In this document: positions 1 to 64,000 of the stretch, piece by piece | How positions within the stretch are numbered: the first letter of the stretch is position 1 | Layout: each line of letters opens with the position of its first letter | DNA from: Qipengyuania oceanensis | Lineage (GTDB): Bacteria > Pseudomonadota > Alphaproteobacteria > Sphingomonadales > Sphingomonadaceae | Direction of reading: 5' to 3' | DNA length: 64,000 nucleotides | Assembly (NCBI RefSeq): GCF_009827535.1 | Contig: NZ_WTYN01000001.1 | Coordinates: forward strand, 992,001-1,056,000 | Translations under genes and position numbers: made by a program | The notes under the pieces: model-generated | What the model was told of the DNA's origin: nothing | The model's database searches: none | What the model saw: the letters and a program-made list of their open reading frames with translations, nothing else

Positions 1-1
1 C

Positions 2-634
2 TTCTCCGGTGATACCTGCGTCCAGGGCACCACGACCGGTCTCGACATCGCTCGTGTTCGCACGCAGTTCGTCAACGGGCCCGATGTGACCGTTCGGGGC
101 ATCGACTTTGCCGCCAACTACGACATCGATGCCGGTTTCGGCGTGGTGTCGATCGGTGGTAACGCGACCTGGAACCTCAACTACAAGACCGACGAATTCT
201 CCGTCGGTGACGTACTGGTTACCGAGGCCTACGACGCGGTCGGCTTCGGCAACTACTTCCGCGATCCGGGCACGCTGCCCGAATGGCGTGCCAACGGCTA
301 CGTCAACGTGAGGACCGGTGGACTCAACTTGCGCTACTCGGTGAACTACATCGACAGCGTCTTCGACGAACGCTGCACCGGCGATCCCTGCTTCGCGATC
401 GCAGGCGTTCCGGCAGGCAGCAACTTCGGCAAGAACAGCGGCAGCTATGTCCAGCAGGACCTCGTTGCCAACTACGAACTGCCGGTCGAGTTCGCCAAGG
501 TTCAGCTGACCGCGGCCGTCCTCAACATCTTCGACGAGGAACCGGCTCAGGCCTACCTGCCGATCGGCTACAACCCGTTCATCGGGAACGCCATCGGTCG
601 GAACTTCCGTGTCGGAATGCGCGTCGGCTTCTGA
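2..634 (+). CDS. TonB-dependent receptor, C-terminal part (5' end outside window)
   Basis: The reading frame is open from base 2, so the gene begins before the window and only about the last 210 residues are seen. They look like the final beta-strands of an outer-membrane TonB-dependent receptor: alternating aromatic and polar stretches, a late NIFDEEP turn typical of the last strands of this family, and a chain ending in Phe (RVGMRVGF), the usual signal for BAM-assisted insertion. Such receptors take up siderophores, vitamins or glycans using TonB energy. The plug domain that would hint at the substrate is missing. Two Cys residues (in RCTGDPCF) lie in what is probably an external loop. A strong terminator follows directly. 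The family is fairly sure; the substrate is unknown. Confidence 0.85.
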   Translation, partial: FSGDTCVQGTTTGLDIARVRTQFVNGPDVTVRGIDFAANYDIDAGFGVVSIGGNATWNLNYKTDEFSVGDVLVTEAYDAVGFGNYFRDPGTLPEWRANGYVNVRTGGLNLRYSVNYIDSVFDERCTGDPCFAIAGVPAGSNFGKNSGSYVQQDLVANYELPVEFAKVQLTAAVLNIFDEEPAQAYLPIGYNPFIGNAIGRNFRVGMRVGF

Positions 635-658
635 TCCGACCCGCACCGCAGAAAATCA

Positions 659-689
659 GGCCCGTCACCGCGAGGTGGCGGGCCTTTTT
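659..689 (+). terminator. Rho-independent terminator after the TonB receptor gene
   Basis: An 11-bp stem (arms 659-669 and 674-684, one G-U pair) with loop GCGA is followed by five T residues (685-689). It lies 25 bp after the receptor stop codon. The minus-strand gene that converges here ends at 708, so the element is oriented for the plus-strand transcript. Confidence 0.9.
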
Positions 690-707
690 CGCAGCGCACG
701 GAGGTAG

Positions 708-1262
708 TCAGTCGAGTTGCGAAAGGTCGACCGGCGTGTCGACGTCGGCCAGCATACCCGCATCAGGAGGATCGAGTAGAGCGGCATCCGCAAAACTTAG
801 CGATGCGGCACCGCGGTCGCCCTCCAGAGCCAGCAAGCGATCGAAATATCGCGCGGGGAAAGCGGCGGGTACTCCTGCCGAACCGTCTGCCTGCCGGGTG
901 AAGACAGGATCATCGCCCGCTGCAAGCGCTCGCAAATGCGCCGGTGCCACGAGCGGCATGTCTGCAAGCGCGATAACGACCCGGTCGCATTGCCGCACCG
1001 AAGCAACTCCGCAGCGAATGGACGAGGCCATTCCCGAGGCCGCGTGACGATTGGGCACCAGAGTCCATTGCGCGGGCACGTCCGCGAAACGAGCGTCCTC
1101 TCCGACGACCAGGCAGTATTCGTCGAACCCCGCCTCGGTACAGGCGTCGGCGGCCCAGCGCCACAAGGGTCGGCCGCGAAAATCCGCGACCAGCTTGTCC
1201 CCACCGAAGCGCCGCGCCTGACCGGCGCCAAGCAGGAGCACCGCCACGCGGCGGTCAGCCAT
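708..1262 (-). CDS. MocA-like nucleotidyltransferase (molybdenum cofactor cytidylyl-/guanylyltransferase family)
   Basis: The protein has 184 residues and the MobA-like NTP-transferase fold. The nucleotide-binding loop near residues 10-24 (LLGAGQARRFGGDK) is a variant of the family's LAAGxSxRMGxxK, and ALADMPLV supplies the metal-binding Asp. In the MocA/MobA family this enzyme transfers CMP or GMP to molybdopterin to make the dinucleotide cofactor of molybdenum hydroxylases. Its start overlaps the end of the xdhC-like gene by 8 bp, so the two are probably translated together. XdhC proteins load cofactor into xanthine-dehydrogenase-type enzymes, which supports the assignment. No molybdo-enzyme gene is in the window. 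CTP and GTP preference cannot be told apart by eye. Confidence 0.85.
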   Translation of the reverse strand: MADRRVAVLLLGAGQARRFGGDKLVADFRGRPLWRWAADACTEAGFDEYCLVVGEDARFADVPAQWTLVPNRHAASGMASSIRCGVASVRQCDRVVIALADMPLVAPAHLRALAAGDDPVFTRQADGSAGVPAAFPARYFDRLLALEGDRGAASLSFADAALLDPPDAGMLADVDTPVDLSQLD

Positions 1263-2094
1263 GATCGCGCAAGCCTTCGTAGAGAGCCGTAACCTGTGCC
1301 AGTGCCGACAGGGCCAACGTCTCGGGCGTCTTGCAGATCGGGACCACGCCCACCGGGCTGGTCAACCGTGCCAATGCTTCCTCGGTCACACCGCGCGAGA
1401 GGAGTTCGGTGAGGCGGGCGCGCCGCGCACGCTCGCCGCCCTGAGCCCCGATATAGAAGGCATCGCTCGACAAAGCCTCCTCTAGCAGCGCAGCTTCCCA
1501 CTCGTGGTCGTGAAACAGCAACAGGATCGCCGTCCATTTGTCGGCGGCAGGCAGCCCGCTTTGCGAACCCATGCGCAAGCTATCCTTGTCGACAGCCTCG
1601 ACCGCGACATGCGCAGCCGCTGCCAGCTGGACGCAAGCGTCGAATTCCGGCCCCTGGCCGAACAGTCGCAAGCGCAGGGCGGGCAAGTAGCGTCGCTGTC
1701 GCAGCGGCGACTTGCCGGGCAGCGTTAATCCGGCAGGCCGGCGTTCGCCCAGAGACTCCAGCGCGGCACGGCAGGCGGCACGGTCCGGCGCGGGATCGAG
1801 CAGTATATCGAGCCCGCCGCCGCACGGCAGCCGAAAGTCGATGTTGTCCGAACCACGTCCGTAGCGCACGACGCGCGCCCCGTCCGCCTTCCGGACATCG
1901 CTGGCGAGTTGGCTTTCGAGACAGCCGTCGGCGAGATCGCCGACCACGCTGCCGTCGGGGCGGACGGCCAACTGAGCGCCGAGAGGGCGCGAAAAGCTCC
2001 CCTCGATCCCGACCACCGTACACAGCGCGACGCCCGGCTCGCAAGCGGCAGCCAACGCGCGATGATCGCGATCCACTTCGGTCAGGACGCTCAT
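1255..2094 (-). CDS. XdhC/CoxI family protein, molybdo-enzyme maturation factor
   Basis: The protein has 279 residues. The N-terminal part has the XdhC pattern, with a GDLADGCLES segment near residue 55 and a PCGGGLDI segment near residue 90. The C-terminal half looks like the NAD-binding XdhC_C domain, with YIGAQGG and a conserved ending around VGVVPICKTPETLALS. Family members bind the molybdenum cofactor, help its sulfuration and insert it into xanthine dehydrogenase or CO-dehydrogenase-type apoenzymes in the cytoplasm. The next gene, a MocA-like transferase, overlaps by 8 bp and fits a shared cofactor-delivery role. The client enzyme is not encoded nearby. Confidence 0.88.
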   Translation of the reverse strand: MSVLTEVDRDHRALAAACEPGVALCTVVGIEGSFSRPLGAQLAVRPDGSVVGDLADGCLESQLASDVRKADGARVVRYGRGSDNIDFRLPCGGGLDILLDPAPDRAACRAALESLGERRPAGLTLPGKSPLRQRRYLPALRLRLFGQGPEFDACVQLAAAAHVAVEAVDKDSLRMGSQSGLPAADKWTAILLLFHDHEWEAALLEEALSSDAFYIGAQGGERARRARLTELLSRGVTEEALARLTSPVGVVPICKTPETLALSALAQVTALYEGLRDHG

Positions 2095-2193
2095 GAACCG
2101 GAATCAAAATTGGCGGGAAGGCTGGTTTCGACCATCATCGATGGCCCTATACACGGCTCTCACCAGCTTAGGAATTCGAACCGGCGAAGGTTT

Positions 2194-3153
2194 TCAGCCC
2201 AGTTCGCCGCCGATTTCCGCGAAGTAGCGCGCCATCGCATCTGCAGCCGCATCGGTCAGCCCGATGAAGGCGCGGCGCCGGTCCGCCTCGTCCTCGACCC
2301 GTTCGAACAGGCCGGCTTCGACCAGCTGGGAGATCCAGCGCAGGGCCGTGGTCGCCGGCACGCCCGAAGCGATACATAGGGAGGTGACCGAGACCCGGCG
2401 ATGTTCCACCCGCGCGGCGGTCAGGTCGAGCAGCATGTCCCACGCCGGATCGGCAAACAACGCGCCGTCGAAATAATCGCGTCGTTTCTGCCGGCGGGCG
2501 ATGATCTTGCGCACGAGCCGCGGGTCGGGCAGCGGCGGCCTTGCCGCCCGCAGCCGCCCGTCCTGCGTGCCGTCTGCCGGACCGAATTCGCGACGTGAAC
2601 TCTCGAAACGGAATATCCCGTCCGAACCCGCCCGCGGGAAATCCTCCAGCCGACGCGCGATATCCTCGACCTGTTCGGTCAAGCGCATCAGCGTGACTCG
2701 ATCATCGGCGGAAAGCTCGCGAACCCTCATGCCCCGATTTCTGGTCAACGCACGCCCGACTGCCAATACGCGTTCACCCCTAGTCGCATCGACCAGTATC
2801 TGTGCATCGGCCTGACCCATGCAGGCGTAGATGTCCTCAAGCGCGTCCATCCGCGTCAGCACGATCATCTGGCTGCCAGCCTGGGCGACCCGCGCATCCA
2901 CGCGCAGCAGGACACCGATCGTGTCCCCGCGCACCTCGGGGCAATCGAGAATGACTATGTCGCCGAGCGAGAGAACGCTGCCGGTCAGCAAGTGTTCGAG
3001 CGGGTAGGACTGGCGAACGTGCAACCCAGCAGCAGCCGCATCCTCGGCCAGCCGCGCGCGGGTCAGTTCGCAGTCGGAGAAAACCGTCAGGGAATACAGC
3101 GCGCCCGGACCGTCGGCCTCGCGCGATGGGTAAACCAGATCTGCGTGCGCCAT
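2194..3153 (-). CDS. Winged-helix (MarR-like) DNA-binding protein with a long N-terminal domain
   Basis: The protein has 319 residues from the ATG at 3153, chosen because AAGGGGAGG lies about 7 nt upstream; a longer reading from 3198 lacks such a site. Residues about 210-310 form a winged helix of MarR type: a helix-turn-helix (GVPATTALRWISQLVEAG) followed by a basic wing (EDEADRRRAFIGLT). The first ~140 residues alternate beta and alpha and contain short Asp-rich strands (IVILDCPEV), resembling a response-regulator receiver or pseudo-receiver, though no clear phospho-acceptor set is visible. It is likely a transcription factor. No target operator was recognised. It stands alone between xdhC and purA. 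Confidence 0.8.
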   Translation of the reverse strand: MAHADLVYPSREADGPGALYSLTVFSDCELTRARLAEDAAAAGLHVRQSYPLEHLLTGSVLSLGDIVILDCPEVRGDTIGVLLRVDARVAQAGSQMIVLTRMDALEDIYACMGQADAQILVDATRGERVLAVGRALTRNRGMRVRELSADDRVTLMRLTEQVEDIARRLEDFPRAGSDGIFRFESSRREFGPADGTQDGRLRAARPPLPDPRLVRKIIARRQKRRDYFDGALFADPAWDMLLDLTAARVEHRRVSVTSLCIASGVPATTALRWISQLVEAGLFERVEDEADRRRAFIGLTDAAADAMARYFAEIGGELG

Positions 3154-3230
3154 CTCGCGCCTCCCCTTTGCGAATCTACGCGAACACACGTAGAACAAAA
3201 AGGGAGCAAGTCAAGAATTCGTGTTGAAGA

Positions 3231-4520
3231 CTAATCCTGGAAGGGATCGCGGACGAGGATTGTGTCCTCGCGTTCGGGACTGGTCGAAACCAGCGCCACC
3301 GGGGTCTCGATCAGTTCCTGCACGCGCTGGATATATTTGATCGCCTGCGCCGGAAGATCGGCCCAGCTGCGCGCGCCGGCGGTGGTTTCCTGCCAGCCGT
3401 CCATCTCTTCGTAGATCGGCTCGACACGCGCCTGGTCGGCCGCATGGGCGGGCAGATAATCGAGGATCTTGCCGTTGAGCCGATAGCCCGTGCAGATCTT
3501 CACAGTCTCGAAGCCATCGAGCACGTCTAGCTTGGTCAGCGCGATGCCGGTCACGCCCGAAATCGCGCAACTCTGCCGTACGAGCACTGCATCGAACCAG
3601 CCGCAGCGCCGCTGGCGTCCGGTCACCGTGCCGAATTCGTGTCCTCGTTCGCCCAGCCGCTGGCCGACTTCATCTTCCAGTTCGGTCGGGAACGGGCCGC
3701 TGCCGACGCGCGTGGTGTAGGCCTTCACAATGCCGAGCACGAAGCCCGTCGCGTTGGGGCCGAGGCCGCTGCCCGCCGCGGCCGTGCCGCTGACCGTGTT
3801 GGAGCTGGTGACGAAGGGATAGGTCCCGTGATCGATGTCGAGCAGCACCCCTTGCGCGCCCTCGAACAGGATCTTGGCACCTGCCTTGCGCACCTTCTTG
3901 AGCCGTTTCCACACCGGTTGTGCGAATTGCAGCACGAAGGGCGCGATCTCGCGCAGCTGTTCGAGCAGCGCAGCGCGATCGATCGGCGGCTGGTCGAAGC
4001 CGGCCCGCAACGCATCGTGATGCGCGCACAGGCGATCGAGTTGCGGCTCCAGGTCGTCGAGATGGGCCAGGTCGCACACGCGGATCGCGCGGCGGCCGAC
4101 CTTGTCCTCGTAGGCGGGGCCGATGCCGCGCCCGGTCGTGCCGATCTTTCCGGAGCCTGCCGCCGCTTCGCGCAGGCCGTCGAGGTCTCGGTGGATCGGC
4201 AGGATCAGCGGGCAATTGTCCGCGATCGCGAAGTTGTCAGGATTGATCTCGACGCCCTGCCCTTCGAGCTTCTCGACCTCGCTCTTCAGGTGCCACGGAT
4301 CGAGAACGACGCCATTGCCGACAATGCTCAGCGTGCCGGTGACGATCCCGCTCGGCAGGAGAGAGAGCTTGTAGGTCGTATCGCCGACCACCAGCGTATG
4401 CCCTGCATTGTGGCCGCCCTGGAACCGGACGACGGCATCTGCGCGGCTGGCGAGCCAGTCGACGATCTTGCCCTTGCCTTCATCGCCCCATTGGGCACCG
4501 ATCACGGTAACATTGGCCAT
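3231..4520 (-). CDS. purA: Adenylosuccinate synthase
   Basis: The enzyme joins IMP and aspartate using GTP, the first step from IMP to AMP. The length of 429 residues is typical. The start is placed at MANVTVIG (4520), because the 21 residues of the longer open frame have no family resemblance. The GTP loop WGDEGKGK covers residues 11-18 with catalytic Asp13, and GGHNAGHT carries His41; both match the numbering of the Escherichia coli enzyme. The base-recognition motif TKLD is near residue 335. The gene is single, divergent from the aldo/keto reductase across 125 bp that must hold both promoters. Confidence 0.98.
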
Positions 4521-4645
4521 CTGGAAAAAGCTGCCTCGCGTGGCTGGAACAAACGCCGCGGGGGTTAGGCGCGCGCAGGCCACGGGGCAAGGCGTTTGCA
4601 GGAAACTTCGCCGCCCTTTTCCATTGGGTAGGCAAAGGAGACTTT

Positions 4646-5461
4646 ATGACCGACTACCCTACCCTCACTCTCAACGACGACCGCCAGATTCCCCAACTCG
4701 GATACGGGACCTACCAGATCGACGACGGCGATGCGGCTGAAGCCGTTTCGATGGCACTCGATGTCGGGTACTGGTTGGTCGATACCGCGGCGATCTACCA
4801 GAACGAGAATGGCGTGGGCGAAGGCATCGGCGATTGGGCCGACATATTCCTCCAGACCAAGATCTGGAACGCGAGTCAGGGATACGACCGGACGCTGAAG
4901 GCGGCCGACAAATGCCTGGAGCGGCTCGGTCGCGACCATGTCGACATGCTGCTGATCCACTGGCCCTGCCCGGAGAACAACCTTTTCGTCGACACGTGGA
5001 AGGCGCTGATCGAACTGCGCGAACAGGGAAAGGCGAAGTCGATCGGAGTGTCGAACTTCCGGGTGGAAGACCTGCAGCGGATCGTCGACGAAACCGGCGT
5101 CGTTCCCGCTCTCAACCAGATCGAGCTGCACCCCAGCTTCCAGCAGGAGGAGCTGCGCGAGGCGCATCAACAAATGGGCATCGTCACCCAGTGCTGGTCA
5201 CCGCTCGGCCAGGGCGACGGGCTTTCCGACGCGACCATCAAGGCCATCGCCGAAGAAACCGGCAAGCCGGCAAGCGCGGTGATCCTCGCCTGGCATCTGC
5301 AGCACGGGCTGTGCCCGATTCCGAAGGCTTCGAGCCGCGAACACGCGGAAGCGAATTTCGAAGCCTTGCAGACCGAACTCGACGGCGACCAGATGGCGCG
5401 GATCGATGCTCTCGACAGTGCGGGCGGTCGCATGGGACCGGACCCGGCGACTTACTCCTGA
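4646..5461 (+). CDS. Aldo/keto reductase (2,5-diketogluconate reductase-like)
   Basis: A 271-residue NADPH-dependent carbonyl reductase of the AKR fold. The catalytic tetrad is complete: Asp46 and Tyr51 (VDTAAIYQNE), Lys72 (TKIW) and His105 (LIHWP). The cofactor region IPKASSREHAEANFEA near the C-terminus matches the NADPH phosphate pocket of the DkgA/DkgB group. Such enzymes reduce sugar-derived ketones, methylglyoxal and other aldehydes; the natural substrate cannot be read from sequence. An AAAGGAG ribosome site precedes the ATG. It is divergent from purA and followed by a possible hairpin at 5491-5516. Confidence 0.95.
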   Translation: MTDYPTLTLNDDRQIPQLGYGTYQIDDGDAAEAVSMALDVGYWLVDTAAIYQNENGVGEGIGDWADIFLQTKIWNASQGYDRTLKAADKCLERLGRDHVDMLLIHWPCPENNLFVDTWKALIELREQGKAKSIGVSNFRVEDLQRIVDETGVVPALNQIELHPSFQQEELREAHQQMGIVTQCWSPLGQGDGLSDATIKAIAEETGKPASAVILAWHLQHGLCPIPKASSREHAEANFEALQTELDGDQMARIDALDSAGGRMGPDPATYS

Positions 5462-5490
5462 GCTTGACTGTATTGCAGGCCTATGACAGC

Positions 5491-5516
5491 AGGGCGGCTT
5501 CCGTGGGAGTCGCCCT
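5491..5516 (+). other. Inverted repeat directly before the start codon at 5517
   Basis: AGGGCGGCT (5491-5499) pairs with AGTCGCCCT (5508-5516) except for one G-T position. The ribosome site GGGAG (5504-5508) sits in the loop and the edge of the stem, and the GTG start follows immediately. There is no T-run. It could end the upstream aldo/keto reductase transcript weakly or slow translation of the next gene. Confidence 0.4.
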
Positions 5517-6584
5517 GTGTCGTTTCTTCTCGCCATTCTTGCCGCTGCTGCCGCTCCTGCCGTGAGCGCATCGGACCCTGTGACCATCGTCGACGAGGCC
5601 GCACGCAAGCGTGGCGATCGCTCCCAGGTCCTGGTGCTCGGCACCAGTCACTTGCGCAGCCTGCCGCGGGACTACGACCGGACCGCATTCGATCCGCTGA
5701 TCGAGCGGCTGGCCGAATGGAACCCCGAAGCCATCGCGATCGAGTCGCTGTCCGGTGCGCAGTGCGATTACCTGCGCGAATACGATTTCGCCTATGACGG
5801 AACTGCGGACGGATATTGTCCGGATCCGACGGCAGCGCGCGCGGTCCTGGGCGTGACCAACGCCCAGGCGGAACAGCTGGTCGAGACTATGCTCGCCGCC
5901 CCTTTTGCCGAGCGGCCCGCCGAGCAGCGGCGACACCTCGCCGCGCTGTTCCTGGCGATGGGCGATCCCGTTTCCGCGCTGGTCCAGTGGCTCCGCCTGC
6001 CAAAAAGCGAGCGCCGCGCCGACGAGAGCCTGACGGACCCGCTGGTGGTGGAGTTGCAACGGCGCGCCGACAGCCGGAGCGAAGACAGTATCATCGCCGC
6101 GCGGGTGGCTGCCAGGCTCGGGCTCGAGCGGGTCTATGCGGTGGACGATCACACGGGCGACCGTGCGAGCGGCGACACGGACACGCCGGTCTTCGCACAG
6201 GAAATGGCACAAATCTGGGACAACGACGCCGCGAAGCGAACTCCAGCGCGTTTCGATGCCTTGCAGGCGAAATTCCTCGCCGATGGGGATGTGCTGGGCT
6301 GGTATCGCGCCATCAACGACGAAGATCACTTGCGCGACGACACAATGACCGGCGATTTTGCCGCCGCGGCAGCGTCCACCCTGCCGGGAAACACGGGTCG
6401 CAAATACCTCGCCTATTGGGAGACGCGCAACTTGCGCATGGTCGCCAACCTGCGCGAAGTCATCGGACCGGGCCGCCGGGTGCTGGCCATCGTCGGCGTG
6501 TCGCACTCCCCCTATTATCACCGCTATCTCGGCATGACGAGCGATGTCGAGCTGAGCGATCTCGGGCCGGTCCTGCGCGATTGA
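5517..6584 (+). CDS. DUF5694-like protein of unknown function, probably exported
   Basis: A 355-residue protein starting at GTG 5517, with GGGAG about 8 nt upstream. The first 19 residues (MSFLLAILAAAAAPAVSAS) look like a short signal peptide cleaved after an Ala-x-Ser/Ala site, so it probably acts in the periplasm. Motifs VLVLGTSHL near residue 40 and IVGVSHSPYYHRYL near residue 330 place a conserved His at each end, as in the DUF5694 and TraB/PrgY-like families. Those are metal-site-like and in some relatives tied to peptidase activity, but this is a weak similarity. The next gene (trhO) follows 33 bp later. Family assignment is moderate; function is unknown. Confidence 0.65.
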   Translation: MSFLLAILAAAAAPAVSASDPVTIVDEAARKRGDRSQVLVLGTSHLRSLPRDYDRTAFDPLIERLAEWNPEAIAIESLSGAQCDYLREYDFAYDGTADGYCPDPTAARAVLGVTNAQAEQLVETMLAAPFAERPAEQRRHLAALFLAMGDPVSALVQWLRLPKSERRADESLTDPLVVELQRRADSRSEDSIIAARVAARLGLERVYAVDDHTGDRASGDTDTPVFAQEMAQIWDNDAAKRTPARFDALQAKFLADGDVLGWYRAINDEDHLRDDTMTGDFAAAAASTLPGNTGRKYLAYWETRNLRMVANLREVIGPGRRVLAIVGVSHSPYYHRYLGMTSDVELSDLGPVLRD

Positions 6585-6617
6585 TCGCCGGGCGGCGCGC
6601 CTGCTAGGGGCCGCCTG

Positions 6618-7562
6618 GTGATTGCCTCCCAGCCTGTCCGCGTTGCCGCGCTCTATCATTTCACGCGTTTCGAAGACCCGAGTGCGCTGAAACCCGGCCT
6701 GCTCGACCTGTGCGAACGGGAAGGCGTTCGCGGGACATTGCTGCTGGCACAGGAAGGCATCAACGGCACGATCGCGGGGAACGAGGCCGCGATCGACACG
6801 GTGCTTGCCCACATCCGCTCGCTATCCGGCTGCGAGGCGCTCGAAGCCAAGTTTTCACCTGCCGGGACGATGCCGTTCTACCGGATGAAAGTGCGGGTAA
6901 AGCGCGAGATCGTCACCATGGGCCAGCCCGATCTCGATCCGGTGCGGTACGTCGGCACCTATGTCGATCCGCACGACTGGAACGCGCTTATCGCGGATCC
7001 CGACACGATCCTGATCGATACCCGCAACGATTACGAGGTCGCAATCGGCACCTTCGACGGCGCGATCGACCCGCAGACCAGCAGTTTCCGCGAATTCCCG
7101 GAATGGTTTCGCGCCCGCCGCGCGGAATTCGAGGCAGAGGGCCGAACGCCCAGGATCGCCATGTTCTGCACCGGCGGCATCCGCTGCGAGAAATCGACTG
7201 CTTTCGTGCGGGCCGAAGGGATCGAAGAGGTCTATCACCTCAGGGGCGGGATCCTGAAATACCTGGAAGAAGTGCCGGAACGCGACAGCCGCTGGCACGG
7301 CGAATGCTTCGTTTTCGACGAGCGTGTCAGCGTCGGCCACGGGCTGGAACCGGGCACGCACAGCCTGTGCCGTGCCTGTCGCAGGCCGCTGAGCGAAGCC
7401 GACCTGGCGCACGAACATTACGAGGAAGGCGTCTCCTGCCACAGGTGCCACGACGAGCGCGACGACGAGCAGCGCGCCCGTTACCGCGAGCGTCACCGGC
7501 AGACCAAACTGGCCGAGAAGCGCGGCGAGGATCACATCGGCCGCAAGGAAGAGCATGGCTGA
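6618..7562 (+). CDS. trhO: tRNA uridine(34) 5-hydroxylase, rhodanese family (TrhO/YceA)
   Basis: A 314-residue protein. TrhO makes 5-hydroxyuridine at the wobble position of tRNA using oxygen. The N-terminal half is the acylphosphatase-like UPF0176 domain ([14 protein letters not shown], residues 42-54). The central part is a rhodanese domain with the signature [12 protein letters not shown], catalytic Cys184 and second Cys190. The C-terminus has two CxxC pairs (CRAC, CHRC) that look like a small zinc site, followed by a charged tail. The start is GTG at 6618. The gene overlaps the following glutathione transferase by 8 bp, so they are likely co-translated. Confidence 0.94.
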
Positions 7563-8160
7563 GCCGATCCTCTACAGCTTCCGACGCTGCCCCTACGCCA
7601 TGCGGGCGCGCATGGCCCTCGCGATCAGCGGCGCGCCGCACGAGCACCGCGAAGTGGTGCTGCGCGAAAAGCCGCCCGAAATGGTCGAAGCCTCGCCCAA
7701 GGGGACCGTGCCCGTGCTCGTCGTCGAGGACGGGACGGTGCTCGAGGAAAGCCTGGACATCATGCACTGGGCGCTCTGCAGAAACGACCCGGAAAACTGG
7801 CTGGATCGGCAGGACGAGGCACTGCTCGCAGCGAACGACGGGCCGTTCAAGCACCACTTGGATCGATACAAGTATGCGACCCGCTACGACGATGTGGATC
7901 CGGTCGAACACGGTGCTGCGGCAGTTGCCCACCTGGGGAAGCTCGACGAACGACTGGCCGTCTCCCCCTATCTGTGCGGCGAGCGTCGCGGGTACGCAGA
8001 CATCGCGATCTTTCCGTTCGTCCGGCAATTCGCGAATGCCGACCGCGAGTGGTTTGCAAACCAGCAGCTTGAAAACGTGGCCGCGTGGCTGGACGGATTG
8101 ACCGGATCCGACCTGTTCGCCGCGATCATGACCAGGCACGAACCCTGGAAGGCAACCTAG
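7555..8160 (+). CDS. Glutathione S-transferase family protein
   Basis: A 201-residue protein with a thioredoxin-like N-terminal domain and a helical C-terminal domain. CPYAMRAR (residues 12-19) puts a Cys at the glutaredoxin/omega-class active-site position, SPKGTVPVL contains the cis-Pro loop that binds glutathione, and LEESLDIM provides the Glu-Ser pair holding the gamma-glutamyl group. A Cys at this site suggests thiol-transfer or deglutathionylation rather than classic conjugation. The second domain keeps the N-cap motif region around YADIAIFPF. It overlaps trhO by 8 bp. Its TAG stop shares the palindrome CTAG (8157-8160) with the stop of the converging hisZ. Confidence 0.93.
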
Positions 8161-9272
8161 AGCAGCTTGGGTTGGCCGCTTTCGAGGCGGTGGGTACAGC
8201 CGAGCGCCGCAGGATCGTCGCCATCTGAAAGCGCGGCCACCGTCCGCCAGCCGTCTGCGCGCAGGCGTTCCGCAACGCCCGCATCGTGGTCCAGCGGCAG
8301 AAACACCGACTTGCGCTTCTCGAGCGGCGGCAGCGCGCCAGCCGCCTCGACCAGCGGATCGAGATAGAGCGAAAAGCCCGTCGCCGGCTCGTCTGCCCCG
8401 CGGATGGCATAGGTGCCGCCGCGTCCCAGCGCGCCGCGCACACCATCGGCGTAGAGCGTGAAGCCGAACCAGCTCTGGTATTCGAAACCGTGCCGCTCGG
8501 TCGGGTCGAGCGTCACGCGGGCCTTGTCGCCCACGCTCGCCGCGATCTGCCGCAGGCCTTGAATGCGGCTCGCCAGCGCGCCGCCTGCATCGATTGCGGA
8601 CAGCTGTTCGATCGCGGTGTCGAACGCGCCGGTGGCATAGAGCAGCGGCAGGTATGCCTCGCCGCCAGCCGCGCGCAGCCCGCCCGCATCCTTCGTGTCG
8701 AGCTCGCGCCGAACGGCGGCAATGCGATCGTCCGGCAGGGGAAAGGCCTTGTCAGCCAAAGTATCGACGAGGTCCGGCAGCGTGAAGTCGACCGAGATGC
8801 CGCTCGCCCCGGCAGCGGCCAGCGCCTCGATCGCCAGGACTACGATTTCGGAAGCCGCGGCCACGGTATCGCTGCCGATCAGTTCGGCTCCCAGTTGCAG
8901 CTTCTGCCGCGCGGGATCGAGCTGGTCCGCCTTGATGCGTGCGACCTCGCCGCCGTAGCACAGGCGCAACGGCCTGGCGGTCTCGGCCATGCTGGTCGAG
9001 GCGATGCGCCCGACCTGCACGGTAATGTCCGAGCGCAGCGCCATCGTGCCGAGGCTCACCGGGTCCACGAAGCGGAACATGGTGCGTGGCTGCACCCCGT
9101 CCATCCGCTCCGCCATCGAGCGCTCGAACTCGACCAGCGGCGGACGTACGCGATCGTAGCCGCGCGCATCCATTGCAGCGAGCGCGCCGCGCATGGCCCG
9201 CGTGAGCAGGGCCGCTTCCCTGGGCAAGCGGTCCTGCAAACCTTCGGGCAGGAGATCGTCGGGCGGTGTCAT
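8157..9272 (-). CDS. hisZ: ATP phosphoribosyltransferase regulatory subunit
   Basis: The 371-residue protein is a histidyl-tRNA-synthetase-like subunit that partners with short-form HisG in the first step of histidine synthesis. The start MTPPDDLLPEG (9272) is chosen because the 38 residues before it in the open frame are not family-like. Motif 2-like FRFVDPVSLGTMALRSDIT (near residue 75) and YEYQ-like FEYQSWFGFTLYADG match HisZ. The anticodon-binding domain of true HisRS is absent, which separates the two. No hisG lies in the window. It sits 28 bp after serA and is probably in the same transcript as serC and serA. Confidence 0.93.
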   Translation of the reverse strand: MTPPDDLLPEGLQDRLPREAALLTRAMRGALAAMDARGYDRVRPPLVEFERSMAERMDGVQPRTMFRFVDPVSLGTMALRSDITVQVGRIASTSMAETARPLRLCYGGEVARIKADQLDPARQKLQLGAELIGSDTVAAASEIVVLAIEALAAAGASGISVDFTLPDLVDTLADKAFPLPDDRIAAVRRELDTKDAGGLRAAGGEAYLPLLYATGAFDTAIEQLSAIDAGGALASRIQGLRQIAASVGDKARVTLDPTERHGFEYQSWFGFTLYADGVRGALGRGGTYAIRGADEPATGFSLYLDPLVEAAGALPPLEKRKSVFLPLDHDAGVAERLRADGWRTVAALSDGDDPAALGCTHRLESGQPKLL

Positions 9273-9300
9273 CACGCGCGTGCCTGTGCCGCAGCCCGGC

Positions 9301-10887
9301 CTAGAAGGAAAGCGCCTTGACCACCTTGACCCCCTCGAGCTCGCACGCCTTGCGCTCGACCTCTGGCGGGATCGGCTGGTCGACACTCAGCAGCAGCACC
9401 GCTTCGCCCCCCGCCTCGCGACGGCCGAGGTGGAAGGTACCGATGTTGATGCCGTTCTCGCCCAGCAGGGTACCGATCCGGCCGATGAATCCGGGCGCAT
9501 CCTCGTTGACGATATAGAGCATGTGTCCGGCCAGCTCTGCCTCGATGCCGACGCCGAAGATCTCGACGAGGCGCGGTGCTTCGTTGCCGAACAGCGTGCC
9601 CGCGACCGAACGGTCCCCCTGGCTGGTCGCGACCGTCACGCGCAGCAGCGTGTGATAGACGCCCTCGCGATCGTGGCGCACTTCGCGCACGTCGAGACCG
9701 CGATCCTTCGCCATGTAGGGCGCGTTGACCATGTTCACGCTGTCCGAATAGCGGCGCATGAAACCGGCCAGCACGGCAGCGGTGATCGGCTTGCCCTGCA
9801 GATCGGCCGCAGCCCCTTCGCGCTCGATGCTGATCTGCGTCAGATTGCCGTGCGCCAGCTGGCTGACCAGCGAGCCCAGATTCTCCGCGAGCGCCATGTA
9901 GGGCCGCAGCTTGGGCGCTTCCTCGGCGCTCAGCGAAGGCATGTTGAGTGCATTCGTCACACCGCCGTTGACCAGGTAATCGGCCATCTGCTCGGCAACC
10001 TGGAGCGCGACATTGACCTGCGCCTCCGTGGTCGAGGCGCCGAGGTGCGGCGTGCAGATGAAGTTCTTGGTGCCGAACAGCGGATGGTCGGGCGCGGGCG
10101 GCTCGGTCTCGAACACGTCGAGCGCCGCACCCGCCACCTGGCCGCTTTCCAGCAGGTCCTTGAGCGCCGCCTCATCGACGAGGCCGCCGCGTGCGCAATT
10201 GACGATGCGCACACCGGGCTTGGCCGCTTCCATCCGCTCGCGGCTGAGGATGTTGCGGGTCTGGTCGGTCAGCGGCGTGTGCAGGCTGATGAAATCGGCC
10301 TTGCTCAGCAGCGTGTCCAGGTCCGCCTTCTCGACGCCGAGTTCGATCGCGCGATCTTCCGTCAGGAAGGGATCGTAGGCGACCACTTTCATGCGCAGGC
10401 CAAGAGCGCGGCTGGCGACGATCGAGCCGATGTTGCCCGCGCCGATCAGCCCCAGCGTCTTGCCGGTGACCTCGACGCCCATGAACGCGCTTTTGGGCCA
10501 TTTGCCGGCCTGCGTCTGATCGTTCGCCTCGGGGATTTGCCGCGCCAGCGCCATCATCAGCGCGATCGCATGTTCGGCGGTGGTGATCGAATTGCCAAAC
10601 GGCGTGTTCATCACGACCACGCCCTTGCTGCTGGCATAGGGAATGTCGACGTTGTCCACGCCGATCCCTGCGCGGCCGATCACCTTGAGATTGGTCGCAG
10701 CATCGATGATCTCGGCCGTAACTTTCGTCGACGACCGAATGGCGAGACCGTCGTAGTCGGCGATCCGGGCCTTCAGTTCTTCGGGGGTTTCGCCGGTTAT
10801 GACGTCGACGTCGCAGCCGCGCTCTTCGAAAATCTTTGCGGCATTGGGGTCCATCTTGTCGCTGATGAGGACTTTGGGTTTGCTCAT
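9301..10887 (-). CDS. serA: D-3-phosphoglycerate dehydrogenase (long form with ACT domain)
   Basis: A 528-residue enzyme oxidising 3-phosphoglycerate with NAD, the first step of serine synthesis. The start MSKPKVLIS (10887) has AGGAA upstream; the open frame runs further but is unlike the family. The Rossmann motif GAGNIGS is at residues 149-155. The catalytic set is Arg233 (NCARGG), Glu262 (FETEPP) and His281 (TPHLGAS). Residues from about 320 to 450 form the allosteric substrate-binding domain, and the end is an ACT domain (about 455-528) expected to bind serine for feedback control. It follows serC by 88 bp that contain a strong GC hairpin. Confidence 0.97.
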   Translation of the reverse strand: MSKPKVLISDKMDPNAAKIFEERGCDVDVITGETPEELKARIADYDGLAIRSSTKVTAEIIDAATNLKVIGRAGIGVDNVDIPYASSKGVVVMNTPFGNSITTAEHAIALMMALARQIPEANDQTQAGKWPKSAFMGVEVTGKTLGLIGAGNIGSIVASRALGLRMKVVAYDPFLTEDRAIELGVEKADLDTLLSKADFISLHTPLTDQTRNILSRERMEAAKPGVRIVNCARGGLVDEAALKDLLESGQVAGAALDVFETEPPAPDHPLFGTKNFICTPHLGASTTEAQVNVALQVAEQMADYLVNGGVTNALNMPSLSAEEAPKLRPYMALAENLGSLVSQLAHGNLTQISIEREGAAADLQGKPITAAVLAGFMRRYSDSVNMVNAPYMAKDRGLDVREVRHDREGVYHTLLRVTVATSQGDRSVAGTLFGNEAPRLVEIFGVGIEAELAGHMLYIVNEDAPGFIGRIGTLLGENGINIGTFHLGRREAGGEAVLLLSVDQPIPPEVERKACELEGVKVVKALSF

Positions 10888-10945
10888 GACGGAATATTCC
10901 TGTCGTTCTTCCGGCTTTGCGCCGAGGCATTGATAGGGGAGAGGC

Positions 10946-10968
10946 GGCGGCCCGATGCGCGGGCCGCC
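10946..10968 (-). other. Perfect 8-bp GC hairpin between serC and serA
   Basis: Arms GGCGGCCC (10946-10953) and GGGCCGCC (10961-10968) pair perfectly around a 7-nt loop. It begins 8 bp beyond the serC stop in the transcript direction. No T-run follows, so it is not a clear terminator. It could protect the serC mRNA end or lower read-through into serA. Confidence 0.55.
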
Positions 10969-10975
10969 AGCCGGA

Positions 10976-12133
10976 TCAGCCGTTCTTGACGGTCTCGTAG
11001 GCCCATTCGATCCACGGCAGGAGACGCTTGAGGTCGTCCTGCTCGACCGTGCCGCCGCACCAGATGCGCAGGGACGGGGGCGCATCGCGATAACCGTTGA
11101 AGTCGTAACCCACGTCACGATCTTCGAGCAGCTTCACGATCTTCTTGGGAACGCCTGCCTTGTCCTCGTCGGAAAGGCTGTCGTACCAGTCGCCCTGGAA
11201 GACGAAGCATACGCCCGTGTTCGTCTGCTTGGCAGGGTCGGAGACCATGTTGCGCAGCCACGGGGTCGCCTCGATCCAGTCTTTCACGATCTTCGCATTG
11301 GCATCGGCGCGTTCGAACATCGCCTTGCGACCGCCCATCGCCTGCGCCCATTCGAGCGCCTCGATGTAATCTTCGGTCGCCAGCATCGACGGCGTGTTGA
11401 TCGTCTCGCCGCGGAAGATCCCTTCGTTGATCTTGCCGCCCTTCTTCATGCGGAAGAGCTTGGGCAGCGGCCATTCGGGATCGTATTCCTCGATCCGCTG
11501 CACCGCCTTGGGGCTGAGGATCAGCATGCCGTGCTGGGCTTCGCTGCCCATCACCTTCTGCCAGCTATAAGTCGTGGCATCGAGCTTGGCCCAGTCCATC
11601 TCCATCGCGAAGACGGCGCTGGTGGCATCGTTGATGGTCACGCCTTCGCGCCCTTCGGCCAGCCAGTCTGTGTTCGGGATTTTCGCACCGCTCGTCGTGC
11701 CGTTCCAAGTGAAGACGACGTCGTTGTCCTGCGGGATCGACGCGAGATCGGGAATTTCGCCGTAATCGGCATCCAGCGCGGTCAACTGCGGCAGCTTGAG
11801 CTGCTTCACCGCATCCTGGATCCAGACGTTGCCGAAGCTTTCCCAGGCCGCGACGGTCGCAGGGCGATCGGGGCGCAGCATCGTCCACATCGCGCATTCC
11901 AGCGCACCGGTGTCCGACGCGGGCATGATGCCGACGAGGTAGTCGTCCGGCACGCCAAGCATCTCCTTCGACAGGTCGATGGCATATTTCAGCCGCGACT
12001 TGCCGAGGGCGCTGCGGTGCGAGCGTCCAAGCGATTCGGTCTTGAGATTGGAGGCGGACCAGCCCTTGTGCTTGGCAGTCGGTCCGGACGAAAAGAAAGG
12101 CCGCTCAGGCTTGAGCGTCGGTTCGGCAGTCAT
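10976..12133 (-). CDS. serC: Phosphoserine aminotransferase (alphaproteobacterial type)
   Basis: A 385-residue PLP enzyme making phosphoserine from 3-phosphohydroxypyruvate and glutamate, the second serine step. The start MTAEPTLKP at 12133 follows AAGGAGAG by 5 nt. The PLP-lysine is Lys193 in SWQKVMGSEAQHG. FTWNGTTSGA (141-150) and INDATSAVFAMEMDW lie around the cofactor phosphate and ring. The length and the SSGPTAKHKGW opening match the group of SerC found in alphaproteobacteria rather than the E. coli type. It leads a serC-serA-hisZ run. Its leader can pair over the ribosome site (see 12134-12212). Confidence 0.96.
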   Translation of the reverse strand: MTAEPTLKPERPFFSSGPTAKHKGWSASNLKTESLGRSHRSALGKSRLKYAIDLSKEMLGVPDDYLVGIMPASDTGALECAMWTMLRPDRPATVAAWESFGNVWIQDAVKQLKLPQLTALDADYGEIPDLASIPQDNDVVFTWNGTTSGAKIPNTDWLAEGREGVTINDATSAVFAMEMDWAKLDATTYSWQKVMGSEAQHGMLILSPKAVQRIEEYDPEWPLPKLFRMKKGGKINEGIFRGETINTPSMLATEDYIEALEWAQAMGGRKAMFERADANAKIVKDWIEATPWLRNMVSDPAKQTNTGVCFVFQGDWYDSLSDEDKAGVPKKIVKLLEDRDVGYDFNGYRDAPPSLRIWCGGTVEQDDLKRLLPWIEWAYETVKNG

Positions 12134-12212
12134 GTATTCTCTCCTTGCAGAGAGCTCGCGCGGCGTTGGGACCGCGTGGCCCGTCGGCGGCTCTAGGCGT
12201 GGCAGGATTATA
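12134..12212 (-). promoter_or_regulatory. Structured serC leader, candidate serC RNA motif, with promoter-like TATAAT
   Basis: Read on the minus strand, TTGACT and TATAAT overlap at 12217-12207; TATAAT (12212-12207) could be a -10 box with a weak -35. The leader then has a hairpin with a bulged base (12182-12168, GGGCC against GGTCCC) and a second hairpin CTCTC/GAGAG (12154-12150 with 12143-12139) whose 3' arm is part of the serC ribosome site. AGAGC (12194-12190) can instead pair with GCTCT (12155-12151), which would free the site. A conserved serC RNA motif is known upstream of serC in alphaproteobacteria; whether this one matches it is inference. Confidence 0.5.
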
Positions 12213-12297
12213 GTCAAGCGCGATGATGCGCCGGTTCGACGACCAAACGGGCGGCAGGCTCGACCGGTTCCTCTCGCCAACCCGCAATCAAGGCACT

Positions 12298-13455
12298 ATG
12301 GCGCAGCGCATGAAGACCGCCGAGCTTCGGATCGCCCTCTTCAGTGGCAATTACAACATCACCGTCGATGGGGCGAACAAGGCGCTCAATCGGCTGATGG
12401 AGTTCATGTTGCGCAAGGGGGCGGCGGTGCGGGTATATGCGCCGCAAGTCGCCGATCCGGCGTTCGCGCCGACCGGCGAGCTCGTCGGCGTGCCGAGCGT
12501 GGCGATCCCCACCCGGAGCGAGTATCGCTTCCCGCTCGGCCTGTCGGCAGCCAATCGGGCCGACCTGGAAAGCTTCGCGCCCAACATCGTCCACATCGCC
12601 TCGCCCGACATTACCGCGCACCGGGCGGTAAGCTGGGCGCGCGCGAAGGACATACCGGTATTGGCGAGCGTCCATACCCGCTTCGAAACCTATCCGCGCT
12701 ATTACAACCTCGGCTTCACCGAACCCCTCATCGAGAGCGGGCTGCGCCGCCTCTATCGCCGGTGCGACGCGCTCGTCACGCCGAGCCAGTCGATGGTCGA
12801 CGTGCTGCGCGAGCAGGGCATGAACCGGGATATCTCGATCTGGTCGCGCGGTGTCGATCGCGGTGTCTTCTCCTCCGACCGGCGGGACCTCGAATGGCGC
12901 CGCTCGCTGGGCATCGCCGATAGCGATGTCGCCATCGTGTTCCTGGGGCGGCTGGTGATGGAGAAGGGGCTGGACGTCTTTGCCGAGAGCATCGTCGCCC
13001 TGCGCCGCAGCCAGATGCCGCACAAGGTGCTGGTGATCGGCGACGGTCCGGCGCGAAAGTGGTTCGAACAGAACCTGCCCGGCGGCATCTTTGCCGGTTT
13101 CCAGTCAGGCCCGGACCTCGGCCGCGCCCTCGCCAGCGGGGACGTATTCTTCAACCCTTCCATCACCGAGACCTTCGGCAACGTCACTCTCGAAGCGATG
13201 GCCTGCGGCTTGCCGGTGGTGGCGGCAGGCGCGACCGGGAGCACCAGCCTGGTCGAGGACGGCGTGACCGGAACACTCGTCGGCACGCTCGATCCAAAGG
13301 CCTTCGCCGATGCGCTGGCGCCCTATTGCACAGACCCCGCCCTGCGCGAGCGTCACGGGGCGGCAGGCGAAACGCGCAGCAGGCAGTACGACTGGGATTC
13401 GATCAACCAGGCAGTGGCGGACACCTATACCCGGCTGGTCGAAGCGCGCCGCTGA
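12298..13455 (+). CDS. Glycosyltransferase family 4 (GT-B fold)
   Basis: A 385-residue cytoplasmic or membrane-surface glycosyltransferase. The start ATG at 12298 has AAGG just upstream; earlier in-frame starts add residues unlike the family. The N-terminal domain opens with FSGNYNITVDGANKAL, the acceptor-side pattern of MgtA/SqdX-like enzymes. The C-terminal donor domain has FLGRLVMEKGLD and ETFGNVTLE, the EX7E motif of retaining GT4 enzymes that bind nucleotide-sugars. Relatives transfer mannose, glucose or sulfoquinovose to lipids. The exact sugar is not readable. It diverges from serC and ends 1 bp from the converging membrane-protein gene. Confidence 0.92.
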   Translation: MAQRMKTAELRIALFSGNYNITVDGANKALNRLMEFMLRKGAAVRVYAPQVADPAFAPTGELVGVPSVAIPTRSEYRFPLGLSAANRADLESFAPNIVHIASPDITAHRAVSWARAKDIPVLASVHTRFETYPRYYNLGFTEPLIESGLRRLYRRCDALVTPSQSMVDVLREQGMNRDISIWSRGVDRGVFSSDRRDLEWRRSLGIADSDVAIVFLGRLVMEKGLDVFAESIVALRRSQMPHKVLVIGDGPARKWFEQNLPGGIFAGFQSGPDLGRALASGDVFFNPSITETFGNVTLEAMACGLPVVAAGATGSTSLVEDGVTGTLVGTLDPKAFADALAPYCTDPALRERHGAAGETRSRQYDWDSINQAVADTYTRLVEARR

Positions 13456-13456
13456 C

Positions 13457-13888
13457 CTAGCGCAGCACGCCTGCTCGGCGTTGGCGAGCCGCGTAATAGA
13501 GCAGCAGGATCTGCACCGCCCAGATGACCGCGTTGAACAAGTGCACACCGGGCATGTCGATGCTTGCAGGCCATGGCTGGGTGTACTGAACGACCGTCAC
13601 CACTGCGAGGCCCACCAGCGAAATCGCCGCCGCCGGAATTGCGAAGCGGCTGCGCAGCAGGAGCAGGACGCTGGCGGCGAAGGCTCCCCAGACACCGAGC
13701 GCCCAGAAAAAGACCTGCCATGCCGGGAAGTTCATGAAATACTCGCGGGCGTCCGCTTCGAAACCTGCCAGGTAGCTGTCCGGGAAGGCATGGGTTCCGA
13801 CATAGTCGACCACGCCCCCAAGGTTGAACAGCAAGGTCACGATACCCACTGCCCAAAGGTGCCACGGCGCTTTCACTGATTTGCTCAT
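13457..13888 (-). CDS. Small four-helix membrane protein of unknown function
   Basis: A 143-residue protein from ATG 13888, preceded by GGGGGAGA. Four hydrophobic segments are visible: about residues 9-28, 57-75, 80-98 and 115-133, with a basic C-terminus (AARQRRAG) probably on the cytoplasmic side. The loop between the first two contains several acidic and aromatic residues. I do not recognise a named family with confidence; sphingomonad genomes carry similar short integral membrane proteins annotated as hypothetical. It converges on the glycosyltransferase with 1 bp between stops and diverges from rarA over 103 bp. Confidence 0.8.
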   Translation of the reverse strand: MSKSVKAPWHLWAVGIVTLLFNLGGVVDYVGTHAFPDSYLAGFEADAREYFMNFPAWQVFFWALGVWGAFAASVLLLLRSRFAIPAAAISLVGLAVVTVVQYTQPWPASIDMPGVHLFNAVIWAVQILLLYYAARQRRAGVLR

Positions 13889-13991
13889 TGCACGTCTCCC
13901 CCGATCCACGATCGTCGCGCAACCCTTCGCGGATCATAACCGTGTCGGCGGTGATGGCAAATCGGGATGCGAGCACTTATCTTGGCCGGCG

Positions 13992-15320
13992 ATGCCCGAT
14001 CTGTTTGCCGAAGACCCTCCTCAACCCGGCCGCGAGCGCCTGCGCGAAGATGCCCCGCTGGCCGACCGGCTTCGTCCGCGCGCGCTCGGCGAGGTCGTCG
14101 GCCAGGAACATCTGACCGGCCCGGAAGGGGCGATCGGACGGATGGTGGCCGCAGGCAAACTCTCCAGCATGATCCTGTGGGGTCCGCCCGGCACGGGCAA
14201 GACCAGCATCGCGCGCCTGCTCGCCGATGCCGTGGGAATGCGGTTCGAGGCGGTCAGCGCGGTCTTTTCAGGCGTCGCGGACCTCAAGAAAGCCTTTGCC
14301 GCGGCCGACAGGGCTGCCGAAGCCGGTCAACGCACGCTGCTGTTCGTCGACGAGATTCACCGCTTTAATCGCGCACAGCAGGACGGTTTTCTGCCATTCG
14401 TGGAGCGCGGGACGGTGACGCTCGTCGGCGCGACGACCGAGAACCCCAGCTTCGAACTGAACGCCGCGTTGCTCAGCCGCGCGCAGGTTCTGATCCTCCA
14501 CCGGCTCGATGCGGCCGCGCTCGGACAATTGCTCGACAAAGCCGAGGAACTCGAAGGCCCCCTGCCCCTGACGGACACCGCGCGCGAGGCTCTCGTAGCC
14601 AGCGCGGATGGCGACGGGCGTTTCCTGCTCAACCAGGCCGAAACGCTTTACGCCGCGCAGATCGGTGTCGATGGTTCCGGGCCGCTCGATCCCGAGGGGC
14701 TGGGCAAGTTCCTGCAGCGCCGCGTCGCGGTCTACGACAAGGATCGCGAGGGCCACTACAATCTCATCAGCGCGCTGCATAAATCGGTTCGCGGCTCGGA
14801 CCCGCAGGCAGCCCTGTACTATCTCGCGCGGATGATGGTCGCCGGCGAGGAGCCGCTCTATCTCCTGCGCCGGCTGGTGCGCATGGCGGTCGAGGACATC
14901 GGCCTTGCCGATCCCAATGCGCTGACCCAGTGCCTCGCGGCCAAGGACGCCTACGAATTCCTGGGCTCTCCCGAGGGCGAACTCGCGATCGCGCAGGCCT
15001 GCATCTACCTTGCCACCGCACCCAAATCGGTCGCCGCGTACAAGGCGCAGAAGGCCGCGTGGCGCAGCGCGAAGGAAACCGGCAGCCTGATGCCGCCGAT
15101 GAACATCGTCAACGCGCCGACGAAGCTGATGAAGGATGTGGGGTACGGCAAGGGTTACCAGTACGACCCCGATGTGGCCGACGGTTTTTCCGGTGCCAAC
15201 TACTGGCCCGACGAGATGGAGCCGCAGACCTACTACCAGCCGGTCGAGCGCGGATTTGAGCGCGAGATAGCTAAACGCCTCGATTATTGGGACAAGCTGC
15301 GGCGCGAGAAGCAGGGTTGA
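13992..15320 (+). CDS. rarA: Replication-associated recombination protein A (AAA+ ATPase)
   Basis: The 442-residue protein belongs to the RarA/MgsA/WRNIP1 family, which acts at stalled replication forks with single-strand binding protein. The start MPDLFAEDPP (13992) fits the family. Walker A GPPGTGKT is at residues 64-71 and Walker B LLFVDE at 116-121, with sensor-1 ATTENPSFELN. The C-terminal tetramerisation region includes the conserved GYGKGYQYDPD and a final EFExEIAKRL-like helix. Its stop overlaps a TTG start of the next gene by 4 nt (TTGA), suggesting coupled translation. Confidence 0.96.
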   Translation: MPDLFAEDPPQPGRERLREDAPLADRLRPRALGEVVGQEHLTGPEGAIGRMVAAGKLSSMILWGPPGTGKTSIARLLADAVGMRFEAVSAVFSGVADLKKAFAAADRAAEAGQRTLLFVDEIHRFNRAQQDGFLPFVERGTVTLVGATTENPSFELNAALLSRAQVLILHRLDAAALGQLLDKAEELEGPLPLTDTAREALVASADGDGRFLLNQAETLYAAQIGVDGSGPLDPEGLGKFLQRRVAVYDKDREGHYNLISALHKSVRGSDPQAALYYLARMMVAGEEPLYLLRRLVRMAVEDIGLADPNALTQCLAAKDAYEFLGSPEGELAIAQACIYLATAPKSVAAYKAQKAAWRSAKETGSLMPPMNIVNAPTKLMKDVGYGKGYQYDPDVADGFSGANYWPDEMEPQTYYQPVERGFEREIAKRLDYWDKLRREKQG

Positions 15321-16207
15321 AGCCGGGGCGTTTCCGCCACTTTCTCGCGATCGACTGGTCGGGCGCCGCAGGCGAACGGCACAAGGGAATCGCGATGGCG
15401 CTGGCCGATGCGGGGGGCGGCCCGCCGGTGCTGGTCGATCCGCCGAAGCGCGGCTGGTCGCGTAGCGAGATCCTCGCCCTCCTTCGTGACGATCTTCCGC
15501 CCGAAACGCTGGTCGGCATGGATCTCGGCATCGCGCTGCCGCATGCAGATTGCGGCGCGTACTTTCCCGAAAGCGACGTCCTGCTGCCGGACGCGCCCGC
15601 GCTGTGGGCGCTGATCGACGATATCTGCGAAGCGGACGAGCATCTCGCGGCGAGCGCCTTCACCGACCACTGCGATTACGCTCCCTATTTCCGCCGCCAC
15701 GGCGGCCGACAGGGCGAGCATTTCGGGTGTGACGGGGCTGCGCATGGCCGCGGCCGTTTTCGCGTCACCGAGCACGCGCAGTCCCGGCAGGGTTGCAAGC
15801 CCTATTCGAACTTCAATCTGGTCGGCGCGGCACAGGTCGGCAAATCGAGCCTCACGGGGATGCGGATGCTCAACCGCTTGCGCGGCCGTTTGCCAGTCTG
15901 GCCGATCGACCCGCTGCCGACGCAGGGCTCGGTCGTGGTCGAGATCTACACCACGCTCGCCGCGATGGAGGCCGGGCGCAGTGCCGGCCGTGCGAAGATG
16001 CGAAACGTCGCAGAACTGAACGACGCGCTGGCAGCGCTCGGCTCCCCGATCGTCAAAGGCGATGGGGCGATCGACGATCACTCGTCCGATGCGCTGCTGA
16101 CCGCTGCCTGGTTACGAGTGGTCGCGCACGAGCCGCAGCGCTGGGCGCCGCAGGGCCTCACACCGCAGGTCGCACGCACGGAAGGGTGGACTTTCGGCGC
16201 GTTCTGA
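15317..16207 (+). CDS. Unknown protein, possibly RNase H-like fold (DUF429-like)
   Basis: A 296-residue protein. I place the start at TTG 15317, inside the rarA stop (TTGA), with GAGAAG 6 nt upstream; a TTG at 15287 would add ten unlikely residues. FLAIDWSGA near the start and LVGMDLGIALPH near residue 68 place acidic residues on predicted beta-strands, and DGAIDDHSSDALLTAAW near the C-terminus adds a further Asp cluster. This spacing resembles RNase H-fold nuclease relatives such as DUF429, but the match is by eye and weak. Coupling to rarA hints at DNA maintenance; this is inference. tRNA-Thr follows. Confidence 0.72.
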   Translation: MKPGRFRHFLAIDWSGAAGERHKGIAMALADAGGGPPVLVDPPKRGWSRSEILALLRDDLPPETLVGMDLGIALPHADCGAYFPESDVLLPDAPALWALIDDICEADEHLAASAFTDHCDYAPYFRRHGGRQGEHFGCDGAAHGRGRFRVTEHAQSRQGCKPYSNFNLVGAAQVGKSSLTGMRMLNRLRGRLPVWPIDPLPTQGSVVVEIYTTLAAMEAGRSAGRAKMRNVAELNDALAALGSPIVKGDGAIDDHSSDALLTAAWLRVVAHEPQRWAPQGLTPQVARTEGWTFGAF

Positions 16208-16257
16208 ACGAAGGGGCTGGCCGCCTCGATGACGTTCGGCATCGGGGCCGAGGGAAT

Positions 16258-16333
16258 GCCGGTTTAGCTCAGTTGGTAGAGCAGTTGATTTGTAATCATC
16301 AGGCCGGGGGTTCGAATCCTCCAACCGGCACCA
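16258..16333 (+). tRNA. tRNA-Thr (anticodon UGU), CCA encoded
   Basis: A 76-nt cloverleaf. Acceptor GCCGGTT (16258-16264) pairs with AACCGGC (16323-16329), discriminator A16330, and CCA 16331-16333. The D-arm GCTC/GAGC and the T-arm around GGTTCGAATCC are intact. The anticodon loop TTTGTAA reads TGT, for threonine. The anticodon stem has one T-T mismatch at the second pair. Confidence 0.97.
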
Positions 16334-16416
16334 CCTTTCCGACTATTCGCACCCTCGCCAAGCGGACTGCTGCTGTGTAACCGTTCCCTTCAAGGGACCG
16401 CGCGACGGGAGGACGC

Positions 16417-18558
16417 ATGAAGAAGCTGGCATTGCTGGTGCTGATCGTGAGCGCGATCGCGGCGTTCTTCGCGTTCGGCGGCAGCGAATATCTCTCGCTC
16501 GAATACGTGAAGTCGCAGCGCGAGGCTTTCGACGCCTTTTACGAGGCCCGGCCCGTCCTCGCGATCGGCGTGTTCTTCCTGATTTACGTCGCGGTAACGG
16601 CGCTGTCTCTGCCGGGTGCGGCGATCATGACGCTGGCGGCGGGATATCTCTTCGGCCTCATCGTCGGGACGATTCTCGTCAGCTTCGCATCCACTATCGG
16701 CGCGACGCTGGCTTTCCTTTCCGCCCGTTTCATCCTGCGCGACTGGGTGCAGGCAAGGTTCGGCGAGCGGCTGCGCGCTATCAACCGCGGCGTGGAGAAG
16801 GACGGCGCGCTCTACCTGTTCTCGCTGCGGCTGGTCCCCGCCTTCCCCTTCTTCGTCGTCAACATGCTGATGGGCCTCACGCCGATCCGCGTATGGACGT
16901 ATTTCTGGGCGAGCCAGCTGGGCATGTTTCTGGGCACGGTGGTCTACGTCAATGCGGGTACGCAGTTGGCCGAGGTCGAGAGACTTGGCGATATCGTTAC
17001 ACCCGCGCTGATCGGCAGCTTCGTCGCGCTCGGCCTGCTGCCCTGGGTCGGCAAGGCGATCATGGCCGCGATCAAGCGGCGCAAGGTCTATCCGGGATAT
17101 CGCAAGCCGAAGAAGTTCGATCGCAATCTCGTCGTTATCGGAGCAGGATCGGCGGGTCTCGTCAGCTCGCTGATCGCGGCGACCGTCAATGCGAAGGTCA
17201 CGCTGGTGGAGGCAAGGCAGATGGGAGGCGATTGCCTCAACACTGGCTGCGTGCCGTCGAAGGCGATCCTGGCGAGCGCGCATGTCGCATACGCCATGAA
17301 GACCGCGGATGCCTACGGTATCGCCCCGGTCAGGCCCGAGGTTGACTTTCCCGCCGTCATGGCGCGCGTGCGCGCTGTGATCGCGGCAATCGAGCCGAAC
17401 GACAGCGTCGAACGCTACACGGGCCTCGGGGTCGACGTGCTCGAAGGTTATGCGACAATCATCGACCCGTGGACCGTCGAGGTCGCCTTGAACGAGGGCG
17501 GGACCAGGCGGCTGACGACGCGCGGTATCGTGATCGCTGCCGGGGCCGAGCCGGTCGTGCCGCCGATCCCGGGGATCGAGAATAGCGGCTACCTCACCAG
17601 CGAGACGCTGTGGGACGAGTTTTCGAAGCTGAGCGAAATGCCATCGCGCATCGCCGTGCTCGGCGGCGGGCCGATCGGGTGCGAGCTGGCGCAGGCTATG
17701 GCGCGGCTCGGAGCGCAGGTTTCCCTAGTCGAGATGGGCGATCGCATCCTGCCGAACGAGGATGAAGACGCGGCTTCGGTGGCCCGGCAGGCGCTCGAAC
17801 GATCGGGCGTTTCGGTCCTGACCGGTCACAAGGCGGTACGAATCGACGGGTCAGACACGCTCGTCGCCGAGGCGGGCGGGCTGGAACGCGAAATCGGCTA
17901 CGATGCGCTGATCGTGGCGGTCGGGCGCAAGGCGCGACTGTCTGGCTACGGCCTCGAGAGCATCGGCATCGACACCGACAGGACCGTCGTGACCGACGAC
18001 TTCCTCGCGACGAAATTCCCGAACATCTTTGCTGCGGGCGATGTCGCCGGACCCTATCAGTTCACCCATGTCGCAAGCCATCAGGCGTGGTACGCCACGG
18101 TCAACGCACTGTTCGGCACCTTCCGCAAGTTCCGCGCCGATTACAGGGTGATACCCCACGTCACCTACCTCGATCCCGAGATCGCGCGCGTCGGACTGAG
18201 CGAGGCCGAGGCGAGCGCGCAAGGCATCGAGCACGAAGTCTCCCGCTACGAACTTGCGGAAAGCGACCGCGCACTGGCCGAAGGCGCGAGCGCCGGCTTC
18301 GTGAAGGTCCTCACACCGCCCGGCAAGGACACGATCCTGGGCGTCACCATCGTCGGCGCGCATGCCGGAGAGCTGCTGGCTGAATATGCGCTGGCGATGC
18401 GCCACAAGCTCGGCCTCAACGCGATCCTGCAGACCGTCCACGCCTATCCGACACTGGCCGAGGCCAACAAGTTCGCCGCCGGCGAATGGCGCAAGGCCAA
18501 CAAGCCCGACAGGCTGCTGGATTTCGCGGGTAAGTACTTCGCCTGGCGGCGCGGTTGA
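16417..18558 (+). CDS. VTT/TMEM64-domain membrane protein fused to an FAD-dependent disulfide oxidoreductase
   Basis: A 713-residue fusion. Residues 1-215 are a membrane part: one N-terminal helix, then a TVP38/TMEM64 (VTT, DedA-like) domain with LSLPGAAIMTLAAGYLFG (63-80) and the re-entrant-type RLVPAFPFFVVNMLMGLT (138-155). Residues 235-713 are a class-I flavoprotein: FAD motif VVIGAGSAGL (239-248), redox pair Cys273/Cys278 (GGDCLNTGC), NAD motif LGGGPIGCE, FAGD-type FAAGDVAG, and the C-terminal dimer-site HAYPTLAE with His and Glu. The MerA C-terminal Cys pair is absent, so it is not mercuric reductase. The natural substrate is unknown. It abuts the nucleoside transporter gene (TGATG overlap). 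Confidence 0.93.
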   Translation: MKKLALLVLIVSAIAAFFAFGGSEYLSLEYVKSQREAFDAFYEARPVLAIGVFFLIYVAVTALSLPGAAIMTLAAGYLFGLIVGTILVSFASTIGATLAFLSARFILRDWVQARFGERLRAINRGVEKDGALYLFSLRLVPAFPFFVVNMLMGLTPIRVWTYFWASQLGMFLGTVVYVNAGTQLAEVERLGDIVTPALIGSFVALGLLPWVGKAIMAAIKRRKVYPGYRKPKKFDRNLVVIGAGSAGLVSSLIAATVNAKVTLVEARQMGGDCLNTGCVPSKAILASAHVAYAMKTADAYGIAPVRPEVDFPAVMARVRAVIAAIEPNDSVERYTGLGVDVLEGYATIIDPWTVEVALNEGGTRRLTTRGIVIAAGAEPVVPPIPGIENSGYLTSETLWDEFSKLSEMPSRIAVLGGGPIGCELAQAMARLGAQVSLVEMGDRILPNEDEDAASVARQALERSGVSVLTGHKAVRIDGSDTLVAEAGGLEREIGYDALIVAVGRKARLSGYGLESIGIDTDRTVVTDDFLATKFPNIFAAGDVAGPYQFTHVASHQAWYATVNALFGTFRKFRADYRVIPHVTYLDPEIARVGLSEAEASAQGIEHEVSRYELAESDRALAEGASAGFVKVLTPPGKDTILGVTIVGAHAGELLAEYALAMRHKLGLNAILQTVHAYPTLAEANKFAAGEWRKANKPDRLLDFAGKYFAWRRG

Positions 18559-19823
18559 TGGACTGGCTCGTGAACCTGCAGGGCCTGCTCGGCCTGCCCG
18601 TGCTGCTCGCCATAGGCTGGGCCTTCAGCGAAAACCGTGCCGAGCGGCCGGGCTGGCTGTGGATCGGCGGCGCGCTGGTGCTGCAACTGGTGCTGGCCCT
18701 GGTGATCCTGCGCGTGCCGATCGTCTGGAGCATCATCACGCTCGCCAACGAAGGCGTCACCGCGATCGAGCGGGCCACGCTCGAAGGCTCGAGCTACATG
18801 TTCGGCTATCTCGGCGGGGCCGACCTGCCCTTCGCGCTGAAGGATGGCGCGAGCGCACCGGTGATCATCGCTTTCCAGATCCTGCCGCTGGTCATCGTGC
18901 TGTCGGCGCTCGCTGCGCTGCTATGGCACTGGGGGGTGCTGCAATTCTTCGTGCGCGGGCTGTCATGGGCGCTGCAGCGCACGCTCGGCGTGAGCGGGGT
19001 GGTCGGCCTTGCCGGCGGGGCGAACATGTTCCTCGGCGTCGTCGAGAGCCCACTGGCGGTGCGCGGCTATTTCGCGAAAATGAGCAGGGCGGAGCTGTTC
19101 GCGGTCATGGTGCTGGCGATGGCGACGATCAGCGGCGCGATCCTCATTCTCTATGCCACCACGCTGTCGAAGACCGTGCCCGATGCGGTCGGCCACATGA
19201 TCGCGGCCAGCCTGATCTCGCTGCCGGCGGCCGTGCTGCTCGCCAGGATCATGGTCCCGGGGGACGGCAGGACGGAGGAGGACCGCGAGGATCCCGGCCT
19301 CACCTACGACAGTTCCATCGACGCGATCACCCGTGGCACGATGGACGGGATGCAACTGTTCCTCGCCGTGATCGCGGTTATCATCGTGATCTTTGCGCTG
19401 GTCGCGCTGGTCGACCAGGTGCTCGCGCTGCTGCCGTTGATCGGCGGCGAGGAGCTGAGCCTTAAGCGCTTGTTCGGCTGGTTGTTCGCGCCGCTCATGT
19501 GGCTTGTCGGCGTACCGTGGGGCGAGGCGCAGGCGGCCGGAGGGCTGATGGGGACCAAGGCGATCCTCAACGAATACGTCGCCTATCTCGAACTGGCCGC
19601 GCTTCCCGCCGACACCTTCAGCCCGCGCACCCTGCTGATCGTGACCTATGCGCTGTGCGGCGTCGCCAATCTCGCCAGCGTCGGCCTGCTTGTCTCGACG
19701 ATCGGGACGCTCTGCCCCGAGCGGCGAGCGGAGGTAGCGCAGCTGGGCATGAAGAGCTGGATCGCGGGCAATCTCGCGACGCTGATGACCGGGGCGATGA
19801 TCGGCCTCGTCACCTGGAGCTGA
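18558..19823 (+). CDS. Concentrative nucleoside transporter (NupC/CNT family)
   Basis: A 421-residue inner-membrane symporter of the CNT family, taking up nucleosides with protons or sodium. The start ATG 18558 overlaps the upstream stop by one base. Family features are the N-terminal hydrophobic region, the GGANMFLGVVESPLAVRGYF block near residue 155 that lines the nucleoside pocket (ESP-type motif), and the C-terminal MGTKAILNEYVAYLEL block. The final helices around LCGVANLASVGLLVSTIG are also typical. It differs from short NupC by a charged loop near residues 235-255 (PGDGRTEEDRED). Next is a phosphatidyltransferase 7 bp later. Confidence 0.92.
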   Translation: MDWLVNLQGLLGLPVLLAIGWAFSENRAERPGWLWIGGALVLQLVLALVILRVPIVWSIITLANEGVTAIERATLEGSSYMFGYLGGADLPFALKDGASAPVIIAFQILPLVIVLSALAALLWHWGVLQFFVRGLSWALQRTLGVSGVVGLAGGANMFLGVVESPLAVRGYFAKMSRAELFAVMVLAMATISGAILILYATTLSKTVPDAVGHMIAASLISLPAAVLLARIMVPGDGRTEEDREDPGLTYDSSIDAITRGTMDGMQLFLAVIAVIIVIFALVALVDQVLALLPLIGGEELSLKRLFGWLFAPLMWLVGVPWGEAQAAGGLMGTKAILNEYVAYLELAALPADTFSPRTLLIVTYALCGVANLASVGLLVSTIGTLCPERRAEVAQLGMKSWIAGNLATLMTGAMIGLVTWS

Positions 19824-19830
19824 GGCGGCG

Positions 19831-20433
19831 ATGCTCGATGCCCGGCTGCGCCCGCTGATCGATCCGCCATTGAACGCGATGGGCCGGACGCTGGCGCGAG
19901 CAGGCGTGAGTGCGAACTGGCTGACGTTCTGCGGGCTCGCCATCGGGCTTGCCGGCGCCGCGGCGATAGCTTCTGGACATTTCGGCTGGGGCCTTGCCTT
20001 GGCGCTCGCCAACCGCGTGCTCGACGGGCTGGACGGGGCGGTCGCGCGGGCGAGCCAGCCGACCGACCTCGGCGGATATTTCGATATCGTCGCCGATTTC
20101 GCCTTCTACGTCAGCGTGCCGGTCGCTTTCGGAATTCTCGACCCAGCAAACCTCCTGCCCGCACTCGTACTGGCGGCCAGCTTCGTGCTGACCGGTACCA
20201 GCTTCCTCGCCTTCGCCGTCATCGCCGCCAAGCGCGGGGAAGAAACCGAGGCGCACGGCCGCAAGAGCTTCTTCTACTCGACCGGGCTTGCCGAGGGGAC
20301 GGAAACCGTAGTCATCTTCGCGTTGATGGCGCTTGTCCCGGCGTGGTTCGTCCCGCTCGCCTGGGGGTATGCGGCGCTGTGCGTGCTGACTGTCATCCAG
20401 CGCAGCGCGCTGGCCTGGATCACGTTTCGGTGA
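19831..20433 (+). CDS. CDP-alcohol phosphatidyltransferase family protein
   Basis: A 200-residue integral membrane enzyme that moves a phosphatidyl or phospho-alcohol group from a CDP donor. The signature is present: Asp65, Asp68 (LDGLDG), Arg73 (AVAR), Asp85 and Asp89 (GGYFDIVAD). The spacing between AR and the next Gly is one residue shorter than in PgsA, as in a DLGG-containing subgroup of the family. Four to six membrane helices surround it. It is much shorter than PssA or PgsA pathway fusions, so the product (phospholipid head group) is not predictable. It ends overlapping the converging DUF1499 gene by 14 bp. Confidence 0.9.
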   Translation: MLDARLRPLIDPPLNAMGRTLARAGVSANWLTFCGLAIGLAGAAAIASGHFGWGLALALANRVLDGLDGAVARASQPTDLGGYFDIVADFAFYVSVPVAFGILDPANLLPALVLAASFVLTGTSFLAFAVIAAKRGEETEAHGRKSFFYSTGLAEGTETVVIFALMALVPAWFVPLAWGYAALCVLTVIQRSALAWITFR

Positions 20434-21211
20434 ACTTTGCCGCCACTGCCGCGCGCAATTCGCGGACGCGGTCGGCATTGGCGCCCAGGTCCGACTTGCC
20501 GACCCGGCTGACCGATCGGAAATCGATCCGCGTGCCGTTGTCGACGCCACGCACCCGCGCCACGACATCGTCCTTGAAGCCGAACCAGAAAGTTTCGGCC
20601 ACGCCCTCTACCCGGTTGTCCTGCGGTATCGCGCGCACATCCGCGAGGCCGAATTCCATCATCGCGGCCTGAACCTTGGGCAGAACCTCGGCCGGGGGCG
20701 CGGCGACGAGCAGCGGATCGAGGTCGGGATAAAGCTGCGGCAGCAGGCTGGCGTAGGTTTCTTCCGCGATATCGGGCATGCCACCATCGCCGATCGGCTC
20801 GCCATAGTTGCGGATCGGGTTCATGTCCTCGGCCGCGCGCGCATCGATCACCCCTTGCGAGAAGGTCGGCGGATCGCGGAAATCGGTCGCCACGTCATGG
20901 ATCGGATTGCCCATCGCCCGCTCGCGCATCCCGCCCAGCGTGACGAAAGCGAGCACCGGGACTGCCAGCGCGACCAAAGCCATCGCCCAGCCCTTTCGCG
21001 GTGCGCGAACCAGGCACCAGACGAGCGCGACCAGCGCCACCAGCGCAACGATACCAAGGATGATAGGCCCGGCAGTCACGGTCAGCAGGCCGAGGCCCGT
21101 CTGCCAGCCCCACAGGCCGAATTTCGTGCCGAGCGCCGCGATAGCGAAATAGACCGGAGTCAGCAGCGCCAGGATCAGCGCGATCCGCGCCAGCTTGTAA
21201 CTCTTGCTCAT
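20420..21211 (-). CDS. DUF1499 domain membrane protein
   Basis: A 263-residue protein from ATG 21211, with AAGGGGG upstream. Three hydrophobic helices occupy about residues 9-30, 40-68 and 75-93. The remaining part is a soluble DUF1499 domain with the typical VEGVAETFWFGFKDDVVARV and a closing section DFRSVSRVGKSDLGANADRV followed by a short helix. DUF1499 proteins are of unknown function and widespread in alphaproteobacteria. The gene lies 34 bp downstream of queF on the same strand and converges with the phosphatidyltransferase gene, overlapping it by 14 bp. Confidence 0.88.
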   Translation of the reverse strand: MSKSYKLARIALILALLTPVYFAIAALGTKFGLWGWQTGLGLLTVTAGPIILGIVALVALVALVWCLVRAPRKGWAMALVALAVPVLAFVTLGGMRERAMGNPIHDVATDFRDPPTFSQGVIDARAAEDMNPIRNYGEPIGDGGMPDIAEETYASLLPQLYPDLDPLLVAAPPAEVLPKVQAAMMEFGLADVRAIPQDNRVEGVAETFWFGFKDDVVARVRGVDNGTRIDFRSVSRVGKSDLGANADRVRELRAAVAAKFTET

Positions 21212-21245
21212 GCTGCTTCGTCCCCCTTGGTGTGCCGGAGCAATC

Positions 21246-21704
21246 CTAGCCTCTTCCGCGATAAGATGCCACGCCCTGATCCGGCACCCACAGGCCTGCG
21301 GGCGGCGGACCGCTCTGCCAGAAAACATCGATCGGTATGCCGCCACGCGGATACCAGTAGCCGCCGATGCGCAGCCACTCTGGCTTCATTTCGGCGGTGA
21401 GGCGCTGGCCGATGCCGACCGTCACGTCCTCGTGAAAGCCGCAGTGATTGCGAAAACTGCCGAGGAACAGCTTGAGAGACTTCGATTCCACGATCGTCTT
21501 GCCCGGCGCGTAATCGATCACGAGATGCGCGAAATCGGGCTGGCCGGTGACCGGGCACAGCGAGGTGAATTCGGGCGCGGCGAAGCGAACGAGATACTGC
21601 GTCCCTTCGCGCGGATTGGCCACGTAATCGAGCTGCGCCAGATCCGGGCTGTCGGGGAGCTCGCTCTGCTTGCCGAGCTGGGTCGTCTGGGGTGTGTCTG
21701 CCAT
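21246..21704 (-). CDS. queF: NADPH-dependent 7-cyano-7-deazaguanine reductase
   Basis: A 152-residue short-type QueF that reduces preQ0 nitrile to preQ1 in queuosine tRNA modification. Nucleophile Cys50 lies in [13 protein letters not shown], with Asp57 as proton donor, and the QueF NADPH motif [16 protein letters not shown] (72-87) is intact, including Glu73. The C-terminal [11 protein letters not shown] is also conserved. The start MADTPQ is preferred to a GTG 33 bp earlier because homologues begin this way; no strong ribosome site is seen at either. The rest of the queuosine pathway is not in the window. Confidence 0.95.
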
Positions 21705-21827
21705 GCCGCGCTGATGCAACGAAGTTGGCGAGCGCACAAGCGCGGGGGTTCATTCCCGAGGATTAAGTGCCTATTCAGCGCGGCGCGGCAAGAGGCCGCT
21801 CCTTCGCGACAAACAGCCAAGAAAACG

Positions 21828-22985
21828 ATGCGCCGAAATATCGCAGCACTGCCGCTATCCGCCCTTGCCCTGGCTCTTGCCTGGTCAACTCCGGCGGCTG
21901 CTCAAAGCGTGCAGGACTTCCGACTGCCCACGCCCACGCCGACGCCAACCGGCCCGGCGGTGCAGGGCCCGGTGGACGATTCGGGGATCATCCCGCGCGC
22001 GCCGCGGGCGGTGAACACGCCGCGTCCCACGCCGACCGCGACACCGGCACCGACGCCGACACCGCGCGCGACTGCTGTAGCCACGCCCACGCCTCGGCCC
22101 ACGGCTAGCGCCAGCCCGGCGCCCGGTTCGCTCGATCGCCCGCGCCCGGCGCCGCGCGTCACCACCGAGCCAAGCCCGCTGCCCAGCAGGGGAATACCTC
22201 CAACGATCCCCGGGAATGCGGCCGGAACACCCGACGCGACGCTACCGCAGGCCGAGGCGCTGCCGACCGGCGCGCCCTTGCCCCTGCCACAGACGCGCGC
22301 CACGCAGGCTCCCATAGCGAGCGAGGAATTGCCCGCCGACGACGGTGCATGGCCGTGGCCCTGGCTGCTGCTCGCGGTCGTCGCCGCCCTCGGCGCCGGG
22401 TATTTCCTGCGCCGCAGGAAATCGGTCGACGCGCCGCCGCCAGTGATCGAGCGTCCCCTGGTCGCAGCCAGCGACAGCGAGGTTCGCCCCGCCGGCGCTC
22501 CGGCCAGCGGCAAGCCGATCGCGATCAAGGCCGAAGCGCTCAAGCTCAGTCGCAGCCTGATGAATGCCACGCTCCACTACCGCCTCACGCTGACCAACCG
22601 GACCACTTCGGTGCTGACCAATCTCTCCGTCGCTGGGGACATGATCGGGGCCCGCAACGGCACACCGATCGACCAGCAGAAGGCCGATGCGTCTTTCGAG
22701 ATGCCGCAAAGGCACGAGATCAAGCGGATGGCGCCGGGCCAGACGCTCGACCTCACGGGCACGATCCAACTCCCGCTGCACGCCATCGAGCCGATCCGGC
22801 GCGGCAGCACGCCGCTGTTCGTGCCACTGATGCGGTGGCGCGCCGCCAGTGGCGCGATCGACCCGGTCGCGCGAACCTTCGTGGTCGGGATGCTACCAGG
22901 CGAAACTGGCGGCAAGCTTCAGCCGTTCCGGCTCGACGAACACCCGCAGACCTATTCGCAGATCGGCCAGCGCCCACTCGACTGA
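21828..22985 (+). CDS. Exported Pro/Thr-repeat membrane protein of unknown function
   Basis: A 385-residue protein. Residues 1-26 are a signal peptide (STPAAAQ cleavage area). Residues about 32-165 are low-complexity, with TP and PTPTPR repeats and many Ala-Pro pairs, like a flexible periplasmic spacer. One membrane helix follows (WPWPWLLLAVVAALGAGYF, 175-193) with a basic RRRK stop signal, so the C-terminal 190 residues should be cytoplasmic. That part forms a beta-rich domain (ALKLSRSLMNATLHYRLTLTN onward) resembling an immunoglobulin-like or DUF11-like fold. The family seems lineage-limited, and no enzyme motif is seen. It is a single gene between queF (divergent) and sseA. Confidence 0.82.
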   Translation: MRRNIAALPLSALALALAWSTPAAAQSVQDFRLPTPTPTPTGPAVQGPVDDSGIIPRAPRAVNTPRPTPTATPAPTPTPRATAVATPTPRPTASASPAPGSLDRPRPAPRVTTEPSPLPSRGIPPTIPGNAAGTPDATLPQAEALPTGAPLPLPQTRATQAPIASEELPADDGAWPWPWLLLAVVAALGAGYFLRRRKSVDAPPPVIERPLVAASDSEVRPAGAPASGKPIAIKAEALKLSRSLMNATLHYRLTLTNRTTSVLTNLSVAGDMIGARNGTPIDQQKADASFEMPQRHEIKRMAPGQTLDLTGTIQLPLHAIEPIRRGSTPLFVPLMRWRAASGAIDPVARTFVVGMLPGETGGKLQPFRLDEHPQTYSQIGQRPLD

Positions 22986-23051
22986 CCGGCGGCCGCCAGC
23001 CGTCCGACAGGCCACTCGACGGGGCCGCATCGGCGGGCTAACCCCCGCATC

Positions 23052-23894
23052 ATGGACTTGCTCGTTTCGACCGACTGGCTCGCCGATGAACTCGGCGCCG
23101 CAGACCTCGTGGTGTTGGATGCTTCCGCACACCTGCCCGCCGCGAACCGCGACCCTGCCGCCGACTTCGCCGAGGCACATGTGCCCGGCGCACGTTTCCT
23201 CGACCTGCCGAGCCTCAAGGATCCGCAGTCTCCCGTGCCGAACGCCATCCCGACCCGCGACCAGCTGGAAAAGAGGTTGCGCGATCTCGGCGTGAACGCC
23301 GGCGACCGTATCGTGCTGTACGACGACAGCATGGTGAAGACCTCTGCGCGAGCATGGTTCATGCTGCGCCATTACGATTACCCGCATGTCGCAATCCTCG
23401 ACGGGGGACTGGGCAAATGGAAAGCCGAGGGTCGCCCTCTCGAGAGCGGATCGGCTGCCTGTGAGAAGGGCGACATCACGCTCAAAACGGCGCGCGACGA
23501 CGTGCGCAGCAAGGCGGACATGCTCGCCAATATCGGCAGTGGGCAAGAGCAGGTGATCGACGCACGCGATGCTGGCCGCTTCACCGGCGAAACGGTCGAT
23601 GCCGTGCACGACCTTCCCGGCGGCCACATTCCCGGTGCGCGCAACCTGTTCTTTGGCGATCTCTTCGCAGCCGACGGGACTTTCCTCCCGCGTGACGAAC
23701 TGGCGGCGAGGTTCGAGGCCGCGGGCGTCGATACGGGACGTCCGATCGCGGCGAGTTGCGGTAGCGGCGTGACGGCTTCGGTCGTGCTGTTCGCGCTGCA
23801 GATGCTGGGAGAGGACGGCGCGCTCTACGATGGCAGCTGGAGCGAATGGGGCGCCGACCCCGTAACTCCGAAGGCGACCGGGCCGGCCGCGTGA
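23052..23894 (+). CDS. sseA: 3-mercaptopyruvate sulfurtransferase
   Basis: A 280-residue two-domain rhodanese. The first domain (about 1-135) is inactive and the second carries catalytic Cys236 in CGSGVTAS, the loop type typical of mercaptopyruvate rather than thiosulfate enzymes. RYDD-like substrate residues are in the DGG segment near 118. The enzyme moves sulfur from 3-mercaptopyruvate to thiols or cyanide. Its TGA overlaps the GTG start of the MetC-like gene by 4 nt (GTGA), so the two are coupled and may share cysteine/cystathionine breakdown. Confidence 0.93.
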   Translation: MDLLVSTDWLADELGAADLVVLDASAHLPAANRDPAADFAEAHVPGARFLDLPSLKDPQSPVPNAIPTRDQLEKRLRDLGVNAGDRIVLYDDSMVKTSARAWFMLRHYDYPHVAILDGGLGKWKAEGRPLESGSAACEKGDITLKTARDDVRSKADMLANIGSGQEQVIDARDAGRFTGETVDAVHDLPGGHIPGARNLFFGDLFAADGTFLPRDELAARFEAAGVDTGRPIAASCGSGVTASVVLFALQMLGEDGALYDGSWSEWGADPVTPKATGPAA

Positions 23895-25114
23895 GCGACA
23901 GCGTGAAACCTCGCGGCGATGCGACCCGCGCAGTCGAGGTCGGGCGCAAGCGGCAGTGGACCTCGCTCCCCGATCAGGCCGGCAGCGTGGTCAATCCACC
24001 GGTCTGGCGCGCAAGCACGCATCTTTATGACGATGCGGACGACCATGCCGGCGGCAGGCCGAACGAGGACGGCCATTTCTTCTACGGCCGGCGCGGCGGA
24101 CCGACGCAATGGGCGCTCGCCGAAGCGCTCACCGAACTCGAACCGGGGGCCGATAGTACCTTGCTGTTTCCCAGCGGCGTCGCGGCCATCGCCACGACGC
24201 TGCTCGCGCTGACGCGTCCGGGCGACGAGATACTTTTCACCGACAACGCCTACGAGCCGACCCGCAATATCGCGATGGGCCTGCTCAAGGCGCACGGAGT
24301 CTCTCCCGTCGCGTTCGATCCGCTGGATCTCGACGGCTTTCCCGCGCTGTTCACCGACAGGACCAGGGCCGTGATGCTGGAAAGCCCCGGCAGCCTGACG
24401 ATGGAAGTGTGCGACGTCCCTGCGCTCGCCGCCATCGCACGCGAGCATGGCGCGACCACCGTTCTCGACAACACTTGGGCCAGCCCGCTGGGCTTCGCCG
24501 CGATCGAGCATGGCTGCGACGTCAGCGTCATGTCGCTGACAAAGCACGTCGGCGGCCATTCCGACCTGATGATGGGATCGGCAAGCGGCACTGCCAGGGC
24601 AATGGCGCGCATCCGCCGCCATGCGCAGTTCCTCGGCCAGGTCGTCTCGCCGGACGATGCATCGCTCGCGCTGCGGGGTCTCAGGACCATGCCGCTGCGG
24701 CTTGGGCGCTCGACCGCCTCGGCAACCGCGGTCGCTCGCTGGCTCGCCGATCGCAAGGAAGTGTCTGCGGTGCTCTGCCCGATGCTGCCGGGAGCCACCG
24801 GCCACGAGCTCTGGCTGCGCGATTTCACGGGTGGCTGCGGCCTGTTCAGCTTCATCCTCGCCGATGGTGCGGACGAGGCGGCACGACGCCGCCTGCTCGA
24901 CGGAGCCGAGTTGTTCGGCATCGGCTTCAGCTGGGGCGGCTTCGAAAGCCTCGTCACTCCGTTCGATCCCGCTCCGATCCATGGCTTGCGCGCCTGGCCG
25001 CCGGGGATCGACACCGGTTCGGGGCTAGGCGTGCGGCTCTCGATCGGGCTAGAAGATCCCGACGATCTGATCGCGGACCTCGATGCCGCCTTTGCAGCCA
25101 TGGGACGGGCATGA
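23891..25114 (+). CDS. metC: Cystathionine beta-lyase-like PLP enzyme (Cys/Met metabolism family)
   Basis: A 407-residue gamma-family PLP enzyme. The start is GTG 23891, within the sseA stop. The PLP-lysine is Lys218 in MSLTKHVGGHSD. YGRRGGPTQWALAEALTELE (65-84), FPSGVAAI (93-100) and LDNTWASP (192-199) match the substrate and ring-stacking motifs of MetC, which splits cystathionine to homocysteine, pyruvate and ammonia. Related family members make or break cystathionine in other ways, so the symbol is likely but not certain. The stop overlaps the ATG of mscS by 4 nt. Confidence 0.88.
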   Translation: MSDSVKPRGDATRAVEVGRKRQWTSLPDQAGSVVNPPVWRASTHLYDDADDHAGGRPNEDGHFFYGRRGGPTQWALAEALTELEPGADSTLLFPSGVAAIATTLLALTRPGDEILFTDNAYEPTRNIAMGLLKAHGVSPVAFDPLDLDGFPALFTDRTRAVMLESPGSLTMEVCDVPALAAIAREHGATTVLDNTWASPLGFAAIEHGCDVSVMSLTKHVGGHSDLMMGSASGTARAMARIRRHAQFLGQVVSPDDASLALRGLRTMPLRLGRSTASATAVARWLADRKEVSAVLCPMLPGATGHELWLRDFTGGCGLFSFILADGADEAARRRLLDGAELFGIGFSWGGFESLVTPFDPAPIHGLRAWPPGIDTGSGLGVRLSIGLEDPDDLIADLDAAFAAMGRA

Positions 25115-26175
25115 GCGCCAGCGCAACACCACAGCCGACCGCCACGCCGACGGAAGAACCGCCGATCCAGCAGGCGTGGAGCCTGGCCAAGGACGCGCCC
25201 GCAGAAGAGGGCGTTCGCGCATCCGAAGGGCTGAAGGAAGCGGTCTCGGCCAAGAGCGATACAGCCGGTTCGGTGATCCAGTCGCTCGACGATTTCGCCC
25301 TCGATTTCGGCGATTTCCACGTGTCCCTGTGGGATATCATCGTCGTCCTCGGCGTCATCGCACTGGTGCTGCTGGCCGCCTACCTGCTCAGCAAGTTCAG
25401 CCATTACATGCTCGGGCGCTTCACCAAGCTCGACAGCACGCAGCGGCTGCTGGGCGAAAAGCTGCTTACCATCGCGATCTGGGGCATGGCCTTCTTCCTG
25501 GGCATCGACCTGCTCGGGATCGACCTGACCGCGCTGGCGGTGTTCTCGGGCGCCTTCGGCCTTGCGATCGGTTTCGGCTTGCAGAAGACGTTCGGTAACC
25601 TGATCGCCGGGATCATCCTGCTGATGGACAAGTCGATCAAGCCGGGCGATGTCATCGCGGTGGCGGACACCGCGGGTAACGAGACGTTCGGCCAGATCCG
25701 CAAGATCGGTATCCGCGCCGTTTCGGTGACCACCCGCGACCAGCGCGAATACCTGATCCCGAACGAAAACCTGATGATCAATCAGGTCGAAAACTGGTCC
25801 TATTCCTCGAAGAACGTGCGGATGCAGGTGCCCGTCGGCATCAGCTATTCGTGTGACCTTGGAAAGGCCGAGGAACTCATGCTGGAAGCGGCCAAGGCCT
25901 GTTCGCGAGTTCTAAAGTCACCCCCGCCCACGGTCTGGCTCAGCGGCTACGGCGATAGCTCGGTCGACTTCATCATCCACTGCTGGATCCGCGATCCCGA
26001 GGATGGTGTGGGCAATGTCCGGTCCGAAGTGCTCAAGAAGCTATGGTACCTGTTCCAGGAAGCGGGGATCGAGATCCCCTTCCCGCAGCGCGACCTCAAC
26101 CTGCGCAACAACCAGCAGTTCGAGCAGCTGATCGCGGCGATCTCGCAACGGATGGACCAGCGCAAGGACGGCTGA
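25111..26175 (+). CDS. Small-conductance mechanosensitive channel (MscS family)
   Basis: A 354-residue inner-membrane channel that releases solutes on hypo-osmotic shock. An unusual N-terminus (residues 1-70) is Thr/Pro/Glu-rich and probably cytoplasmic or periplasmic linker. Membrane helices are at about 73-93, 116-132 and 137-172. The pore helix GAFGLAIGFGLQKTFGNLIAGI (148-169) has the alternating Gly/Ala pattern of MscS TM3. The beta domain starts at KPGDVI and the C-terminal cage ends with IEIPFPQRDLNL, a signature of the family. It is translationally coupled to a MetC-like gene, an unusual partner. Confidence 0.94.
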   Translation: MSASATPQPTATPTEEPPIQQAWSLAKDAPAEEGVRASEGLKEAVSAKSDTAGSVIQSLDDFALDFGDFHVSLWDIIVVLGVIALVLLAAYLLSKFSHYMLGRFTKLDSTQRLLGEKLLTIAIWGMAFFLGIDLLGIDLTALAVFSGAFGLAIGFGLQKTFGNLIAGIILLMDKSIKPGDVIAVADTAGNETFGQIRKIGIRAVSVTTRDQREYLIPNENLMINQVENWSYSSKNVRMQVPVGISYSCDLGKAEELMLEAAKACSRVLKSPPPTVWLSGYGDSSVDFIIHCWIRDPEDGVGNVRSEVLKKLWYLFQEAGIEIPFPQRDLNLRNNQQFEQLIAAISQRMDQRKDG

Positions 26176-26302
26176 TCGCCCGCGCCGGCAAGTACAAAGC
26201 TGAGCTTCCCGCTCTGGTAGCGTCGATTTCAAAATATCTGCTTACGCCCCGCGCACCCATTCTGGTTGGCGCAACCCGTTTGCCTTCGCCATCTGGCCTC
26301 CC

Positions 26303-27061
26303 ATGGCAAAAAGCGGAACCATCTATCTTGTCGGCGCCGGGCCGGGCGATCCGGACCTGCTGACGCTGCGCGCAGCACGGCTCATCGAGCATGCGGAGCT
26401 GATCGTGCACGACGGGCTGGTCGACCGGGCGATCCTCGCCATGGCGCGGCCCGATGCCGAGCTTGTCTCGGTCGCCAAGAGCCGGGCACGGCACACCCTT
26501 CCCCAGGACGACATCTGCGCGCTGCTGGTACGCGAGGCGCTCGCCGGTCGCGACGTCGTGCGCCTCAAGGGCGGCGATCCGCTGGTCTTCGGTCGCGGAG
26601 GCGAGGAGGCCGAAGCCGCCCACGCCGCCGGAATCCGGGTCGAAATCGTCCCCGGCATATCCGCAGCCAACGGCGCTGCGGCAGCAGCACAAATCGCGCT
26701 CACCCACCGCGACGCGGCAAGCGTGGTCAGCTTCGTCGCCGGCCAATGCAAGGGGCTGGCGGAGCAGGATTGGGCCGGCCTTGCCGGCAAGGGCCGCACC
26801 CTCGTCATCTACATGGGCGTAAAGACCGCGCCGCAGATCGCCGAAAAGCTCATGGCGGATGGCCTTGCCCCCGACATGCCGCTCGCCGTGATCGAGAACG
26901 CCTGCCGTCCCGACATGCGGGTGCTGCGCGGGCCGCTCGCCGCCCTGCCCGACGTCGTCGAAGCGGAGGCCGTGAAAAGCCCGGCACTGATCGTGATCGG
27001 CGAGGTCACGGCACGCGACACGGTCGCACTGGCACAGCTCGCGCAGGAGGTCGCGCAATGA
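26303..27061 (+). CDS. cobA: Uroporphyrinogen-III C-methyltransferase
   Basis: A 252-residue SAM-dependent enzyme making precorrin-2, the branch point to siroheme and cobalamin. The start is ATG 26303. GAGPGDPDLLT (11-21) is the P1 signature, and GGDPLVFGRGGEE near residue 95 binds SAM. The next genes are the sulfite reductase group, so the product here is best read as siroheme supply to CysI. It lacks the dehydrogenase/ferrochelatase half of fused CysG; those activities must be encoded elsewhere. It overlaps DUF2849 by 4 nt. The preceding 127 bp show no clear riboswitch. Confidence 0.95.
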   Translation: MAKSGTIYLVGAGPGDPDLLTLRAARLIEHAELIVHDGLVDRAILAMARPDAELVSVAKSRARHTLPQDDICALLVREALAGRDVVRLKGGDPLVFGRGGEEAEAAHAAGIRVEIVPGISAANGAAAAAQIALTHRDAASVVSFVAGQCKGLAEQDWAGLAGKGRTLVIYMGVKTAPQIAEKLMADGLAPDMPLAVIENACRPDMRVLRGPLAALPDVVEAEAVKSPALIVIGEVTARDTVALAQLAQEVAQ

Positions 27062-27357
27062 AGATCGTCACCGGCAACGACCTGAAGTCGGGCGCCGTCA
27101 CCTGGTGGACCGGCGTCGACTGGTCGATCCACATCGAAGACGCGGTCGACGCGGGCGAACAGGCGGAAGCCATCGCCAAGCGCGAGGAGGCCGCGCGCCG
27201 CGTCAACGCACCCTATGTGATCGATGGCGAGAAGGATGCCGACGGCACCCCTCGCCCGACGCACATCAAGGACCGCATCCGAGCGCTGGGACCGACCGTG
27301 CGCCCCGATCTCACCCTCAAGCCCGCCGATCCCGACCACCGCGACTGGGTAATCTGA
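27058..27357 (+). CDS. DUF2849 domain protein, cys-operon partner of unknown function
   Basis: A 99-residue soluble protein starting with an ATGA overlap of cobA and ending with a one-base TGATG overlap of cysI. It has no Cys, signal peptide or membrane segment. Conserved-looking parts are GAVTWWTGVDWS (13-24), a coiled acidic helix, and HIKDRIRALGPTVRPDL near the end. DUF2849 is known as a small family found beside cysI in alphaproteobacteria. A role in assembling or feeding electrons to CysI is inference from position. Confidence 0.9.
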   Translation: MKIVTGNDLKSGAVTWWTGVDWSIHIEDAVDAGEQAEAIAKREEAARRVNAPYVIDGEKDADGTPRPTHIKDRIRALGPTVRPDLTLKPADPDHRDWVI

Positions 27358-28991
27358 TGTATCTCTACGACCAATACGACCAGGAAATGGTCGACACGCG
27401 CGTCGCGGAATTCCGCGACCAGTGCCGCCGCCGCCTCGAAGGCAAGCTGACCGAAGACCAGTTCAAGCCGCTTCGGCTGATGAACGGCCTCTATCTGCAG
27501 CTGCACGCCTACATGCTGCGCGTGGCAGTGCCCTACGGCACGCTCAATTCCGCGCAGATGCATGCGCTGGCCGACATTGCAGACAAGTACGATCGCGGCT
27601 ACGGCCACTTCACCACCAGGCAGAATATCCAGTACAACTGGATCAAGCTGGAGGAAGCGCCCGACCTGCTCGCGGACCTGGCGAAGGTCGAGATGCATGC
27701 GATCCAGACGAGCGGCAATTGCATCCGCAACATCAGTTCCGATCATTTCGCCGGCGCAGCGGCAGACGAGCTGGTCGATCCGCGCCCCTATGCCGAGCTG
27801 ATGCGCCAGTGGTCGAGCTTCCATCCCGAATTCAGCTATCTGCCGCGCAAGTTCAAGATCGCGGTGATCGCCAGCGACACCGATCGCGCAGCCATGCGGT
27901 TGCACGATATCGGCATCCAGATCGTCAGGAATGATGCGGGCGAGCTTGGCGCTGCCTTCTACGTGGGTGGCGGCATGGGCCGGACCCCGATGATCGCGCC
28001 TTGCATCAACGAGTTCGTGCCGCTCGATCGGCTGATCACCTATGCCGAGGCGTGCTTGCGCGTCTACAATCGCTACGGAAGGCGCGACAACAAGTACAAG
28101 GCACGGATCAAGATCCTCGTCCACGAACTGGGCAAGGACGAATACACGCGCCAGGTCGAGGAAGAGTACCAGCACCTGCTCGATGCCGGTGTAGAACCGC
28201 CTTTCGCCGAGCTGGAGCGGATCCGCACCTTCTTCGAAGACCCGGCTTTCGAAGCCGATGCACCCGCGGACATCGACCGCTCGGACCCCGATTTCGCCTT
28301 GTGGGTCGATCGCAACACGCATCCGCACAAGGCGCCGGGCTATGTCAGCGCGGTCATCTCGCTCAAGCCCGTCGGCGGCATTCCGGGCGATGCCAGCACC
28401 GAGCAGATGCACCTGATGGCGGAGCTCGCAAAGGAATACAGCTTCGACGAATGCCGCGTGATGCACACGCAGAATATCGTCCTGCCGCACGTGAGGATTG
28501 CCGATCTCCACGCCCTGTGGACCAGGCTGGAGGCGGCGGGCCTGGGAACGCCCAATCTCGACCAGGTCGGCGACATCATCGCCTGCCCGGGTCTCGATTA
28601 TTGCAGCCTCGCCAATGCGCGCAGCATTCCCGTGGCGCAGAAGATTTCCGAACGCTTCGAGGCCAATGGCAAGGGCGATGCGCTCGGCCAGCTAAAGCTC
28701 AAGATTTCCGGCTGCATCAATGCCTGCGGGCATCACCACGCGGGCCACATCGGGATCCTCGGCGTCGACAAGAAAGGCGTCGAGAACTACCAGCTGCTGC
28801 TCGGCGGCAGCGAGGCCGAAGACGTGAGCCTCGGCAAGATCACCGGCCCGGGTTTCTCCGAGGACGGCATCGTCGACGCGGTCGAAACCGCCGCCGACGT
28901 CTACCTGCGCGAACGCCAGGATGGCGAACGCTTCCTCGACACTTACCGACGCATCGGCATGGAGCCGTTCAAGGAGGCGCTTTATGGCTGA
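27357..28991 (+). CDS. cysI: Sulfite reductase hemoprotein subunit (nitrite/sulfite reductase family)
   Basis: A 544-residue siroheme and 4Fe-4S enzyme reducing sulfite to sulfide in cysteine synthesis. Cluster ligands are Cys410 and Cys416 (ACPGLDYC) and Cys453 and Cys457 (SGCINACGHH), the last also bridging siroheme. GHFTTRQNIQYN (83-94) and ISSDHFAG provide siroheme-binding basic and polar residues. The duplicated two-half fold is complete. No CysJ flavoprotein is encoded nearby, so the electron donor is unknown (ferredoxin or DUF partners). It overlaps DUF934 by 8 bp in the same operon. Confidence 0.96.
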   Translation: MYLYDQYDQEMVDTRVAEFRDQCRRRLEGKLTEDQFKPLRLMNGLYLQLHAYMLRVAVPYGTLNSAQMHALADIADKYDRGYGHFTTRQNIQYNWIKLEEAPDLLADLAKVEMHAIQTSGNCIRNISSDHFAGAAADELVDPRPYAELMRQWSSFHPEFSYLPRKFKIAVIASDTDRAAMRLHDIGIQIVRNDAGELGAAFYVGGGMGRTPMIAPCINEFVPLDRLITYAEACLRVYNRYGRRDNKYKARIKILVHELGKDEYTRQVEEEYQHLLDAGVEPPFAELERIRTFFEDPAFEADAPADIDRSDPDFALWVDRNTHPHKAPGYVSAVISLKPVGGIPGDASTEQMHLMAELAKEYSFDECRVMHTQNIVLPHVRIADLHALWTRLEAAGLGTPNLDQVGDIIACPGLDYCSLANARSIPVAQKISERFEANGKGDALGQLKLKISGCINACGHHHAGHIGILGVDKKGVENYQLLLGGSEAEDVSLGKITGPGFSEDGIVDAVETAADVYLRERQDGERFLDTYRRIGMEPFKEALYG

Positions 28992-29409
28992 TATCCTGCG
29001 TTATCGCGACGACGAGCCGGTCGATCACCCGGCAGTGACCGTAGACAGCTTCGTCGGACAGACCAATGCCAGCGCGGTCCGCATCGAACCGGGCGACGAT
29101 GCGCGCGAACTGATTGCGCATCTCGATCGGATCCAGCTGGTCGAGGTCAATTTTCCGGCATTCGGCGACGGCCGCGGCTACTCCTCCGCCCGCATCCTGC
29201 GCGAGGCCGGTTACGAAGGCGAATTGCGGGCGGTGGGCGACGTGCTCGTCGACCAGGTCGCCTATATGCGCCGCTGCGGCTTCGACGCTTTCGAACCGGA
29301 CCAGCCGCTCGACAAGGCCGATGTCGAGGCCGCGCTCGACCGCTGGCCCGAAGTCTACCAGCAGGCCGCCGATTCGCGCGTGCCCATCTGGAACAAGAGG
29401 CACGCATGA
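28984..29409 (+). CDS. DUF934 domain protein, cys-operon partner
   Basis: A 141-residue cytoplasmic protein from ATG 28984. The core around FPAFGDGRGYSSARILRE (residues 59-76) and GDVLVDQVAYMRRCGFD is the DUF934 signature, with a C-terminal DVEAALDRWPEVYQ helix. DUF934 genes are well known as neighbours of cysI and cysH in proteobacteria; the family is described as an oxidoreductase-like protein without a proved reaction. It overlaps cysI by 8 bp and cysH by 4 bp, so its dose is tied to both. A single Cys lies in MRRCGFD. Confidence 0.93.
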   Translation: MADILRYRDDEPVDHPAVTVDSFVGQTNASAVRIEPGDDARELIAHLDRIQLVEVNFPAFGDGRGYSSARILREAGYEGELRAVGDVLVDQVAYMRRCGFDAFEPDQPLDKADVEAALDRWPEVYQQAADSRVPIWNKRHA

Positions 29410-30191
29410 ACCAGATGCGCGCCATCGACCGGATCGACACCTCCCCGCGGTTCACGGACCACGACGCGATCCGTCTCAACCGGATGTTTCGCGGCAGCGA
29501 GACGGAAGAATGGCTGCGCGCGGTGATCGAGGGCAATCTGGCGGGCGACACCGCAGCCGTTTCGAGCTTCGGCGCGGAAAGCGCGGTGCTGCTGCACCTG
29601 ATCGCGCAGATCGATCCGGCGACCCCTGTCCTCTTCCTCGAAACCGGCAAGCATTTCGCCGAAACGCTTGCCTATCGCGATGCGCTGGTCGAGCAGCTGG
29701 GGCTGACCAATCTCGTCAACCTGCATCCCGACCTCGAAGAGTTGCAGGCCAAGGACGAGACAGGGCTGCGCTGGTCTTACGATCCCGACGGCTGCTGCGA
29801 AATCCGCAAGGTCAAGCCGCTGGCCAAGGCGCTGGCTAATTACGATGCGAGCTTCACCGGTCGCAAGGCATTCCAGGCGGCAACGCGCGCCAACCTGCCG
29901 CGTTTCGAAATCGATACTTCCGACGACCAGGGGCGGCTGAAGATCAATCCGCTGATCGACTGGAGCGCCGAGGACATCGATGCCTATTTCGAAAAGCACG
30001 GCCTGCCGCGTCACCCGCTGATCGCGCAAGGCTATCCGTCGATCGGATGCTCGCCCTGCACGAGCAAGGTCGCGGCGGGGGAAGACCCGCGCTCCGGCCG
30101 CTGGAAGGGCTGGGACAAGACCGAATGCGGGATCCATACCCCGGGCGAGGAAGAGACCGACCTGCCCCCGGGCTACGAACCGTTCCTCTGA
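29406..30191 (+). CDS. cysH: Adenylyl-sulfate reductase (thioredoxin-dependent, Fe-S type)
   Basis: A 261-residue enzyme. Four Cys ligands of a 4Fe-4S cluster are present: Cys130-Cys131 (DGCCEIRK) and Cys215/Cys218 (GCSPC). This marks the APS-reducing type rather than the cluster-free PAPS form of E. coli. Catalytic Cys241 lies in KTECGIH near the C-terminus. SSFGAESAVLLHL (53-65) is the nucleotide P-loop. It yields sulfite for cysI just upstream. The start overlaps DUF934 by 4 nt. A terminator hairpin follows at 30204-30237. Confidence 0.95.
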   Translation: MNQMRAIDRIDTSPRFTDHDAIRLNRMFRGSETEEWLRAVIEGNLAGDTAAVSSFGAESAVLLHLIAQIDPATPVLFLETGKHFAETLAYRDALVEQLGLTNLVNLHPDLEELQAKDETGLRWSYDPDGCCEIRKVKPLAKALANYDASFTGRKAFQAATRANLPRFEIDTSDDQGRLKINPLIDWSAEDIDAYFEKHGLPRHPLIAQGYPSIGCSPCTSKVAAGEDPRSGRWKGWDKTECGIHTPGEEETDLPPGYEPFL

Positions 30192-30203
30192 GCCGATAAC
30201 GGA

Positions 30204-30237
30204 AAAGGGCACCGGGGCGCGAACCCCGATGCCCTTT
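30204..30237. terminator. Bidirectional terminator between cysH and a converging lipoprotein gene
   Basis: AAAGGGCA (30204-30211) pairs with TGCCCTTT (30230-30237), with an inner GGGG/CCCC extension, giving a long near-perfect stem. T residues end one arm and A residues begin the other, so it can serve both the plus-strand cys operon and the minus-strand gene ending at 30254. Confidence 0.85.
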
Positions 30238-30253
30238 CGCATGCGTGGCTGAT

Positions 30254-30697
30254 TTACTCTGCCGCGGCAGGTTCTGCGGCGGGTGCCGCAGCATCCGCAC
30301 GGGCTACGGTGACTGTCTCGCCCTTGGTGTTGGTCGAAGTCCAGACGCCGGCTTCATCGATGCCTTCGGTGCTGCACTCCATCTCGTCGCTATCGCCCTC
30401 TTCGCGGAACTGCTCGTCCTTGACCGAGCAGTATTGCTCGGGAGAACGCTGCTCCCACCTGCCGCTCTCGACCTGACCGTCGGGACCGGTCGATGTATAG
30501 GTTCCGTCGGGCGAGAGTACTTCGGTGTACTCGCTGCCATCGGCCAGAGTGATCTTGTAGGTCCCTACGGGCGACTGTCCGTCGGCGGCCATGACTTCGG
30601 TTTCCGCGACGGCTTCTTCGGTCGGCTCCGGCGCAGGCTCTGCCTGCGAACAGGCAGTAACAATCGCCAGCGTGGCGACAGCAATGATTTTCTTCAT
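30254..30697 (-). CDS. Small lipoprotein of unknown function
   Basis: A 147-residue protein from ATG 30697, with AAGGGGA upstream. MKKIIAVATLAIVTAC gives a lipobox (Val13-Thr-Ala-Cys16), so it should be lipid-anchored. A Glu/Pro/Ala-rich stretch follows to about residue 38, then a beta-rich domain with GTYKITLADGSEYTEVLSPDGTY-like strands and two Cys (in EQYCSV and MECSTE) that could form a disulfide. The end is Ala-Pro-Glu-rich. It resembles small sphingomonad envelope lipoproteins without a named function. Confidence 0.85.
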   Translation of the reverse strand: MKKIIAVATLAIVTACSQAEPAPEPTEEAVAETEVMAADGQSPVGTYKITLADGSEYTEVLSPDGTYTSTGPDGQVESGRWEQRSPEQYCSVKDEQFREEGDSDEMECSTEGIDEAGVWTSTNTKGETVTVARADAAAPAAEPAAAE

Positions 30698-30803
30698 GAT
30701 TTCCCCTTCACGGTATCGAGGGCAACGACCGTTCGCCGCGTGCCCGACTCGCGAACCCGGGGGGACAGTATTCGTGAAGCGTGGATTCACCAAATCGGCG
30801 GTG

Positions 30804-31742
30804 TCAGAGCCAACCTTGCTCGCGGTACCAGCGCGCCGTCGCAGCGAGGCCCTGTTCGCCGGAAATGCGCGGGGTCCAGACGGTTTCGGGCACGTCGCGG
30901 TCGAAGCGAGAGACCCAGTTGGGATGGACCATGTAGCCTACCCGGTCCTCGGTCAGCTTGGCCTTGTCGCCGCGAAATTTCCGGTCGAGCGCGGCGGCCT
31001 TGTAGAGCCAGCGTTCGGGGATGTGCGGTGCGAACACCGGCCGGCGAACCGCCTTGCCGATGGCCCGGGCCAGTTCCTTGTGCGCCCAGCCGCCCTCGCG
31101 CCCGTCGTCGGGTTCGAAAAGGCGCCGCCGTATGGTGTCCCCAGATTGCGAAGAGGCAGGACCGGCCAGGCAGACGAGGAGTTCCGCCAGGTCGTCCGCG
31201 TGGATGATCGACGTCGCGCCTCCCGGCGGCAGCGGTACGAAACCCCACTTCGCGCCGCGAAACAGTTCGAACATCTCGGTGTCGCGTGGGCCGTAGACAG
31301 CGGGTGGCCGCACGATGGTCCAGTCAAGCCCGCTTGCCTGCACGACTTCCTCCGCCTTCGCCTTGGAAGCGCCGTAGCGCGACAGTTCCGGCTTGCGGGC
31401 CGAAAGCGAGGATACCAGCACCAGTCGCTTCACGCCCGCCGCCTTGCACGCCGCGACGACATTGCGCGTGCCGTCCACGTTGACGGTATCGAACTGGGCC
31501 GGATCGGGCGTGTTGGTCAGCCCGGCGATGTGGATCACGCAGGCAGCGCCATCGATCAAGCGGGCGAGCGCATCACGATTGGCCAGGTCGCCCTGGACCC
31601 ACTCGATGCCGGTCCGCCGATCATCGGGGATTCGCCGGGCCAGCGCCCGCGCCTCCAGTCCCTGCCGCTCGATCGCATCGCACACCGCCTGCCCGACGAA
31701 GCCGGTTCCGCCGGTGAAAGCGATAATTCCCGGCGCGGTCAC
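30804..31742 (-). CDS. NAD(P)-dependent epimerase/dehydratase (atypical SDR, NDUFA9-like)
   Basis: A 312-residue protein from GTG 31742, inside the proB stop (GTGA overlap). FTGGTGFVGQAV (9-20) is the TGxxGxxG nucleotide site. LVSSLSARKPELSRYGASKAKAE includes the SDR Ser and the YxxxK pair (Tyr-Gly-Ala-Ser-Lys). The middle PPAVYGPRD is also typical. This branch includes complex-I assembly-linked NDUFA9-type proteins and sugar-nucleotide epimerases, which cannot be separated by eye. Its operon partners are obg and proB, which does not clarify substrate. Confidence 0.88.
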   Translation of the reverse strand: MTAPGIIAFTGGTGFVGQAVCDAIERQGLEARALARRIPDDRRTGIEWVQGDLANRDALARLIDGAACVIHIAGLTNTPDPAQFDTVNVDGTRNVVAACKAAGVKRLVLVSSLSARKPELSRYGASKAKAEEVVQASGLDWTIVRPPAVYGPRDTEMFELFRGAKWGFVPLPPGGATSIIHADDLAELLVCLAGPASSQSGDTIRRRLFEPDDGREGGWAHKELARAIGKAVRRPVFAPHIPERWLYKAAALDRKFRGDKAKLTEDRVGYMVHPNWVSRFDRDVPETVWTPRISGEQGLAATARWYREQGWL

Positions 31743-32872
31743 AGCATGACCAGATGGTCGCGGTGGATCACCGCCGCCCGCGGGGCGTAGCCGAGAATCG
31801 TACGCAATTCGATGCCGCTGCGGCCCTTGATCACCTCGACCTCGTGCCATTCGTATTCGACCACGCCCTTGGCGATCATCCGACCGTCCGGCGCGTGGAC
31901 GGGAATGACGTCGCCGCGTTCGAACTTGCCCTCGACCCCCGTGATCCCGGCGGCGAGCAGGCTCTTGTTCTCGCGCAGGGCATCGACGCACCCCTGGTCG
32001 ACCGTGATCGATCCCGCAAAGCGCAAGCGCCCGCCGATCCATGCCTTGCGGGCGCTGTCGCCGCGCTTGGGCAAGAACAGCGTCGCGCTGTTGGCAGCCA
32101 GCGCGCGGCTCATCGGCACGTCCTCCGAGCCGTTCATGATGGCGAGCGCAATTCCCGCACGTTCGGCGATTTCGGCGGCGAGCAGCTTGGAGGTCATGCC
32201 GCCGGTCCCCACGCTCGATCCGCTTTCGGCGGAAGCCATGGCATGGATCTCGTCGGTCACGCCGCGCACCTGCGACAGGCGCTCGGCCCCCGGTTCGTTG
32301 GGATGGCGATCGTAGAGGCCGTCGACATCGGTCAACAGGATCACACCATCGGCAGTGCACGCCTGCGCGACGCGTGCCGCCAGCCGGTCGTTGTCGCCGA
32401 AGCGGATCTCGCTGACCGCGATCGTGTCGTTCTCGTTGACGACCGGGACGACCCCTTCAGACAACAGCCTGTCGAAAGTCGCCGAAGCATTGAGATAGCG
32501 CCGGCGGGATTCGAAATCGTCCAGCGTCAGCAGCATCTGCGCGGCGAGCAGGTCCTGCTCCGCCAGCAGGTCCGACCAGGCGCTGGCCAGGGCGATCTGC
32601 CCGACCGCGGCGCACGCCTGCGCTTCGGACAATGTGCTGCGTCCGCCGCCTTCGATGCCCATCTTCGCCGCACCCAGCGCGATCGCGCCCGAACTCACGA
32701 TCACGACCTCCTGCCCGCGGTCGCGCGCAGTCTTGACCTCAAGAACGACCGTGCGCAGCCATTCGGTGCGCAACCGCCCCTCGCCATCGACCAGCAGGTT
32801 GCTGCCGATCTTGATGACGAGCCTCTTGCAGGTGTCGGGCGAGCGGAAGTCCAGAAGGGTTTCGATTGCCAT
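31739..32872 (-). CDS. proB: Glutamate 5-kinase
   Basis: A 377-residue enzyme phosphorylating glutamate, first step of proline synthesis. The start MAIETLLDF (32872) is chosen because the frame before it reads through unrelated obg sequence. VIKIGSNLLVDGEGRL (19-34) and IVSSGAIALGAAKMG bind ATP and glutamate, and VVNENDTIAVSEIRFGDND is the acidic active-site block. Residues about 280-365 form the C-terminal PUA domain. It lies 41 bp after obg and couples to an epimerase gene. proC, which acts later in the pathway, is 3.3 kb away. Confidence 0.96.
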   Translation of the reverse strand: MAIETLLDFRSPDTCKRLVIKIGSNLLVDGEGRLRTEWLRTVVLEVKTARDRGQEVVIVSSGAIALGAAKMGIEGGGRSTLSEAQACAAVGQIALASAWSDLLAEQDLLAAQMLLTLDDFESRRRYLNASATFDRLLSEGVVPVVNENDTIAVSEIRFGDNDRLAARVAQACTADGVILLTDVDGLYDRHPNEPGAERLSQVRGVTDEIHAMASAESGSSVGTGGMTSKLLAAEIAERAGIALAIMNGSEDVPMSRALAANSATLFLPKRGDSARKAWIGGRLRFAGSITVDQGCVDALRENKSLLAAGITGVEGKFERGDVIPVHAPDGRMIAKGVVEYEWHEVEVIKGRSGIELRTILGYAPRAAVIHRDHLVML

Positions 32873-32913
32873 GGGTGTGGCAGTTAGCCGTTGCAGGCCC
32901 GCTTTTGAAGGGT

Positions 32914-34115
<1,202 letters not shown>

Positions 34116-34202
34116 GTTCCATCGTCAGGCGCGGCCCCTCGCGAGCCAGCGCGGATGCGCGCTTTAGCGAAGGCCCGTGGGCCTGCAAAGGACAAAGTGC
34201 AG

Positions 34203-35171
34203 CTACTGAGGATCCGGGCCTGCAGTCGGGCCGTAGGCCGCGCCGGTTTCGGGCTGCGGGGCAGTCGGATCGACCGTGCGCACGATCGGCCCGCTGACCG
34301 GTGCCTGCCCGGCGCTGGACGCGGCGGACTGCTGCACGCCGGTATTGACCACCGTCCCGGTCGCCGTCGACGGCGCGACAGGCACACTCACCACCGGTTG
34401 CGCGCCCGCGATCGGCTGGGTCGCTGGCATGGTCCCGACGGTCGTCGTTCCTGCCGGAATGTTGACGGCCGGGTCGAGCGGATTGACGTACCCGGTCGCG
34501 GTGGTGGTCACCACGGGCGGACCGTAACGTGAATCCCAAGCCGCGAGATCGACGCGGTACTGCTCGTAGGCGCGGAAGAAATTCTCGAACACGCCCTCGA
34601 TACGCGGCAGCGCGATCGCCGAGAAACTGTCGAGATTACCCTTCTCGACCGCGAGAAGCTCGGTGCTGACGCTCAGGGCCACGTCGCAGAACGCATCCTG
34701 CGCGGGCGGCAGGGCGAAATAGTTGTAGACCTGCGTCATGTAGGAATCCTGCACGTCGCGGTAGGTCGCACCGTACTTCTGGCGGAACTCGCTCGCCAGC
34801 GCCCGATTGGCTGCCGACAGGGCGCTCGCATGGTTATCGAGCAAAGCCTTGTAGTTCGGCAGGATGGCGGCGTGCTGCGGGTCGAGGCAGTTGAGCGCCG
34901 CGACATTGAGCGCGCTGCGCAGGTTCCAGGTCATCTGGGCAGGCGTCAGATTGGCGTTGACCGTCTGGCGGACCCCGTCGAACCCGACGCGCGGTATGAC
35001 CATCGTGCCGACTGCGCCCATCGGCGGCAGCGGACGCGGCGGGATCACGACCGGCGGGGGAGGAGGCGGCGGCGGAGGCGGAGGCGGAGGCGGCGGGGTT
35101 GCGCAGGCTGCGAGCGCAGCGACCGCCCCGGTTACCGCAGCGAAGCGAAAATGCTGCCGTGTGAATTTCAT
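34203..35171 (-). CDS. Lipoprotein with a 15-proline tract, unknown function
   Basis: A 322-residue protein with signal and lipobox Leu20-Ala-Ala-Cys23. Directly after comes Ala-Thr and then 15 consecutive Pro (residues 26-40), encoded by mixed CCG, CCT and CCC codons. Residues about 55-215 are mostly helical, with two Cys (NCLDP, FCDVA) and no known motif. The last 100 residues are Thr/Ala/Val/Pro-rich low complexity. It may be a rigid spacer that lifts a helical domain from the membrane. Translation of the tract should need elongation factor P (family knowledge). A single gene, ending before tRNA-Ala. Confidence 0.85.
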   Translation of the reverse strand: MKFTRQHFRFAAVTGAVAALAACATPPPPPPPPPPPPPPPVVIPPRPLPPMGAVGTMVIPRVGFDGVRQTVNANLTPAQMTWNLRSALNVAALNCLDPQHAAILPNYKALLDNHASALSAANRALASEFRQKYGATYRDVQDSYMTQVYNYFALPPAQDAFCDVALSVSTELLAVEKGNLDSFSAIALPRIEGVFENFFRAYEQYRVDLAAWDSRYGPPVVTTTATGYVNPLDPAVNIPAGTTTVGTMPATQPIAGAQPVVSVPVAPSTATGTVVNTGVQQSAASSAGQAPVSGPIVRTVDPTAPQPETGAAYGPTAGPDPQ

Positions 35172-35260
35172 GTCGCGCCCCTGTTCTCTCTCATCTTTCG
35201 ATCATCCACCAGAGAGCCTTTCTCTGGGATGAAGCATCCCGTTCCTAGCAGCGGCGCAGA

Positions 35261-35298
35261 CAAAGAAAATGCCCGGAACGTCGGGGACGCTCCGGGCA
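35261..35298 (-). terminator. Rho-independent terminator of the Bax-inhibitor gene
   Basis: Minus-strand TGCCCGGA (35298-35291) pairs with TCCGGGCA (35277-35270) around a 13-nt loop, followed by TTTT and a T-rich end (35269-35261). It lies about 40 bp after the stop at 35340. Confidence 0.9.
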
Positions 35299-35339
35299 CG
35301 ATAAGGTGAGTCTTTTGTGCGACTATTCGCGTGTTCGGG

Positions 35340-36089
35340 TTACTCCCGGCTGCCCATGAAGCGCAGCAGGAAGAGGAACATGTTGATGAAGTCGAGGTAC
35401 AGGGTCAGCGCGCCCATGATGATGGACTTGCCGGCCCACTGGGTGCCCTGCACTGCCATGTACTCGCGCTTCAGGCGCTGCGTATCGTAAGCGGTGAGGC
35501 CTGCGAAGATCAGCACGCCGATGAAGCTGATCGCCAGGTCCAGGCCCGACGACTGCAGGAACATGTTGATCACCATCGCGATCAGCAGGCCGATCACGCC
35601 CATCACCAGGAAGGTGCCCATGGCGGACAGGTCTTTCTTGGTGGTGTAGCCGAACAGGCTCAGGCCAGCGAAAGCGCCCGCCGTGGCGAAGAATGTCGCC
35701 GCGATCGAGGAGCCGGTGTAGACGAGGAAGATCGTCGATAGCGACAGGCCCATGAGCACCGCGAAGGCCCAGAACATGATCTGGAGAGTGCCGGTGCTGA
35801 AGCGGTTTGCGCCGAAGCTCATCGCGAAGACGATGGCCAGCGGCGACAAGGCCACCAGCCACATCAGCGGACCGCTGGCAAAGCTCGCCGCGAGGCCCGA
35901 TTGCGCGGTCAGCAACGCGACCACGCCGGTCAGCAGCACGCCGGACGTCATGTAATTGTAGATCGAGAGCATGTGCTTGCGCAGCCCTGCGTCGAACGTG
36001 ACGCGGCCGGCAGCATCACCCGTGCGGGGCACGGAAGCCGAGCCGAAACCCTGCCGCTCCGTGCGCTGGGGTTCGTTCCAATTGGCCAT
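35340..36089 (-). CDS. Bax inhibitor-1 / YccA-YbhL family membrane protein
   Basis: A 249-residue inner-membrane protein with a ~35-residue polar N-terminus and seven hydrophobic segments from about residue 50 on. The family ending DTQRLKREYMAVQG with ALTLYLDFINMFLFLLRFMGSR is the classic Bax-inhibitor-1 C-terminus, where conserved Asp residues act as a pH sensor in the BsYetJ calcium channel (family knowledge). In bacteria, relatives such as YccA bind FtsH. Its 112-bp leader folds into several hairpins and a known ybhL RNA motif is associated with this gene in alphaproteobacteria. Confidence 0.93.
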   Translation of the reverse strand: MANWNEPQRTERQGFGSASVPRTGDAAGRVTFDAGLRKHMLSIYNYMTSGVLLTGVVALLTAQSGLAASFASGPLMWLVALSPLAIVFAMSFGANRFSTGTLQIMFWAFAVLMGLSLSTIFLVYTGSSIAATFFATAGAFAGLSLFGYTTKKDLSAMGTFLVMGVIGLLIAMVINMFLQSSGLDLAISFIGVLIFAGLTAYDTQRLKREYMAVQGTQWAGKSIIMGALTLYLDFINMFLFLLRFMGSRE

Positions 36090-36201
36090 GTTAGGTCAAC
36101 TCCTGTTGCCGGCCTCCGAAAGCGGGGCCGATACAGGTGGCAATATCGGGAGAAACCCACGCGGTTTCAAGCTAAACCGGACTCAGTTGCGCCGATTGCA
36201 A
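36090..36201 (-). promoter_or_regulatory. Structured leader of the Bax-inhibitor gene, candidate ybhL RNA motif
   Basis: Three clear stems lie on the minus strand: CGGTTT/AAACCG (36179-36174 with 36167-36162), CCGATA/TATCGG (36149-36144 with 36133-36128), and CAAC/GTTG (36108-36105 with 36100-36097) whose loop is AGGA of the ribosome site. A GGCC/GGCC pairing joins the middle part. The ybhL element is known from alphaproteobacteria ahead of this gene family; equivalence is inference. Confidence 0.45.
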
Positions 36202-37014
36202 TTAACCGTCTTTCGAGGATTTCCCCGCCATTTCCACGCTGCGATCGCGGGCTGCCTGCAAACACTCGCGCATCAGAGTGCGCATCGCATCGCCATCGTC
36301 GAGCACGTCGAGGCCCGCCTGGGTCGTACCGCCGGGGCTCGCCACGCGCCGCGCCAGCTCGCCGGGCGAAGCCTTGGCACCCGCCGCCAGCCGCGCCGCG
36401 CCTTCGACCATCTGCACCGCCATCCGCTCCGCCTGTCCGGGATCGAGGCCCACGTCCGCTCCGGCCCGGGCGAGCGTCTCGATGAAGCGATAGACGTAAC
36501 CCGGACCCGATCCGGCCAGCGCCGTGAACGGGTGAAACAGCTCCTCGCTCTCGAGCCATTCGGCACTGCCCAGCCGGTCCACGAGCCGGGTGATGCCAGC
36601 GCGCGTCTCATCGTCGAGATCGTCGGACCACAGCCCGCAGGGCGAGGCACCGATCGCGGCGGCCAGGTTGGGCATCAGCCTCACGAAAGCCCCGGCGCGC
36701 GGGAAGTGCTCGCGCAGCGTCGAAACCGGCGCTCCGGCCAGCATCGACATTAGCACCGTTTCGGGACCGACGACGTGTTCGACCGTGGGCGCGACGGCGT
36801 CGAGCAATTGCGGCTTCACGCCGAACATCACGAGGTCGAATTCGCCCTGTGCCGGTGCCTCGGGCAACAGGGTCACGCCGTCGGGTGCGCTCTCGCGGCC
36901 CGGATCGATCGCGCTGAAACGGCCAGGTTCCAGCCCGCTCGCCAGCCAGCCGTCGAGGATCGCTCCGGCCATGTTGCCGAGCCCCACGAACAGGATCGCG
37001 TCGATGGTCTTCAT
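36202..37014 (-). CDS. proC: Pyrroline-5-carboxylate reductase
   Basis: A 270-residue enzyme reducing pyrroline-5-carboxylate to proline with NAD(P)H. The start MKTIDAILFV is at 37014, preceded by GGCGGAAC. GLGNMAGAIL (11-20) is the nucleotide site. MPNLAAAIGASPCGL and FTALAGSGPGYVYRFIE (substrate and dimer helix) and ASPGGTTQAGLDVLD near the C-terminus are family signatures. It is 28 bp downstream of the YbjN-like gene and likely shares its transcript. Confidence 0.96.
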   Translation of the reverse strand: MKTIDAILFVGLGNMAGAILDGWLASGLEPGRFSAIDPGRESAPDGVTLLPEAPAQGEFDLVMFGVKPQLLDAVAPTVEHVVGPETVLMSMLAGAPVSTLREHFPRAGAFVRLMPNLAAAIGASPCGLWSDDLDDETRAGITRLVDRLGSAEWLESEELFHPFTALAGSGPGYVYRFIETLARAGADVGLDPGQAERMAVQMVEGAARLAAGAKASPGELARRVASPGGTTQAGLDVLDDGDAMRTLMRECLQAARDRSVEMAGKSSKDG

Positions 37015-37042
37015 AGTTCCGCCTCTGTTGTCGAGGCGCGGG

Positions 37043-37549
37043 TTAGGCTTCGCCCGCCGCATCCACAAGGGCACTGTCGAGCGCCGCGCGAGGAGCCTTG
37101 TCGCCCCACATCACGAACTGGAATGCCGGGTAGAACCGATCGCATTCGTCGAGCGCCGTTTCCACCAGGGCCTGCGCCTGCGCGATGCTGAGCAGGCCAT
37201 CGTCGCCCAGAATGGTCGCATTGCGGTACAGCAGGACGCTGCCATTCGACCAGATGTCGAAATGGCCGAGCCACAGCTGCTCGTTGACCAGCGAGAGCAA
37301 TTCGTAGGCAGGTTTGCGCTTGGCTTCGGGCACGCGGATGTCGGGCAGGCAGATAACCTGCAGCACGTTGTCCTCGGTCCGCCAGATGCAGCGCAGCTGA
37401 TATTTCGCCCAGCTACCCTGGATCTCGCCGAACACTTCCTCGTCCGATTCGCGCGTGAAACTCCACCCGCGCGCCTCGAACAGTGCCGCCAGCATGTCGA
37501 GCGGAGCCGCGTCGTCTCCAGGTGTGTAGGTATCTTCAGCGGCCCGCAT
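37043..37549 (-). CDS. YbjN-domain protein
   Basis: A 168-residue cytoplasmic protein from ATG 37549. The YbjN/type III secretion chaperone-like fold is suggested by PLDMLAALFEARGWSF near the start, VLQVICLPDIRVPEAKR in the middle and LSLVNEQLWLGHFDIW with LLYRNATILGDDGL after it. YbjN proteins affect motility and stress phenotypes in enterobacteria, with no enzyme activity known. It is followed by proC at 28 bp. Confidence 0.9.
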   Translation of the reverse strand: MRAAEDTYTPGDDAAPLDMLAALFEARGWSFTRESDEEVFGEIQGSWAKYQLRCIWRTEDNVLQVICLPDIRVPEAKRKPAYELLSLVNEQLWLGHFDIWSNGSVLLYRNATILGDDGLLSIAQAQALVETALDECDRFYPAFQFVMWGDKAPRAALDSALVDAAGEA

Positions 37550-37664
37550 TTTCTTTTCCCGTCACGTCCATCGAAATGGTGGATGCATCGTTAACCGGGC
37601 CGCTGGCAACGCACGGCCTCGATGCCGCTGTTGAGAAGTGACCTGCGCTGTTCAAACCCTGTGC

Positions 37665-37682
37665 AAAACGCCCCGGACGGCG
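37665..37682 (-). terminator. Weak terminator-like hairpin after the SPOR gene
   Basis: CGCC/GGCG arms (37682-37679 and 37672-37669 on the minus strand) are followed by TTTT (37668-37665), shortly after the stop of the gene ending at 37690. The stem is only 4-5 bp, so activity is doubtful. Confidence 0.35.
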
Positions 37683-37689
37683 CGTGTAC

Positions 37690-39492
37690 TCACTTGAGTT
37701 CGGCAATCGCCTGACCTTCGGGGCTGGTGTAGGAGAAGGTCGAAATACCCTTTTCGTTCAGAGCCTTGATTGCCGCGCGTGCAGCGGCTTCGCTGGCATA
37801 GGGCCCGGCGAGCAGGCGATTCGCCTGGCCCCAGGTGACGGTGTGCGGCGTGAACTTGCCGAGCTCGTCCGGAGCCTGGCGCGCGAGCCGCCGCCAGTCG
37901 AACTTGAGCGCCGAGAGGTCCTTGCCGGTCGCAACCTGCACCCAGATCCGGCTCGGCTCGCTGGGCGGCGGCGGCGCGACGACCTCGCGCTTGGGCTTGA
38001 TCGTGGTAATGTCCACCGCACCCTGCCCCGGGCGTGCCTGCGGTTGCGCAACGGTATCGAGGCCCGAAAACGCGATCGAGACGCTCGGTTTCGCGGTTTC
38101 GGGTTGCGGCCGGTTCGCGGCGGGAATGGCGGGCTGAGAAACGGGCGTCGCGGGCGCGACCGATTGTTGCGAGATGACCCGGTCGAGCTGCGTCGCCGAC
38201 GGCGATGTCTGGACGGCTGGACCGGGCACGGGCGCGGCGGGCCGATCCGCCGGAACTGCGACCCGGCCGATCAGCGTGCTCGCCGGCTTGGGCTCGGCGA
38301 TGGCGGCAGGACCGGCAGCAGGCGGAGACAGCGGCGGGCCGACCGGCGGCAATTCGGCGGATGGGTCGGGCCTGACCTGCGCGGTGCTCGCCGGGCTCGC
38401 CATCGGTGGCTGTGCGCTTGGCGTGCTGGCGGGTGCAGGCGCCGCGATCGGCGTGAAAGTGGGTGCGGTGGCCGGGCGATCGACCGGCGCAGGTGTGGCG
38501 GGCGTAGCCGTGCGCCGGGAGCGGGACTGTCGCTTTGCAGGAGCAGGCGCGGCGGTCGAGGCAACCCTTTGCGGAGCCGCGGCCGGAGCGGTCGGGCGCG
38601 CCGCGGGCGTGGCGGGCCGGTCGAGCGCAGGGCCTTGCGGCGTGAGGCTGGCATCGGCCTGTCGCCCGGGGCTCGTCGACGCCGCGCCGGCGGTGCGCGA
38701 GTAACGCATCAGGCGGGGATCGTCCTGGCCGATAAGACCGGCCTGCGGAAAACGTCCGAGATTGGCCGCGGCAGCCTGTTGCGATTTGGTCAGCTGCGGC
38801 ATGAACTTGAAATAGGGTTCGAGCTGGCGGGCCATCGCCTGTGGCATGACCGCATCGACGATCTGCTGCGCCTGGTCGGGCTTGCCGAGAATCGCCAGGC
38901 CGAAGGCACGCGCGCGATAGGCACCGAGATCGCGCCGTTGCAGCAGCGGCAGCAAGGTCTTCTCGAAGCCCGCGGCATCTCCGCCGATCGCCTGGCTGAT
39001 GGCCAGCCGCCGGGTGATGTCGTCGTTCGCTCCGCGCGCGAGAAGCTTGCGATATTCCTCCTGCGCGTGGGCGTTGTCGCCGACTAGGTCGTAGGCCAGC
39101 CCGCGATCGCCCGCGAGGGTATCCGAGGACACGCCGGCACGCTCCGCCTCGGCGAAGAGACGCAACGCCTCGACCGGCCTTTCCGATCGCATGAACCCGG
39201 CCGCCATGCCCAGCTTGGCGCGCGGATTGCCCGGCGAGAGTTCGTCGGCACGTCCGAAGAAGCCGATCGCTGCGTCGATGTCCCCGACCTGTAGCGACGC
39301 GTTGCCCGCTTCCAGCAGTGCCTCGACGCTCTGCGGGTTGGCCGCGAGGCGCTGGAGAGCGCGATTGAGATCGCCGACATTGCTCGAGCCCGTCGGTTGC
39401 ACCACAGCGCTCGCCTGTGCCCACGCGTTTGCAGGCATGACGAGAGCGGCACCGGAAAGGGCGGCGGCAGACAGGAAAAACGCGTTACGCAT
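37690..39492 (-). CDS. TPR and SPOR domain periplasmic protein
   Basis: A 600-residue protein. A signal peptide (MRNAFFLSAAAL to NAWAQA, about 1-27) directs it to the periplasm; the start at 39492 was chosen because it begins this signal. Residues about 35-215 contain tetratricopeptide-like helix pairs (EALLEAGNASLQVGDIDAAIGFFGRA). A long Ala/Pro/Thr-rich linker runs from about 245 to 515. The last 75 residues are a SPOR domain (RIWVQVATGKDLSALKFDW to FSYTSPEGQA), which binds denuded peptidoglycan at the septum. This suits a division role, and it lies just downstream of ftsZ. Confidence 0.9.
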   Translation of the reverse strand: MRNAFFLSAAALSGAALVMPANAWAQASAVVQPTGSSNVGDLNRALQRLAANPQSVEALLEAGNASLQVGDIDAAIGFFGRADELSPGNPRAKLGMAAGFMRSERPVEALRLFAEAERAGVSSDTLAGDRGLAYDLVGDNAHAQEEYRKLLARGANDDITRRLAISQAIGGDAAGFEKTLLPLLQRRDLGAYRARAFGLAILGKPDQAQQIVDAVMPQAMARQLEPYFKFMPQLTKSQQAAAANLGRFPQAGLIGQDDPRLMRYSRTAGAASTSPGRQADASLTPQGPALDRPATPAARPTAPAAAPQRVASTAAPAPAKRQSRSRRTATPATPAPVDRPATAPTFTPIAAPAPASTPSAQPPMASPASTAQVRPDPSAELPPVGPPLSPPAAGPAAIAEPKPASTLIGRVAVPADRPAAPVPGPAVQTSPSATQLDRVISQQSVAPATPVSQPAIPAANRPQPETAKPSVSIAFSGLDTVAQPQARPGQGAVDITTIKPKREVVAPPPPSEPSRIWVQVATGKDLSALKFDWRRLARQAPDELGKFTPHTVTWGQANRLLAGPYASEAAARAAIKALNEKGISTFSYTSPEGQAIAELK

Positions 39493-39609
39493 CGTGAGGC
39501 ATCTAGTTGCTCTGGCGGGCGTTCGCCACGGACGGCGAGACGCTCCGTTCACCAGGCTAGACGAGCGAAGCTGGCTGCCAGATTTACTGCCGCCTCGAGC
39601 CGCCCGACC

Positions 39610-41340
39610 CTACTGGTTGTTCTGCCGTCCGAGGAAACGCGGGATGGACAACGACGAACTGCTGTCGTCATCGTCATCATCCTCGTCGTCGCTTGGTGTC
39701 GAGCCGCGCGAAAGGTTGGCCATCCGTTCGAACAGCGTGCTGCCCTGTCCTGAACTGCCCGCCGGGGGACCGCCGGCACCCGCTGCCGGGCCCTCGCCGC
39801 CGCCAACTGCGCCCGAGCCACCGCCCAGGATGCCGCGGCGCCGTCCGGGCTGCTTGCTCTGGAGCAGGCCGTCGCTTTCGTCCATCTCGTCGGAGCCGAG
39901 CAGCAGTTCGTCGGAACCGCCGTCGGCGTCGGCAATCTGGCCCATGCCGTCGAGATCGAGCGTGTCGCGCTCGCCGCCCGGCTCACCGTTACCGAAGCCC
40001 GGAGCGGCGACGCCGCTCGCATGGCCGCTGTCATCGGCAGGGGGCGAAAGGCGGTCGGACTCGTCGAATTCTTCATCCGCATGGTTGCGCAGACCGGCCA
40101 GCGGATCGACGATATCGTCGACGTCGTCGAATTCGTCGCCTTCGTCGGTATAGTCCTCGGCAGAGCCCAGACCGAACGATCCACGTTCATTGTCGGCAAG
40201 CACGTCGCGACCCTCACCGTCACCCGCCCCGGCCTCCGCAGCGGCGCCCAGTTCCAGCGGTTCGTCGTCCGCGACCGTTTCCTGCTCCATCGAGAGGTCG
40301 AGCGCGGGGCGCTTGGGCACGCGGCCGCCGCTCAGCGTGAACGGACGCGCCGTCGCTTCGCCGGGGACGGCGGTGTGATCGATGCCGGTAGCCACGACCG
40401 AAACGCGGATCTTGCCCTCGAGGTCGGGATTGAATGCCGAGCCCCAGATAATGTTGGCATCGTCGTCGACCAGTTCACGGATGTGATTGGCGGCTTCGTC
40501 GACTTCGAGCAGGCGCATGTCCTCGCCGCCGATGATCGAGATGATGACGCCCTTGGCGCCGGCCATGCTGACACCGTCGAGCAGGGGATTGGCGATGGCC
40601 TGTTCGGCCGCCTGCAGCGCGCGGCTTTCGCCTTCCGCCTCGCCGGTGCCCATCATTGCCTTGCCCATCTCGCTCATCACCGAACGCACGTCGGCGAAAT
40701 CGAGGTTGATGAGGCCCGGCATCACCATCAGGTCGGTGATCGAGCGGACGCCCTGCTGCAGCACCTCGTCGGCGAGCATGAAGGCTTCCTTGAACGTCGT
40801 TTCCGCCTTGGCGACGAGGAACAGGTTCTGGTTGGGAATGACGATCAGCGTATCGACGTGCTTCTGCAGTTCCTCGATGCCCGATTCCGCGGCCTTCATC
40901 CGGCGGGTACCTTCGAACAGGAACGGCTTGGTCACCACGCCGACGGTCAGAACGCCCATCCGGCGCGCGGCCTCGGCGATGACCGGTGCGGCGCCCGTGC
41001 CCGTGCCGCCGCCCATGCCTGCCGCGATGAAGCACATGTTGACGCCTTCGAGCGCCTTTTCGAGTTCCGCGACGGTTTCTTCCGCGGCAGCCTTGCCGAC
41101 TTCGGGGCGTGCGCCAGCGCCAAGCCCGCCGGTGATGTCAGGGCCGAGCTGGATGCGCGCATCGGTCGCCGAATTGGACAGCGCCTGCGCATCGGTGTTG
41201 GCGACGAGGAACTCGACGCCCTCGATGCCGGCGTCGATCATGTTGGCGATGGCATTGCCGCCCGCGCCGCCGACACCGATCACGGTGATGCGGGGCTTCA
41301 GCTCGTCGTCGCTCTCAGCGGGGCCGATATTGATGCTCAT
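39610..41340 (-). CDS. ftsZ: Cell division protein FtsZ with long acidic linker
   Basis: A 576-residue tubulin-like GTPase that forms the Z-ring. The GTP motif GGGTGTG is at residues 110-116 and the T7 loop NLDFAD at 212-217. The polymerising core ends near residue 325. A roughly 230-residue linker rich in Asp, Glu and Gly follows, far longer than in E. coli but common in alphaproteobacteria, with an acidic DDEDDDDDD run close to the end. The last residues [12 protein letters not shown] are the conserved C-terminal peptide that binds FtsA and other partners. It is separated from ftsA by 131 bp containing a consensus DnaA box. Confidence 0.98.
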
Positions 41341-41430
41341 TGGGTAATCCTTTGCGGAGCCTGGGGCACGGAATGCACGTGCTGCTTAACTTGGCACAAA
41401 CGGTTAACGCTACGGATAGGACTTGCGCCC

Positions 41431-41439
41431 TTATCCACA
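41431..41439. promoter_or_regulatory. Perfect consensus DnaA box upstream of ftsZ
   Basis: TTATCCACA on the plus strand equals the consensus DnaA box. It lies 91 bp before the ftsZ start, in the only long gap of the downstream half of the dcw cluster. Two TTAAC elements (41386-41390 and 41404-41408) lie closer to the gene but with spacing unlike a full CtrA site. In Caulobacter crescentus, DnaA activates ftsZ; a similar role here is inference. Confidence 0.6.
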
Positions 41440-41471
41440 AGCATCATCGTCAATTGCGCCTGTTTTGACAC

Positions 41472-42752
41472 TCAGAAATACTCTCGAACGGCGCGCCAGA
41501 CGCGCTGGGCCAGTTCGGCGCCCGAATAACGGTGGGTCGGCTGGTAACCCGAACCGATCGAGCGGATGTCCACCGGATCGTCGGCGGCGTAGAGACACAG
41601 CCCCGCCAGCGTCGCGAAACCGGGCACGGAATGGGCTTCGGGAAGCCCCCTCAACGCCGGCGGCTTGCCGATCCGGACCGAGCAGCCGAGCGCGCTCTGC
41701 GCGTATTCGGCGATTCCGGCGAGTTCGGCTCCGCCGCCGGTCAGGACGACCTGGCCGCCACGGCGCGAAGTGAAGCCCATCGCCTTGAGCGTACGGCCAA
41801 CCTCGTCGGTCAGCTGCGACAATTGCGCGGTCACGATCGCGACCAGTTCTGCCCGCGGGATGCGATTGTTCTCGTCCGCGCCGCGCGCGTGCGGGCCGGT
41901 GCCCTCGTCTCCCGGCCCGTTGATCGGGATCATCTCCCGGTGGTCGGACGGGCTGGCGATGGCCGATCCCGCGACGCATTTCAGTCGCTCTGCCTGGAAG
42001 CGCCGGATCCCCAGCGCGGAGGCGATCGCATCGGTGATGTCGTTCGAGCCGAACTGCACCGTCTTGAGGCCGGCGAGCATCCCGCCCGCGTGGACCGAGA
42101 CATTGGTGACCTCGCCGCCGATCTCGACCAGCCCGACACCCATTTCCCGCTCCTCGGCGGTGAGGCAGGCGTAGCTCGCCGCGAGCGGGGCCGCGACCAC
42201 CGCCTCGACATCGAGATGGGCATTCTGGACCGCCTCGATGAGGTTCTTTACCGGTGCGCCTTCGGCCAGCATCACGTGGATATCGACGCCCAGCGCCTCG
42301 GCGTGGAGGCCCTTGGGATTGGCGACGCCGTGCGCTCCGTCTAGCGTGTAGTGCGCGGGCAGTGCGTGCAGCACCATGCGTCCGTCCGGGTGGATCGTCT
42401 CGCGCGCTGCGACCAGCAGGTGCTCGATGTCCTCCTGCTCGATCCGGCGTCCGCCGATGTCGATCTCTACCTTGCTGATGGAGCTCGAAAGGCCGGCACC
42501 CGCGCAGGCGATCCAGACGCTGGAAATGCTCGTTCCGGCGTTCTTTTCCGCCCGCTCGACAGCATCGCGAATGGCGTAGGTGGCTGCCGCAATGTCGGTG
42601 ACATAGCCGCGCTTGATCCCGCGGCTGGCACGGTGGCCCGAGCCGAGCACGATCATCTCGCCCGTTTCGGACATCCCGAGGATCATGGCCGAGACGCGGA
42701 AGCTGCCGATGTTCACCGCGCCGAAGACGCGGGCGATGCGTGGATTGGCCAT
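41472..42752 (-). CDS. ftsA: Cell division protein FtsA
   Basis: A 426-residue actin-like protein that tethers FtsZ to the membrane and recruits later division proteins. The start MANPRIARVFGAVN overlaps the ftsQ stop by one base (TGATG). NIGSFRVSAMI is phosphate-1, GVGLVEIGGEVTNVSV phosphate-2 and VLTGGGAELAGI the adenosine motif. The inserted 1C domain is around residues 80-160. The final helix (QRVWRAVREYF) is amphipathic and basic, as expected for membrane binding. The gap to ftsZ is 131 bp. Confidence 0.97.
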   Translation of the reverse strand: MANPRIARVFGAVNIGSFRVSAMILGMSETGEMIVLGSGHRASRGIKRGYVTDIAAATYAIRDAVERAEKNAGTSISSVWIACAGAGLSSSISKVEIDIGGRRIEQEDIEHLLVAARETIHPDGRMVLHALPAHYTLDGAHGVANPKGLHAEALGVDIHVMLAEGAPVKNLIEAVQNAHLDVEAVVAAPLAASYACLTAEEREMGVGLVEIGGEVTNVSVHAGGMLAGLKTVQFGSNDITDAIASALGIRRFQAERLKCVAGSAIASPSDHREMIPINGPGDEGTGPHARGADENNRIPRAELVAIVTAQLSQLTDEVGRTLKAMGFTSRRGGQVVLTGGGAELAGIAEYAQSALGCSVRIGKPPALRGLPEAHSVPGFATLAGLCLYAADDPVDIRSIGSGYQPTHRYSGAELAQRVWRAVREYF

Positions 42753-43660
42753 CAGCTGCCTCCTTCCTTCGCGGCGATCACCTGCTGAGCGCGCCCCGGC
42801 ACCCGCATGTAGATCCGTTCGGGCACGCGCATGTCGAAGCTCGCGACCTTGCCGCCGATCAGCCTGTTCGTCCCGTCGAGCCGGGCGAATGAGACCAGTG
42901 CGGTTGCCGCCTTGTCCTCGCCATGCGGGAGAGCGAGCATCTGGCCGGTCTTGAAAGTCAGGTTCCAGCGGCGGTTGCCGACCCACTCGGCCTCGCTCAC
43001 CTGCGGCTGGAGCGCCGGCGCGGCATCGAGCAGCTTGGCAAGATCGGGAACCTGGTTGGCAGCGCCGGGGCCGGAGAGGACCAGCATGTCCTTGGCCGCG
43101 GCCGGCTTGATCGGTTCGAGTTCGTTGCCTTCGAGGTCGATCAGCACCATCCGTCCCGGCTTCTTGAGCACGGCGTGTGGCACACGCTCGACGATGTCGA
43201 TCGCCAGCATGTCGGGCAGCTGGCGCGAAACGCGCGCGTCCTTGACCCAGCTGAGCGCCAGCAATTCGCTGCGGAGCGTTTCGAGATCGACCAGCGGCAT
43301 CGGCCGGTCGCGCTCGGCCAGCGCCCGCTCGTATACCTTGAGCTCGTTCATGCGCTCGACCCCGGTCACCCGGACCCGGCGCACTTCGAAGCCCGCATCC
43401 GATGCCAGCGAAGCGACCTGGTGCTGCGCCATCGCGGGGACGCCTGCCAGGCTCGCGACGAACCAGGCGAGCGCCACCGCGGCACCGATGATGATGGCGA
43501 AGAATATCCGCTGCATCTGCTCCTCGGTGAAGGGCAGCAATGCCATCGCCGAATCCATCATCGAGAAGGTTTTCGCCTTCGCCTTGCGGCGCGTATTCGA
43601 ACGCCCACGCGCGGCGGCGGCTCGCCGAACGGTCTGCCCTCCGCGCTTTACCTTAGCCAT
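42752..43660 (-). CDS. ftsQ: Cell division protein FtsQ
   Basis: A 302-residue bitopic membrane protein. The start MAKVKRGGQ (43660) is preferred because AAGGGC precedes it; a GTG or ATG nine residues earlier is less likely. A basic cytoplasmic tail (about 1-45) leads to one helix (about 55-77), then the POTRA domain beginning at VRRVRVTGVERM and the beta domain to the C-terminus. It links FtsB/FtsL to early divisome proteins. It overlaps ddl by 8 bp and ftsA by 1 bp. Confidence 0.95.
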   Translation of the reverse strand: MAKVKRGGQTVRRAAAARGRSNTRRKAKAKTFSMMDSAMALLPFTEEQMQRIFFAIIIGAAVALAWFVASLAGVPAMAQHQVASLASDAGFEVRRVRVTGVERMNELKVYERALAERDRPMPLVDLETLRSELLALSWVKDARVSRQLPDMLAIDIVERVPHAVLKKPGRMVLIDLEGNELEPIKPAAAKDMLVLSGPGAANQVPDLAKLLDAAPALQPQVSEAEWVGNRRWNLTFKTGQMLALPHGEDKAATALVSFARLDGTNRLIGGKVASFDMRVPERIYMRVPGRAQQVIAAKEGGS

Positions 43661-44636
43661 TGCCCTTGCCCCCGGATCCTGCCCCATGATCGCGCAATGC
43701 GGCGGCGACGATCATTTCGACCAGCTCGCCATATTCGATGCCATTGTGTTTCGCCTGCTCGGGCACGAGGCTCAGCGGCGTCATACCCGGCTGCGTGTTC
43801 GTCTCGAGCACGAACAACCCGTCCTCGCCGCGCTCGTCGTCCCAGCGAAAATCCGTCCTGCTGGTCCCCTTGCAACCGAGCAGGCGATGCGCCTCCAGTG
43901 CATATTTGCAGCACAGGCGCTCGATCTCTTCGGGAATTTCCGCCGGATAGACGTGGGTCGTCACCCCGTCGGTGTACTTGTGTTCGAAATCGTAGAAGCC
44001 GGACTCGATGATGAGCTCGGTCACGCCGAGCGCTTTCGGACCTTCCGCCGTATCGATCACCGCCGCGGTCAGCTCGTGCCCGCGGATGAAGGGTTCGGCG
44101 AGCAACTGGTCGAATTTCTGCCACGGGCCTTCGGCATCGCGCATGATCGGATTGCCGACGTTGCTGTCTTCCGTGACGATCGCGACCCCGACCGAGGAAC
44201 CTTCGTTCACCGGCTTGAGCACATAGGGGCGCTGCATCGGGTCGCGTTCGTAAAGCTCCGCGCTCTTCACGATCCGGCCGCCGGGCATCGGCACCCCATG
44301 CGGGACGAGCGCCTGCTTGGTCAGTTCCTTGTCGATCGCGATGACCGAGGTCGCAAGGCCCGAATGGGTATAGGGCACACCCATCAGGTCGAGCATTCCT
44401 TGCACCGTGCCGTCTTCGCCCGGCACGCCGTGGAGCGCGTTGAAGACGACGTCCGGCGCGGCCTCGGCGATGCGCGCGGCGACCTGCCGGTCCATGTCGA
44501 TGCGGGTGACTTCATGGCCGCGTTCTTCCAGCGCCTTGGCGACGCCTTCGCCGCTCATGAGGCTGACGGGACGCTCGTTGGCCCAGCCGCCCATGAGGAC
44601 GGCGACGTGGAGCTTGCGGTCGAGGATGTCGCTCAC
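43653..44636 (-). CDS. ddl: D-alanine--D-alanine ligase
   Basis: A 327-residue ATP-grasp enzyme making the D-Ala-D-Ala dipeptide for peptidoglycan. The start is GTG 44636, inside the murB stop (GTGA). HGVPGEDGTVQGMLDL (69-84) is the first family signature, VLKPVNEGSSVGV the ATP-grasp strand, and LETNTQPGMTPLSLVPEQ near the C-terminus holds metal and substrate residues. Position between murB and ftsQ is the usual dcw order. Confidence 0.97.
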   Translation of the reverse strand: MSDILDRKLHVAVLMGGWANERPVSLMSGEGVAKALEERGHEVTRIDMDRQVAARIAEAAPDVVFNALHGVPGEDGTVQGMLDLMGVPYTHSGLATSVIAIDKELTKQALVPHGVPMPGGRIVKSAELYERDPMQRPYVLKPVNEGSSVGVAIVTEDSNVGNPIMRDAEGPWQKFDQLLAEPFIRGHELTAAVIDTAEGPKALGVTELIIESGFYDFEHKYTDGVTTHVYPAEIPEEIERLCCKYALEAHRLLGCKGTSRTDFRWDDERGEDGLFVLETNTQPGMTPLSLVPEQAKHNGIEYGELVEMIVAAALRDHGAGSGGKGNG

Positions 44637-45607
44637 GGCCGGCCCACCCGCTGGATTTCCCAATGCAGCTCGATACCGGAATTCTCGTACACGCGGCGCT
44701 TCACTTCCTCGCCTAGCCCCTCGATATCGGCGCTGGTCGCATCGCCGGTGTTGATCAGGAAATTGGTGTGTTTCTCGCTCACCTGCGCACCGCCCACGGC
44801 GAGACCCCGACACCCGGCCTCGTCGATCAGCTTCCAGGCCTTGTGGCCCTCGGGATTCTTGAATGTCGAGCCGCCGGTCTTGGATCGCAGGGGCTGCGAT
44901 TCCTCGCGCGCCTGCGCGATGCGATCCATCTCGCGGCCGATTTCCGCCGGATCGCCCGGTTCGCCCTGGAACCGCGCCGAGACGACCACCGCGCCCGCAG
45001 GCAGCGCCGAATGGCGGTAGGAATAGCGCAAGTCTTCGACCGGCAGGGTGACCAGGCTGCCGCCCGGCATGATCACGTCGCAATCGATAAGCACGTCGGA
45101 GACCTCGCGGCCATAGGCGCCGCCGTTCATCCGCACGAAACCGCCGACCGTGCCGGGGATGCCGCGCATGAATTCTAGGCCCGCCACGCCGCAATCGCGT
45201 GCCGCGCTGGCAACGAGGATGCCGTGTGCGCCAGCGCCGCATCGGACCACGCACGTCTCGTCGTCGATCGTCACGTCGGCAAAGCTCTTGCCGAGCTTGA
45301 CCACCACGCCCGGCACGCCGCCGTCGCGCACGATCATGTTCGAACCGAGCCCCAGCGCCATGACCGGAACGTCGGGCGAGAGCTGGTTGAGGAAGGTTCT
45401 GAGATCGTCGAGGTCCGCAGGTTCGAACAGCCAGTCCGCCTTACCGCCAGCCTTGAACCAGACGAGCTTGGCGAGCGGTGCATTGGGCGTGATCGTCCCG
45501 CGAATGCCCGCGCTCGGGATATCGGCGGCCCACGCCTCCTCGACCTCGCAGTCGGGGGCCATGCCGTCGTCCCAGTTCCACACGTCGTCGGGCTGCTCCA
45601 TGCTCAT
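44633..45607 (-). CDS. murB: UDP-N-acetylenolpyruvoylglucosamine reductase
   Basis: A 324-residue FAD enzyme that reduces enolpyruvyl-UDP-GlcNAc to UDP-MurNAc. The start ATG 45607 gives an ATGA overlap with murC; a second ATG at 45601 is less favoured. FAD motifs are [13 protein letters not shown] (near 85) and [18 protein letters not shown] (near 150). [10 protein letters not shown] contains the proton-donor Ser and the C-terminal [18 protein letters not shown] carries the catalytic Glu. The order GSTFKNP with no extra loop places it in the type II, short form. Confidence 0.97.
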
Positions 45608-47025
45608 GCGGCCCCGGCAGCCTGTTCGATGGCCTTGGGCAGGCCCGCAGCCCATTTGGTGATGTCGCCAGCGCCGAGGCAGACCACGTAGTCGCCGTCG
45701 TGCAGGCTCCCGGCCAGTTGCTGCGCCAGTTCCTCGGGCCCGGCGACCTTGCTCGCCGCACGGTGACCGCGCGACTTGAGACCGGCGACCAGCGTGTCCG
45801 CATCCACGCCCTCGATCGGATCCTCGCCCGCTGCGTAGACCGGCGTCACATAGACCTGGTCGGCCTCGTTGAAGCAGCTCTGGAACTCGTCCATCAGGTC
45901 GCGCAGGCGGGTGTAGCGGTGCGGCTGGACGACCGCGATGACCCGGCCTTCGGTTGCCGAGGCAGCTTCGCGCGCCGCGCTCAGCACAGCGCGGATCTCG
46001 ACCGGGTGGTGCGCGTAATCGTCGATCACCGTCGCACCCATGGCGGTGCCGACCCTGGTGAAGCGCCGTCGCACGCCGCCGAATTCGCCGAAGCCGCTGC
46101 AGATGACCTCGTTCGAACAGCCCATCTCGATCGCCACGGCAATCGCGGCGAGCGCGTTCTGGACGTTGTGGCGCCCCGGCATCGGCAGCCTGACGTTCTC
46201 GATCCGGCGGTCTTCCTCGCCGCGCTGGCGCACGATCACGTCGAAGGCGTTGCCGCCCGCTTCGGGCCGCACGTTCACGCCGCAGATGTCGGCCTGCAGG
46301 TTGAAGCCGTAGGTGACGACGCGCCGGTCGCGGACCTTGCCGATCACCGCCTGCACTTCGGGATGGTCGATGCACAGCACCGCCGCGCCATAGAACGGGA
46401 CGTTGTGGATGAACTCGACGAAGGCGCTCTTCACCCCGTCGAAGTCGCCGTAATGATCGAGGTGTTCGGGATCGATATTGGTGACGACCGCGATCGTCCC
46501 GTCGAGGCGCAGGAAGCTGCCGTCGCTCTCGTCCGCCTCGACCACCATCCAGTCGCTGTCCCCGAGCCGCGCGTTCGAGCCGTATTGCTCGATGATGCCG
46601 CCGTTGATGACGGTCGGATCGACATGGCCTGCATCGAGCAGCGCCGCGATCATGCTGGTCGTCGTCGTCTTGCCGTGGGTTCCGGCCACGGCGACGGTGT
46701 TCTTCAGCCGCATCAGTTCGGCGAGCATTTCCGCGCGGCGCACCACCGGGATGCGGTTTTCGAGTGCATAGGCGACTTCGGGATTGGTCCGCTTGACCGC
46801 GGTGGAAGTCACGACGACGGCTGCGCCCTCGACGTTATCCTTCTCGTGCCCGATCATGACCGAGATGCCCTGCGACCGCAGCCGCTCGACGCTAGGGCCC
46901 TCGTTGAGGTCGGAGCCCTGAACCGTGTAGCCGAGGTTGTTCATCACCTCGGCGATGCCGGACATGCCGATCCCGCCGATGCCGACGAAGTGAATGGTCC
47001 CGATGTCGGTCCCCACGCCTTTCAT
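45604..47025 (-). CDS. murC: UDP-N-acetylmuramate--L-alanine ligase
   Basis: A 473-residue ATP-dependent amino-acid ligase adding L-Ala to UDP-MurNAc. The N-terminal domain has [12 protein letters not shown] (15-26). The ATP loop GTHGKTTT is at residues 115-122. DESDGSF and the C-terminal [10 protein letters not shown] are also family motifs. ATG 47025 overlaps murG by 4 nt. It differs from MurD, MurE and MurF by the G-T-H-G P-loop. Confidence 0.97.
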
Positions 47026-48197
47026 GCCGCGTCCCCCGCGTATCGTTCCTCGCGCTCGCCGACCGGCTCGTCCGCCAGCCGGATCACGTCCATCAGTTCG
47101 CTGCCGCCGAAGCTCTCGACGAGGTCGGCCAGTTCCTCGACCGCCTTGGGCCGCCCGCAGTTCCACGCGGCATGGGCTGCATTGGCGAGCGTGCCGGGAT
47201 CCTGCGCGATGGCCTGGATCTGCTTGGCGAGTTCCTTTGGCGTGAAGGCTTCCTGCCGGATGGCCCGCGCGCCGCCCGCCCTGGTCATCTCGCGCGTGTT
47301 GGCCGCTTGGTGATCGTCTGTCGCGATCGGCAGCGGGACGAGGATTGCGGGACGCCCGACGGCGGTCAGCTCGGCGATCGAAGAAGCGCCGGCGCGCCCG
47401 ATGAATAGGTGGGCGTGGGCGAGCCGCGCGGCCATGTCCTCGAAATAGGTGCCGAGTTCGGCGGGAATGTCATGCGTGCGATAGCGTTCGCGCACCGCCT
47501 CGAGGTCTTCCGGGCGGCACTGCTGGGTGACCTGCAGTCGCTGGCGCAGCGCCGGCTGGAGCATGGAAAGGCCGTCCGGCACGACGAGGCTGAGAACGCT
47601 CGCGCCCTGGCTGCCGCCCGTGACCAGCACCCGCAGCAAGCCGTCCTCGGTGAACGGCGGGAACGGCTCGTCGCGCAGCGCGAGGACCTCGGCGCGAACC
47701 GGATTGCCGACGAGATGGACCTTGTCGCGGTGCTTGGCCTTCAGCCGGTCGATATCGGGATAGGCGGTCGCGATCGCATCCACCTGCCCCGCCAGCATCC
47801 GGTTGACGCGCCCGAGAACGGCGTTCTGTTCGTGAACCACGCTGCCGATCCCCGCCCCGGTCGAAGCGAGCAGCGCGGGAAAGGCAGGATAGCCGCCGAA
47901 GCCGACGACGGCGCTCGGCTGGAAACTGTCGAACAGGCGCAGCGCCATGCGCCGCCCCTCCATGATCGCAGCGGCCCCTTTGAACCAGCTCAGCGGGTTC
48001 CTGGTGATCCGGCCGGCGGGAAGAACATGCGCGGGCATGAAATCGGGTTTGCCGGGGATCTTCGCGCCGCGTTCGTCGGTGATGAGCGCAACGTGATGAC
48101 CGCGCCGATCGAGTTCGGTTGCCAGCGCGAAGGCCGGGATGAGGTGCCCGCCCGTTCCGCCCGCCGCGAGAACGTAGTGCCGCGTCGCGCCGCTCAT
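47022..48197 (-). CDS. murG: UDP-GlcNAc:lipid I N-acetylglucosaminyltransferase
   Basis: A 391-residue GT28 enzyme that completes lipid II at the inner face of the membrane. GGTGGH (13-18) is the first glycine loop, [14 protein letters not shown] and [12 protein letters not shown] are acceptor-side motifs, and VTGGSQGA with [11 protein letters not shown] (donor site) complete the signature. It is slightly long, with a ~20-residue charged tail after the last helix. The start ATG 48197 overlaps the ftsW stop by 4 nt. Confidence 0.97.
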
Positions 48198-49420
48198 TTC
48201 CGCGCCACCTTCGCTTCGAGCAGGGCGACGAGGCCCGGCGTCTCGCGCCGCAGGAAGGGATTGCGCCGGGTCAGCGCCAGCAGCAGCCCCACCGCGAGGC
48301 AGACCGCGATCGTCGAGGATCCGCCGTAGCTTACCAGCGGCAGCGTCATGCCCTTGGACGGGAACAGCTGCAGGTTGACGAGGATGTTGATGAAGGCCTG
48401 GCCACCGATCTGCGTCGCAAGGCCCGCCGCCGCGAGAAGGGTGAACAGGTCTTCCTCGTCCACCAGCCGGATCAGCACGCGCATCAGGATGGCGAGATAG
48501 AGCAGCACCACCAGCGCGCAGACCAGCAGGCCGAATTCCTCGCCGATGACCGAGAAGATGTAGTCGGTATGCGCTTCGGGCAGGTTCATCTTGCGAATGC
48601 CCAGCCACATGCCGCTCCCGGTCCAGCCGCCGGCCAGCAGCGTGCGGCTGGCAAGGTCGACCTGGTCGAAGGCCGTGCCGCCGAACAGGAAGTCGTCGAT
48701 ACGATGGCGCGCGTTGTCGTAGATGAAATAGGTAACCGTCAGCAGCGCGAAGGTTCCGCCGATCAGCGCCGCCAGCCGCTTCACCGGCACGCCCGCGAGA
48801 AGCACCAGCACGAACCACACGCCGCCGAACAGGATGGTGTCGCCAAGGTTCGGCTGCAGCATCAGCAGCGCCGCGACGAGGCCCATGCAGGCCGTCGCCA
48901 GGCCGAGCACGGGGATGTTCGGATCGCGGTTCTTCCACGATATGACCCAGGCGAGGAAGATCGCGAAACCGGGCTTAAGGAACTCGGACGGCTGGAACCG
49001 GATGCCGAGATTGATCCAGCGCCGCGATCCGTTGACCTCGCTGCCGAGCACCGGGACCAGCAGCAGCGCGCAGAACATGGCGACTGCCAGCACGATGCCG
49101 AGGCGACGCGCGTTCTCGCGGCTGAGCATGGATGCGCCGATCATCGCGGCGATCGCCATCACCTGCCAGGCGATATGCTGCCAGTAGAAATAGAGATCGG
49201 GAAGCCGCTTGGCGGCAGTCGAGAGCCGGTCGGCACTGGCGGGCGAGGCGGCGGCGACCGCCACCGTGCCGATCGCCATCAGCGTCAGGATCAGACCGAG
49301 CAGCACACGATCGATCTCGCGCCACCAGATCTTGACTTCGGCCTTGCGCGAGCCGCGATAGGTCTCGATACGCGGGGCGCGCTCGCCGGAACGCGGGAGA
49401 TAGGGCTGCTGCAGGCTCAT
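48194..49420 (-). CDS. ftsW: Peptidoglycan glycosyltransferase FtsW
   Basis: A 408-residue SEDS-family polymerase acting with FtsI at the septum. Ten hydrophobic segments are visible. NGSRRWINLGIRFQPSEFLKPGFAIF (near 130-155) contains the conserved basic and Pro-Ser-Glu residues, and MLQPNLGDT carries the catalytic Asp region. LPLVSYGGSS near the C-terminus is the SEDS signature. The N-terminal ~30 residues are cytoplasmic and basic. It lies between murD and murG, as usual. Confidence 0.97.
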   Translation of the reverse strand: MSLQQPYLPRSGERAPRIETYRGSRKAEVKIWWREIDRVLLGLILTLMAIGTVAVAAASPASADRLSTAAKRLPDLYFYWQHIAWQVMAIAAMIGASMLSRENARRLGIVLAVAMFCALLLVPVLGSEVNGSRRWINLGIRFQPSEFLKPGFAIFLAWVISWKNRDPNIPVLGLATACMGLVAALLMLQPNLGDTILFGGVWFVLVLLAGVPVKRLAALIGGTFALLTVTYFIYDNARHRIDDFLFGGTAFDQVDLASRTLLAGGWTGSGMWLGIRKMNLPEAHTDYIFSVIGEEFGLLVCALVVLLYLAILMRVLIRLVDEEDLFTLLAAAGLATQIGGQAFINILVNLQLFPSKGMTLPLVSYGGSSTIAVCLAVGLLLALTRRNPFLRRETPGLVALLEAKVARK

Positions 49421-50793
49421 GCGCCCACCTCGCAGCAGATCGCGTCGCCCGTTTCGTATTCGCCGCTGGTCAACGCCCTGACGATCGAGCGGAACTGGTC
49501 GCCGCGCGCCTCGTAATCCTTGAACTGGTCGAAGCTGGCACAGGCGGGCGACAGCAGCACGACTTCGCCGGGCCGGGCAGCGTCCATCGCCTGCTTGACC
49601 GCCTCGCACAGCATTTCGGATCGGCTGACCCTGGTGCCCTTGCCCTCGAGCTCGTCGGCGAAGGCGGGTCCGGCATCGCCGATGGTATATGCCGCCGCCA
49701 CATTGCCGAGATGCGCTTCGCACTCCTGCAGGCCCGGCTCCTTGGGAAGTCCTCCGAGGATCCAGTGGATGCGCGCGCCCCCGCCGTTGATGCCGGGATC
49801 GGGCGGATAGGCGGCGAGAGCCGGCGCGGCGGAAGCCTGGTTGGTCGCCTTGCTATCGTTGATGAAGAGCACACCGCCGTGATCGGCGACCAGCTCCATG
49901 CGGTGCGGCAGGCCGGTGAAGGTTCGGAGGCTCTCGCGGATTTTCTCCAGCGTGACACCCAGGATGTCGCAAACCTCGATCGCCGCTGCCGCGTTTTCCA
50001 GATTGTGCGGTCCTTGAAGGGAGGGCCACTCGTCCTGTTCGCCTGCATCGACGCCGCGATGACGCAGTACATCTTCAAGGACGCTGGCGATCAAACCTTC
50101 GGCAAAGCGGCCAAGCGAGCGAGCGTCGGTGAAGCGCGCGATGGAATTGTGCCCTGCCGACTGCATTGCGAAAAGCCGCGCCTTGCTCGCCGCATATTTC
50201 TCGAAGCTGCCGTCGTAGCGATCGAGATGATCTGGCGTGATGTTGAGCAGCACCGCGACATCGCAATCGAGGCTCTGCGTCAGGTCGATCTGGTAGCTCG
50301 ACAGCTCGAGGACGTAGACGCCACCTTCAGGCAGCGGCTCCTGCTCCATGATCGGGATGCCGATATTGCCGCCCATCAGCGTCGGCACGCCGGCTTCTTT
50401 CAGGATGTGATGCACCAGTGCGGTCGTGGTCGACTTGCCATTGGTCCCGGTAATGCCGACGACCTTGTGCGGAGGCAGGCTCGCGCGGGCCTGCGCGAAC
50501 AATTCGATATCGCCGATCACCGGCACGCCATAGTTCGCGGCATGGGCGCTGATCGGATGGGTGTTGAGCGGCACTCCCGGCGACACGACCACGCCCGCAT
50601 AGCCGGTAAGGTCCGTCTCCAGCGGGTCGGCCAGCTCTACCCGGCCCGCAACCTTGTCCCGCGCATTATCCTGCCGGTCCCACGCCGTGACCTCGGCCTC
50701 GCTCGCCAGCAGCGCATTGACCGTCGCCAGCCCCGAACGGGCTAGGCCCAGCACGGCATAGCGCTTCCCGGCAAAGGCGGGCGAGGTAATCAC
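49417..50793 (-). CDS. murD: UDP-N-acetylmuramoylalanine--D-glutamate ligase
   Basis: A 458-residue enzyme adding D-Glu. The start GTG 50793 overlaps the mraY stop (GTGA). The N-terminal [12 protein letters not shown] (12-23) binds [13 protein letters not shown] (113-122) is the ATP loop, LELSSYQID and [11 protein letters not shown] are typical MurD, and [17 protein letters not shown] near the end is the C-terminal signature. The central insertion is slightly longer than in E. coli. Confidence 0.97.
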
Positions 50794-51860
50794 CGCAGCT
50801 TCAGCGTCGCGAGCCCGGCGATCGCCAGCACGATCGAGATGATCCAGAACCGGATCACGACCGTGCTCTCGCTCCAGCCGAGCTGTTCGAAATGGTGGTG
50901 GATCGGCGCCATGCGAAACACGCGCCTGCCGGTCCGCTTGAACCAGAAGACCTGGATGATGACCGACAGCGCCTCGAGCACGAACAGCCCGCCGACGATG
51001 GCGAGCACGATCTCGTGATGGCTTGCCACCGCGATCGCGCCGAGCGCCCCGCCCAGTGCCAGCGATCCGGTATCGCCCATGAAGACCGCGGCCGGCGGCG
51101 CGTTGAACCACAGGAAGGCAAGCCCCGCCCCCATGATCGCGCCGCCGAAGACGGCCAACTCGCCCGCACCCTCGACGTAGGGGATGCCGAGATATTCGGA
51201 GTAGTCGACGCGGCCGACGAGATACGCGATCAGCGCGAAGGTGCCCGCCGCGATGATCACCGGCATGGTGGCAAGCCCGTCGAGCCCGTCGGTCAGGTTC
51301 ACCGCATTGCCCGCCCCGACGATCACGAAGGCGGCGAAGACGTAATAGAACCAGCCGAGTTCGACCCCGAGGAAGTTGAAGAACGGCACGTAGAGGAAGG
51401 TGCTGACCTGCCCGACGATGATCCAGGAAGCGATGCCCGCCACCACGAATTCCATCAGCAGGCGGACCTTGCCCGACACTCCCTTGTGGCTCGCCTTGGA
51501 AACCTTGTCGTAATCATCGAGGAAGCCGATCAGCCCGAACCCGCCCGTCACCGCGAGGCAGGCCCACATGAACGGGTTGGTGACGTCCATCCACAGCAGC
51601 AGCGAAATCGTCAGCGAGACGAGGATCATCAGCCCGCCCATGGTCGGCGTGCCGCGCTTGGCGAGATGCGTTTGCGGCCCGTCCTCGCGGATCGGCTGGC
51701 CCTTGCCCTGGCGCACGCGCAGCATGTTGATGAATCGCGGACCGATCAGCAGCCCGATGACGAGCGCCGTGATCAGCGTCGCGCCGACGCGGAAGGTCTG
51801 GTAGCGTATGAGGTTCAATACGCCTTCGAAACCCAGCCACTCGGCAATCAGATATAGCAT
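50790..51860 (-). CDS. mraY: Phospho-N-acetylmuramoyl-pentapeptide transferase
   Basis: A 356-residue integral membrane enzyme that makes lipid I on undecaprenyl phosphate. About ten helices are visible. [14 protein letters not shown] contains the Asp pair and [13 protein letters not shown] is the second catalytic motif. [13 protein letters not shown] near the C-terminus is the HHH loop. The start ATG 51860 has AGGAA within the 9-nt gap after murF, the only non-overlapping junction in the upstream part of the cluster. Confidence 0.98.
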
Positions 51861-51869
51861 CTCGTATTC

Positions 51870-53330
51870 CTAGCCCGCCCCGCGATCCGCAGCCTGCGCG
51901 AAATGGGCGACAACCTTGCCCAGCCCGACCGAGTTGGAGCCCTTGACCAGCACCGCGTCTCCCGCGGTCAGGCCGAAGTCCTCCAGCGCCTCGATAGCCG
52001 AAGCCGGATCATCGCAATGCGCGAAGCTCAGGGGGTTGCCAAGCGGATGGGCCGAGGGTTTCCCCAACTCGCGCGCGAGCGCCCGCATCTCCTCGCCGAC
52101 CAGGATTGCGAAATCGACCTTCGCATCGTGGATCGGCTCTGCCAACTGGGCATGGAACCCGGCGGCGAAATCGCCCAGTTCCTTCATGCTGCCGAGCACC
52201 GCGACCCGGCGCGTGGCAGGCGTCTGGCCAAGCTGGCGCAGGGTCGCGCGCATGCTCGCGGGATTGGCATTGTAGCTTTCGTCGATCAGCAGCGCCGTGC
52301 CGCCCGGGGCAGGAACGCGATGGCGCGCGCCGCGGCCCTTGAGACCGCCCATCTCGGCCAGCGCCAGGCCCGCCGCACCCAGGTCACCGCCCGCAGCGCT
52401 CACCGCGGCGACAACGCACAGGGCATTGGAAATCCAGTGTTCGCCCGGCTCGGCGACAGTGAAGCACAGCCGCGCATCCGCCATCGCGGCTGTCACCAGC
52501 GTCCCGCCATGGCTGACCGGAATGGCATCGAGCAATCGCACGTCGGCGTGGTCGGCCTTGCCGAAGGACACGATCCGTGCACCGGCGGCCTCGGCATGGC
52601 GCTTCAGTCGCTCGAAATGCGGGCTGTCGGCGGGGATGACGGCCGTGCCGCCTTCGACCAGGCCGGAGAAGATCTCGCCCTTGGCATCGGCGATCGCTTC
52701 CTCGCTGCCAAGGTTCTCGATATGCGCGGGCGCGATGGTAGTGACGACCGCGACATGCGGGCGCGCCTGCACGGTCAGGCCGGCGATCTCGCCTGCGTGA
52801 TTCATCCCCATCTCGAAAATGCCGAAGCGGCTGCGCACGGGCATCCGCGCCAGGCTCAACGGCACGCCGACATGGTTGTTGTAGCTGCGGACCGAGCGAT
52901 GAGCCGCACCGCGGCTAGAGCGATCGAGCGCCGCGAAGATGGCTTCCTTGACGCCCGTCTTGCCGACCGAGCCAGTGACCGCGATCCGCACTGCCTGCGC
53001 CCGGTCGCGCGCCGCTGCGGCCAGCGCTTCCAGTGCGACGGTGGTGTCCGCGACCAGCACGTGCGGGCCATCGACCGGCCGATCGACGAGTGCGCCGGCA
53101 GCGCCCTTGCCGAATGCCATTTCGACGAAGCGGTGGCCGTCCATCGCCTCGCCCTTGAGCGCCACGAAAAGGTCGCCCGGACGCACGTCGCGCGAATCCA
53201 TCTCTACATTGGCGACCTGGAATTCAACCGAAGCCGTGCCGCCGGTAACGCGTGCGATCTCGTCCGACGTCCATAGCGCCAGCGGCAGGCTGTCCTGCTC
53301 TGTAACCGGCCATTTGAGCAGTGCGCTCAT
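51870..53330 (-). CDS. murF: UDP-N-acetylmuramoyl-tripeptide--D-alanyl-D-alanine ligase
   Basis: A 486-residue enzyme adding D-Ala-D-Ala. VEMDSRDVRPGDLFVALKG (42-60) is the UDP-binding first domain, TGSVGKTGVKEA (119-130) the ATP loop, FGIFEMGMNHAGEI the central signature and DESYNANPASMRATL the C-terminal one. The start ATG 53330 follows GGGAGGAA. It overlaps murE by 4 nt. mraY follows after 9 bp. Confidence 0.97.
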   Translation of the reverse strand: MSALLKWPVTEQDSLPLALWTSDEIARVTGGTASVEFQVANVEMDSRDVRPGDLFVALKGEAMDGHRFVEMAFGKGAAGALVDRPVDGPHVLVADTTVALEALAAAARDRAQAVRIAVTGSVGKTGVKEAIFAALDRSSRGAAHRSVRSYNNHVGVPLSLARMPVRSRFGIFEMGMNHAGEIAGLTVQARPHVAVVTTIAPAHIENLGSEEAIADAKGEIFSGLVEGGTAVIPADSPHFERLKRHAEAAGARIVSFGKADHADVRLLDAIPVSHGGTLVTAAMADARLCFTVAEPGEHWISNALCVVAAVSAAGGDLGAAGLALAEMGGLKGRGARHRVPAPGGTALLIDESYNANPASMRATLRQLGQTPATRRVAVLGSMKELGDFAAGFHAQLAEPIHDAKVDFAILVGEEMRALARELGKPSAHPLGNPLSFAHCDDPASAIEALEDFGLTAGDAVLVKGSNSVGLGKVVAHFAQAADRGAG

Positions 53331-54826
53331 GCATTTCCTCCCTGAGCGGCAGCACATTCGCGCGCCACCGCCACGTCGTCGAAGGGCAGGACTTTCATGT
53401 CCGCCGCGCGCCCGATGATCTGTCCCTGTTCGTGTCCCTTGCCCGCGACTAGGACGATGTCCTGTGGGCCTGCGTCGCGAATAGCCGCCTGGATCGCTTC
53501 TCGCCGGTCGCCGATCTCGAACAGCGCGTGCTCGCCCTTCGCCCCCTCGGCTCCGGCCATCACGGCCCGCCGGATCGCGGCGGCATCCTCGCCGCGCGGA
53601 TTGTCGTCGGTGACGATGATGACGTCCGAATGGCGGGCAGCGGCGGCGCCCATCGGGGCGCGCTTGCCTGCATCGCGGTCCCCGCCCGCCCCGAATACCG
53701 TGATGAGCCGGGCGTTGGGATGCTCGGCGACATGCGGGCGCAAGGCTGCGATCGCGGCCTCTAGCGCATCCGGGGTGTGGGCGTAGTCGATGTAGACCGG
53801 CGCGCCGCTCTGCGCGATGGCTGCCCGTTCGAGCCGCCCGCGCACCGGCTGCAGCCGAGCGATGTTCGAAAGCGTCGTCAGCGGGTCGCCGCCGGTCGCG
53901 ATGACCAGCGCTGCGGCGGTCAGTGCGTTCGCGGCCTGGTAGGCGCCGATCAGCGGCAATTGCAGCTTGCGCGTCTCGCCGTCGAATTCGACTTCCAGTT
54001 CCTGACCCAGCTGCGTCGGCGTGTGGGCGAGCAGGCGGATGAAGTCGCCCTGCTCGCCCACGGTCAGCACGCGCGCGCAGCAAGTGCGCGCATGCTCTGC
54101 AGCCATTGCCGTCCACTCGTCGCCGCCGGTCCACACGACGGCGGTCGCGTTCTCGTCGGTGACTTCGGAGAACAGCCGCATCTTGGCAGCGAAATAGTTC
54201 TCCATCGTCTCGTGGTAATCGAGGTGGTCGCGGCTGAAATTGGTGAACGCGGCGGCGCGCACTTTCACGCCCTCGTTGCGGTATTGCGACAGGCCGTGGC
54301 TCGATGCCTCGTACGCGACATGGGTAACGCCTTCGCGCGCGAGGCCGGTCAGGTTCGACAGGAAAGTGACGATGTCGGGCGTGGTCAGCCCGGTGGAGAC
54401 GCTACCGTCGGGCGTGGTCACACCGAGCGTGCCGATGCTGGCAGCCCGCTCGCCAGCCATCCGCCACAACTTGCGCGTCATCTCGACGGTCGAGGTCTTG
54501 CCGTTGGTCCCGGTGACGGCGACGATGGTGTCGGGAACCGGCGTGAAGAATTGCGCGGCGAGATTGGCGAAGGCGCGGCGCGGCTCGGCATCTGCGATAT
54601 GGAGCGCGCGTTCGACACGGGCTTCCGGCCGTGCGACCACGGCGACCGCGCCCGCTTCCACGGCAGCAGGAATGAAATCCTCGCCATTGACGCTCGCGCC
54701 CCGGAACGCGCCGAACACCGTGCCCGGCGCGACCTTGCGATGATCGATGGCGAAGCCGGTGACATTGGTGTCGCCTGCATCCACGCCCGTCATGCCCGCC
54801 CCCTCGAGGATGCGCGCCAACTTCAA
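53327..54826 (-). CDS. murE: UDP-N-acetylmuramoyl-tripeptide synthetase (meso-DAP adding)
   Basis: A 499-residue enzyme adding meso-diaminopimelate. The start is TTG 54826 within the ftsI stop (TTGA), the only TTG start in the cluster. VTGTNGKTS (104-112) is the ATP loop. YEASSHGLSQYR and the DNPR motif in TDDNPRGED near residue 400 select meso-DAP rather than lysine. YIDYAHTPDALE is the other signature. The first ATG in frame is 11 codons later (GMTG), too far inside the first strand to be the start. Confidence 0.96.
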   Translation of the reverse strand: MKLARILEGAGMTGVDAGDTNVTGFAIDHRKVAPGTVFGAFRGASVNGEDFIPAAVEAGAVAVVARPEARVERALHIADAEPRRAFANLAAQFFTPVPDTIVAVTGTNGKTSTVEMTRKLWRMAGERAASIGTLGVTTPDGSVSTGLTTPDIVTFLSNLTGLAREGVTHVAYEASSHGLSQYRNEGVKVRAAAFTNFSRDHLDYHETMENYFAAKMRLFSEVTDENATAVVWTGGDEWTAMAAEHARTCCARVLTVGEQGDFIRLLAHTPTQLGQELEVEFDGETRKLQLPLIGAYQAANALTAAALVIATGGDPLTTLSNIARLQPVRGRLERAAIAQSGAPVYIDYAHTPDALEAAIAALRPHVAEHPNARLITVFGAGGDRDAGKRAPMGAAAARHSDVIIVTDDNPRGEDAAAIRRAVMAGAEGAKGEHALFEIGDRREAIQAAIRDAGPQDIVLVAGKGHEQGQIIGRAADMKVLPFDDVAVARECAAAQGGNA

Positions 54827-56541
54827 CTGTGGTCCCCGACCAGCGGCTTGAGGTCCGAAATGTCGACGTCACGGTGTTCATCGGGCTGCACACCGAGGAT
54901 CGGCCCGATCCGCGGGACCAGCTTGCCGACGATTGGAGCCGCGTTCCAGGCGGCGGTGCGCTGGAAGGAACTGGCGACCGTGCCGCGCGGCTCGTCGAGC
55001 ATGGCGATCACGACATAGCGCGGATTGTCCATCGGAAAGGCTGCGGCAAAGGTCGAGACGAGCGTGGTCTTGCGGTAGCCGCCCGCGCCCGGCTTTTCCG
55101 CCGAGCCGGTCTTACCGCCGACCCGGAAACCCGGTGCATCGGCGTTGCGGCCCGTGCCGTAGAGCGAAATCATCCGCAGCAACTGGCGCATGCGCGACGA
55201 AGTCGATTCCTTGAACACGCGGCTCCCGCGCACTTCCTTGCCTTCGGCGACCTTGTGCAGCGTCGCCGGACGCCAGATGCCGCCGTTGACCATTGCCGCA
55301 TACGCGCTCGCAAGGTGCAGCGGGGTCACCGCGATACCGTGACCGTAGCCGACCGTCATCGCCCGCAGGCGGGGCCACTTGCCGCTCGCCCAGATGGGGA
55401 ATCCACGCGCCGGCAGTTCGATGTAAGCGCGCTCGTTCATGTGCAGTCGGCGCATGTAGTCCTGCATGACCGCCGGGGTCATCTGGTCGACGATCTGCGC
55501 GGTGCCGACGTTGGAGGAATGAATCAGCACGTCCGGCACGTTGATCGACTGGCCGATCACGTGGCTGTCGCTGATCGTGAAGCCGCCGACACGCATCGGC
55601 AGGCCGGAATAGGTCTGGCTCATGCGGGTCAGCGCGCCGCTGTCGATCGCAGCGGCGACGGTCAGCGGCTTGAAGGTCGAGCCGAGTTCGTAGACCTGGT
55701 TGGTCACCCGGTTGAACATGAGCTTCTCGCCCTCGGCGTCGATCCGATTGGGATCGAATTCCGGAAGGCTTGCAAGGCCCATGACCTCACCGGTATCGAC
55801 GTCCAGCACCACGCCTGCAGCACCGGTCGCATTGACCGCGAGCATGCCCTTGCGCAGTTCGTCCTCGAGCGCGCCCTGCACCCGCATGTCGATCGAAAGC
55901 GGTATGGGATCGCCGCGCGTGGCCGGATCGAGCAGCCGTTCATCGAGCACGGCTTCCATGCCTACGCGGCCGTGACCGTCGGCGGCAACGAAGCCGAGGA
56001 CGTGCGCACCCATCGAACCTTGCGGATAATGCCGGTCCGTTTCCTGCGGCATTTCGAGGGCGATTTCGCCGATGCCCTGCACCAGGTTCGCCTCTTCGGG
56101 AAGTACCCGGCGGCGCAGATAGCCCGACCGGCCCGAGGCGAGCCGCTCGGCGATTTCGGCCTCGTCGAGATCGGGGAAGATGGCGACGAGTTCTGCCGCG
56201 ACCTGCTGCGGCGTCTTGACCAGCGCCGCACCATCCTCGCCCAGCGCCTTGGGATTGAACCACAGTGCATAGGCGGGGAATGCGCGTGCAAGCGGCACGC
56301 CGTTGCGATCGGTGATCTCGCCACGCGGCGGCAGCAGGGCGTCATGGAGCGAGGTGGTGATGACCGCCTTGTCGCTCAGCCCGAGATAGAAGATGCGCGC
56401 CACCGCCAGCGATGCGACGAAGGCGAACAGCAGCGCGACCCACAGCACCCGCAGCCGCGCCGTATCGAGCGACTTCCTGCGTATGCTGACCAGCTGCACG
56501 CGACCGGTCGAGATCGCCGTGCTGACCGTTACCGCATTCAT
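54823..56541 (-). CDS. ftsI: Septal peptidoglycan transpeptidase (PBP3)
   Basis: A 572-residue class B penicillin-binding protein working with FtsW. One membrane helix (about 31-53) precedes the periplasmic part. RGEITDRNGVPLA (73-85) opens the pedestal domain. The active-site motifs are Ser288-Thr-Phe-Lys291, Ser342-Ser-Asn344 and Lys477-Thr-Gly479. The C-terminal tail is short. The start at 56541 overlaps ftsL by 4 nt. Confidence 0.98.
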   Translation of the reverse strand: MNAVTVSTAISTGRVQLVSIRRKSLDTARLRVLWVALLFAFVASLAVARIFYLGLSDKAVITTSLHDALLPPRGEITDRNGVPLARAFPAYALWFNPKALGEDGAALVKTPQQVAAELVAIFPDLDEAEIAERLASGRSGYLRRRVLPEEANLVQGIGEIALEMPQETDRHYPQGSMGAHVLGFVAADGHGRVGMEAVLDERLLDPATRGDPIPLSIDMRVQGALEDELRKGMLAVNATGAAGVVLDVDTGEVMGLASLPEFDPNRIDAEGEKLMFNRVTNQVYELGSTFKPLTVAAAIDSGALTRMSQTYSGLPMRVGGFTISDSHVIGQSINVPDVLIHSSNVGTAQIVDQMTPAVMQDYMRRLHMNERAYIELPARGFPIWASGKWPRLRAMTVGYGHGIAVTPLHLASAYAAMVNGGIWRPATLHKVAEGKEVRGSRVFKESTSSRMRQLLRMISLYGTGRNADAPGFRVGGKTGSAEKPGAGGYRKTTLVSTFAAAFPMDNPRYVVIAMLDEPRGTVASSFQRTAAWNAAPIVGKLVPRIGPILGVQPDEHRDVDISDLKPLVGDHS

Positions 56542-57083
56542 TCGACGACCTCTGCGACCCGGGCGACGAGGGGAGTGGCTTCACCGAAGGCGCGCGCGAA
56601 ATCATCGGCGGCAGACGCCTTGATCTCCATCTGCCCCGGCTTCTTTGCCGAAGGCGATTGCACGCGGTCGGCCTGGGCGACGCGCTGGCCGCTGATGGGC
56701 GAAACCATTGCATCCAGCGCTTCCGGCGAAGGCGCGGCGTCGGGTGCACGCGCCACGCGGATCGGCGAGGGGGCGTTCATCCCGCGCGGCGCGCCGAGGC
56801 TGGCGAGCTGGCGCACTCCGGAAATATACTGGTCGGCGCGCGGGGCCTTGTAGCCGAATTCGATCGCGTTCCAGTCGGCAAGCTGCTGCTGGTTCGCGCG
56901 CGCCTGGAATTCGGTTTCGAGCAGCAGTTTCTCGCGTTCGAGCTGGACGATCTGCCGCTCGGCGAGGCGCACCTCGCTCTTCACCGAGTTGACTTGGAAG
57001 GTGAGCGCGATGAAGCAACCGAAGCTGATGCTCAGCGCAAACAGCCAGCCGATCTGGCGCAGCCGGGATCCGCGCGACATCAT
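56538..57083 (-). CDS. FtsL-like division protein
   Basis: A 181-residue bitopic protein between rsmH and ftsI, the standard ftsL place. A short basic N-terminus is followed by one membrane helix (about 12-31). Then comes a coiled-coil ([26 protein letters not shown], about 34-59) with heptad leucines, as in FtsL, which pairs with FtsB. A proline/alanine-rich tail of about 100 residues is longer than in E. coli FtsL. Sequence identity in this family is low, so the name rests mainly on topology and position. Confidence 0.88.
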
Positions 57084-58018
57084 GCGGCAAGCTCCCGTGC
57101 GGGGGCGCCGGTGCGGACCGCGTGACGCAGGACCGCCGAGCGCGAGCGCGGGTTGCGCGCGATCTCGGCCTCGGTGGCTCGGACGGCCTTCGATACTTTC
57201 GTGAAAACCGCCGGGTCGTTCGCCACCACGGGCAAGTGGCGCGAACCGCCGGTGCTGGCGGATGCCTCTCGCAGGAAGCGCTTGACGATCCGGTCCTCGA
57301 GGCTGTGAAAGCTGACCACCGCGAGCTTGCCGCCCTCCCCCAGCAGCTGCTCGGCACCGGAAAGCCCCTCGCGCAGTTCGTCGAGCTCGCCGTTCACGTG
57401 GATGCGGATCGCCTGGAAGGTGCGGGTCGCCGGGTCCTTCTTGTCATGCGGCTTGTGGCCCAGCGCCCGGCGCACGATGCCAGCCAGTTCGCCAGTCGTC
57501 TCCAGCGGCCGCGCGGCGACGATGGCGCGCGCGACGCGGCGGGACTGGCGCTCCTCGCCATAGGTATAGAGCACGTCGGCGATCGCATCGGCATCCGCCG
57601 AGTTCAGGAAATCTGCCGCGCTGGTGCCATCCTGGCTCATCCGCATGTCGAGCGGGCCGTCGAGCGAAAAGGCGAAACCGCGCTCCGCCTGGTCGAGCTG
57701 CATGGAAGAAACCCCGATATCCATCACCACGCCGTCGACGCGGGACAATCCCGATTCGGCGAGCGCGTTAACCATTTCGGAGAATCGGCGCGGATGGAGA
57801 ATGAGGCGCGGCGGGTTTTCCCCCGTCTCGCGCCACGTGCGACCCGAGGCAATTGCGTCGGGGTCTCTATCGAACGCGTGGACAGTCGCACCTGCATCGA
57901 GCAGGGCGCGCGTATATCCACCCGCGCCGAATGTCGCATCGACGATGACGTCGCCGGGCCGTGGGGCCAGCGCGGCGATCACCTCGTCGAGGAGAACGGG
58001 GATGTGGGGAGCGTTCAC
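57080..58018 (-). CDS. rsmH: 16S rRNA (cytosine-1402-N4)-methyltransferase
   Basis: A 312-residue SAM-dependent enzyme modifying the ribosomal P-site. The start GTG 58018 overlaps the mraZ stop (GTGA); [13 protein letters not shown] follows at once. [15 protein letters not shown] is the SAM loop, [16 protein letters not shown] and PLDMRM are family motifs, and [15 protein letters not shown] near the C-terminus is the RsmH signature. It couples with ftsL by an ATGA overlap. Confidence 0.97.
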
Positions 58019-58509
58019 TTGCGCTTCCCCTTGGCTTCGGCCTCGGCCGTGAGACTGGCGCAGGCCGCCTGCGCGGCGGCCCATTCGGGACCCATCGCCT
58101 GCAACCTGGCAGGATTCCAGATCGTGAAAAACCGGCCCGCGCCCTGGAAATACAGCCCACCGTCGTCGATCCCGGCCAGATCGCGCAGGTGGTCGGGCAG
58201 GACGAAGCGGCCGCTGTCGTCGAAGGGAAGCTCGACGAAGCCGAACAGGTGCATGGCGCGCAGGTCGCGATCGAATTCAGCCTGCATGCGGATCGCGCGC
58301 TCTTCCTCGCGGTCAAGCTGCTCGTCGAGTTCGTTCTTGCGGGAGAGGCCGAAACCGGTGAGGCAATCCCAGCGATCGTGCTTGGCGAGACACAGGACCC
58401 GGCCGTCGCTCGATTCCTTGACCGCCTTGCGGAAGAGCGGGGGCAGCGTGAAGCGGCCCTTGTCGCCCGAGGGCGAAAAGGCCTGACCGCTATATCCTCC
58501 GAAAGACAC
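58015..58509 (-). CDS. mraZ: MraZ transcriptional regulator of the dcw cluster
   Basis: A 164-residue protein with two SpoVT/AbrB-like MraZ domains: [15 protein letters not shown] near residue 17 and [16 protein letters not shown] near 100, each with the DxxGR core. The start is set at GTG 58509; a GTG three codons earlier is also possible. MraZ represses the mra promoter in E. coli by binding repeated TGGG-type boxes (known). The array at 58656-58710 upstream fits autoregulation. A basic C-terminal tail (EAKGKRK) follows. Confidence 0.93.
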
Positions 58510-58655
58510 TCCCGACACCTCGCCCCATCCCCTGTTTGGGCCGCATTTGCCGGACACAGCTTCCCCGCCGCCGCCCGCGCATGTTGACGGGAGGCCTGGC
58601 TCGCTTTCGCGAAGCCGGGCAGGAACACTCTGTCCGATGGAATATCTTGTTAACT

Positions 58656-58710
58656 CGGGAACTTCCGGGATGGAAGGGAAAATTGCGGGATTTCACGGGA
58701 AAACTCGGTA
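58656..58710 (+). promoter_or_regulatory. Candidate MraZ-box array: GGGA repeats at about 10-bp spacing
   Basis: CGGGA occurs at 58656-58660, 58666-58670, 58686-58690 and 58696-58700, with AGGGA at 58675-58679 (one base out of phase) and CGGTA at 58706-58710. Spacing of 10 bp puts all on one DNA face. E. coli MraZ binds three TGGGN repeats separated by 5 bp, the same period. These read on the strand opposite to mraZ transcription. Binding here is inference. Confidence 0.65.
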
Positions 58711-58726
58711 AATGTATGATTTACCG
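58706..58726. promoter_or_regulatory. Perfect 8-bp inverted repeat (operator-like) ahead of mraZ
   Basis: CGGTAAAT (58706-58713) and ATTTACCG (58719-58726) are exact reverse complements with a 5-bp spacer. The left arm includes the last, weaker element of the GGGA array. A dimeric regulator is the likely reader, but no cognate protein is identified. A small RNA hairpin is also possible if transcribed. Confidence 0.6.
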
Positions 58727-58826
58727 TGCTTTTCCTTATTAACCTTTGCTCCGCCTGCACGTGGCTAAGGCACGCAAATCCAAGCAATTGCGCGGGTATT
58801 TGCCAAGTCATCAAGCAGCGCACCGA

Positions 58827-59645
58827 TCATTCCCGCGATTTCCCCGTTTTGCCCCGACTCGACTCGAAAGCCCGAACGACCAGCACGTCCAGTCCAGCGG
58901 TGCGTCCGCCTTCCTTCTCGCCGTTCTCGATCAGCGTCGCGTCTGCGACGATCAGCGCACGCCCGGCCCCGATGGCGCAATCCGCGACCAGGCCATCGGC
59001 AAGCAGCGCGCAGTCCGAAGGTTCGCCCCCGGCCGGTGCGCGCTTCACGAAATGCCCGGCAAGGCTGACCGGTATCGTGGCTTCGCCCAGCGAAACCGTC
59101 CGGATGCCGTCCGGCTGGTCCTCGTCGAACAGCAGTTCAAGGCCCCAGCGCGCGAGGATCGGCGAGATGAGCACCACGTCCTGCGGCCTGCGCCGGTCCC
59201 CGATATGGAAGCGTGATTCGGCCGAAAGATAGGGATCGGCGAACATCAGCAGTCGCCCGCCGTCCCGCACCCAGGCATCGAGCTCGACATTTTCCGCACC
59301 CGAGAGCGCGCGCGGTTGCGCGAGGATCGCCCGGTCCATTTCGGCAAGGCCGCGATCGCCATCGAGCGTGTCGAGCGGCACGAGCCGATAGTCACTTTCC
59401 AGTGCGGTGCGGACCCAGTGTGTTGCGGCGGCACCGGACAGCATCTCGTTCACGTCGGCGACTTCGCCCCAATAGATGGGCAGCGTGGCGAACAGGCCGA
59501 GTTGCGGCTTGCGCGCCTCCTCGGACACGACATCCACTTGCCCGTCCTCGACCTGGCCGAACATCCCGCCCGACCACCAGAGTGCACTTGCAAGAAGCGC
59601 GGCCAGCAGGGCCATCACGAGCGCCCTACTGCGCGGGAACGGCAT
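58827..59645 (-). CDS. Membrane-anchored protein of unknown function (DUF4350/GldG-like)
   Basis: A 272-residue protein with an N-terminal signal-anchor helix (about 8-27) and a periplasmic body. LPIYWGEVADVNEML near residue 55 and DAWVRDGGRLLMFADP near 125 resemble the GldG/DUF4350 fold, which is related to glutamine-amidotransferase-like sugar-binding domains, but this is a weak by-eye match. The C-terminal part includes IGAGRALIVADATLIENG, also of that type. The start at 59645 overlaps the next upstream gene (59626-59988) by 20 bp, so the two form one transcription unit. Confidence 0.75.
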   Translation of the reverse strand: MPFPRSRALVMALLAALLASALWWSGGMFGQVEDGQVDVVSEEARKPQLGLFATLPIYWGEVADVNEMLSGAAATHWVRTALESDYRLVPLDTLDGDRGLAEMDRAILAQPRALSGAENVELDAWVRDGGRLLMFADPYLSAESRFHIGDRRRPQDVVLISPILARWGLELLFDEDQPDGIRTVSLGEATIPVSLAGHFVKRAPAGGEPSDCALLADGLVADCAIGAGRALIVADATLIENGEKEGGRTAGLDVLVVRAFESSRGKTGKSRE

Positions 59646-59988
59646 CGCCCTGCTCCGGCATCACGGCGGTCTCCTGCTGGGCCGACGCGGTCGGCTCTGC
59701 GGGAAGGTCGGGCACGATGCCGGCATCGGCCAGCGGATCGTTCTTGGGCGTTCCGGTCGAAGGCTCGACGGTGGGTGCAGCCTGGGGCACGGCAGTCGCA
59801 TCGATCTGGTTGGCGCGCTCGTAAATGAGCGTGGCAAGCCCGATCAGGATGACCATACCGAGCAGTCCGCCGACGCCGATCCGCAGGCGCTGCATCGATT
59901 CATCACGCGTGCCGGCAAGCGGCGCGATCTCGGCTGGACGCTGCATCGCATAGGGGTCGACGCGATTTTCGAAGGGATCTGTGGCCAT
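59626..59988 (-). CDS. Small single-helix membrane protein, unknown
   Basis: A 120-residue protein with a polar N-terminus containing many charged residues, one membrane helix (about 37-56), and an acidic Pro/Thr/Ala-rich tail without Cys. No family is recognised. It overlaps the DUF4350-like gene by 20 bp on the same strand and the reading frame has normal GC3 bias, so it is likely a real gene. The protein may be a partner or anchor for the next one. It lies 77 bp after cysK. Confidence 0.72.
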   Translation of the reverse strand: MATDPFENRVDPYAMQRPAEIAPLAGTRDESMQRLRIGVGGLLGMVILIGLATLIYERANQIDATAVPQAAPTVEPSTGTPKNDPLADAGIVPDLPAEPTASAQQETAVMPEQGDAVPAQ

Positions 59989-60065
59989 CGCTGCAGGCTA
60001 GAGCCTGCGCCGCGCCTGTCAATTTTCGTGCAATCGGCTCGCAACCGGCAATCGCTCGAGGGCTG

Positions 60066-61064
60066 TCAGTCCCGCTCGAGCCAGTCGAACACCGGCAGGC
60101 CTTTTTCGCGCAGCCACGCAGCGTTGTAGAGCGTGGAGAGGTAGCGAAAGCCGGTGTCGCACAGGATCGTCGCCACGCGCGGGTTCTCGACGCCGTCGGC
60201 CTTGAGCTGCTTGGCGAGCGCGACCGCGCCCGCGACGTTGATCCCGCTCGACAGGCCGAGGCACAGGCCTTCTTCCTGCAGCAGGCGGGCGACCCATGCG
60301 AGACCTTCCTCGTCGGAGATGCGGAACTGCGTATCGATCGGCGCACCTTCGAGATTGGCGGTGATCCGCCCCTGTCCGATGCCCTCGGCGACCGAACTGC
60401 CTTCCGATTTCAGCTCGCCATGCGCGTAGTAATCGTAAAGCGCCGCACCATGAGGATCGGTCAGCGCGATCCGGATCTTCTCGTCGAATTCCTTGAGACC
60501 CATCCCCACGCCGGCGATCGTACCACCGGTGCCCGCAGCGCAGGTGAAGCCATCGACCCGGCCGTCCAGCTGCTCCCAGATTTCCTTCGCCGTGCCTTCG
60601 ATATGCGCCTTGCGGTTGGCTGTGTTGTCGAACTGGTTGGCCCAGATCGCGCCGGCGGTTTCCTCGGCCAGCCGCCGCGAGACGTGCACGAAGTGGTTCT
60701 TGTCGGAATATTTGGTCGGCGGCACGGTGACCAGCTCCGCGCCGAGCGCACGCAGCGTCGCCATCTTCTCCTGGCTCTGGTTGTCCGGCATCACGATGAT
60801 CGTGCGATAGCCCAGCGCATTGGCGACCAGCGCCAGGCCGATGCCGGTGTTTCCCGCCGTACCTTCGACGACGCAGCCGCCCGGCTTGAGCTCGCCGCGC
60901 GCTTCCGCGTCACGGATGATATAGAGCGCGGCGCGGTCCTTCACCGAAGCGCCGGGATTGGTGAATTCGCATTTGCCGTAGATTTCGCAGCCGGCCTCCG
61001 CGCTGGGTCCTTGCAGCAGGACGAGCGGGGTGTTGCCGATCAGGTCAAGCGTCGTTGTTGTCAT
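60066..61064 (-). CDS. cysK: Cysteine synthase A (O-acetylserine sulfhydrylase)
   Basis: A 332-residue PLP enzyme forming cysteine from O-acetylserine and sulfide. Lys42 in FTNPGASVKDRAA binds PLP. EGTAGNTGIGLA (67-78) holds substrate, and GTGGTIAGVGMGL is the PLP phosphate loop. The C-terminal part has SVAEGIGQGR. It completes the pathway supplied by the cys genes at 26-30 kb. A cystathionine beta-synthase-like role cannot be excluded, because ENxG features vary. Confidence 0.93.
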   Translation of the reverse strand: MTTTTLDLIGNTPLVLLQGPSAEAGCEIYGKCEFTNPGASVKDRAALYIIRDAEARGELKPGGCVVEGTAGNTGIGLALVANALGYRTIIVMPDNQSQEKMATLRALGAELVTVPPTKYSDKNHFVHVSRRLAEETAGAIWANQFDNTANRKAHIEGTAKEIWEQLDGRVDGFTCAAGTGGTIAGVGMGLKEFDEKIRIALTDPHGAALYDYYAHGELKSEGSSVAEGIGQGRITANLEGAPIDTQFRISDEEGLAWVARLLQEEGLCLGLSSGINVAGAVALAKQLKADGVENPRVATILCDTGFRYLSTLYNAAWLREKGLPVFDWLERD

Positions 61065-61125
61065 GGCGGCTGGTTAGGCAGGGAGGACCGCACCGGCAAC
61101 GCAGATGGCCTTTGCGCGGTAGAAC

Positions 61126-61443
61126 TCAGTCTTCCGGCGCGATCGTGACCTTGAGACCGTCGAGCTCGTCACCGAACGGGATCTGGCACGAAAGGCGCGA
61201 GTTCTCGGTCCGGTGGTCGCTGCTTTCCAGCAGGTCGTCCTCGTCCTCGCTCATCGCCGGCAGCTTGTCCTTGAATGCCGGGTCCACATGGATGTGGCAG
61301 GTCGCGCACGAACAGCAGCCGCCGCACAGCGCCAGCAGCTCGTCGAAACCATTGTCGCGGATCGCTTCCATCACGGTCAGGCCGTCGTCGACATCGATCG
61401 CGGATTCCGTACCGTAGCGGTCAGTGACGATAAGCTTGGGCAT
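61126..61443 (-). CDS. 2Fe-2S ferredoxin (adrenodoxin/Isc type)
   Basis: A 105-residue electron carrier. The cluster ligands are Cys40, Cys46, Cys49 and Cys86, matching C-x5-C-x2-C...C. Two more Cys at 43 and 44 lie inside the loop (CGGCCSC), not typical ligands. The acidic C-terminus is common for adrenodoxin-like proteins that serve cytochrome P450 or Fe-S assembly. It lies 61 bp from cysK on the same strand, but no isc genes are present. It could also feed CysI; that is inference. Confidence 0.94.
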
Positions 61444-61547
61444 CGAGGGTTTCCTGTGTTGCTGCGACCTCGCAGGTCTTGCGCGCGGCTGCTAAGGCGT
61501 GTCCGGCGATTTGGCAAGACAGCCAATATGAGAGGGAGCGGCACAGG

Positions 61548-62165
61548 ATGGGCCTTTCACAAGCGCGCCTGAACGAGGGTATCGACCACGTAGCAGCCCA
61601 GGAGCCGAAGGTGGCCGCCGCGCTCGACCGGGTCGGCTATCCCGAACCGCGCATCCGCGAAACGGGCTACAAGACCTTGCTGCGCACGATCGTCGGCCAG
61701 CAGGTGAGCGTCGCGGCTGCAACATCGATGTGGAACAAGCTGGAAGCGGAACTGGGCGAAGACTTCACCCCGGCCTGCCTGCTCGGCCGCGACTTCGACA
61801 CCTTGCGCGCATGCGGGCTCTCGCGCCAGAAACAGGGTTATGCGCGCTCCCTGTGCGAACTGGTCACGGCCGGCGCGGTCGATTTCGACGCGCTGCCGGC
61901 GGACGACGAGGAAGCCATTGCCGAACTGACCCAGATCAAGGGCATCGGCCGCTGGTCGGCGGAAATCTACCTCCTGTTCGCCGAAGGGCGCGGCGACATG
62001 TGGCCGGCCGGCGACCTGGCCGTGCAGGAAGGCCTGCGGCGTATCCTCGATCTCTCCGAGCGTCCGTCGGAAAAGGAAACCCGCGCGCTTGCCGAAGGGT
62101 GGAGCCCCCATCGCGGTGCAATGGCGATCTTCACCTGGCACGCCTATGCCAACCCGGCTCTCTGA
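61548..62165 (+). CDS. DNA-3-methyladenine glycosylase II (AlkA type)
   Basis: A 205-residue HhH-GPD base-excision enzyme. The start ATG 61548 follows GAGGGAG. The helix-hairpin-helix ELTQIKGIGRWSAEIY (126-141) is followed by catalytic Asp156 in PAGDLAVQEG. It lacks the Cys-rich Fe-S loop of Nth and MutY, and the E. coli AlkA N-terminal domain, as in many short bacterial AlkA forms. It removes alkylated purines. It diverges from the ferredoxin gene. Confidence 0.93.
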   Translation: MGLSQARLNEGIDHVAAQEPKVAAALDRVGYPEPRIRETGYKTLLRTIVGQQVSVAAATSMWNKLEAELGEDFTPACLLGRDFDTLRACGLSRQKQGYARSLCELVTAGAVDFDALPADDEEAIAELTQIKGIGRWSAEIYLLFAEGRGDMWPAGDLAVQEGLRRILDLSERPSEKETRALAEGWSPHRGAMAIFTWHAYANPAL

Positions 62166-62234
62166 CCCGGCTGATTCTGCCTGCTGACATTGCTGTCAGT
62201 CGCGGCTAACCTGTCCGCCGAGGGAGAGACAGGC

Positions 62235-63041
62235 ATGAGCGAACGCAAGGCAATTTTCATCACCGGCGGCGGGTCCGGCATCGGGCGCGCGACCGCGCTC
62301 TATTTCGCCAAGCGCGGCTGGTTTGTCGGCATCGGCGATATCGACGCGCTCGGCATGGAGGTCACGCTCGACCAGATCGGCAACGGCTTCAGCTACATGG
62401 TCGATCTTGATGTGCGCGACCGTGCTGCCTGGGACCGGGCACTGGACACCTTCTCCACTGCCACCGGCGGGCGGATCGATGTCATGTTCAACAACGCCGG
62501 CATCGGGATCGACGGTCCGATCGTCGACAACACCGTCGAGGAGATCGAGCGCTGCCTCGATATCAACCTCAAGGGCGTGATCTTCGGCGCGCAGGCCGCC
62601 TTCCCGCACCTGAGGAAAACGGCGCCCGGCTCGGCCCTCATCAATACCGCGAGCGCTGCCGCGATCTGGGGCGTGCCAAATCTTTCGGTCTATTCGGCGA
62701 CGAAGTTCGGCGTGCGCTCGATCACCGAGGCGCTCGATATCGAGTGGGCGGAGAGCGGCATCAGGGTGGCCTCGCTCATGCCCGGCTTCATCGATACCCC
62801 GATCCTCGATTCGGTCACGTCCGACCAGTCGAACATGAGCGGCAAGCAGCAGTTGCTCGAAGCGGGCATGGAAGTGAACCCGGTCGAGGTCGTGCCCGAA
62901 GTCGTCTGGAACGCGGTTCATGGCAACGACGTGCATTATACCGTCGGCAAGATGGCGAAGCGGGTGCGCCGCGCGGCGCGCTGGTTCCCGAACCGCGTCC
63001 GCAAGGAGATGAAGGCCGCCGGCGCCTCAATGGGCAACTGA
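62235..63041 (+). CDS. Short-chain dehydrogenase/reductase (SDR)
   Basis: A 268-residue NAD(P)-dependent oxidoreductase. The start MSERKAIFIT at 62235 follows GAGGGAGA. TGGGSGIG (10-17) is the cofactor motif, with NNAGIG at 86-91. The catalytic Ser140, Tyr153 and Lys157 (YSATK) are in place. The C-terminal tail is basic (KRVRRAARWFPNRVRKEM), perhaps for membrane contact. Substrate is unknown; Asp at the end of beta-2 (GDID) points to NAD rather than NADP. It runs toward the converging phhB-like gene. Confidence 0.93.
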   Translation: MSERKAIFITGGGSGIGRATALYFAKRGWFVGIGDIDALGMEVTLDQIGNGFSYMVDLDVRDRAAWDRALDTFSTATGGRIDVMFNNAGIGIDGPIVDNTVEEIERCLDINLKGVIFGAQAAFPHLRKTAPGSALINTASAAAIWGVPNLSVYSATKFGVRSITEALDIEWAESGIRVASLMPGFIDTPILDSVTSDQSNMSGKQQLLEAGMEVNPVEVVPEVVWNAVHGNDVHYTVGKMAKRVRRAARWFPNRVRKEMKAAGASMGN

Positions 63042-63053
63042 CGGCGGCAGGGG

Positions 63054-63344
63054 TCAGAGCAGCGCGTCGATCGCGGAAGCCATATCCGCATCGCGCTGCG
63101 ACAAGCCGCCCGCGTCATGCGTGGTCAGCGTGAGTTCGACCCGGTTGTAGACGTTGAACCATTCGGGATGGTGGTCGGCCTTGTCGGCCAGCAGCGCCAC
63201 GCGGGTCATGAAGCCGAACGCCTCGTTGAAATCGGCGAATTCCAGCTTGCGCTCGATCGCCTTGCCGTCGCGCGCGAGACCCCACCCCGGGTGGTCGGCG
63301 AGCAGCTGGTCGCGTTGGGCCTGTGTCAGTTCGGCAATCGCCAT
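63054..63344 (-). CDS. phhB: 4a-hydroxytetrahydrobiopterin dehydratase
   Basis: A 96-residue PCD/DCoH family enzyme that regenerates pterin cofactor. [20 protein letters not shown] (57-76) contains the family's catalytic His58, His59 and His76. The C-terminal Asp-rich helix [12 protein letters not shown] is typical. It normally assists phenylalanine hydroxylase; in bacteria without that enzyme it may serve molybdopterin or other pterins, relevant given the XdhC pair at 1-2 kb. It overlaps the amino-acid permease by 19 bp on the same strand. Confidence 0.95.
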
Positions 63345-64000
63345 CGGCTATCTTCCTCCGTTGGCTCGAGCAAGGCCCGGCGCTTGAGCACGAAGACATA
63401 GAGCACCCAGGCCGAGCCGACCACCACGAAGCCCGAAAATCCGTAGAACGGATCCTGCACGATGAAGATCACCATCAGCACCGTGTTCAGCGCCGCAGCG
63501 AGAACGATCGTCCACGGGTACCACGGCGTCCGGAAGGGACGCTCGAGATCGGGTTCCGCGCGGCGCAGGCCGATCACCGCGAGGATAGCGAGCACGGTTA
63601 CGCCCTGGTTGATGGATACACCCATCGACAGGAGTTGATTGTACCCCCCGGCGAGAATGATGAGCGCCGCGGCGATAACTGTGAACAGCATCGCGGGCAT
63701 CGGGGTGCCCCGCTTGTCGACGTGCGCCAGCAGTTCCGGCAGGACCTGCGCCCGCGCCAGCGCATAGACCAGACGGCTGCTCGTCATCGTCGAGAGGTTG
63801 CCGATCGCCCCGACAGAGAGCACGCCAAACAGCGTCAGCAGGTAATCCGCCCGCTCCCCGAAAACTATCCCGGCAGCATCTGCCGCCACGAGATTGGACC
63901 CTGCCATCGTGTCCGGCGTCATCACATGGAGCATCGCCAGGTTCACCAGCAGGTAGATCACTGCAACGCCGATGATACCGCCGAAGACCGCGCGCGGTAT
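63326..64000 (-). CDS. APC-family amino-acid permease, C-terminal part (5' end outside window)
   Basis: The frame stays open to the window edge at 64000, so about the last 224 residues are visible. They include several hydrophobic helices and the segment [36 protein letters not shown], cut here in two for length, which is the conserved loop-and-helix block of APC permeases such as cationic amino-acid transporters. The end is a basic tail (LKRRALLEP). It lies upstream of phhB with a 19-bp overlap, suggesting uptake of an aromatic or other amino acid, though substrate cannot be assigned. Confidence 0.9.

Follow-up and report, generated by a model that had tools for sequence, protein, structure and literature searches.

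Upstream of mraZ in the sphingomonad Qipengyuania oceanensis lies an array of GGGA elements with a 10-bp rhythm. The array is a real, conserved regulatory element. On comparative evidence it is very probably the MraZ operator, inverted as in Alphaproteobacteria generally and, in the sphingomonad manner, recoded and shifted. MraZ is among the most conserved bacterial transcription factors; to our knowledge, the sites that it binds are established for a few species only. The array belongs to a stretch of 64,000 nucleotides (the window), in which a reading made from the sequence alone had suggested a likely MraZ operator. This suggestion is supported by the conservation of the array, which is missing from loci without mraZ and in each genome lies at the mraZ promoter.

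The array, its promoter and the mraZ locus

The array precedes mraZ, which heads the dcw cluster. rsmH overlaps the mraZ stop by 4 bases. The gene upstream of mraZ is co-directional and terminates at 58827, which leaves mraZ as the only gene that the array serves.

58827-59645, minus strand: gene upstream of mraZ, uncharacterised; ABC_transp_aux scores 33.5 bits, below its cut-off of 34.7
58015..58509, minus strand: mraZ, 164 codons; GTG start predicted from relatives; Pfam MraZ over cut-off
57080..58018, minus strand: rsmH (mraW), next gene of the dcw cluster; TIGR00006 over cut-off; start read from the sequence

A longer in-frame GTG occurs at 58557, and relatives favour the GTG at 58509 (V-S-F-G-G-Y-S). 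The encoded protein is a divergent MraZ: it scores 25.7 bits against the Pfam MraZ model (PF02381 / UPF0040; cut-off 23) and matches the NCBIfam MraZ models significantly, yet below their equivalog cut-offs. The second of its DxxGR-type motifs is intact (D-D-S-G-R), while the first reads G-D-K-G-R, with Asp replaced by Gly. A PDB sequence search with this protein found no relative. A fold search with its AlphaFold2 model (pLDDT 92) succeeded: the top 16 PDB matches were all MraZ (best E 4e-7), with PDB 9sz7 as the best match. Whole-genome searches with PF02381 and TIGR00242 missed the window's own MraZ, for which reason the window protein was used as a query. Sphingomonad MraZ may be under-annotated, given scores far below the equivalog cut-offs and these missed matches.

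The GGGA elements start at 58656, 58666, 58675, 58686 and 58696, in steps of 10, 9, 11 and 10 bp; in the direction of mraZ transcription (minus strand) the region reads TACCGagtttTCCCGtgaaaTCCCGcaatttTCCCTtccaTCCCGgaagtTCCCGagTTAACaagatattcCATCGGACA, and the TCCC cores follow each other at 10, 11, 9 and 10 bp. Direct reading of the sequence confirms all the coordinates given earlier, namely those of four CGGGA copies (58656, 58666, 58686 and 58696), an AGGGA one base off phase (58675) and a CGGTA (58706). The GGG core of MraZ boxes is present as antisense NGGGA, directly repeated every 10 bp upstream of mraZ. GGG is preceded by C, or by A in box 3, and the T of the E. coli type is absent; this T belongs to the E. 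coli site and is not known to characterise all MraZ operators, and the base differs between relatives in which the array is retained. Positions below are relative to the predicted transcription start, and the counts of TCCC cores refer to 73 relatives whose alignment was anchored on the leader RNA and not on TCCC, which avoids selecting sequences by the motif itself.

58706..58710, minus strand: box 0, a degenerate copy with sense TACCG; conservation weak, in some relatives only
58696..58700, minus strand: box 1, sense TCCCG, about -61; TCCC at -61 in 57/73
58686..58690, minus strand: box 2, sense TCCCG, about -51; TCCC at -51 in 53/73
58675..58679, minus strand: box 3, sense TCCCT, about -40, 1 base off phase; TCCC at -40/-41 in 59/73
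58670..58675, minus strand: predicted -35 position, flanked by boxes 3 and 4, with TTCCAT on the sense strand; TTCCAT in 79/164 aligned relatives at fixed spacing
58666..58670, minus strand: box 4, sense TCCCG, about -31; TCCC at -31 in 56/73
58656..58660, minus strand: box 5, sense TCCCG, about -21; retained by some relatives only
58647..58652, minus strand: predicted -10, sense TAACAA, 17 bp from the -35; TATTAC, TAATAC or TAAATC in relatives
58639..58640, minus strand: predicted transcription start, about 7 bp past the -10, where the conserved CATCGGACA begins

The boxes thus span about -61 to -21, across a putative -35 that matches sigma-70 poorly. Further upstream of box 1, an A-rich block is also conserved (window positions about 58717-58722, minus strand; consensus AAA.CA, about -83 to -78, about 1 bit per column).

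The array is nearly confined to the mraZ promoter. When chains of GGGA or TCCC cores at steps of 9-11 bp were counted in the window and in 100 dinucleotide shuffles of it, the window held one chain of five, the mraZ array; no second chain of four occurred elsewhere in the window and none in the 100 shuffles, in which chains of three averaged 0.13. A three-box pattern had four matches in the whole genome (2.87 Mb), one of them the mraZ site, and its control one match. In the genomes of 40 relatives, six of the nine matches to a strict three-box pattern were the mraZ site, which gives little sign of a second operator.

Conservation, orientation and co-occurrence with mraZ

The sequence-only reading had proposed to align mraZ upstream regions of Erythrobacteraceae, with loss of the 10-bp phase in close relatives as the outcome that would count against it. 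The closest named relatives of the genome are indeed Erythrobacteraceae, and across 130 genomes of the Sphingomonadaceae (about 95 genera) both the GGGA cores and the phase are retained. At least two TCCC cores in phase are found in 121 of the 130 regions, at least three in 88 and at least four in 61; shuffles of the same regions gave 4.4, 0.05 and 0, respectively. In the 73 leader-anchored relatives the cores fall at -61/-51/-40/-31, with a phase coherence of 0.95 at 10 bp. The slip of box 3 is a feature of the family, since the steps are either 10-11-9 or 10-10-10 and boxes 2 and 4 always stand 20 bp apart. Four boxes make up the conserved core, and only some relatives also keep the fifth box (58656) and the CGGTA (58706), so that the array does not exceed known operators in length as first thought: the B. 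cenocepacia and M. genitalium promoters also have four.

The array was further compared with 70 mraZ-containing genomes from other alphaproteobacterial families. The 46 of these with a clear -35 yield the consensus ccaTTGACgCCCATnnnnTCCCATGnTATCCCATnnnnCC, in which TTGAC (-35), 17 bp and TATCCC (-10) lie within a TCCCA array of 10-bp period; the reverse complement of TCCCA is TGGGA, the E. coli box. At least two CCC(A/T) cores in phase occur in 61 of the 70 genomes, as against 12 for the sense-orientation motif. This TTGAC-N17-TATCCC promoter is class-wide and carries four or five TCCCA-type boxes at 10-bp steps, with the -10 forming part of a box. In other Proteobacteria, including E. coli (boxes taken from the MG1655 sequence: gtgggaaattgtggggcaaagtggga), recognisable repeats are mostly sense-strand TGGG and are located downstream of the -10. 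The reversed orientation of the boxes is therefore a class-level trait of the Alphaproteobacteria sampled. Within this class, sphingomonads have C or G, not T, before GGG, and their array spans about -61 to -21, as against about -40 to +1 in the other families. Both groups have a box on either side of the -35 position (TTCCAT in sphingomonads, TTGACG in the others), and the sphingomonad -10 is devoid of CCC (TATTAC, TAATAC and similar). The change from T to C or G and the upstream shift of the array are sphingomonad traits.

The earlier proposal of a lineage-specific box stands in part. The orientation opposite to mraZ is real, but it is general in Alphaproteobacteria and not peculiar to this lineage, whereas the C in place of T, a position held by T in most other Alphaproteobacteria, is the sphingomonad-specific part. 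A literature search, mainly of open-access papers, found no published description of MraZ boxes in Alphaproteobacteria, and the passages found in papers mentioning mraZ in Rhizobium, Sinorhizobium, Caulobacter, agrobacteria and Rhodobacter describe none.

The occurrence of the array follows that of mraZ. It was found at none of 17 rsmH loci without upstream mraZ and at 49 of the 70 loci with mraZ in other Alphaproteobacteria (Fisher p 6e-8, without correction for relatedness); 13 of the 17 loci come from other alphaproteobacterial families and four from one sphingomonad genus, so that the four sphingomonad losses amount to one genus, and the regions compared may not be homologous where mraZ is missing. 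The four genomes of this genus, of about 2 Mb each, have no recognisable mraZ. Its place before rsmH is taken by an open frame of 126-133 codons without an MraZ match, and one TCCC is all that is left of the array. In two genomes in which a diverged mraZ persists, two cores in phase are still present.

The boxes also vary with the putative recognition motif of MraZ. Asp at position 11 (E. coli numbering) of the DxKGR motif is found in all 70 of the other Alphaproteobacteria, while a group of sphingomonads has Gly (motif forms GDKGR, GEKGR and GEKNR). The base after TCCC is A in 129 of 142 boxes of D11 Alphaproteobacteria, in 14 of 53 boxes of D11 sphingomonads and in 3 of 386 boxes of G11 sphingomonads. 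These counts are suggestive of a link between the T-to-C/G change in the box and the loss of Asp from DxKGR, with only three D11 changes on the tree, too few for a test that takes phylogeny into account to reach significance.

A conserved leader RNA downstream of the array

The region that follows the predicted transcription start contains a structured RNA.

58549..58639, minus strand: mraZ leader RNA, three-way junction with the closing stem CGGACA/UGUCCG and two hairpins, directly after the predicted start

The leader is estimated at about 130 nt overall, of which about 90 nt are structured. The fold of the window copy (58551-58639) has a z of -4.85 relative to shuffles, and compensatory changes were identified in 15 of 21 pairs in an alignment of 32 sequences. 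A covariance model of the leader matches the window with 70.6 bits, occurs once in its own genome and is matched by some 90 of the 100 sources searched, almost all of which are Sphingomonadaceae; it had no match in 73 other sources, which included the other Alphaproteobacteria searched. In an alignment of 94 matches, fitted to the structure and thus favouring the covariation result, 88% of cells pair and the covariation score is 0.52, compared with 0.26 when shuffled (0/500, on all five measures); the score falls to 0.08-0.16 when partners are slid. No Rfam family matches the leader. Judged by these alignments, the leader RNA is strongly covarying and sphingomonad-specific within the sets searched. 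The obvious candidates for its role are control of mraZ translation, control of transcription past the leader, or action as an sRNA.

Proposed mode of action and known MraZ systems

We predict with considerable confidence that the array is an MraZ operator to which several MraZ subunits bind, leading to autorepression of mraZ, rsmH and the following genes. Each subunit would touch a single GGG/CCC core, all from one side of the DNA, with one box per helical turn, as has been proposed for the MraZ octamer of B. cenocepacia, with one repeat per subunit (PMC7761207). MraZ occupying the array would presumably exclude RNA polymerase and so repress its own operon; blocking of RNA polymerase is most likely because the boxes, at about -61 to -21, span the -35 element. 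Among the points against an MraZ operator are an orientation and a promoter position unlike those in E. coli.

It is possible, though unlikely, that MraZ binds the array but activates transcription, or acts both ways. Boxes that lie mostly upstream of or on a weak -35 are a layout also known for activators; nonetheless, the -35 and the spacer are overlapped by boxes 3 to 5, the boxes of other Alphaproteobacteria lie over -10/+1, where repression alone is plausible, and MraZ represses its own operon in M. genitalium and in E. coli (PMC8475190, which summarises the E. coli work as well). Use of the array by another regulator of the dcw promoter appears improbable. NtrX and CenR bind upstream of Rhodobacter mraZ (PMC7240162, PMC9275681), a CtrA motif has been reported at S. 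meliloti mraZ (PMC3616915), and some further factor might act there; however, the NtrX site is GCA-N9-TGC (PMC7240162), with no CCC-core array, three to five direct repeats at 10 bp suit an MraZ ring, and the array is missing where mraZ is missing and mostly confined to the mraZ promoter. There is very little to commend the view that phased A/T tracts confer intrinsic curvature or form an UP element with no repressor involved: A/T-rich spacers do alternate with the cores and are moderately conserved, but the CCC cores are the most conserved columns, and in other Alphaproteobacteria the cores are constant while the spacers differ. A plus-strand antisense RNA whose GGA motifs sequester an RNA-binding protein is scarcely credible, as the Rfam RsmY match on that strand is far under the cut-off (17.5 bits against 57) and was rejected as an artefact of the GGA repeats, which alone explain it, and strict 10-bp phasing fits DNA recognition from a single side of the double helix.

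Taking the array as an MraZ operator, we lean towards a wider scenario in which the operator is inverted in Alphaproteobacteria relative to the other Proteobacteria sampled, and in which sphingomonads recoded the box from TGGGA to CGGGA/GGGGA together with the change from DxKGR to GDKGR, moved the array about two helical turns upstream and gained a structured leader RNA, which would place two layers of control on the division gene cluster. A class-wide inverted operator and a joint change of box and recognition motif make it possible to test directly how MraZ recognises its DNA and whether orientation and position count. The sphingomonad division cluster, moreover, gains a defined candidate operator and a new, conserved leader RNA on the same transcript.

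The UpsM sRNA of the Rhodobacteraceae mraZ 5' leader (PMC5089854) resembles the leader described here in that it is structured and lies downstream of the dcw promoter, ahead of mraZ, in an alphaproteobacterium. UpsM is 206 nt long and has a Rho-independent terminator (PMC5089854), whereas the window leader is a three-way junction of about 90 nt, with no U-tract terminator after the structure in the window.

The E. coli MraZ operator, with three TGGGN repeats, shares with the array the GGG core, the 10-bp period and the arrangement as direct repeats before mraZ and near the promoter. Its boxes are sense TGGGA downstream of the -10, while those of the window are sense TCCCG upstream of and over the -35, with C or G for T and one box slipped by 1 base. 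The B. cenocepacia site (PMC7761207) likewise has a 10-bp period before mraZ, built from four 7-nt repeats with 3-nt spacers, and a fragment containing it was bound by MraZ in EMSA; unlike the window array, it has a GTG-type motif and lies downstream of the -10, over the transcription start. The Mollicutes site, (AAAGTGKN3)n (PMC5282649), also consists of 10-bp direct repeats, with a different core, AAAGTG. In the complex of M. genitalium MraZ with four boxes (PDB 9sz7, 9r4j), MraZ is octameric and, at a protein identity of 13-14%, has the same fold as the model of the window protein.
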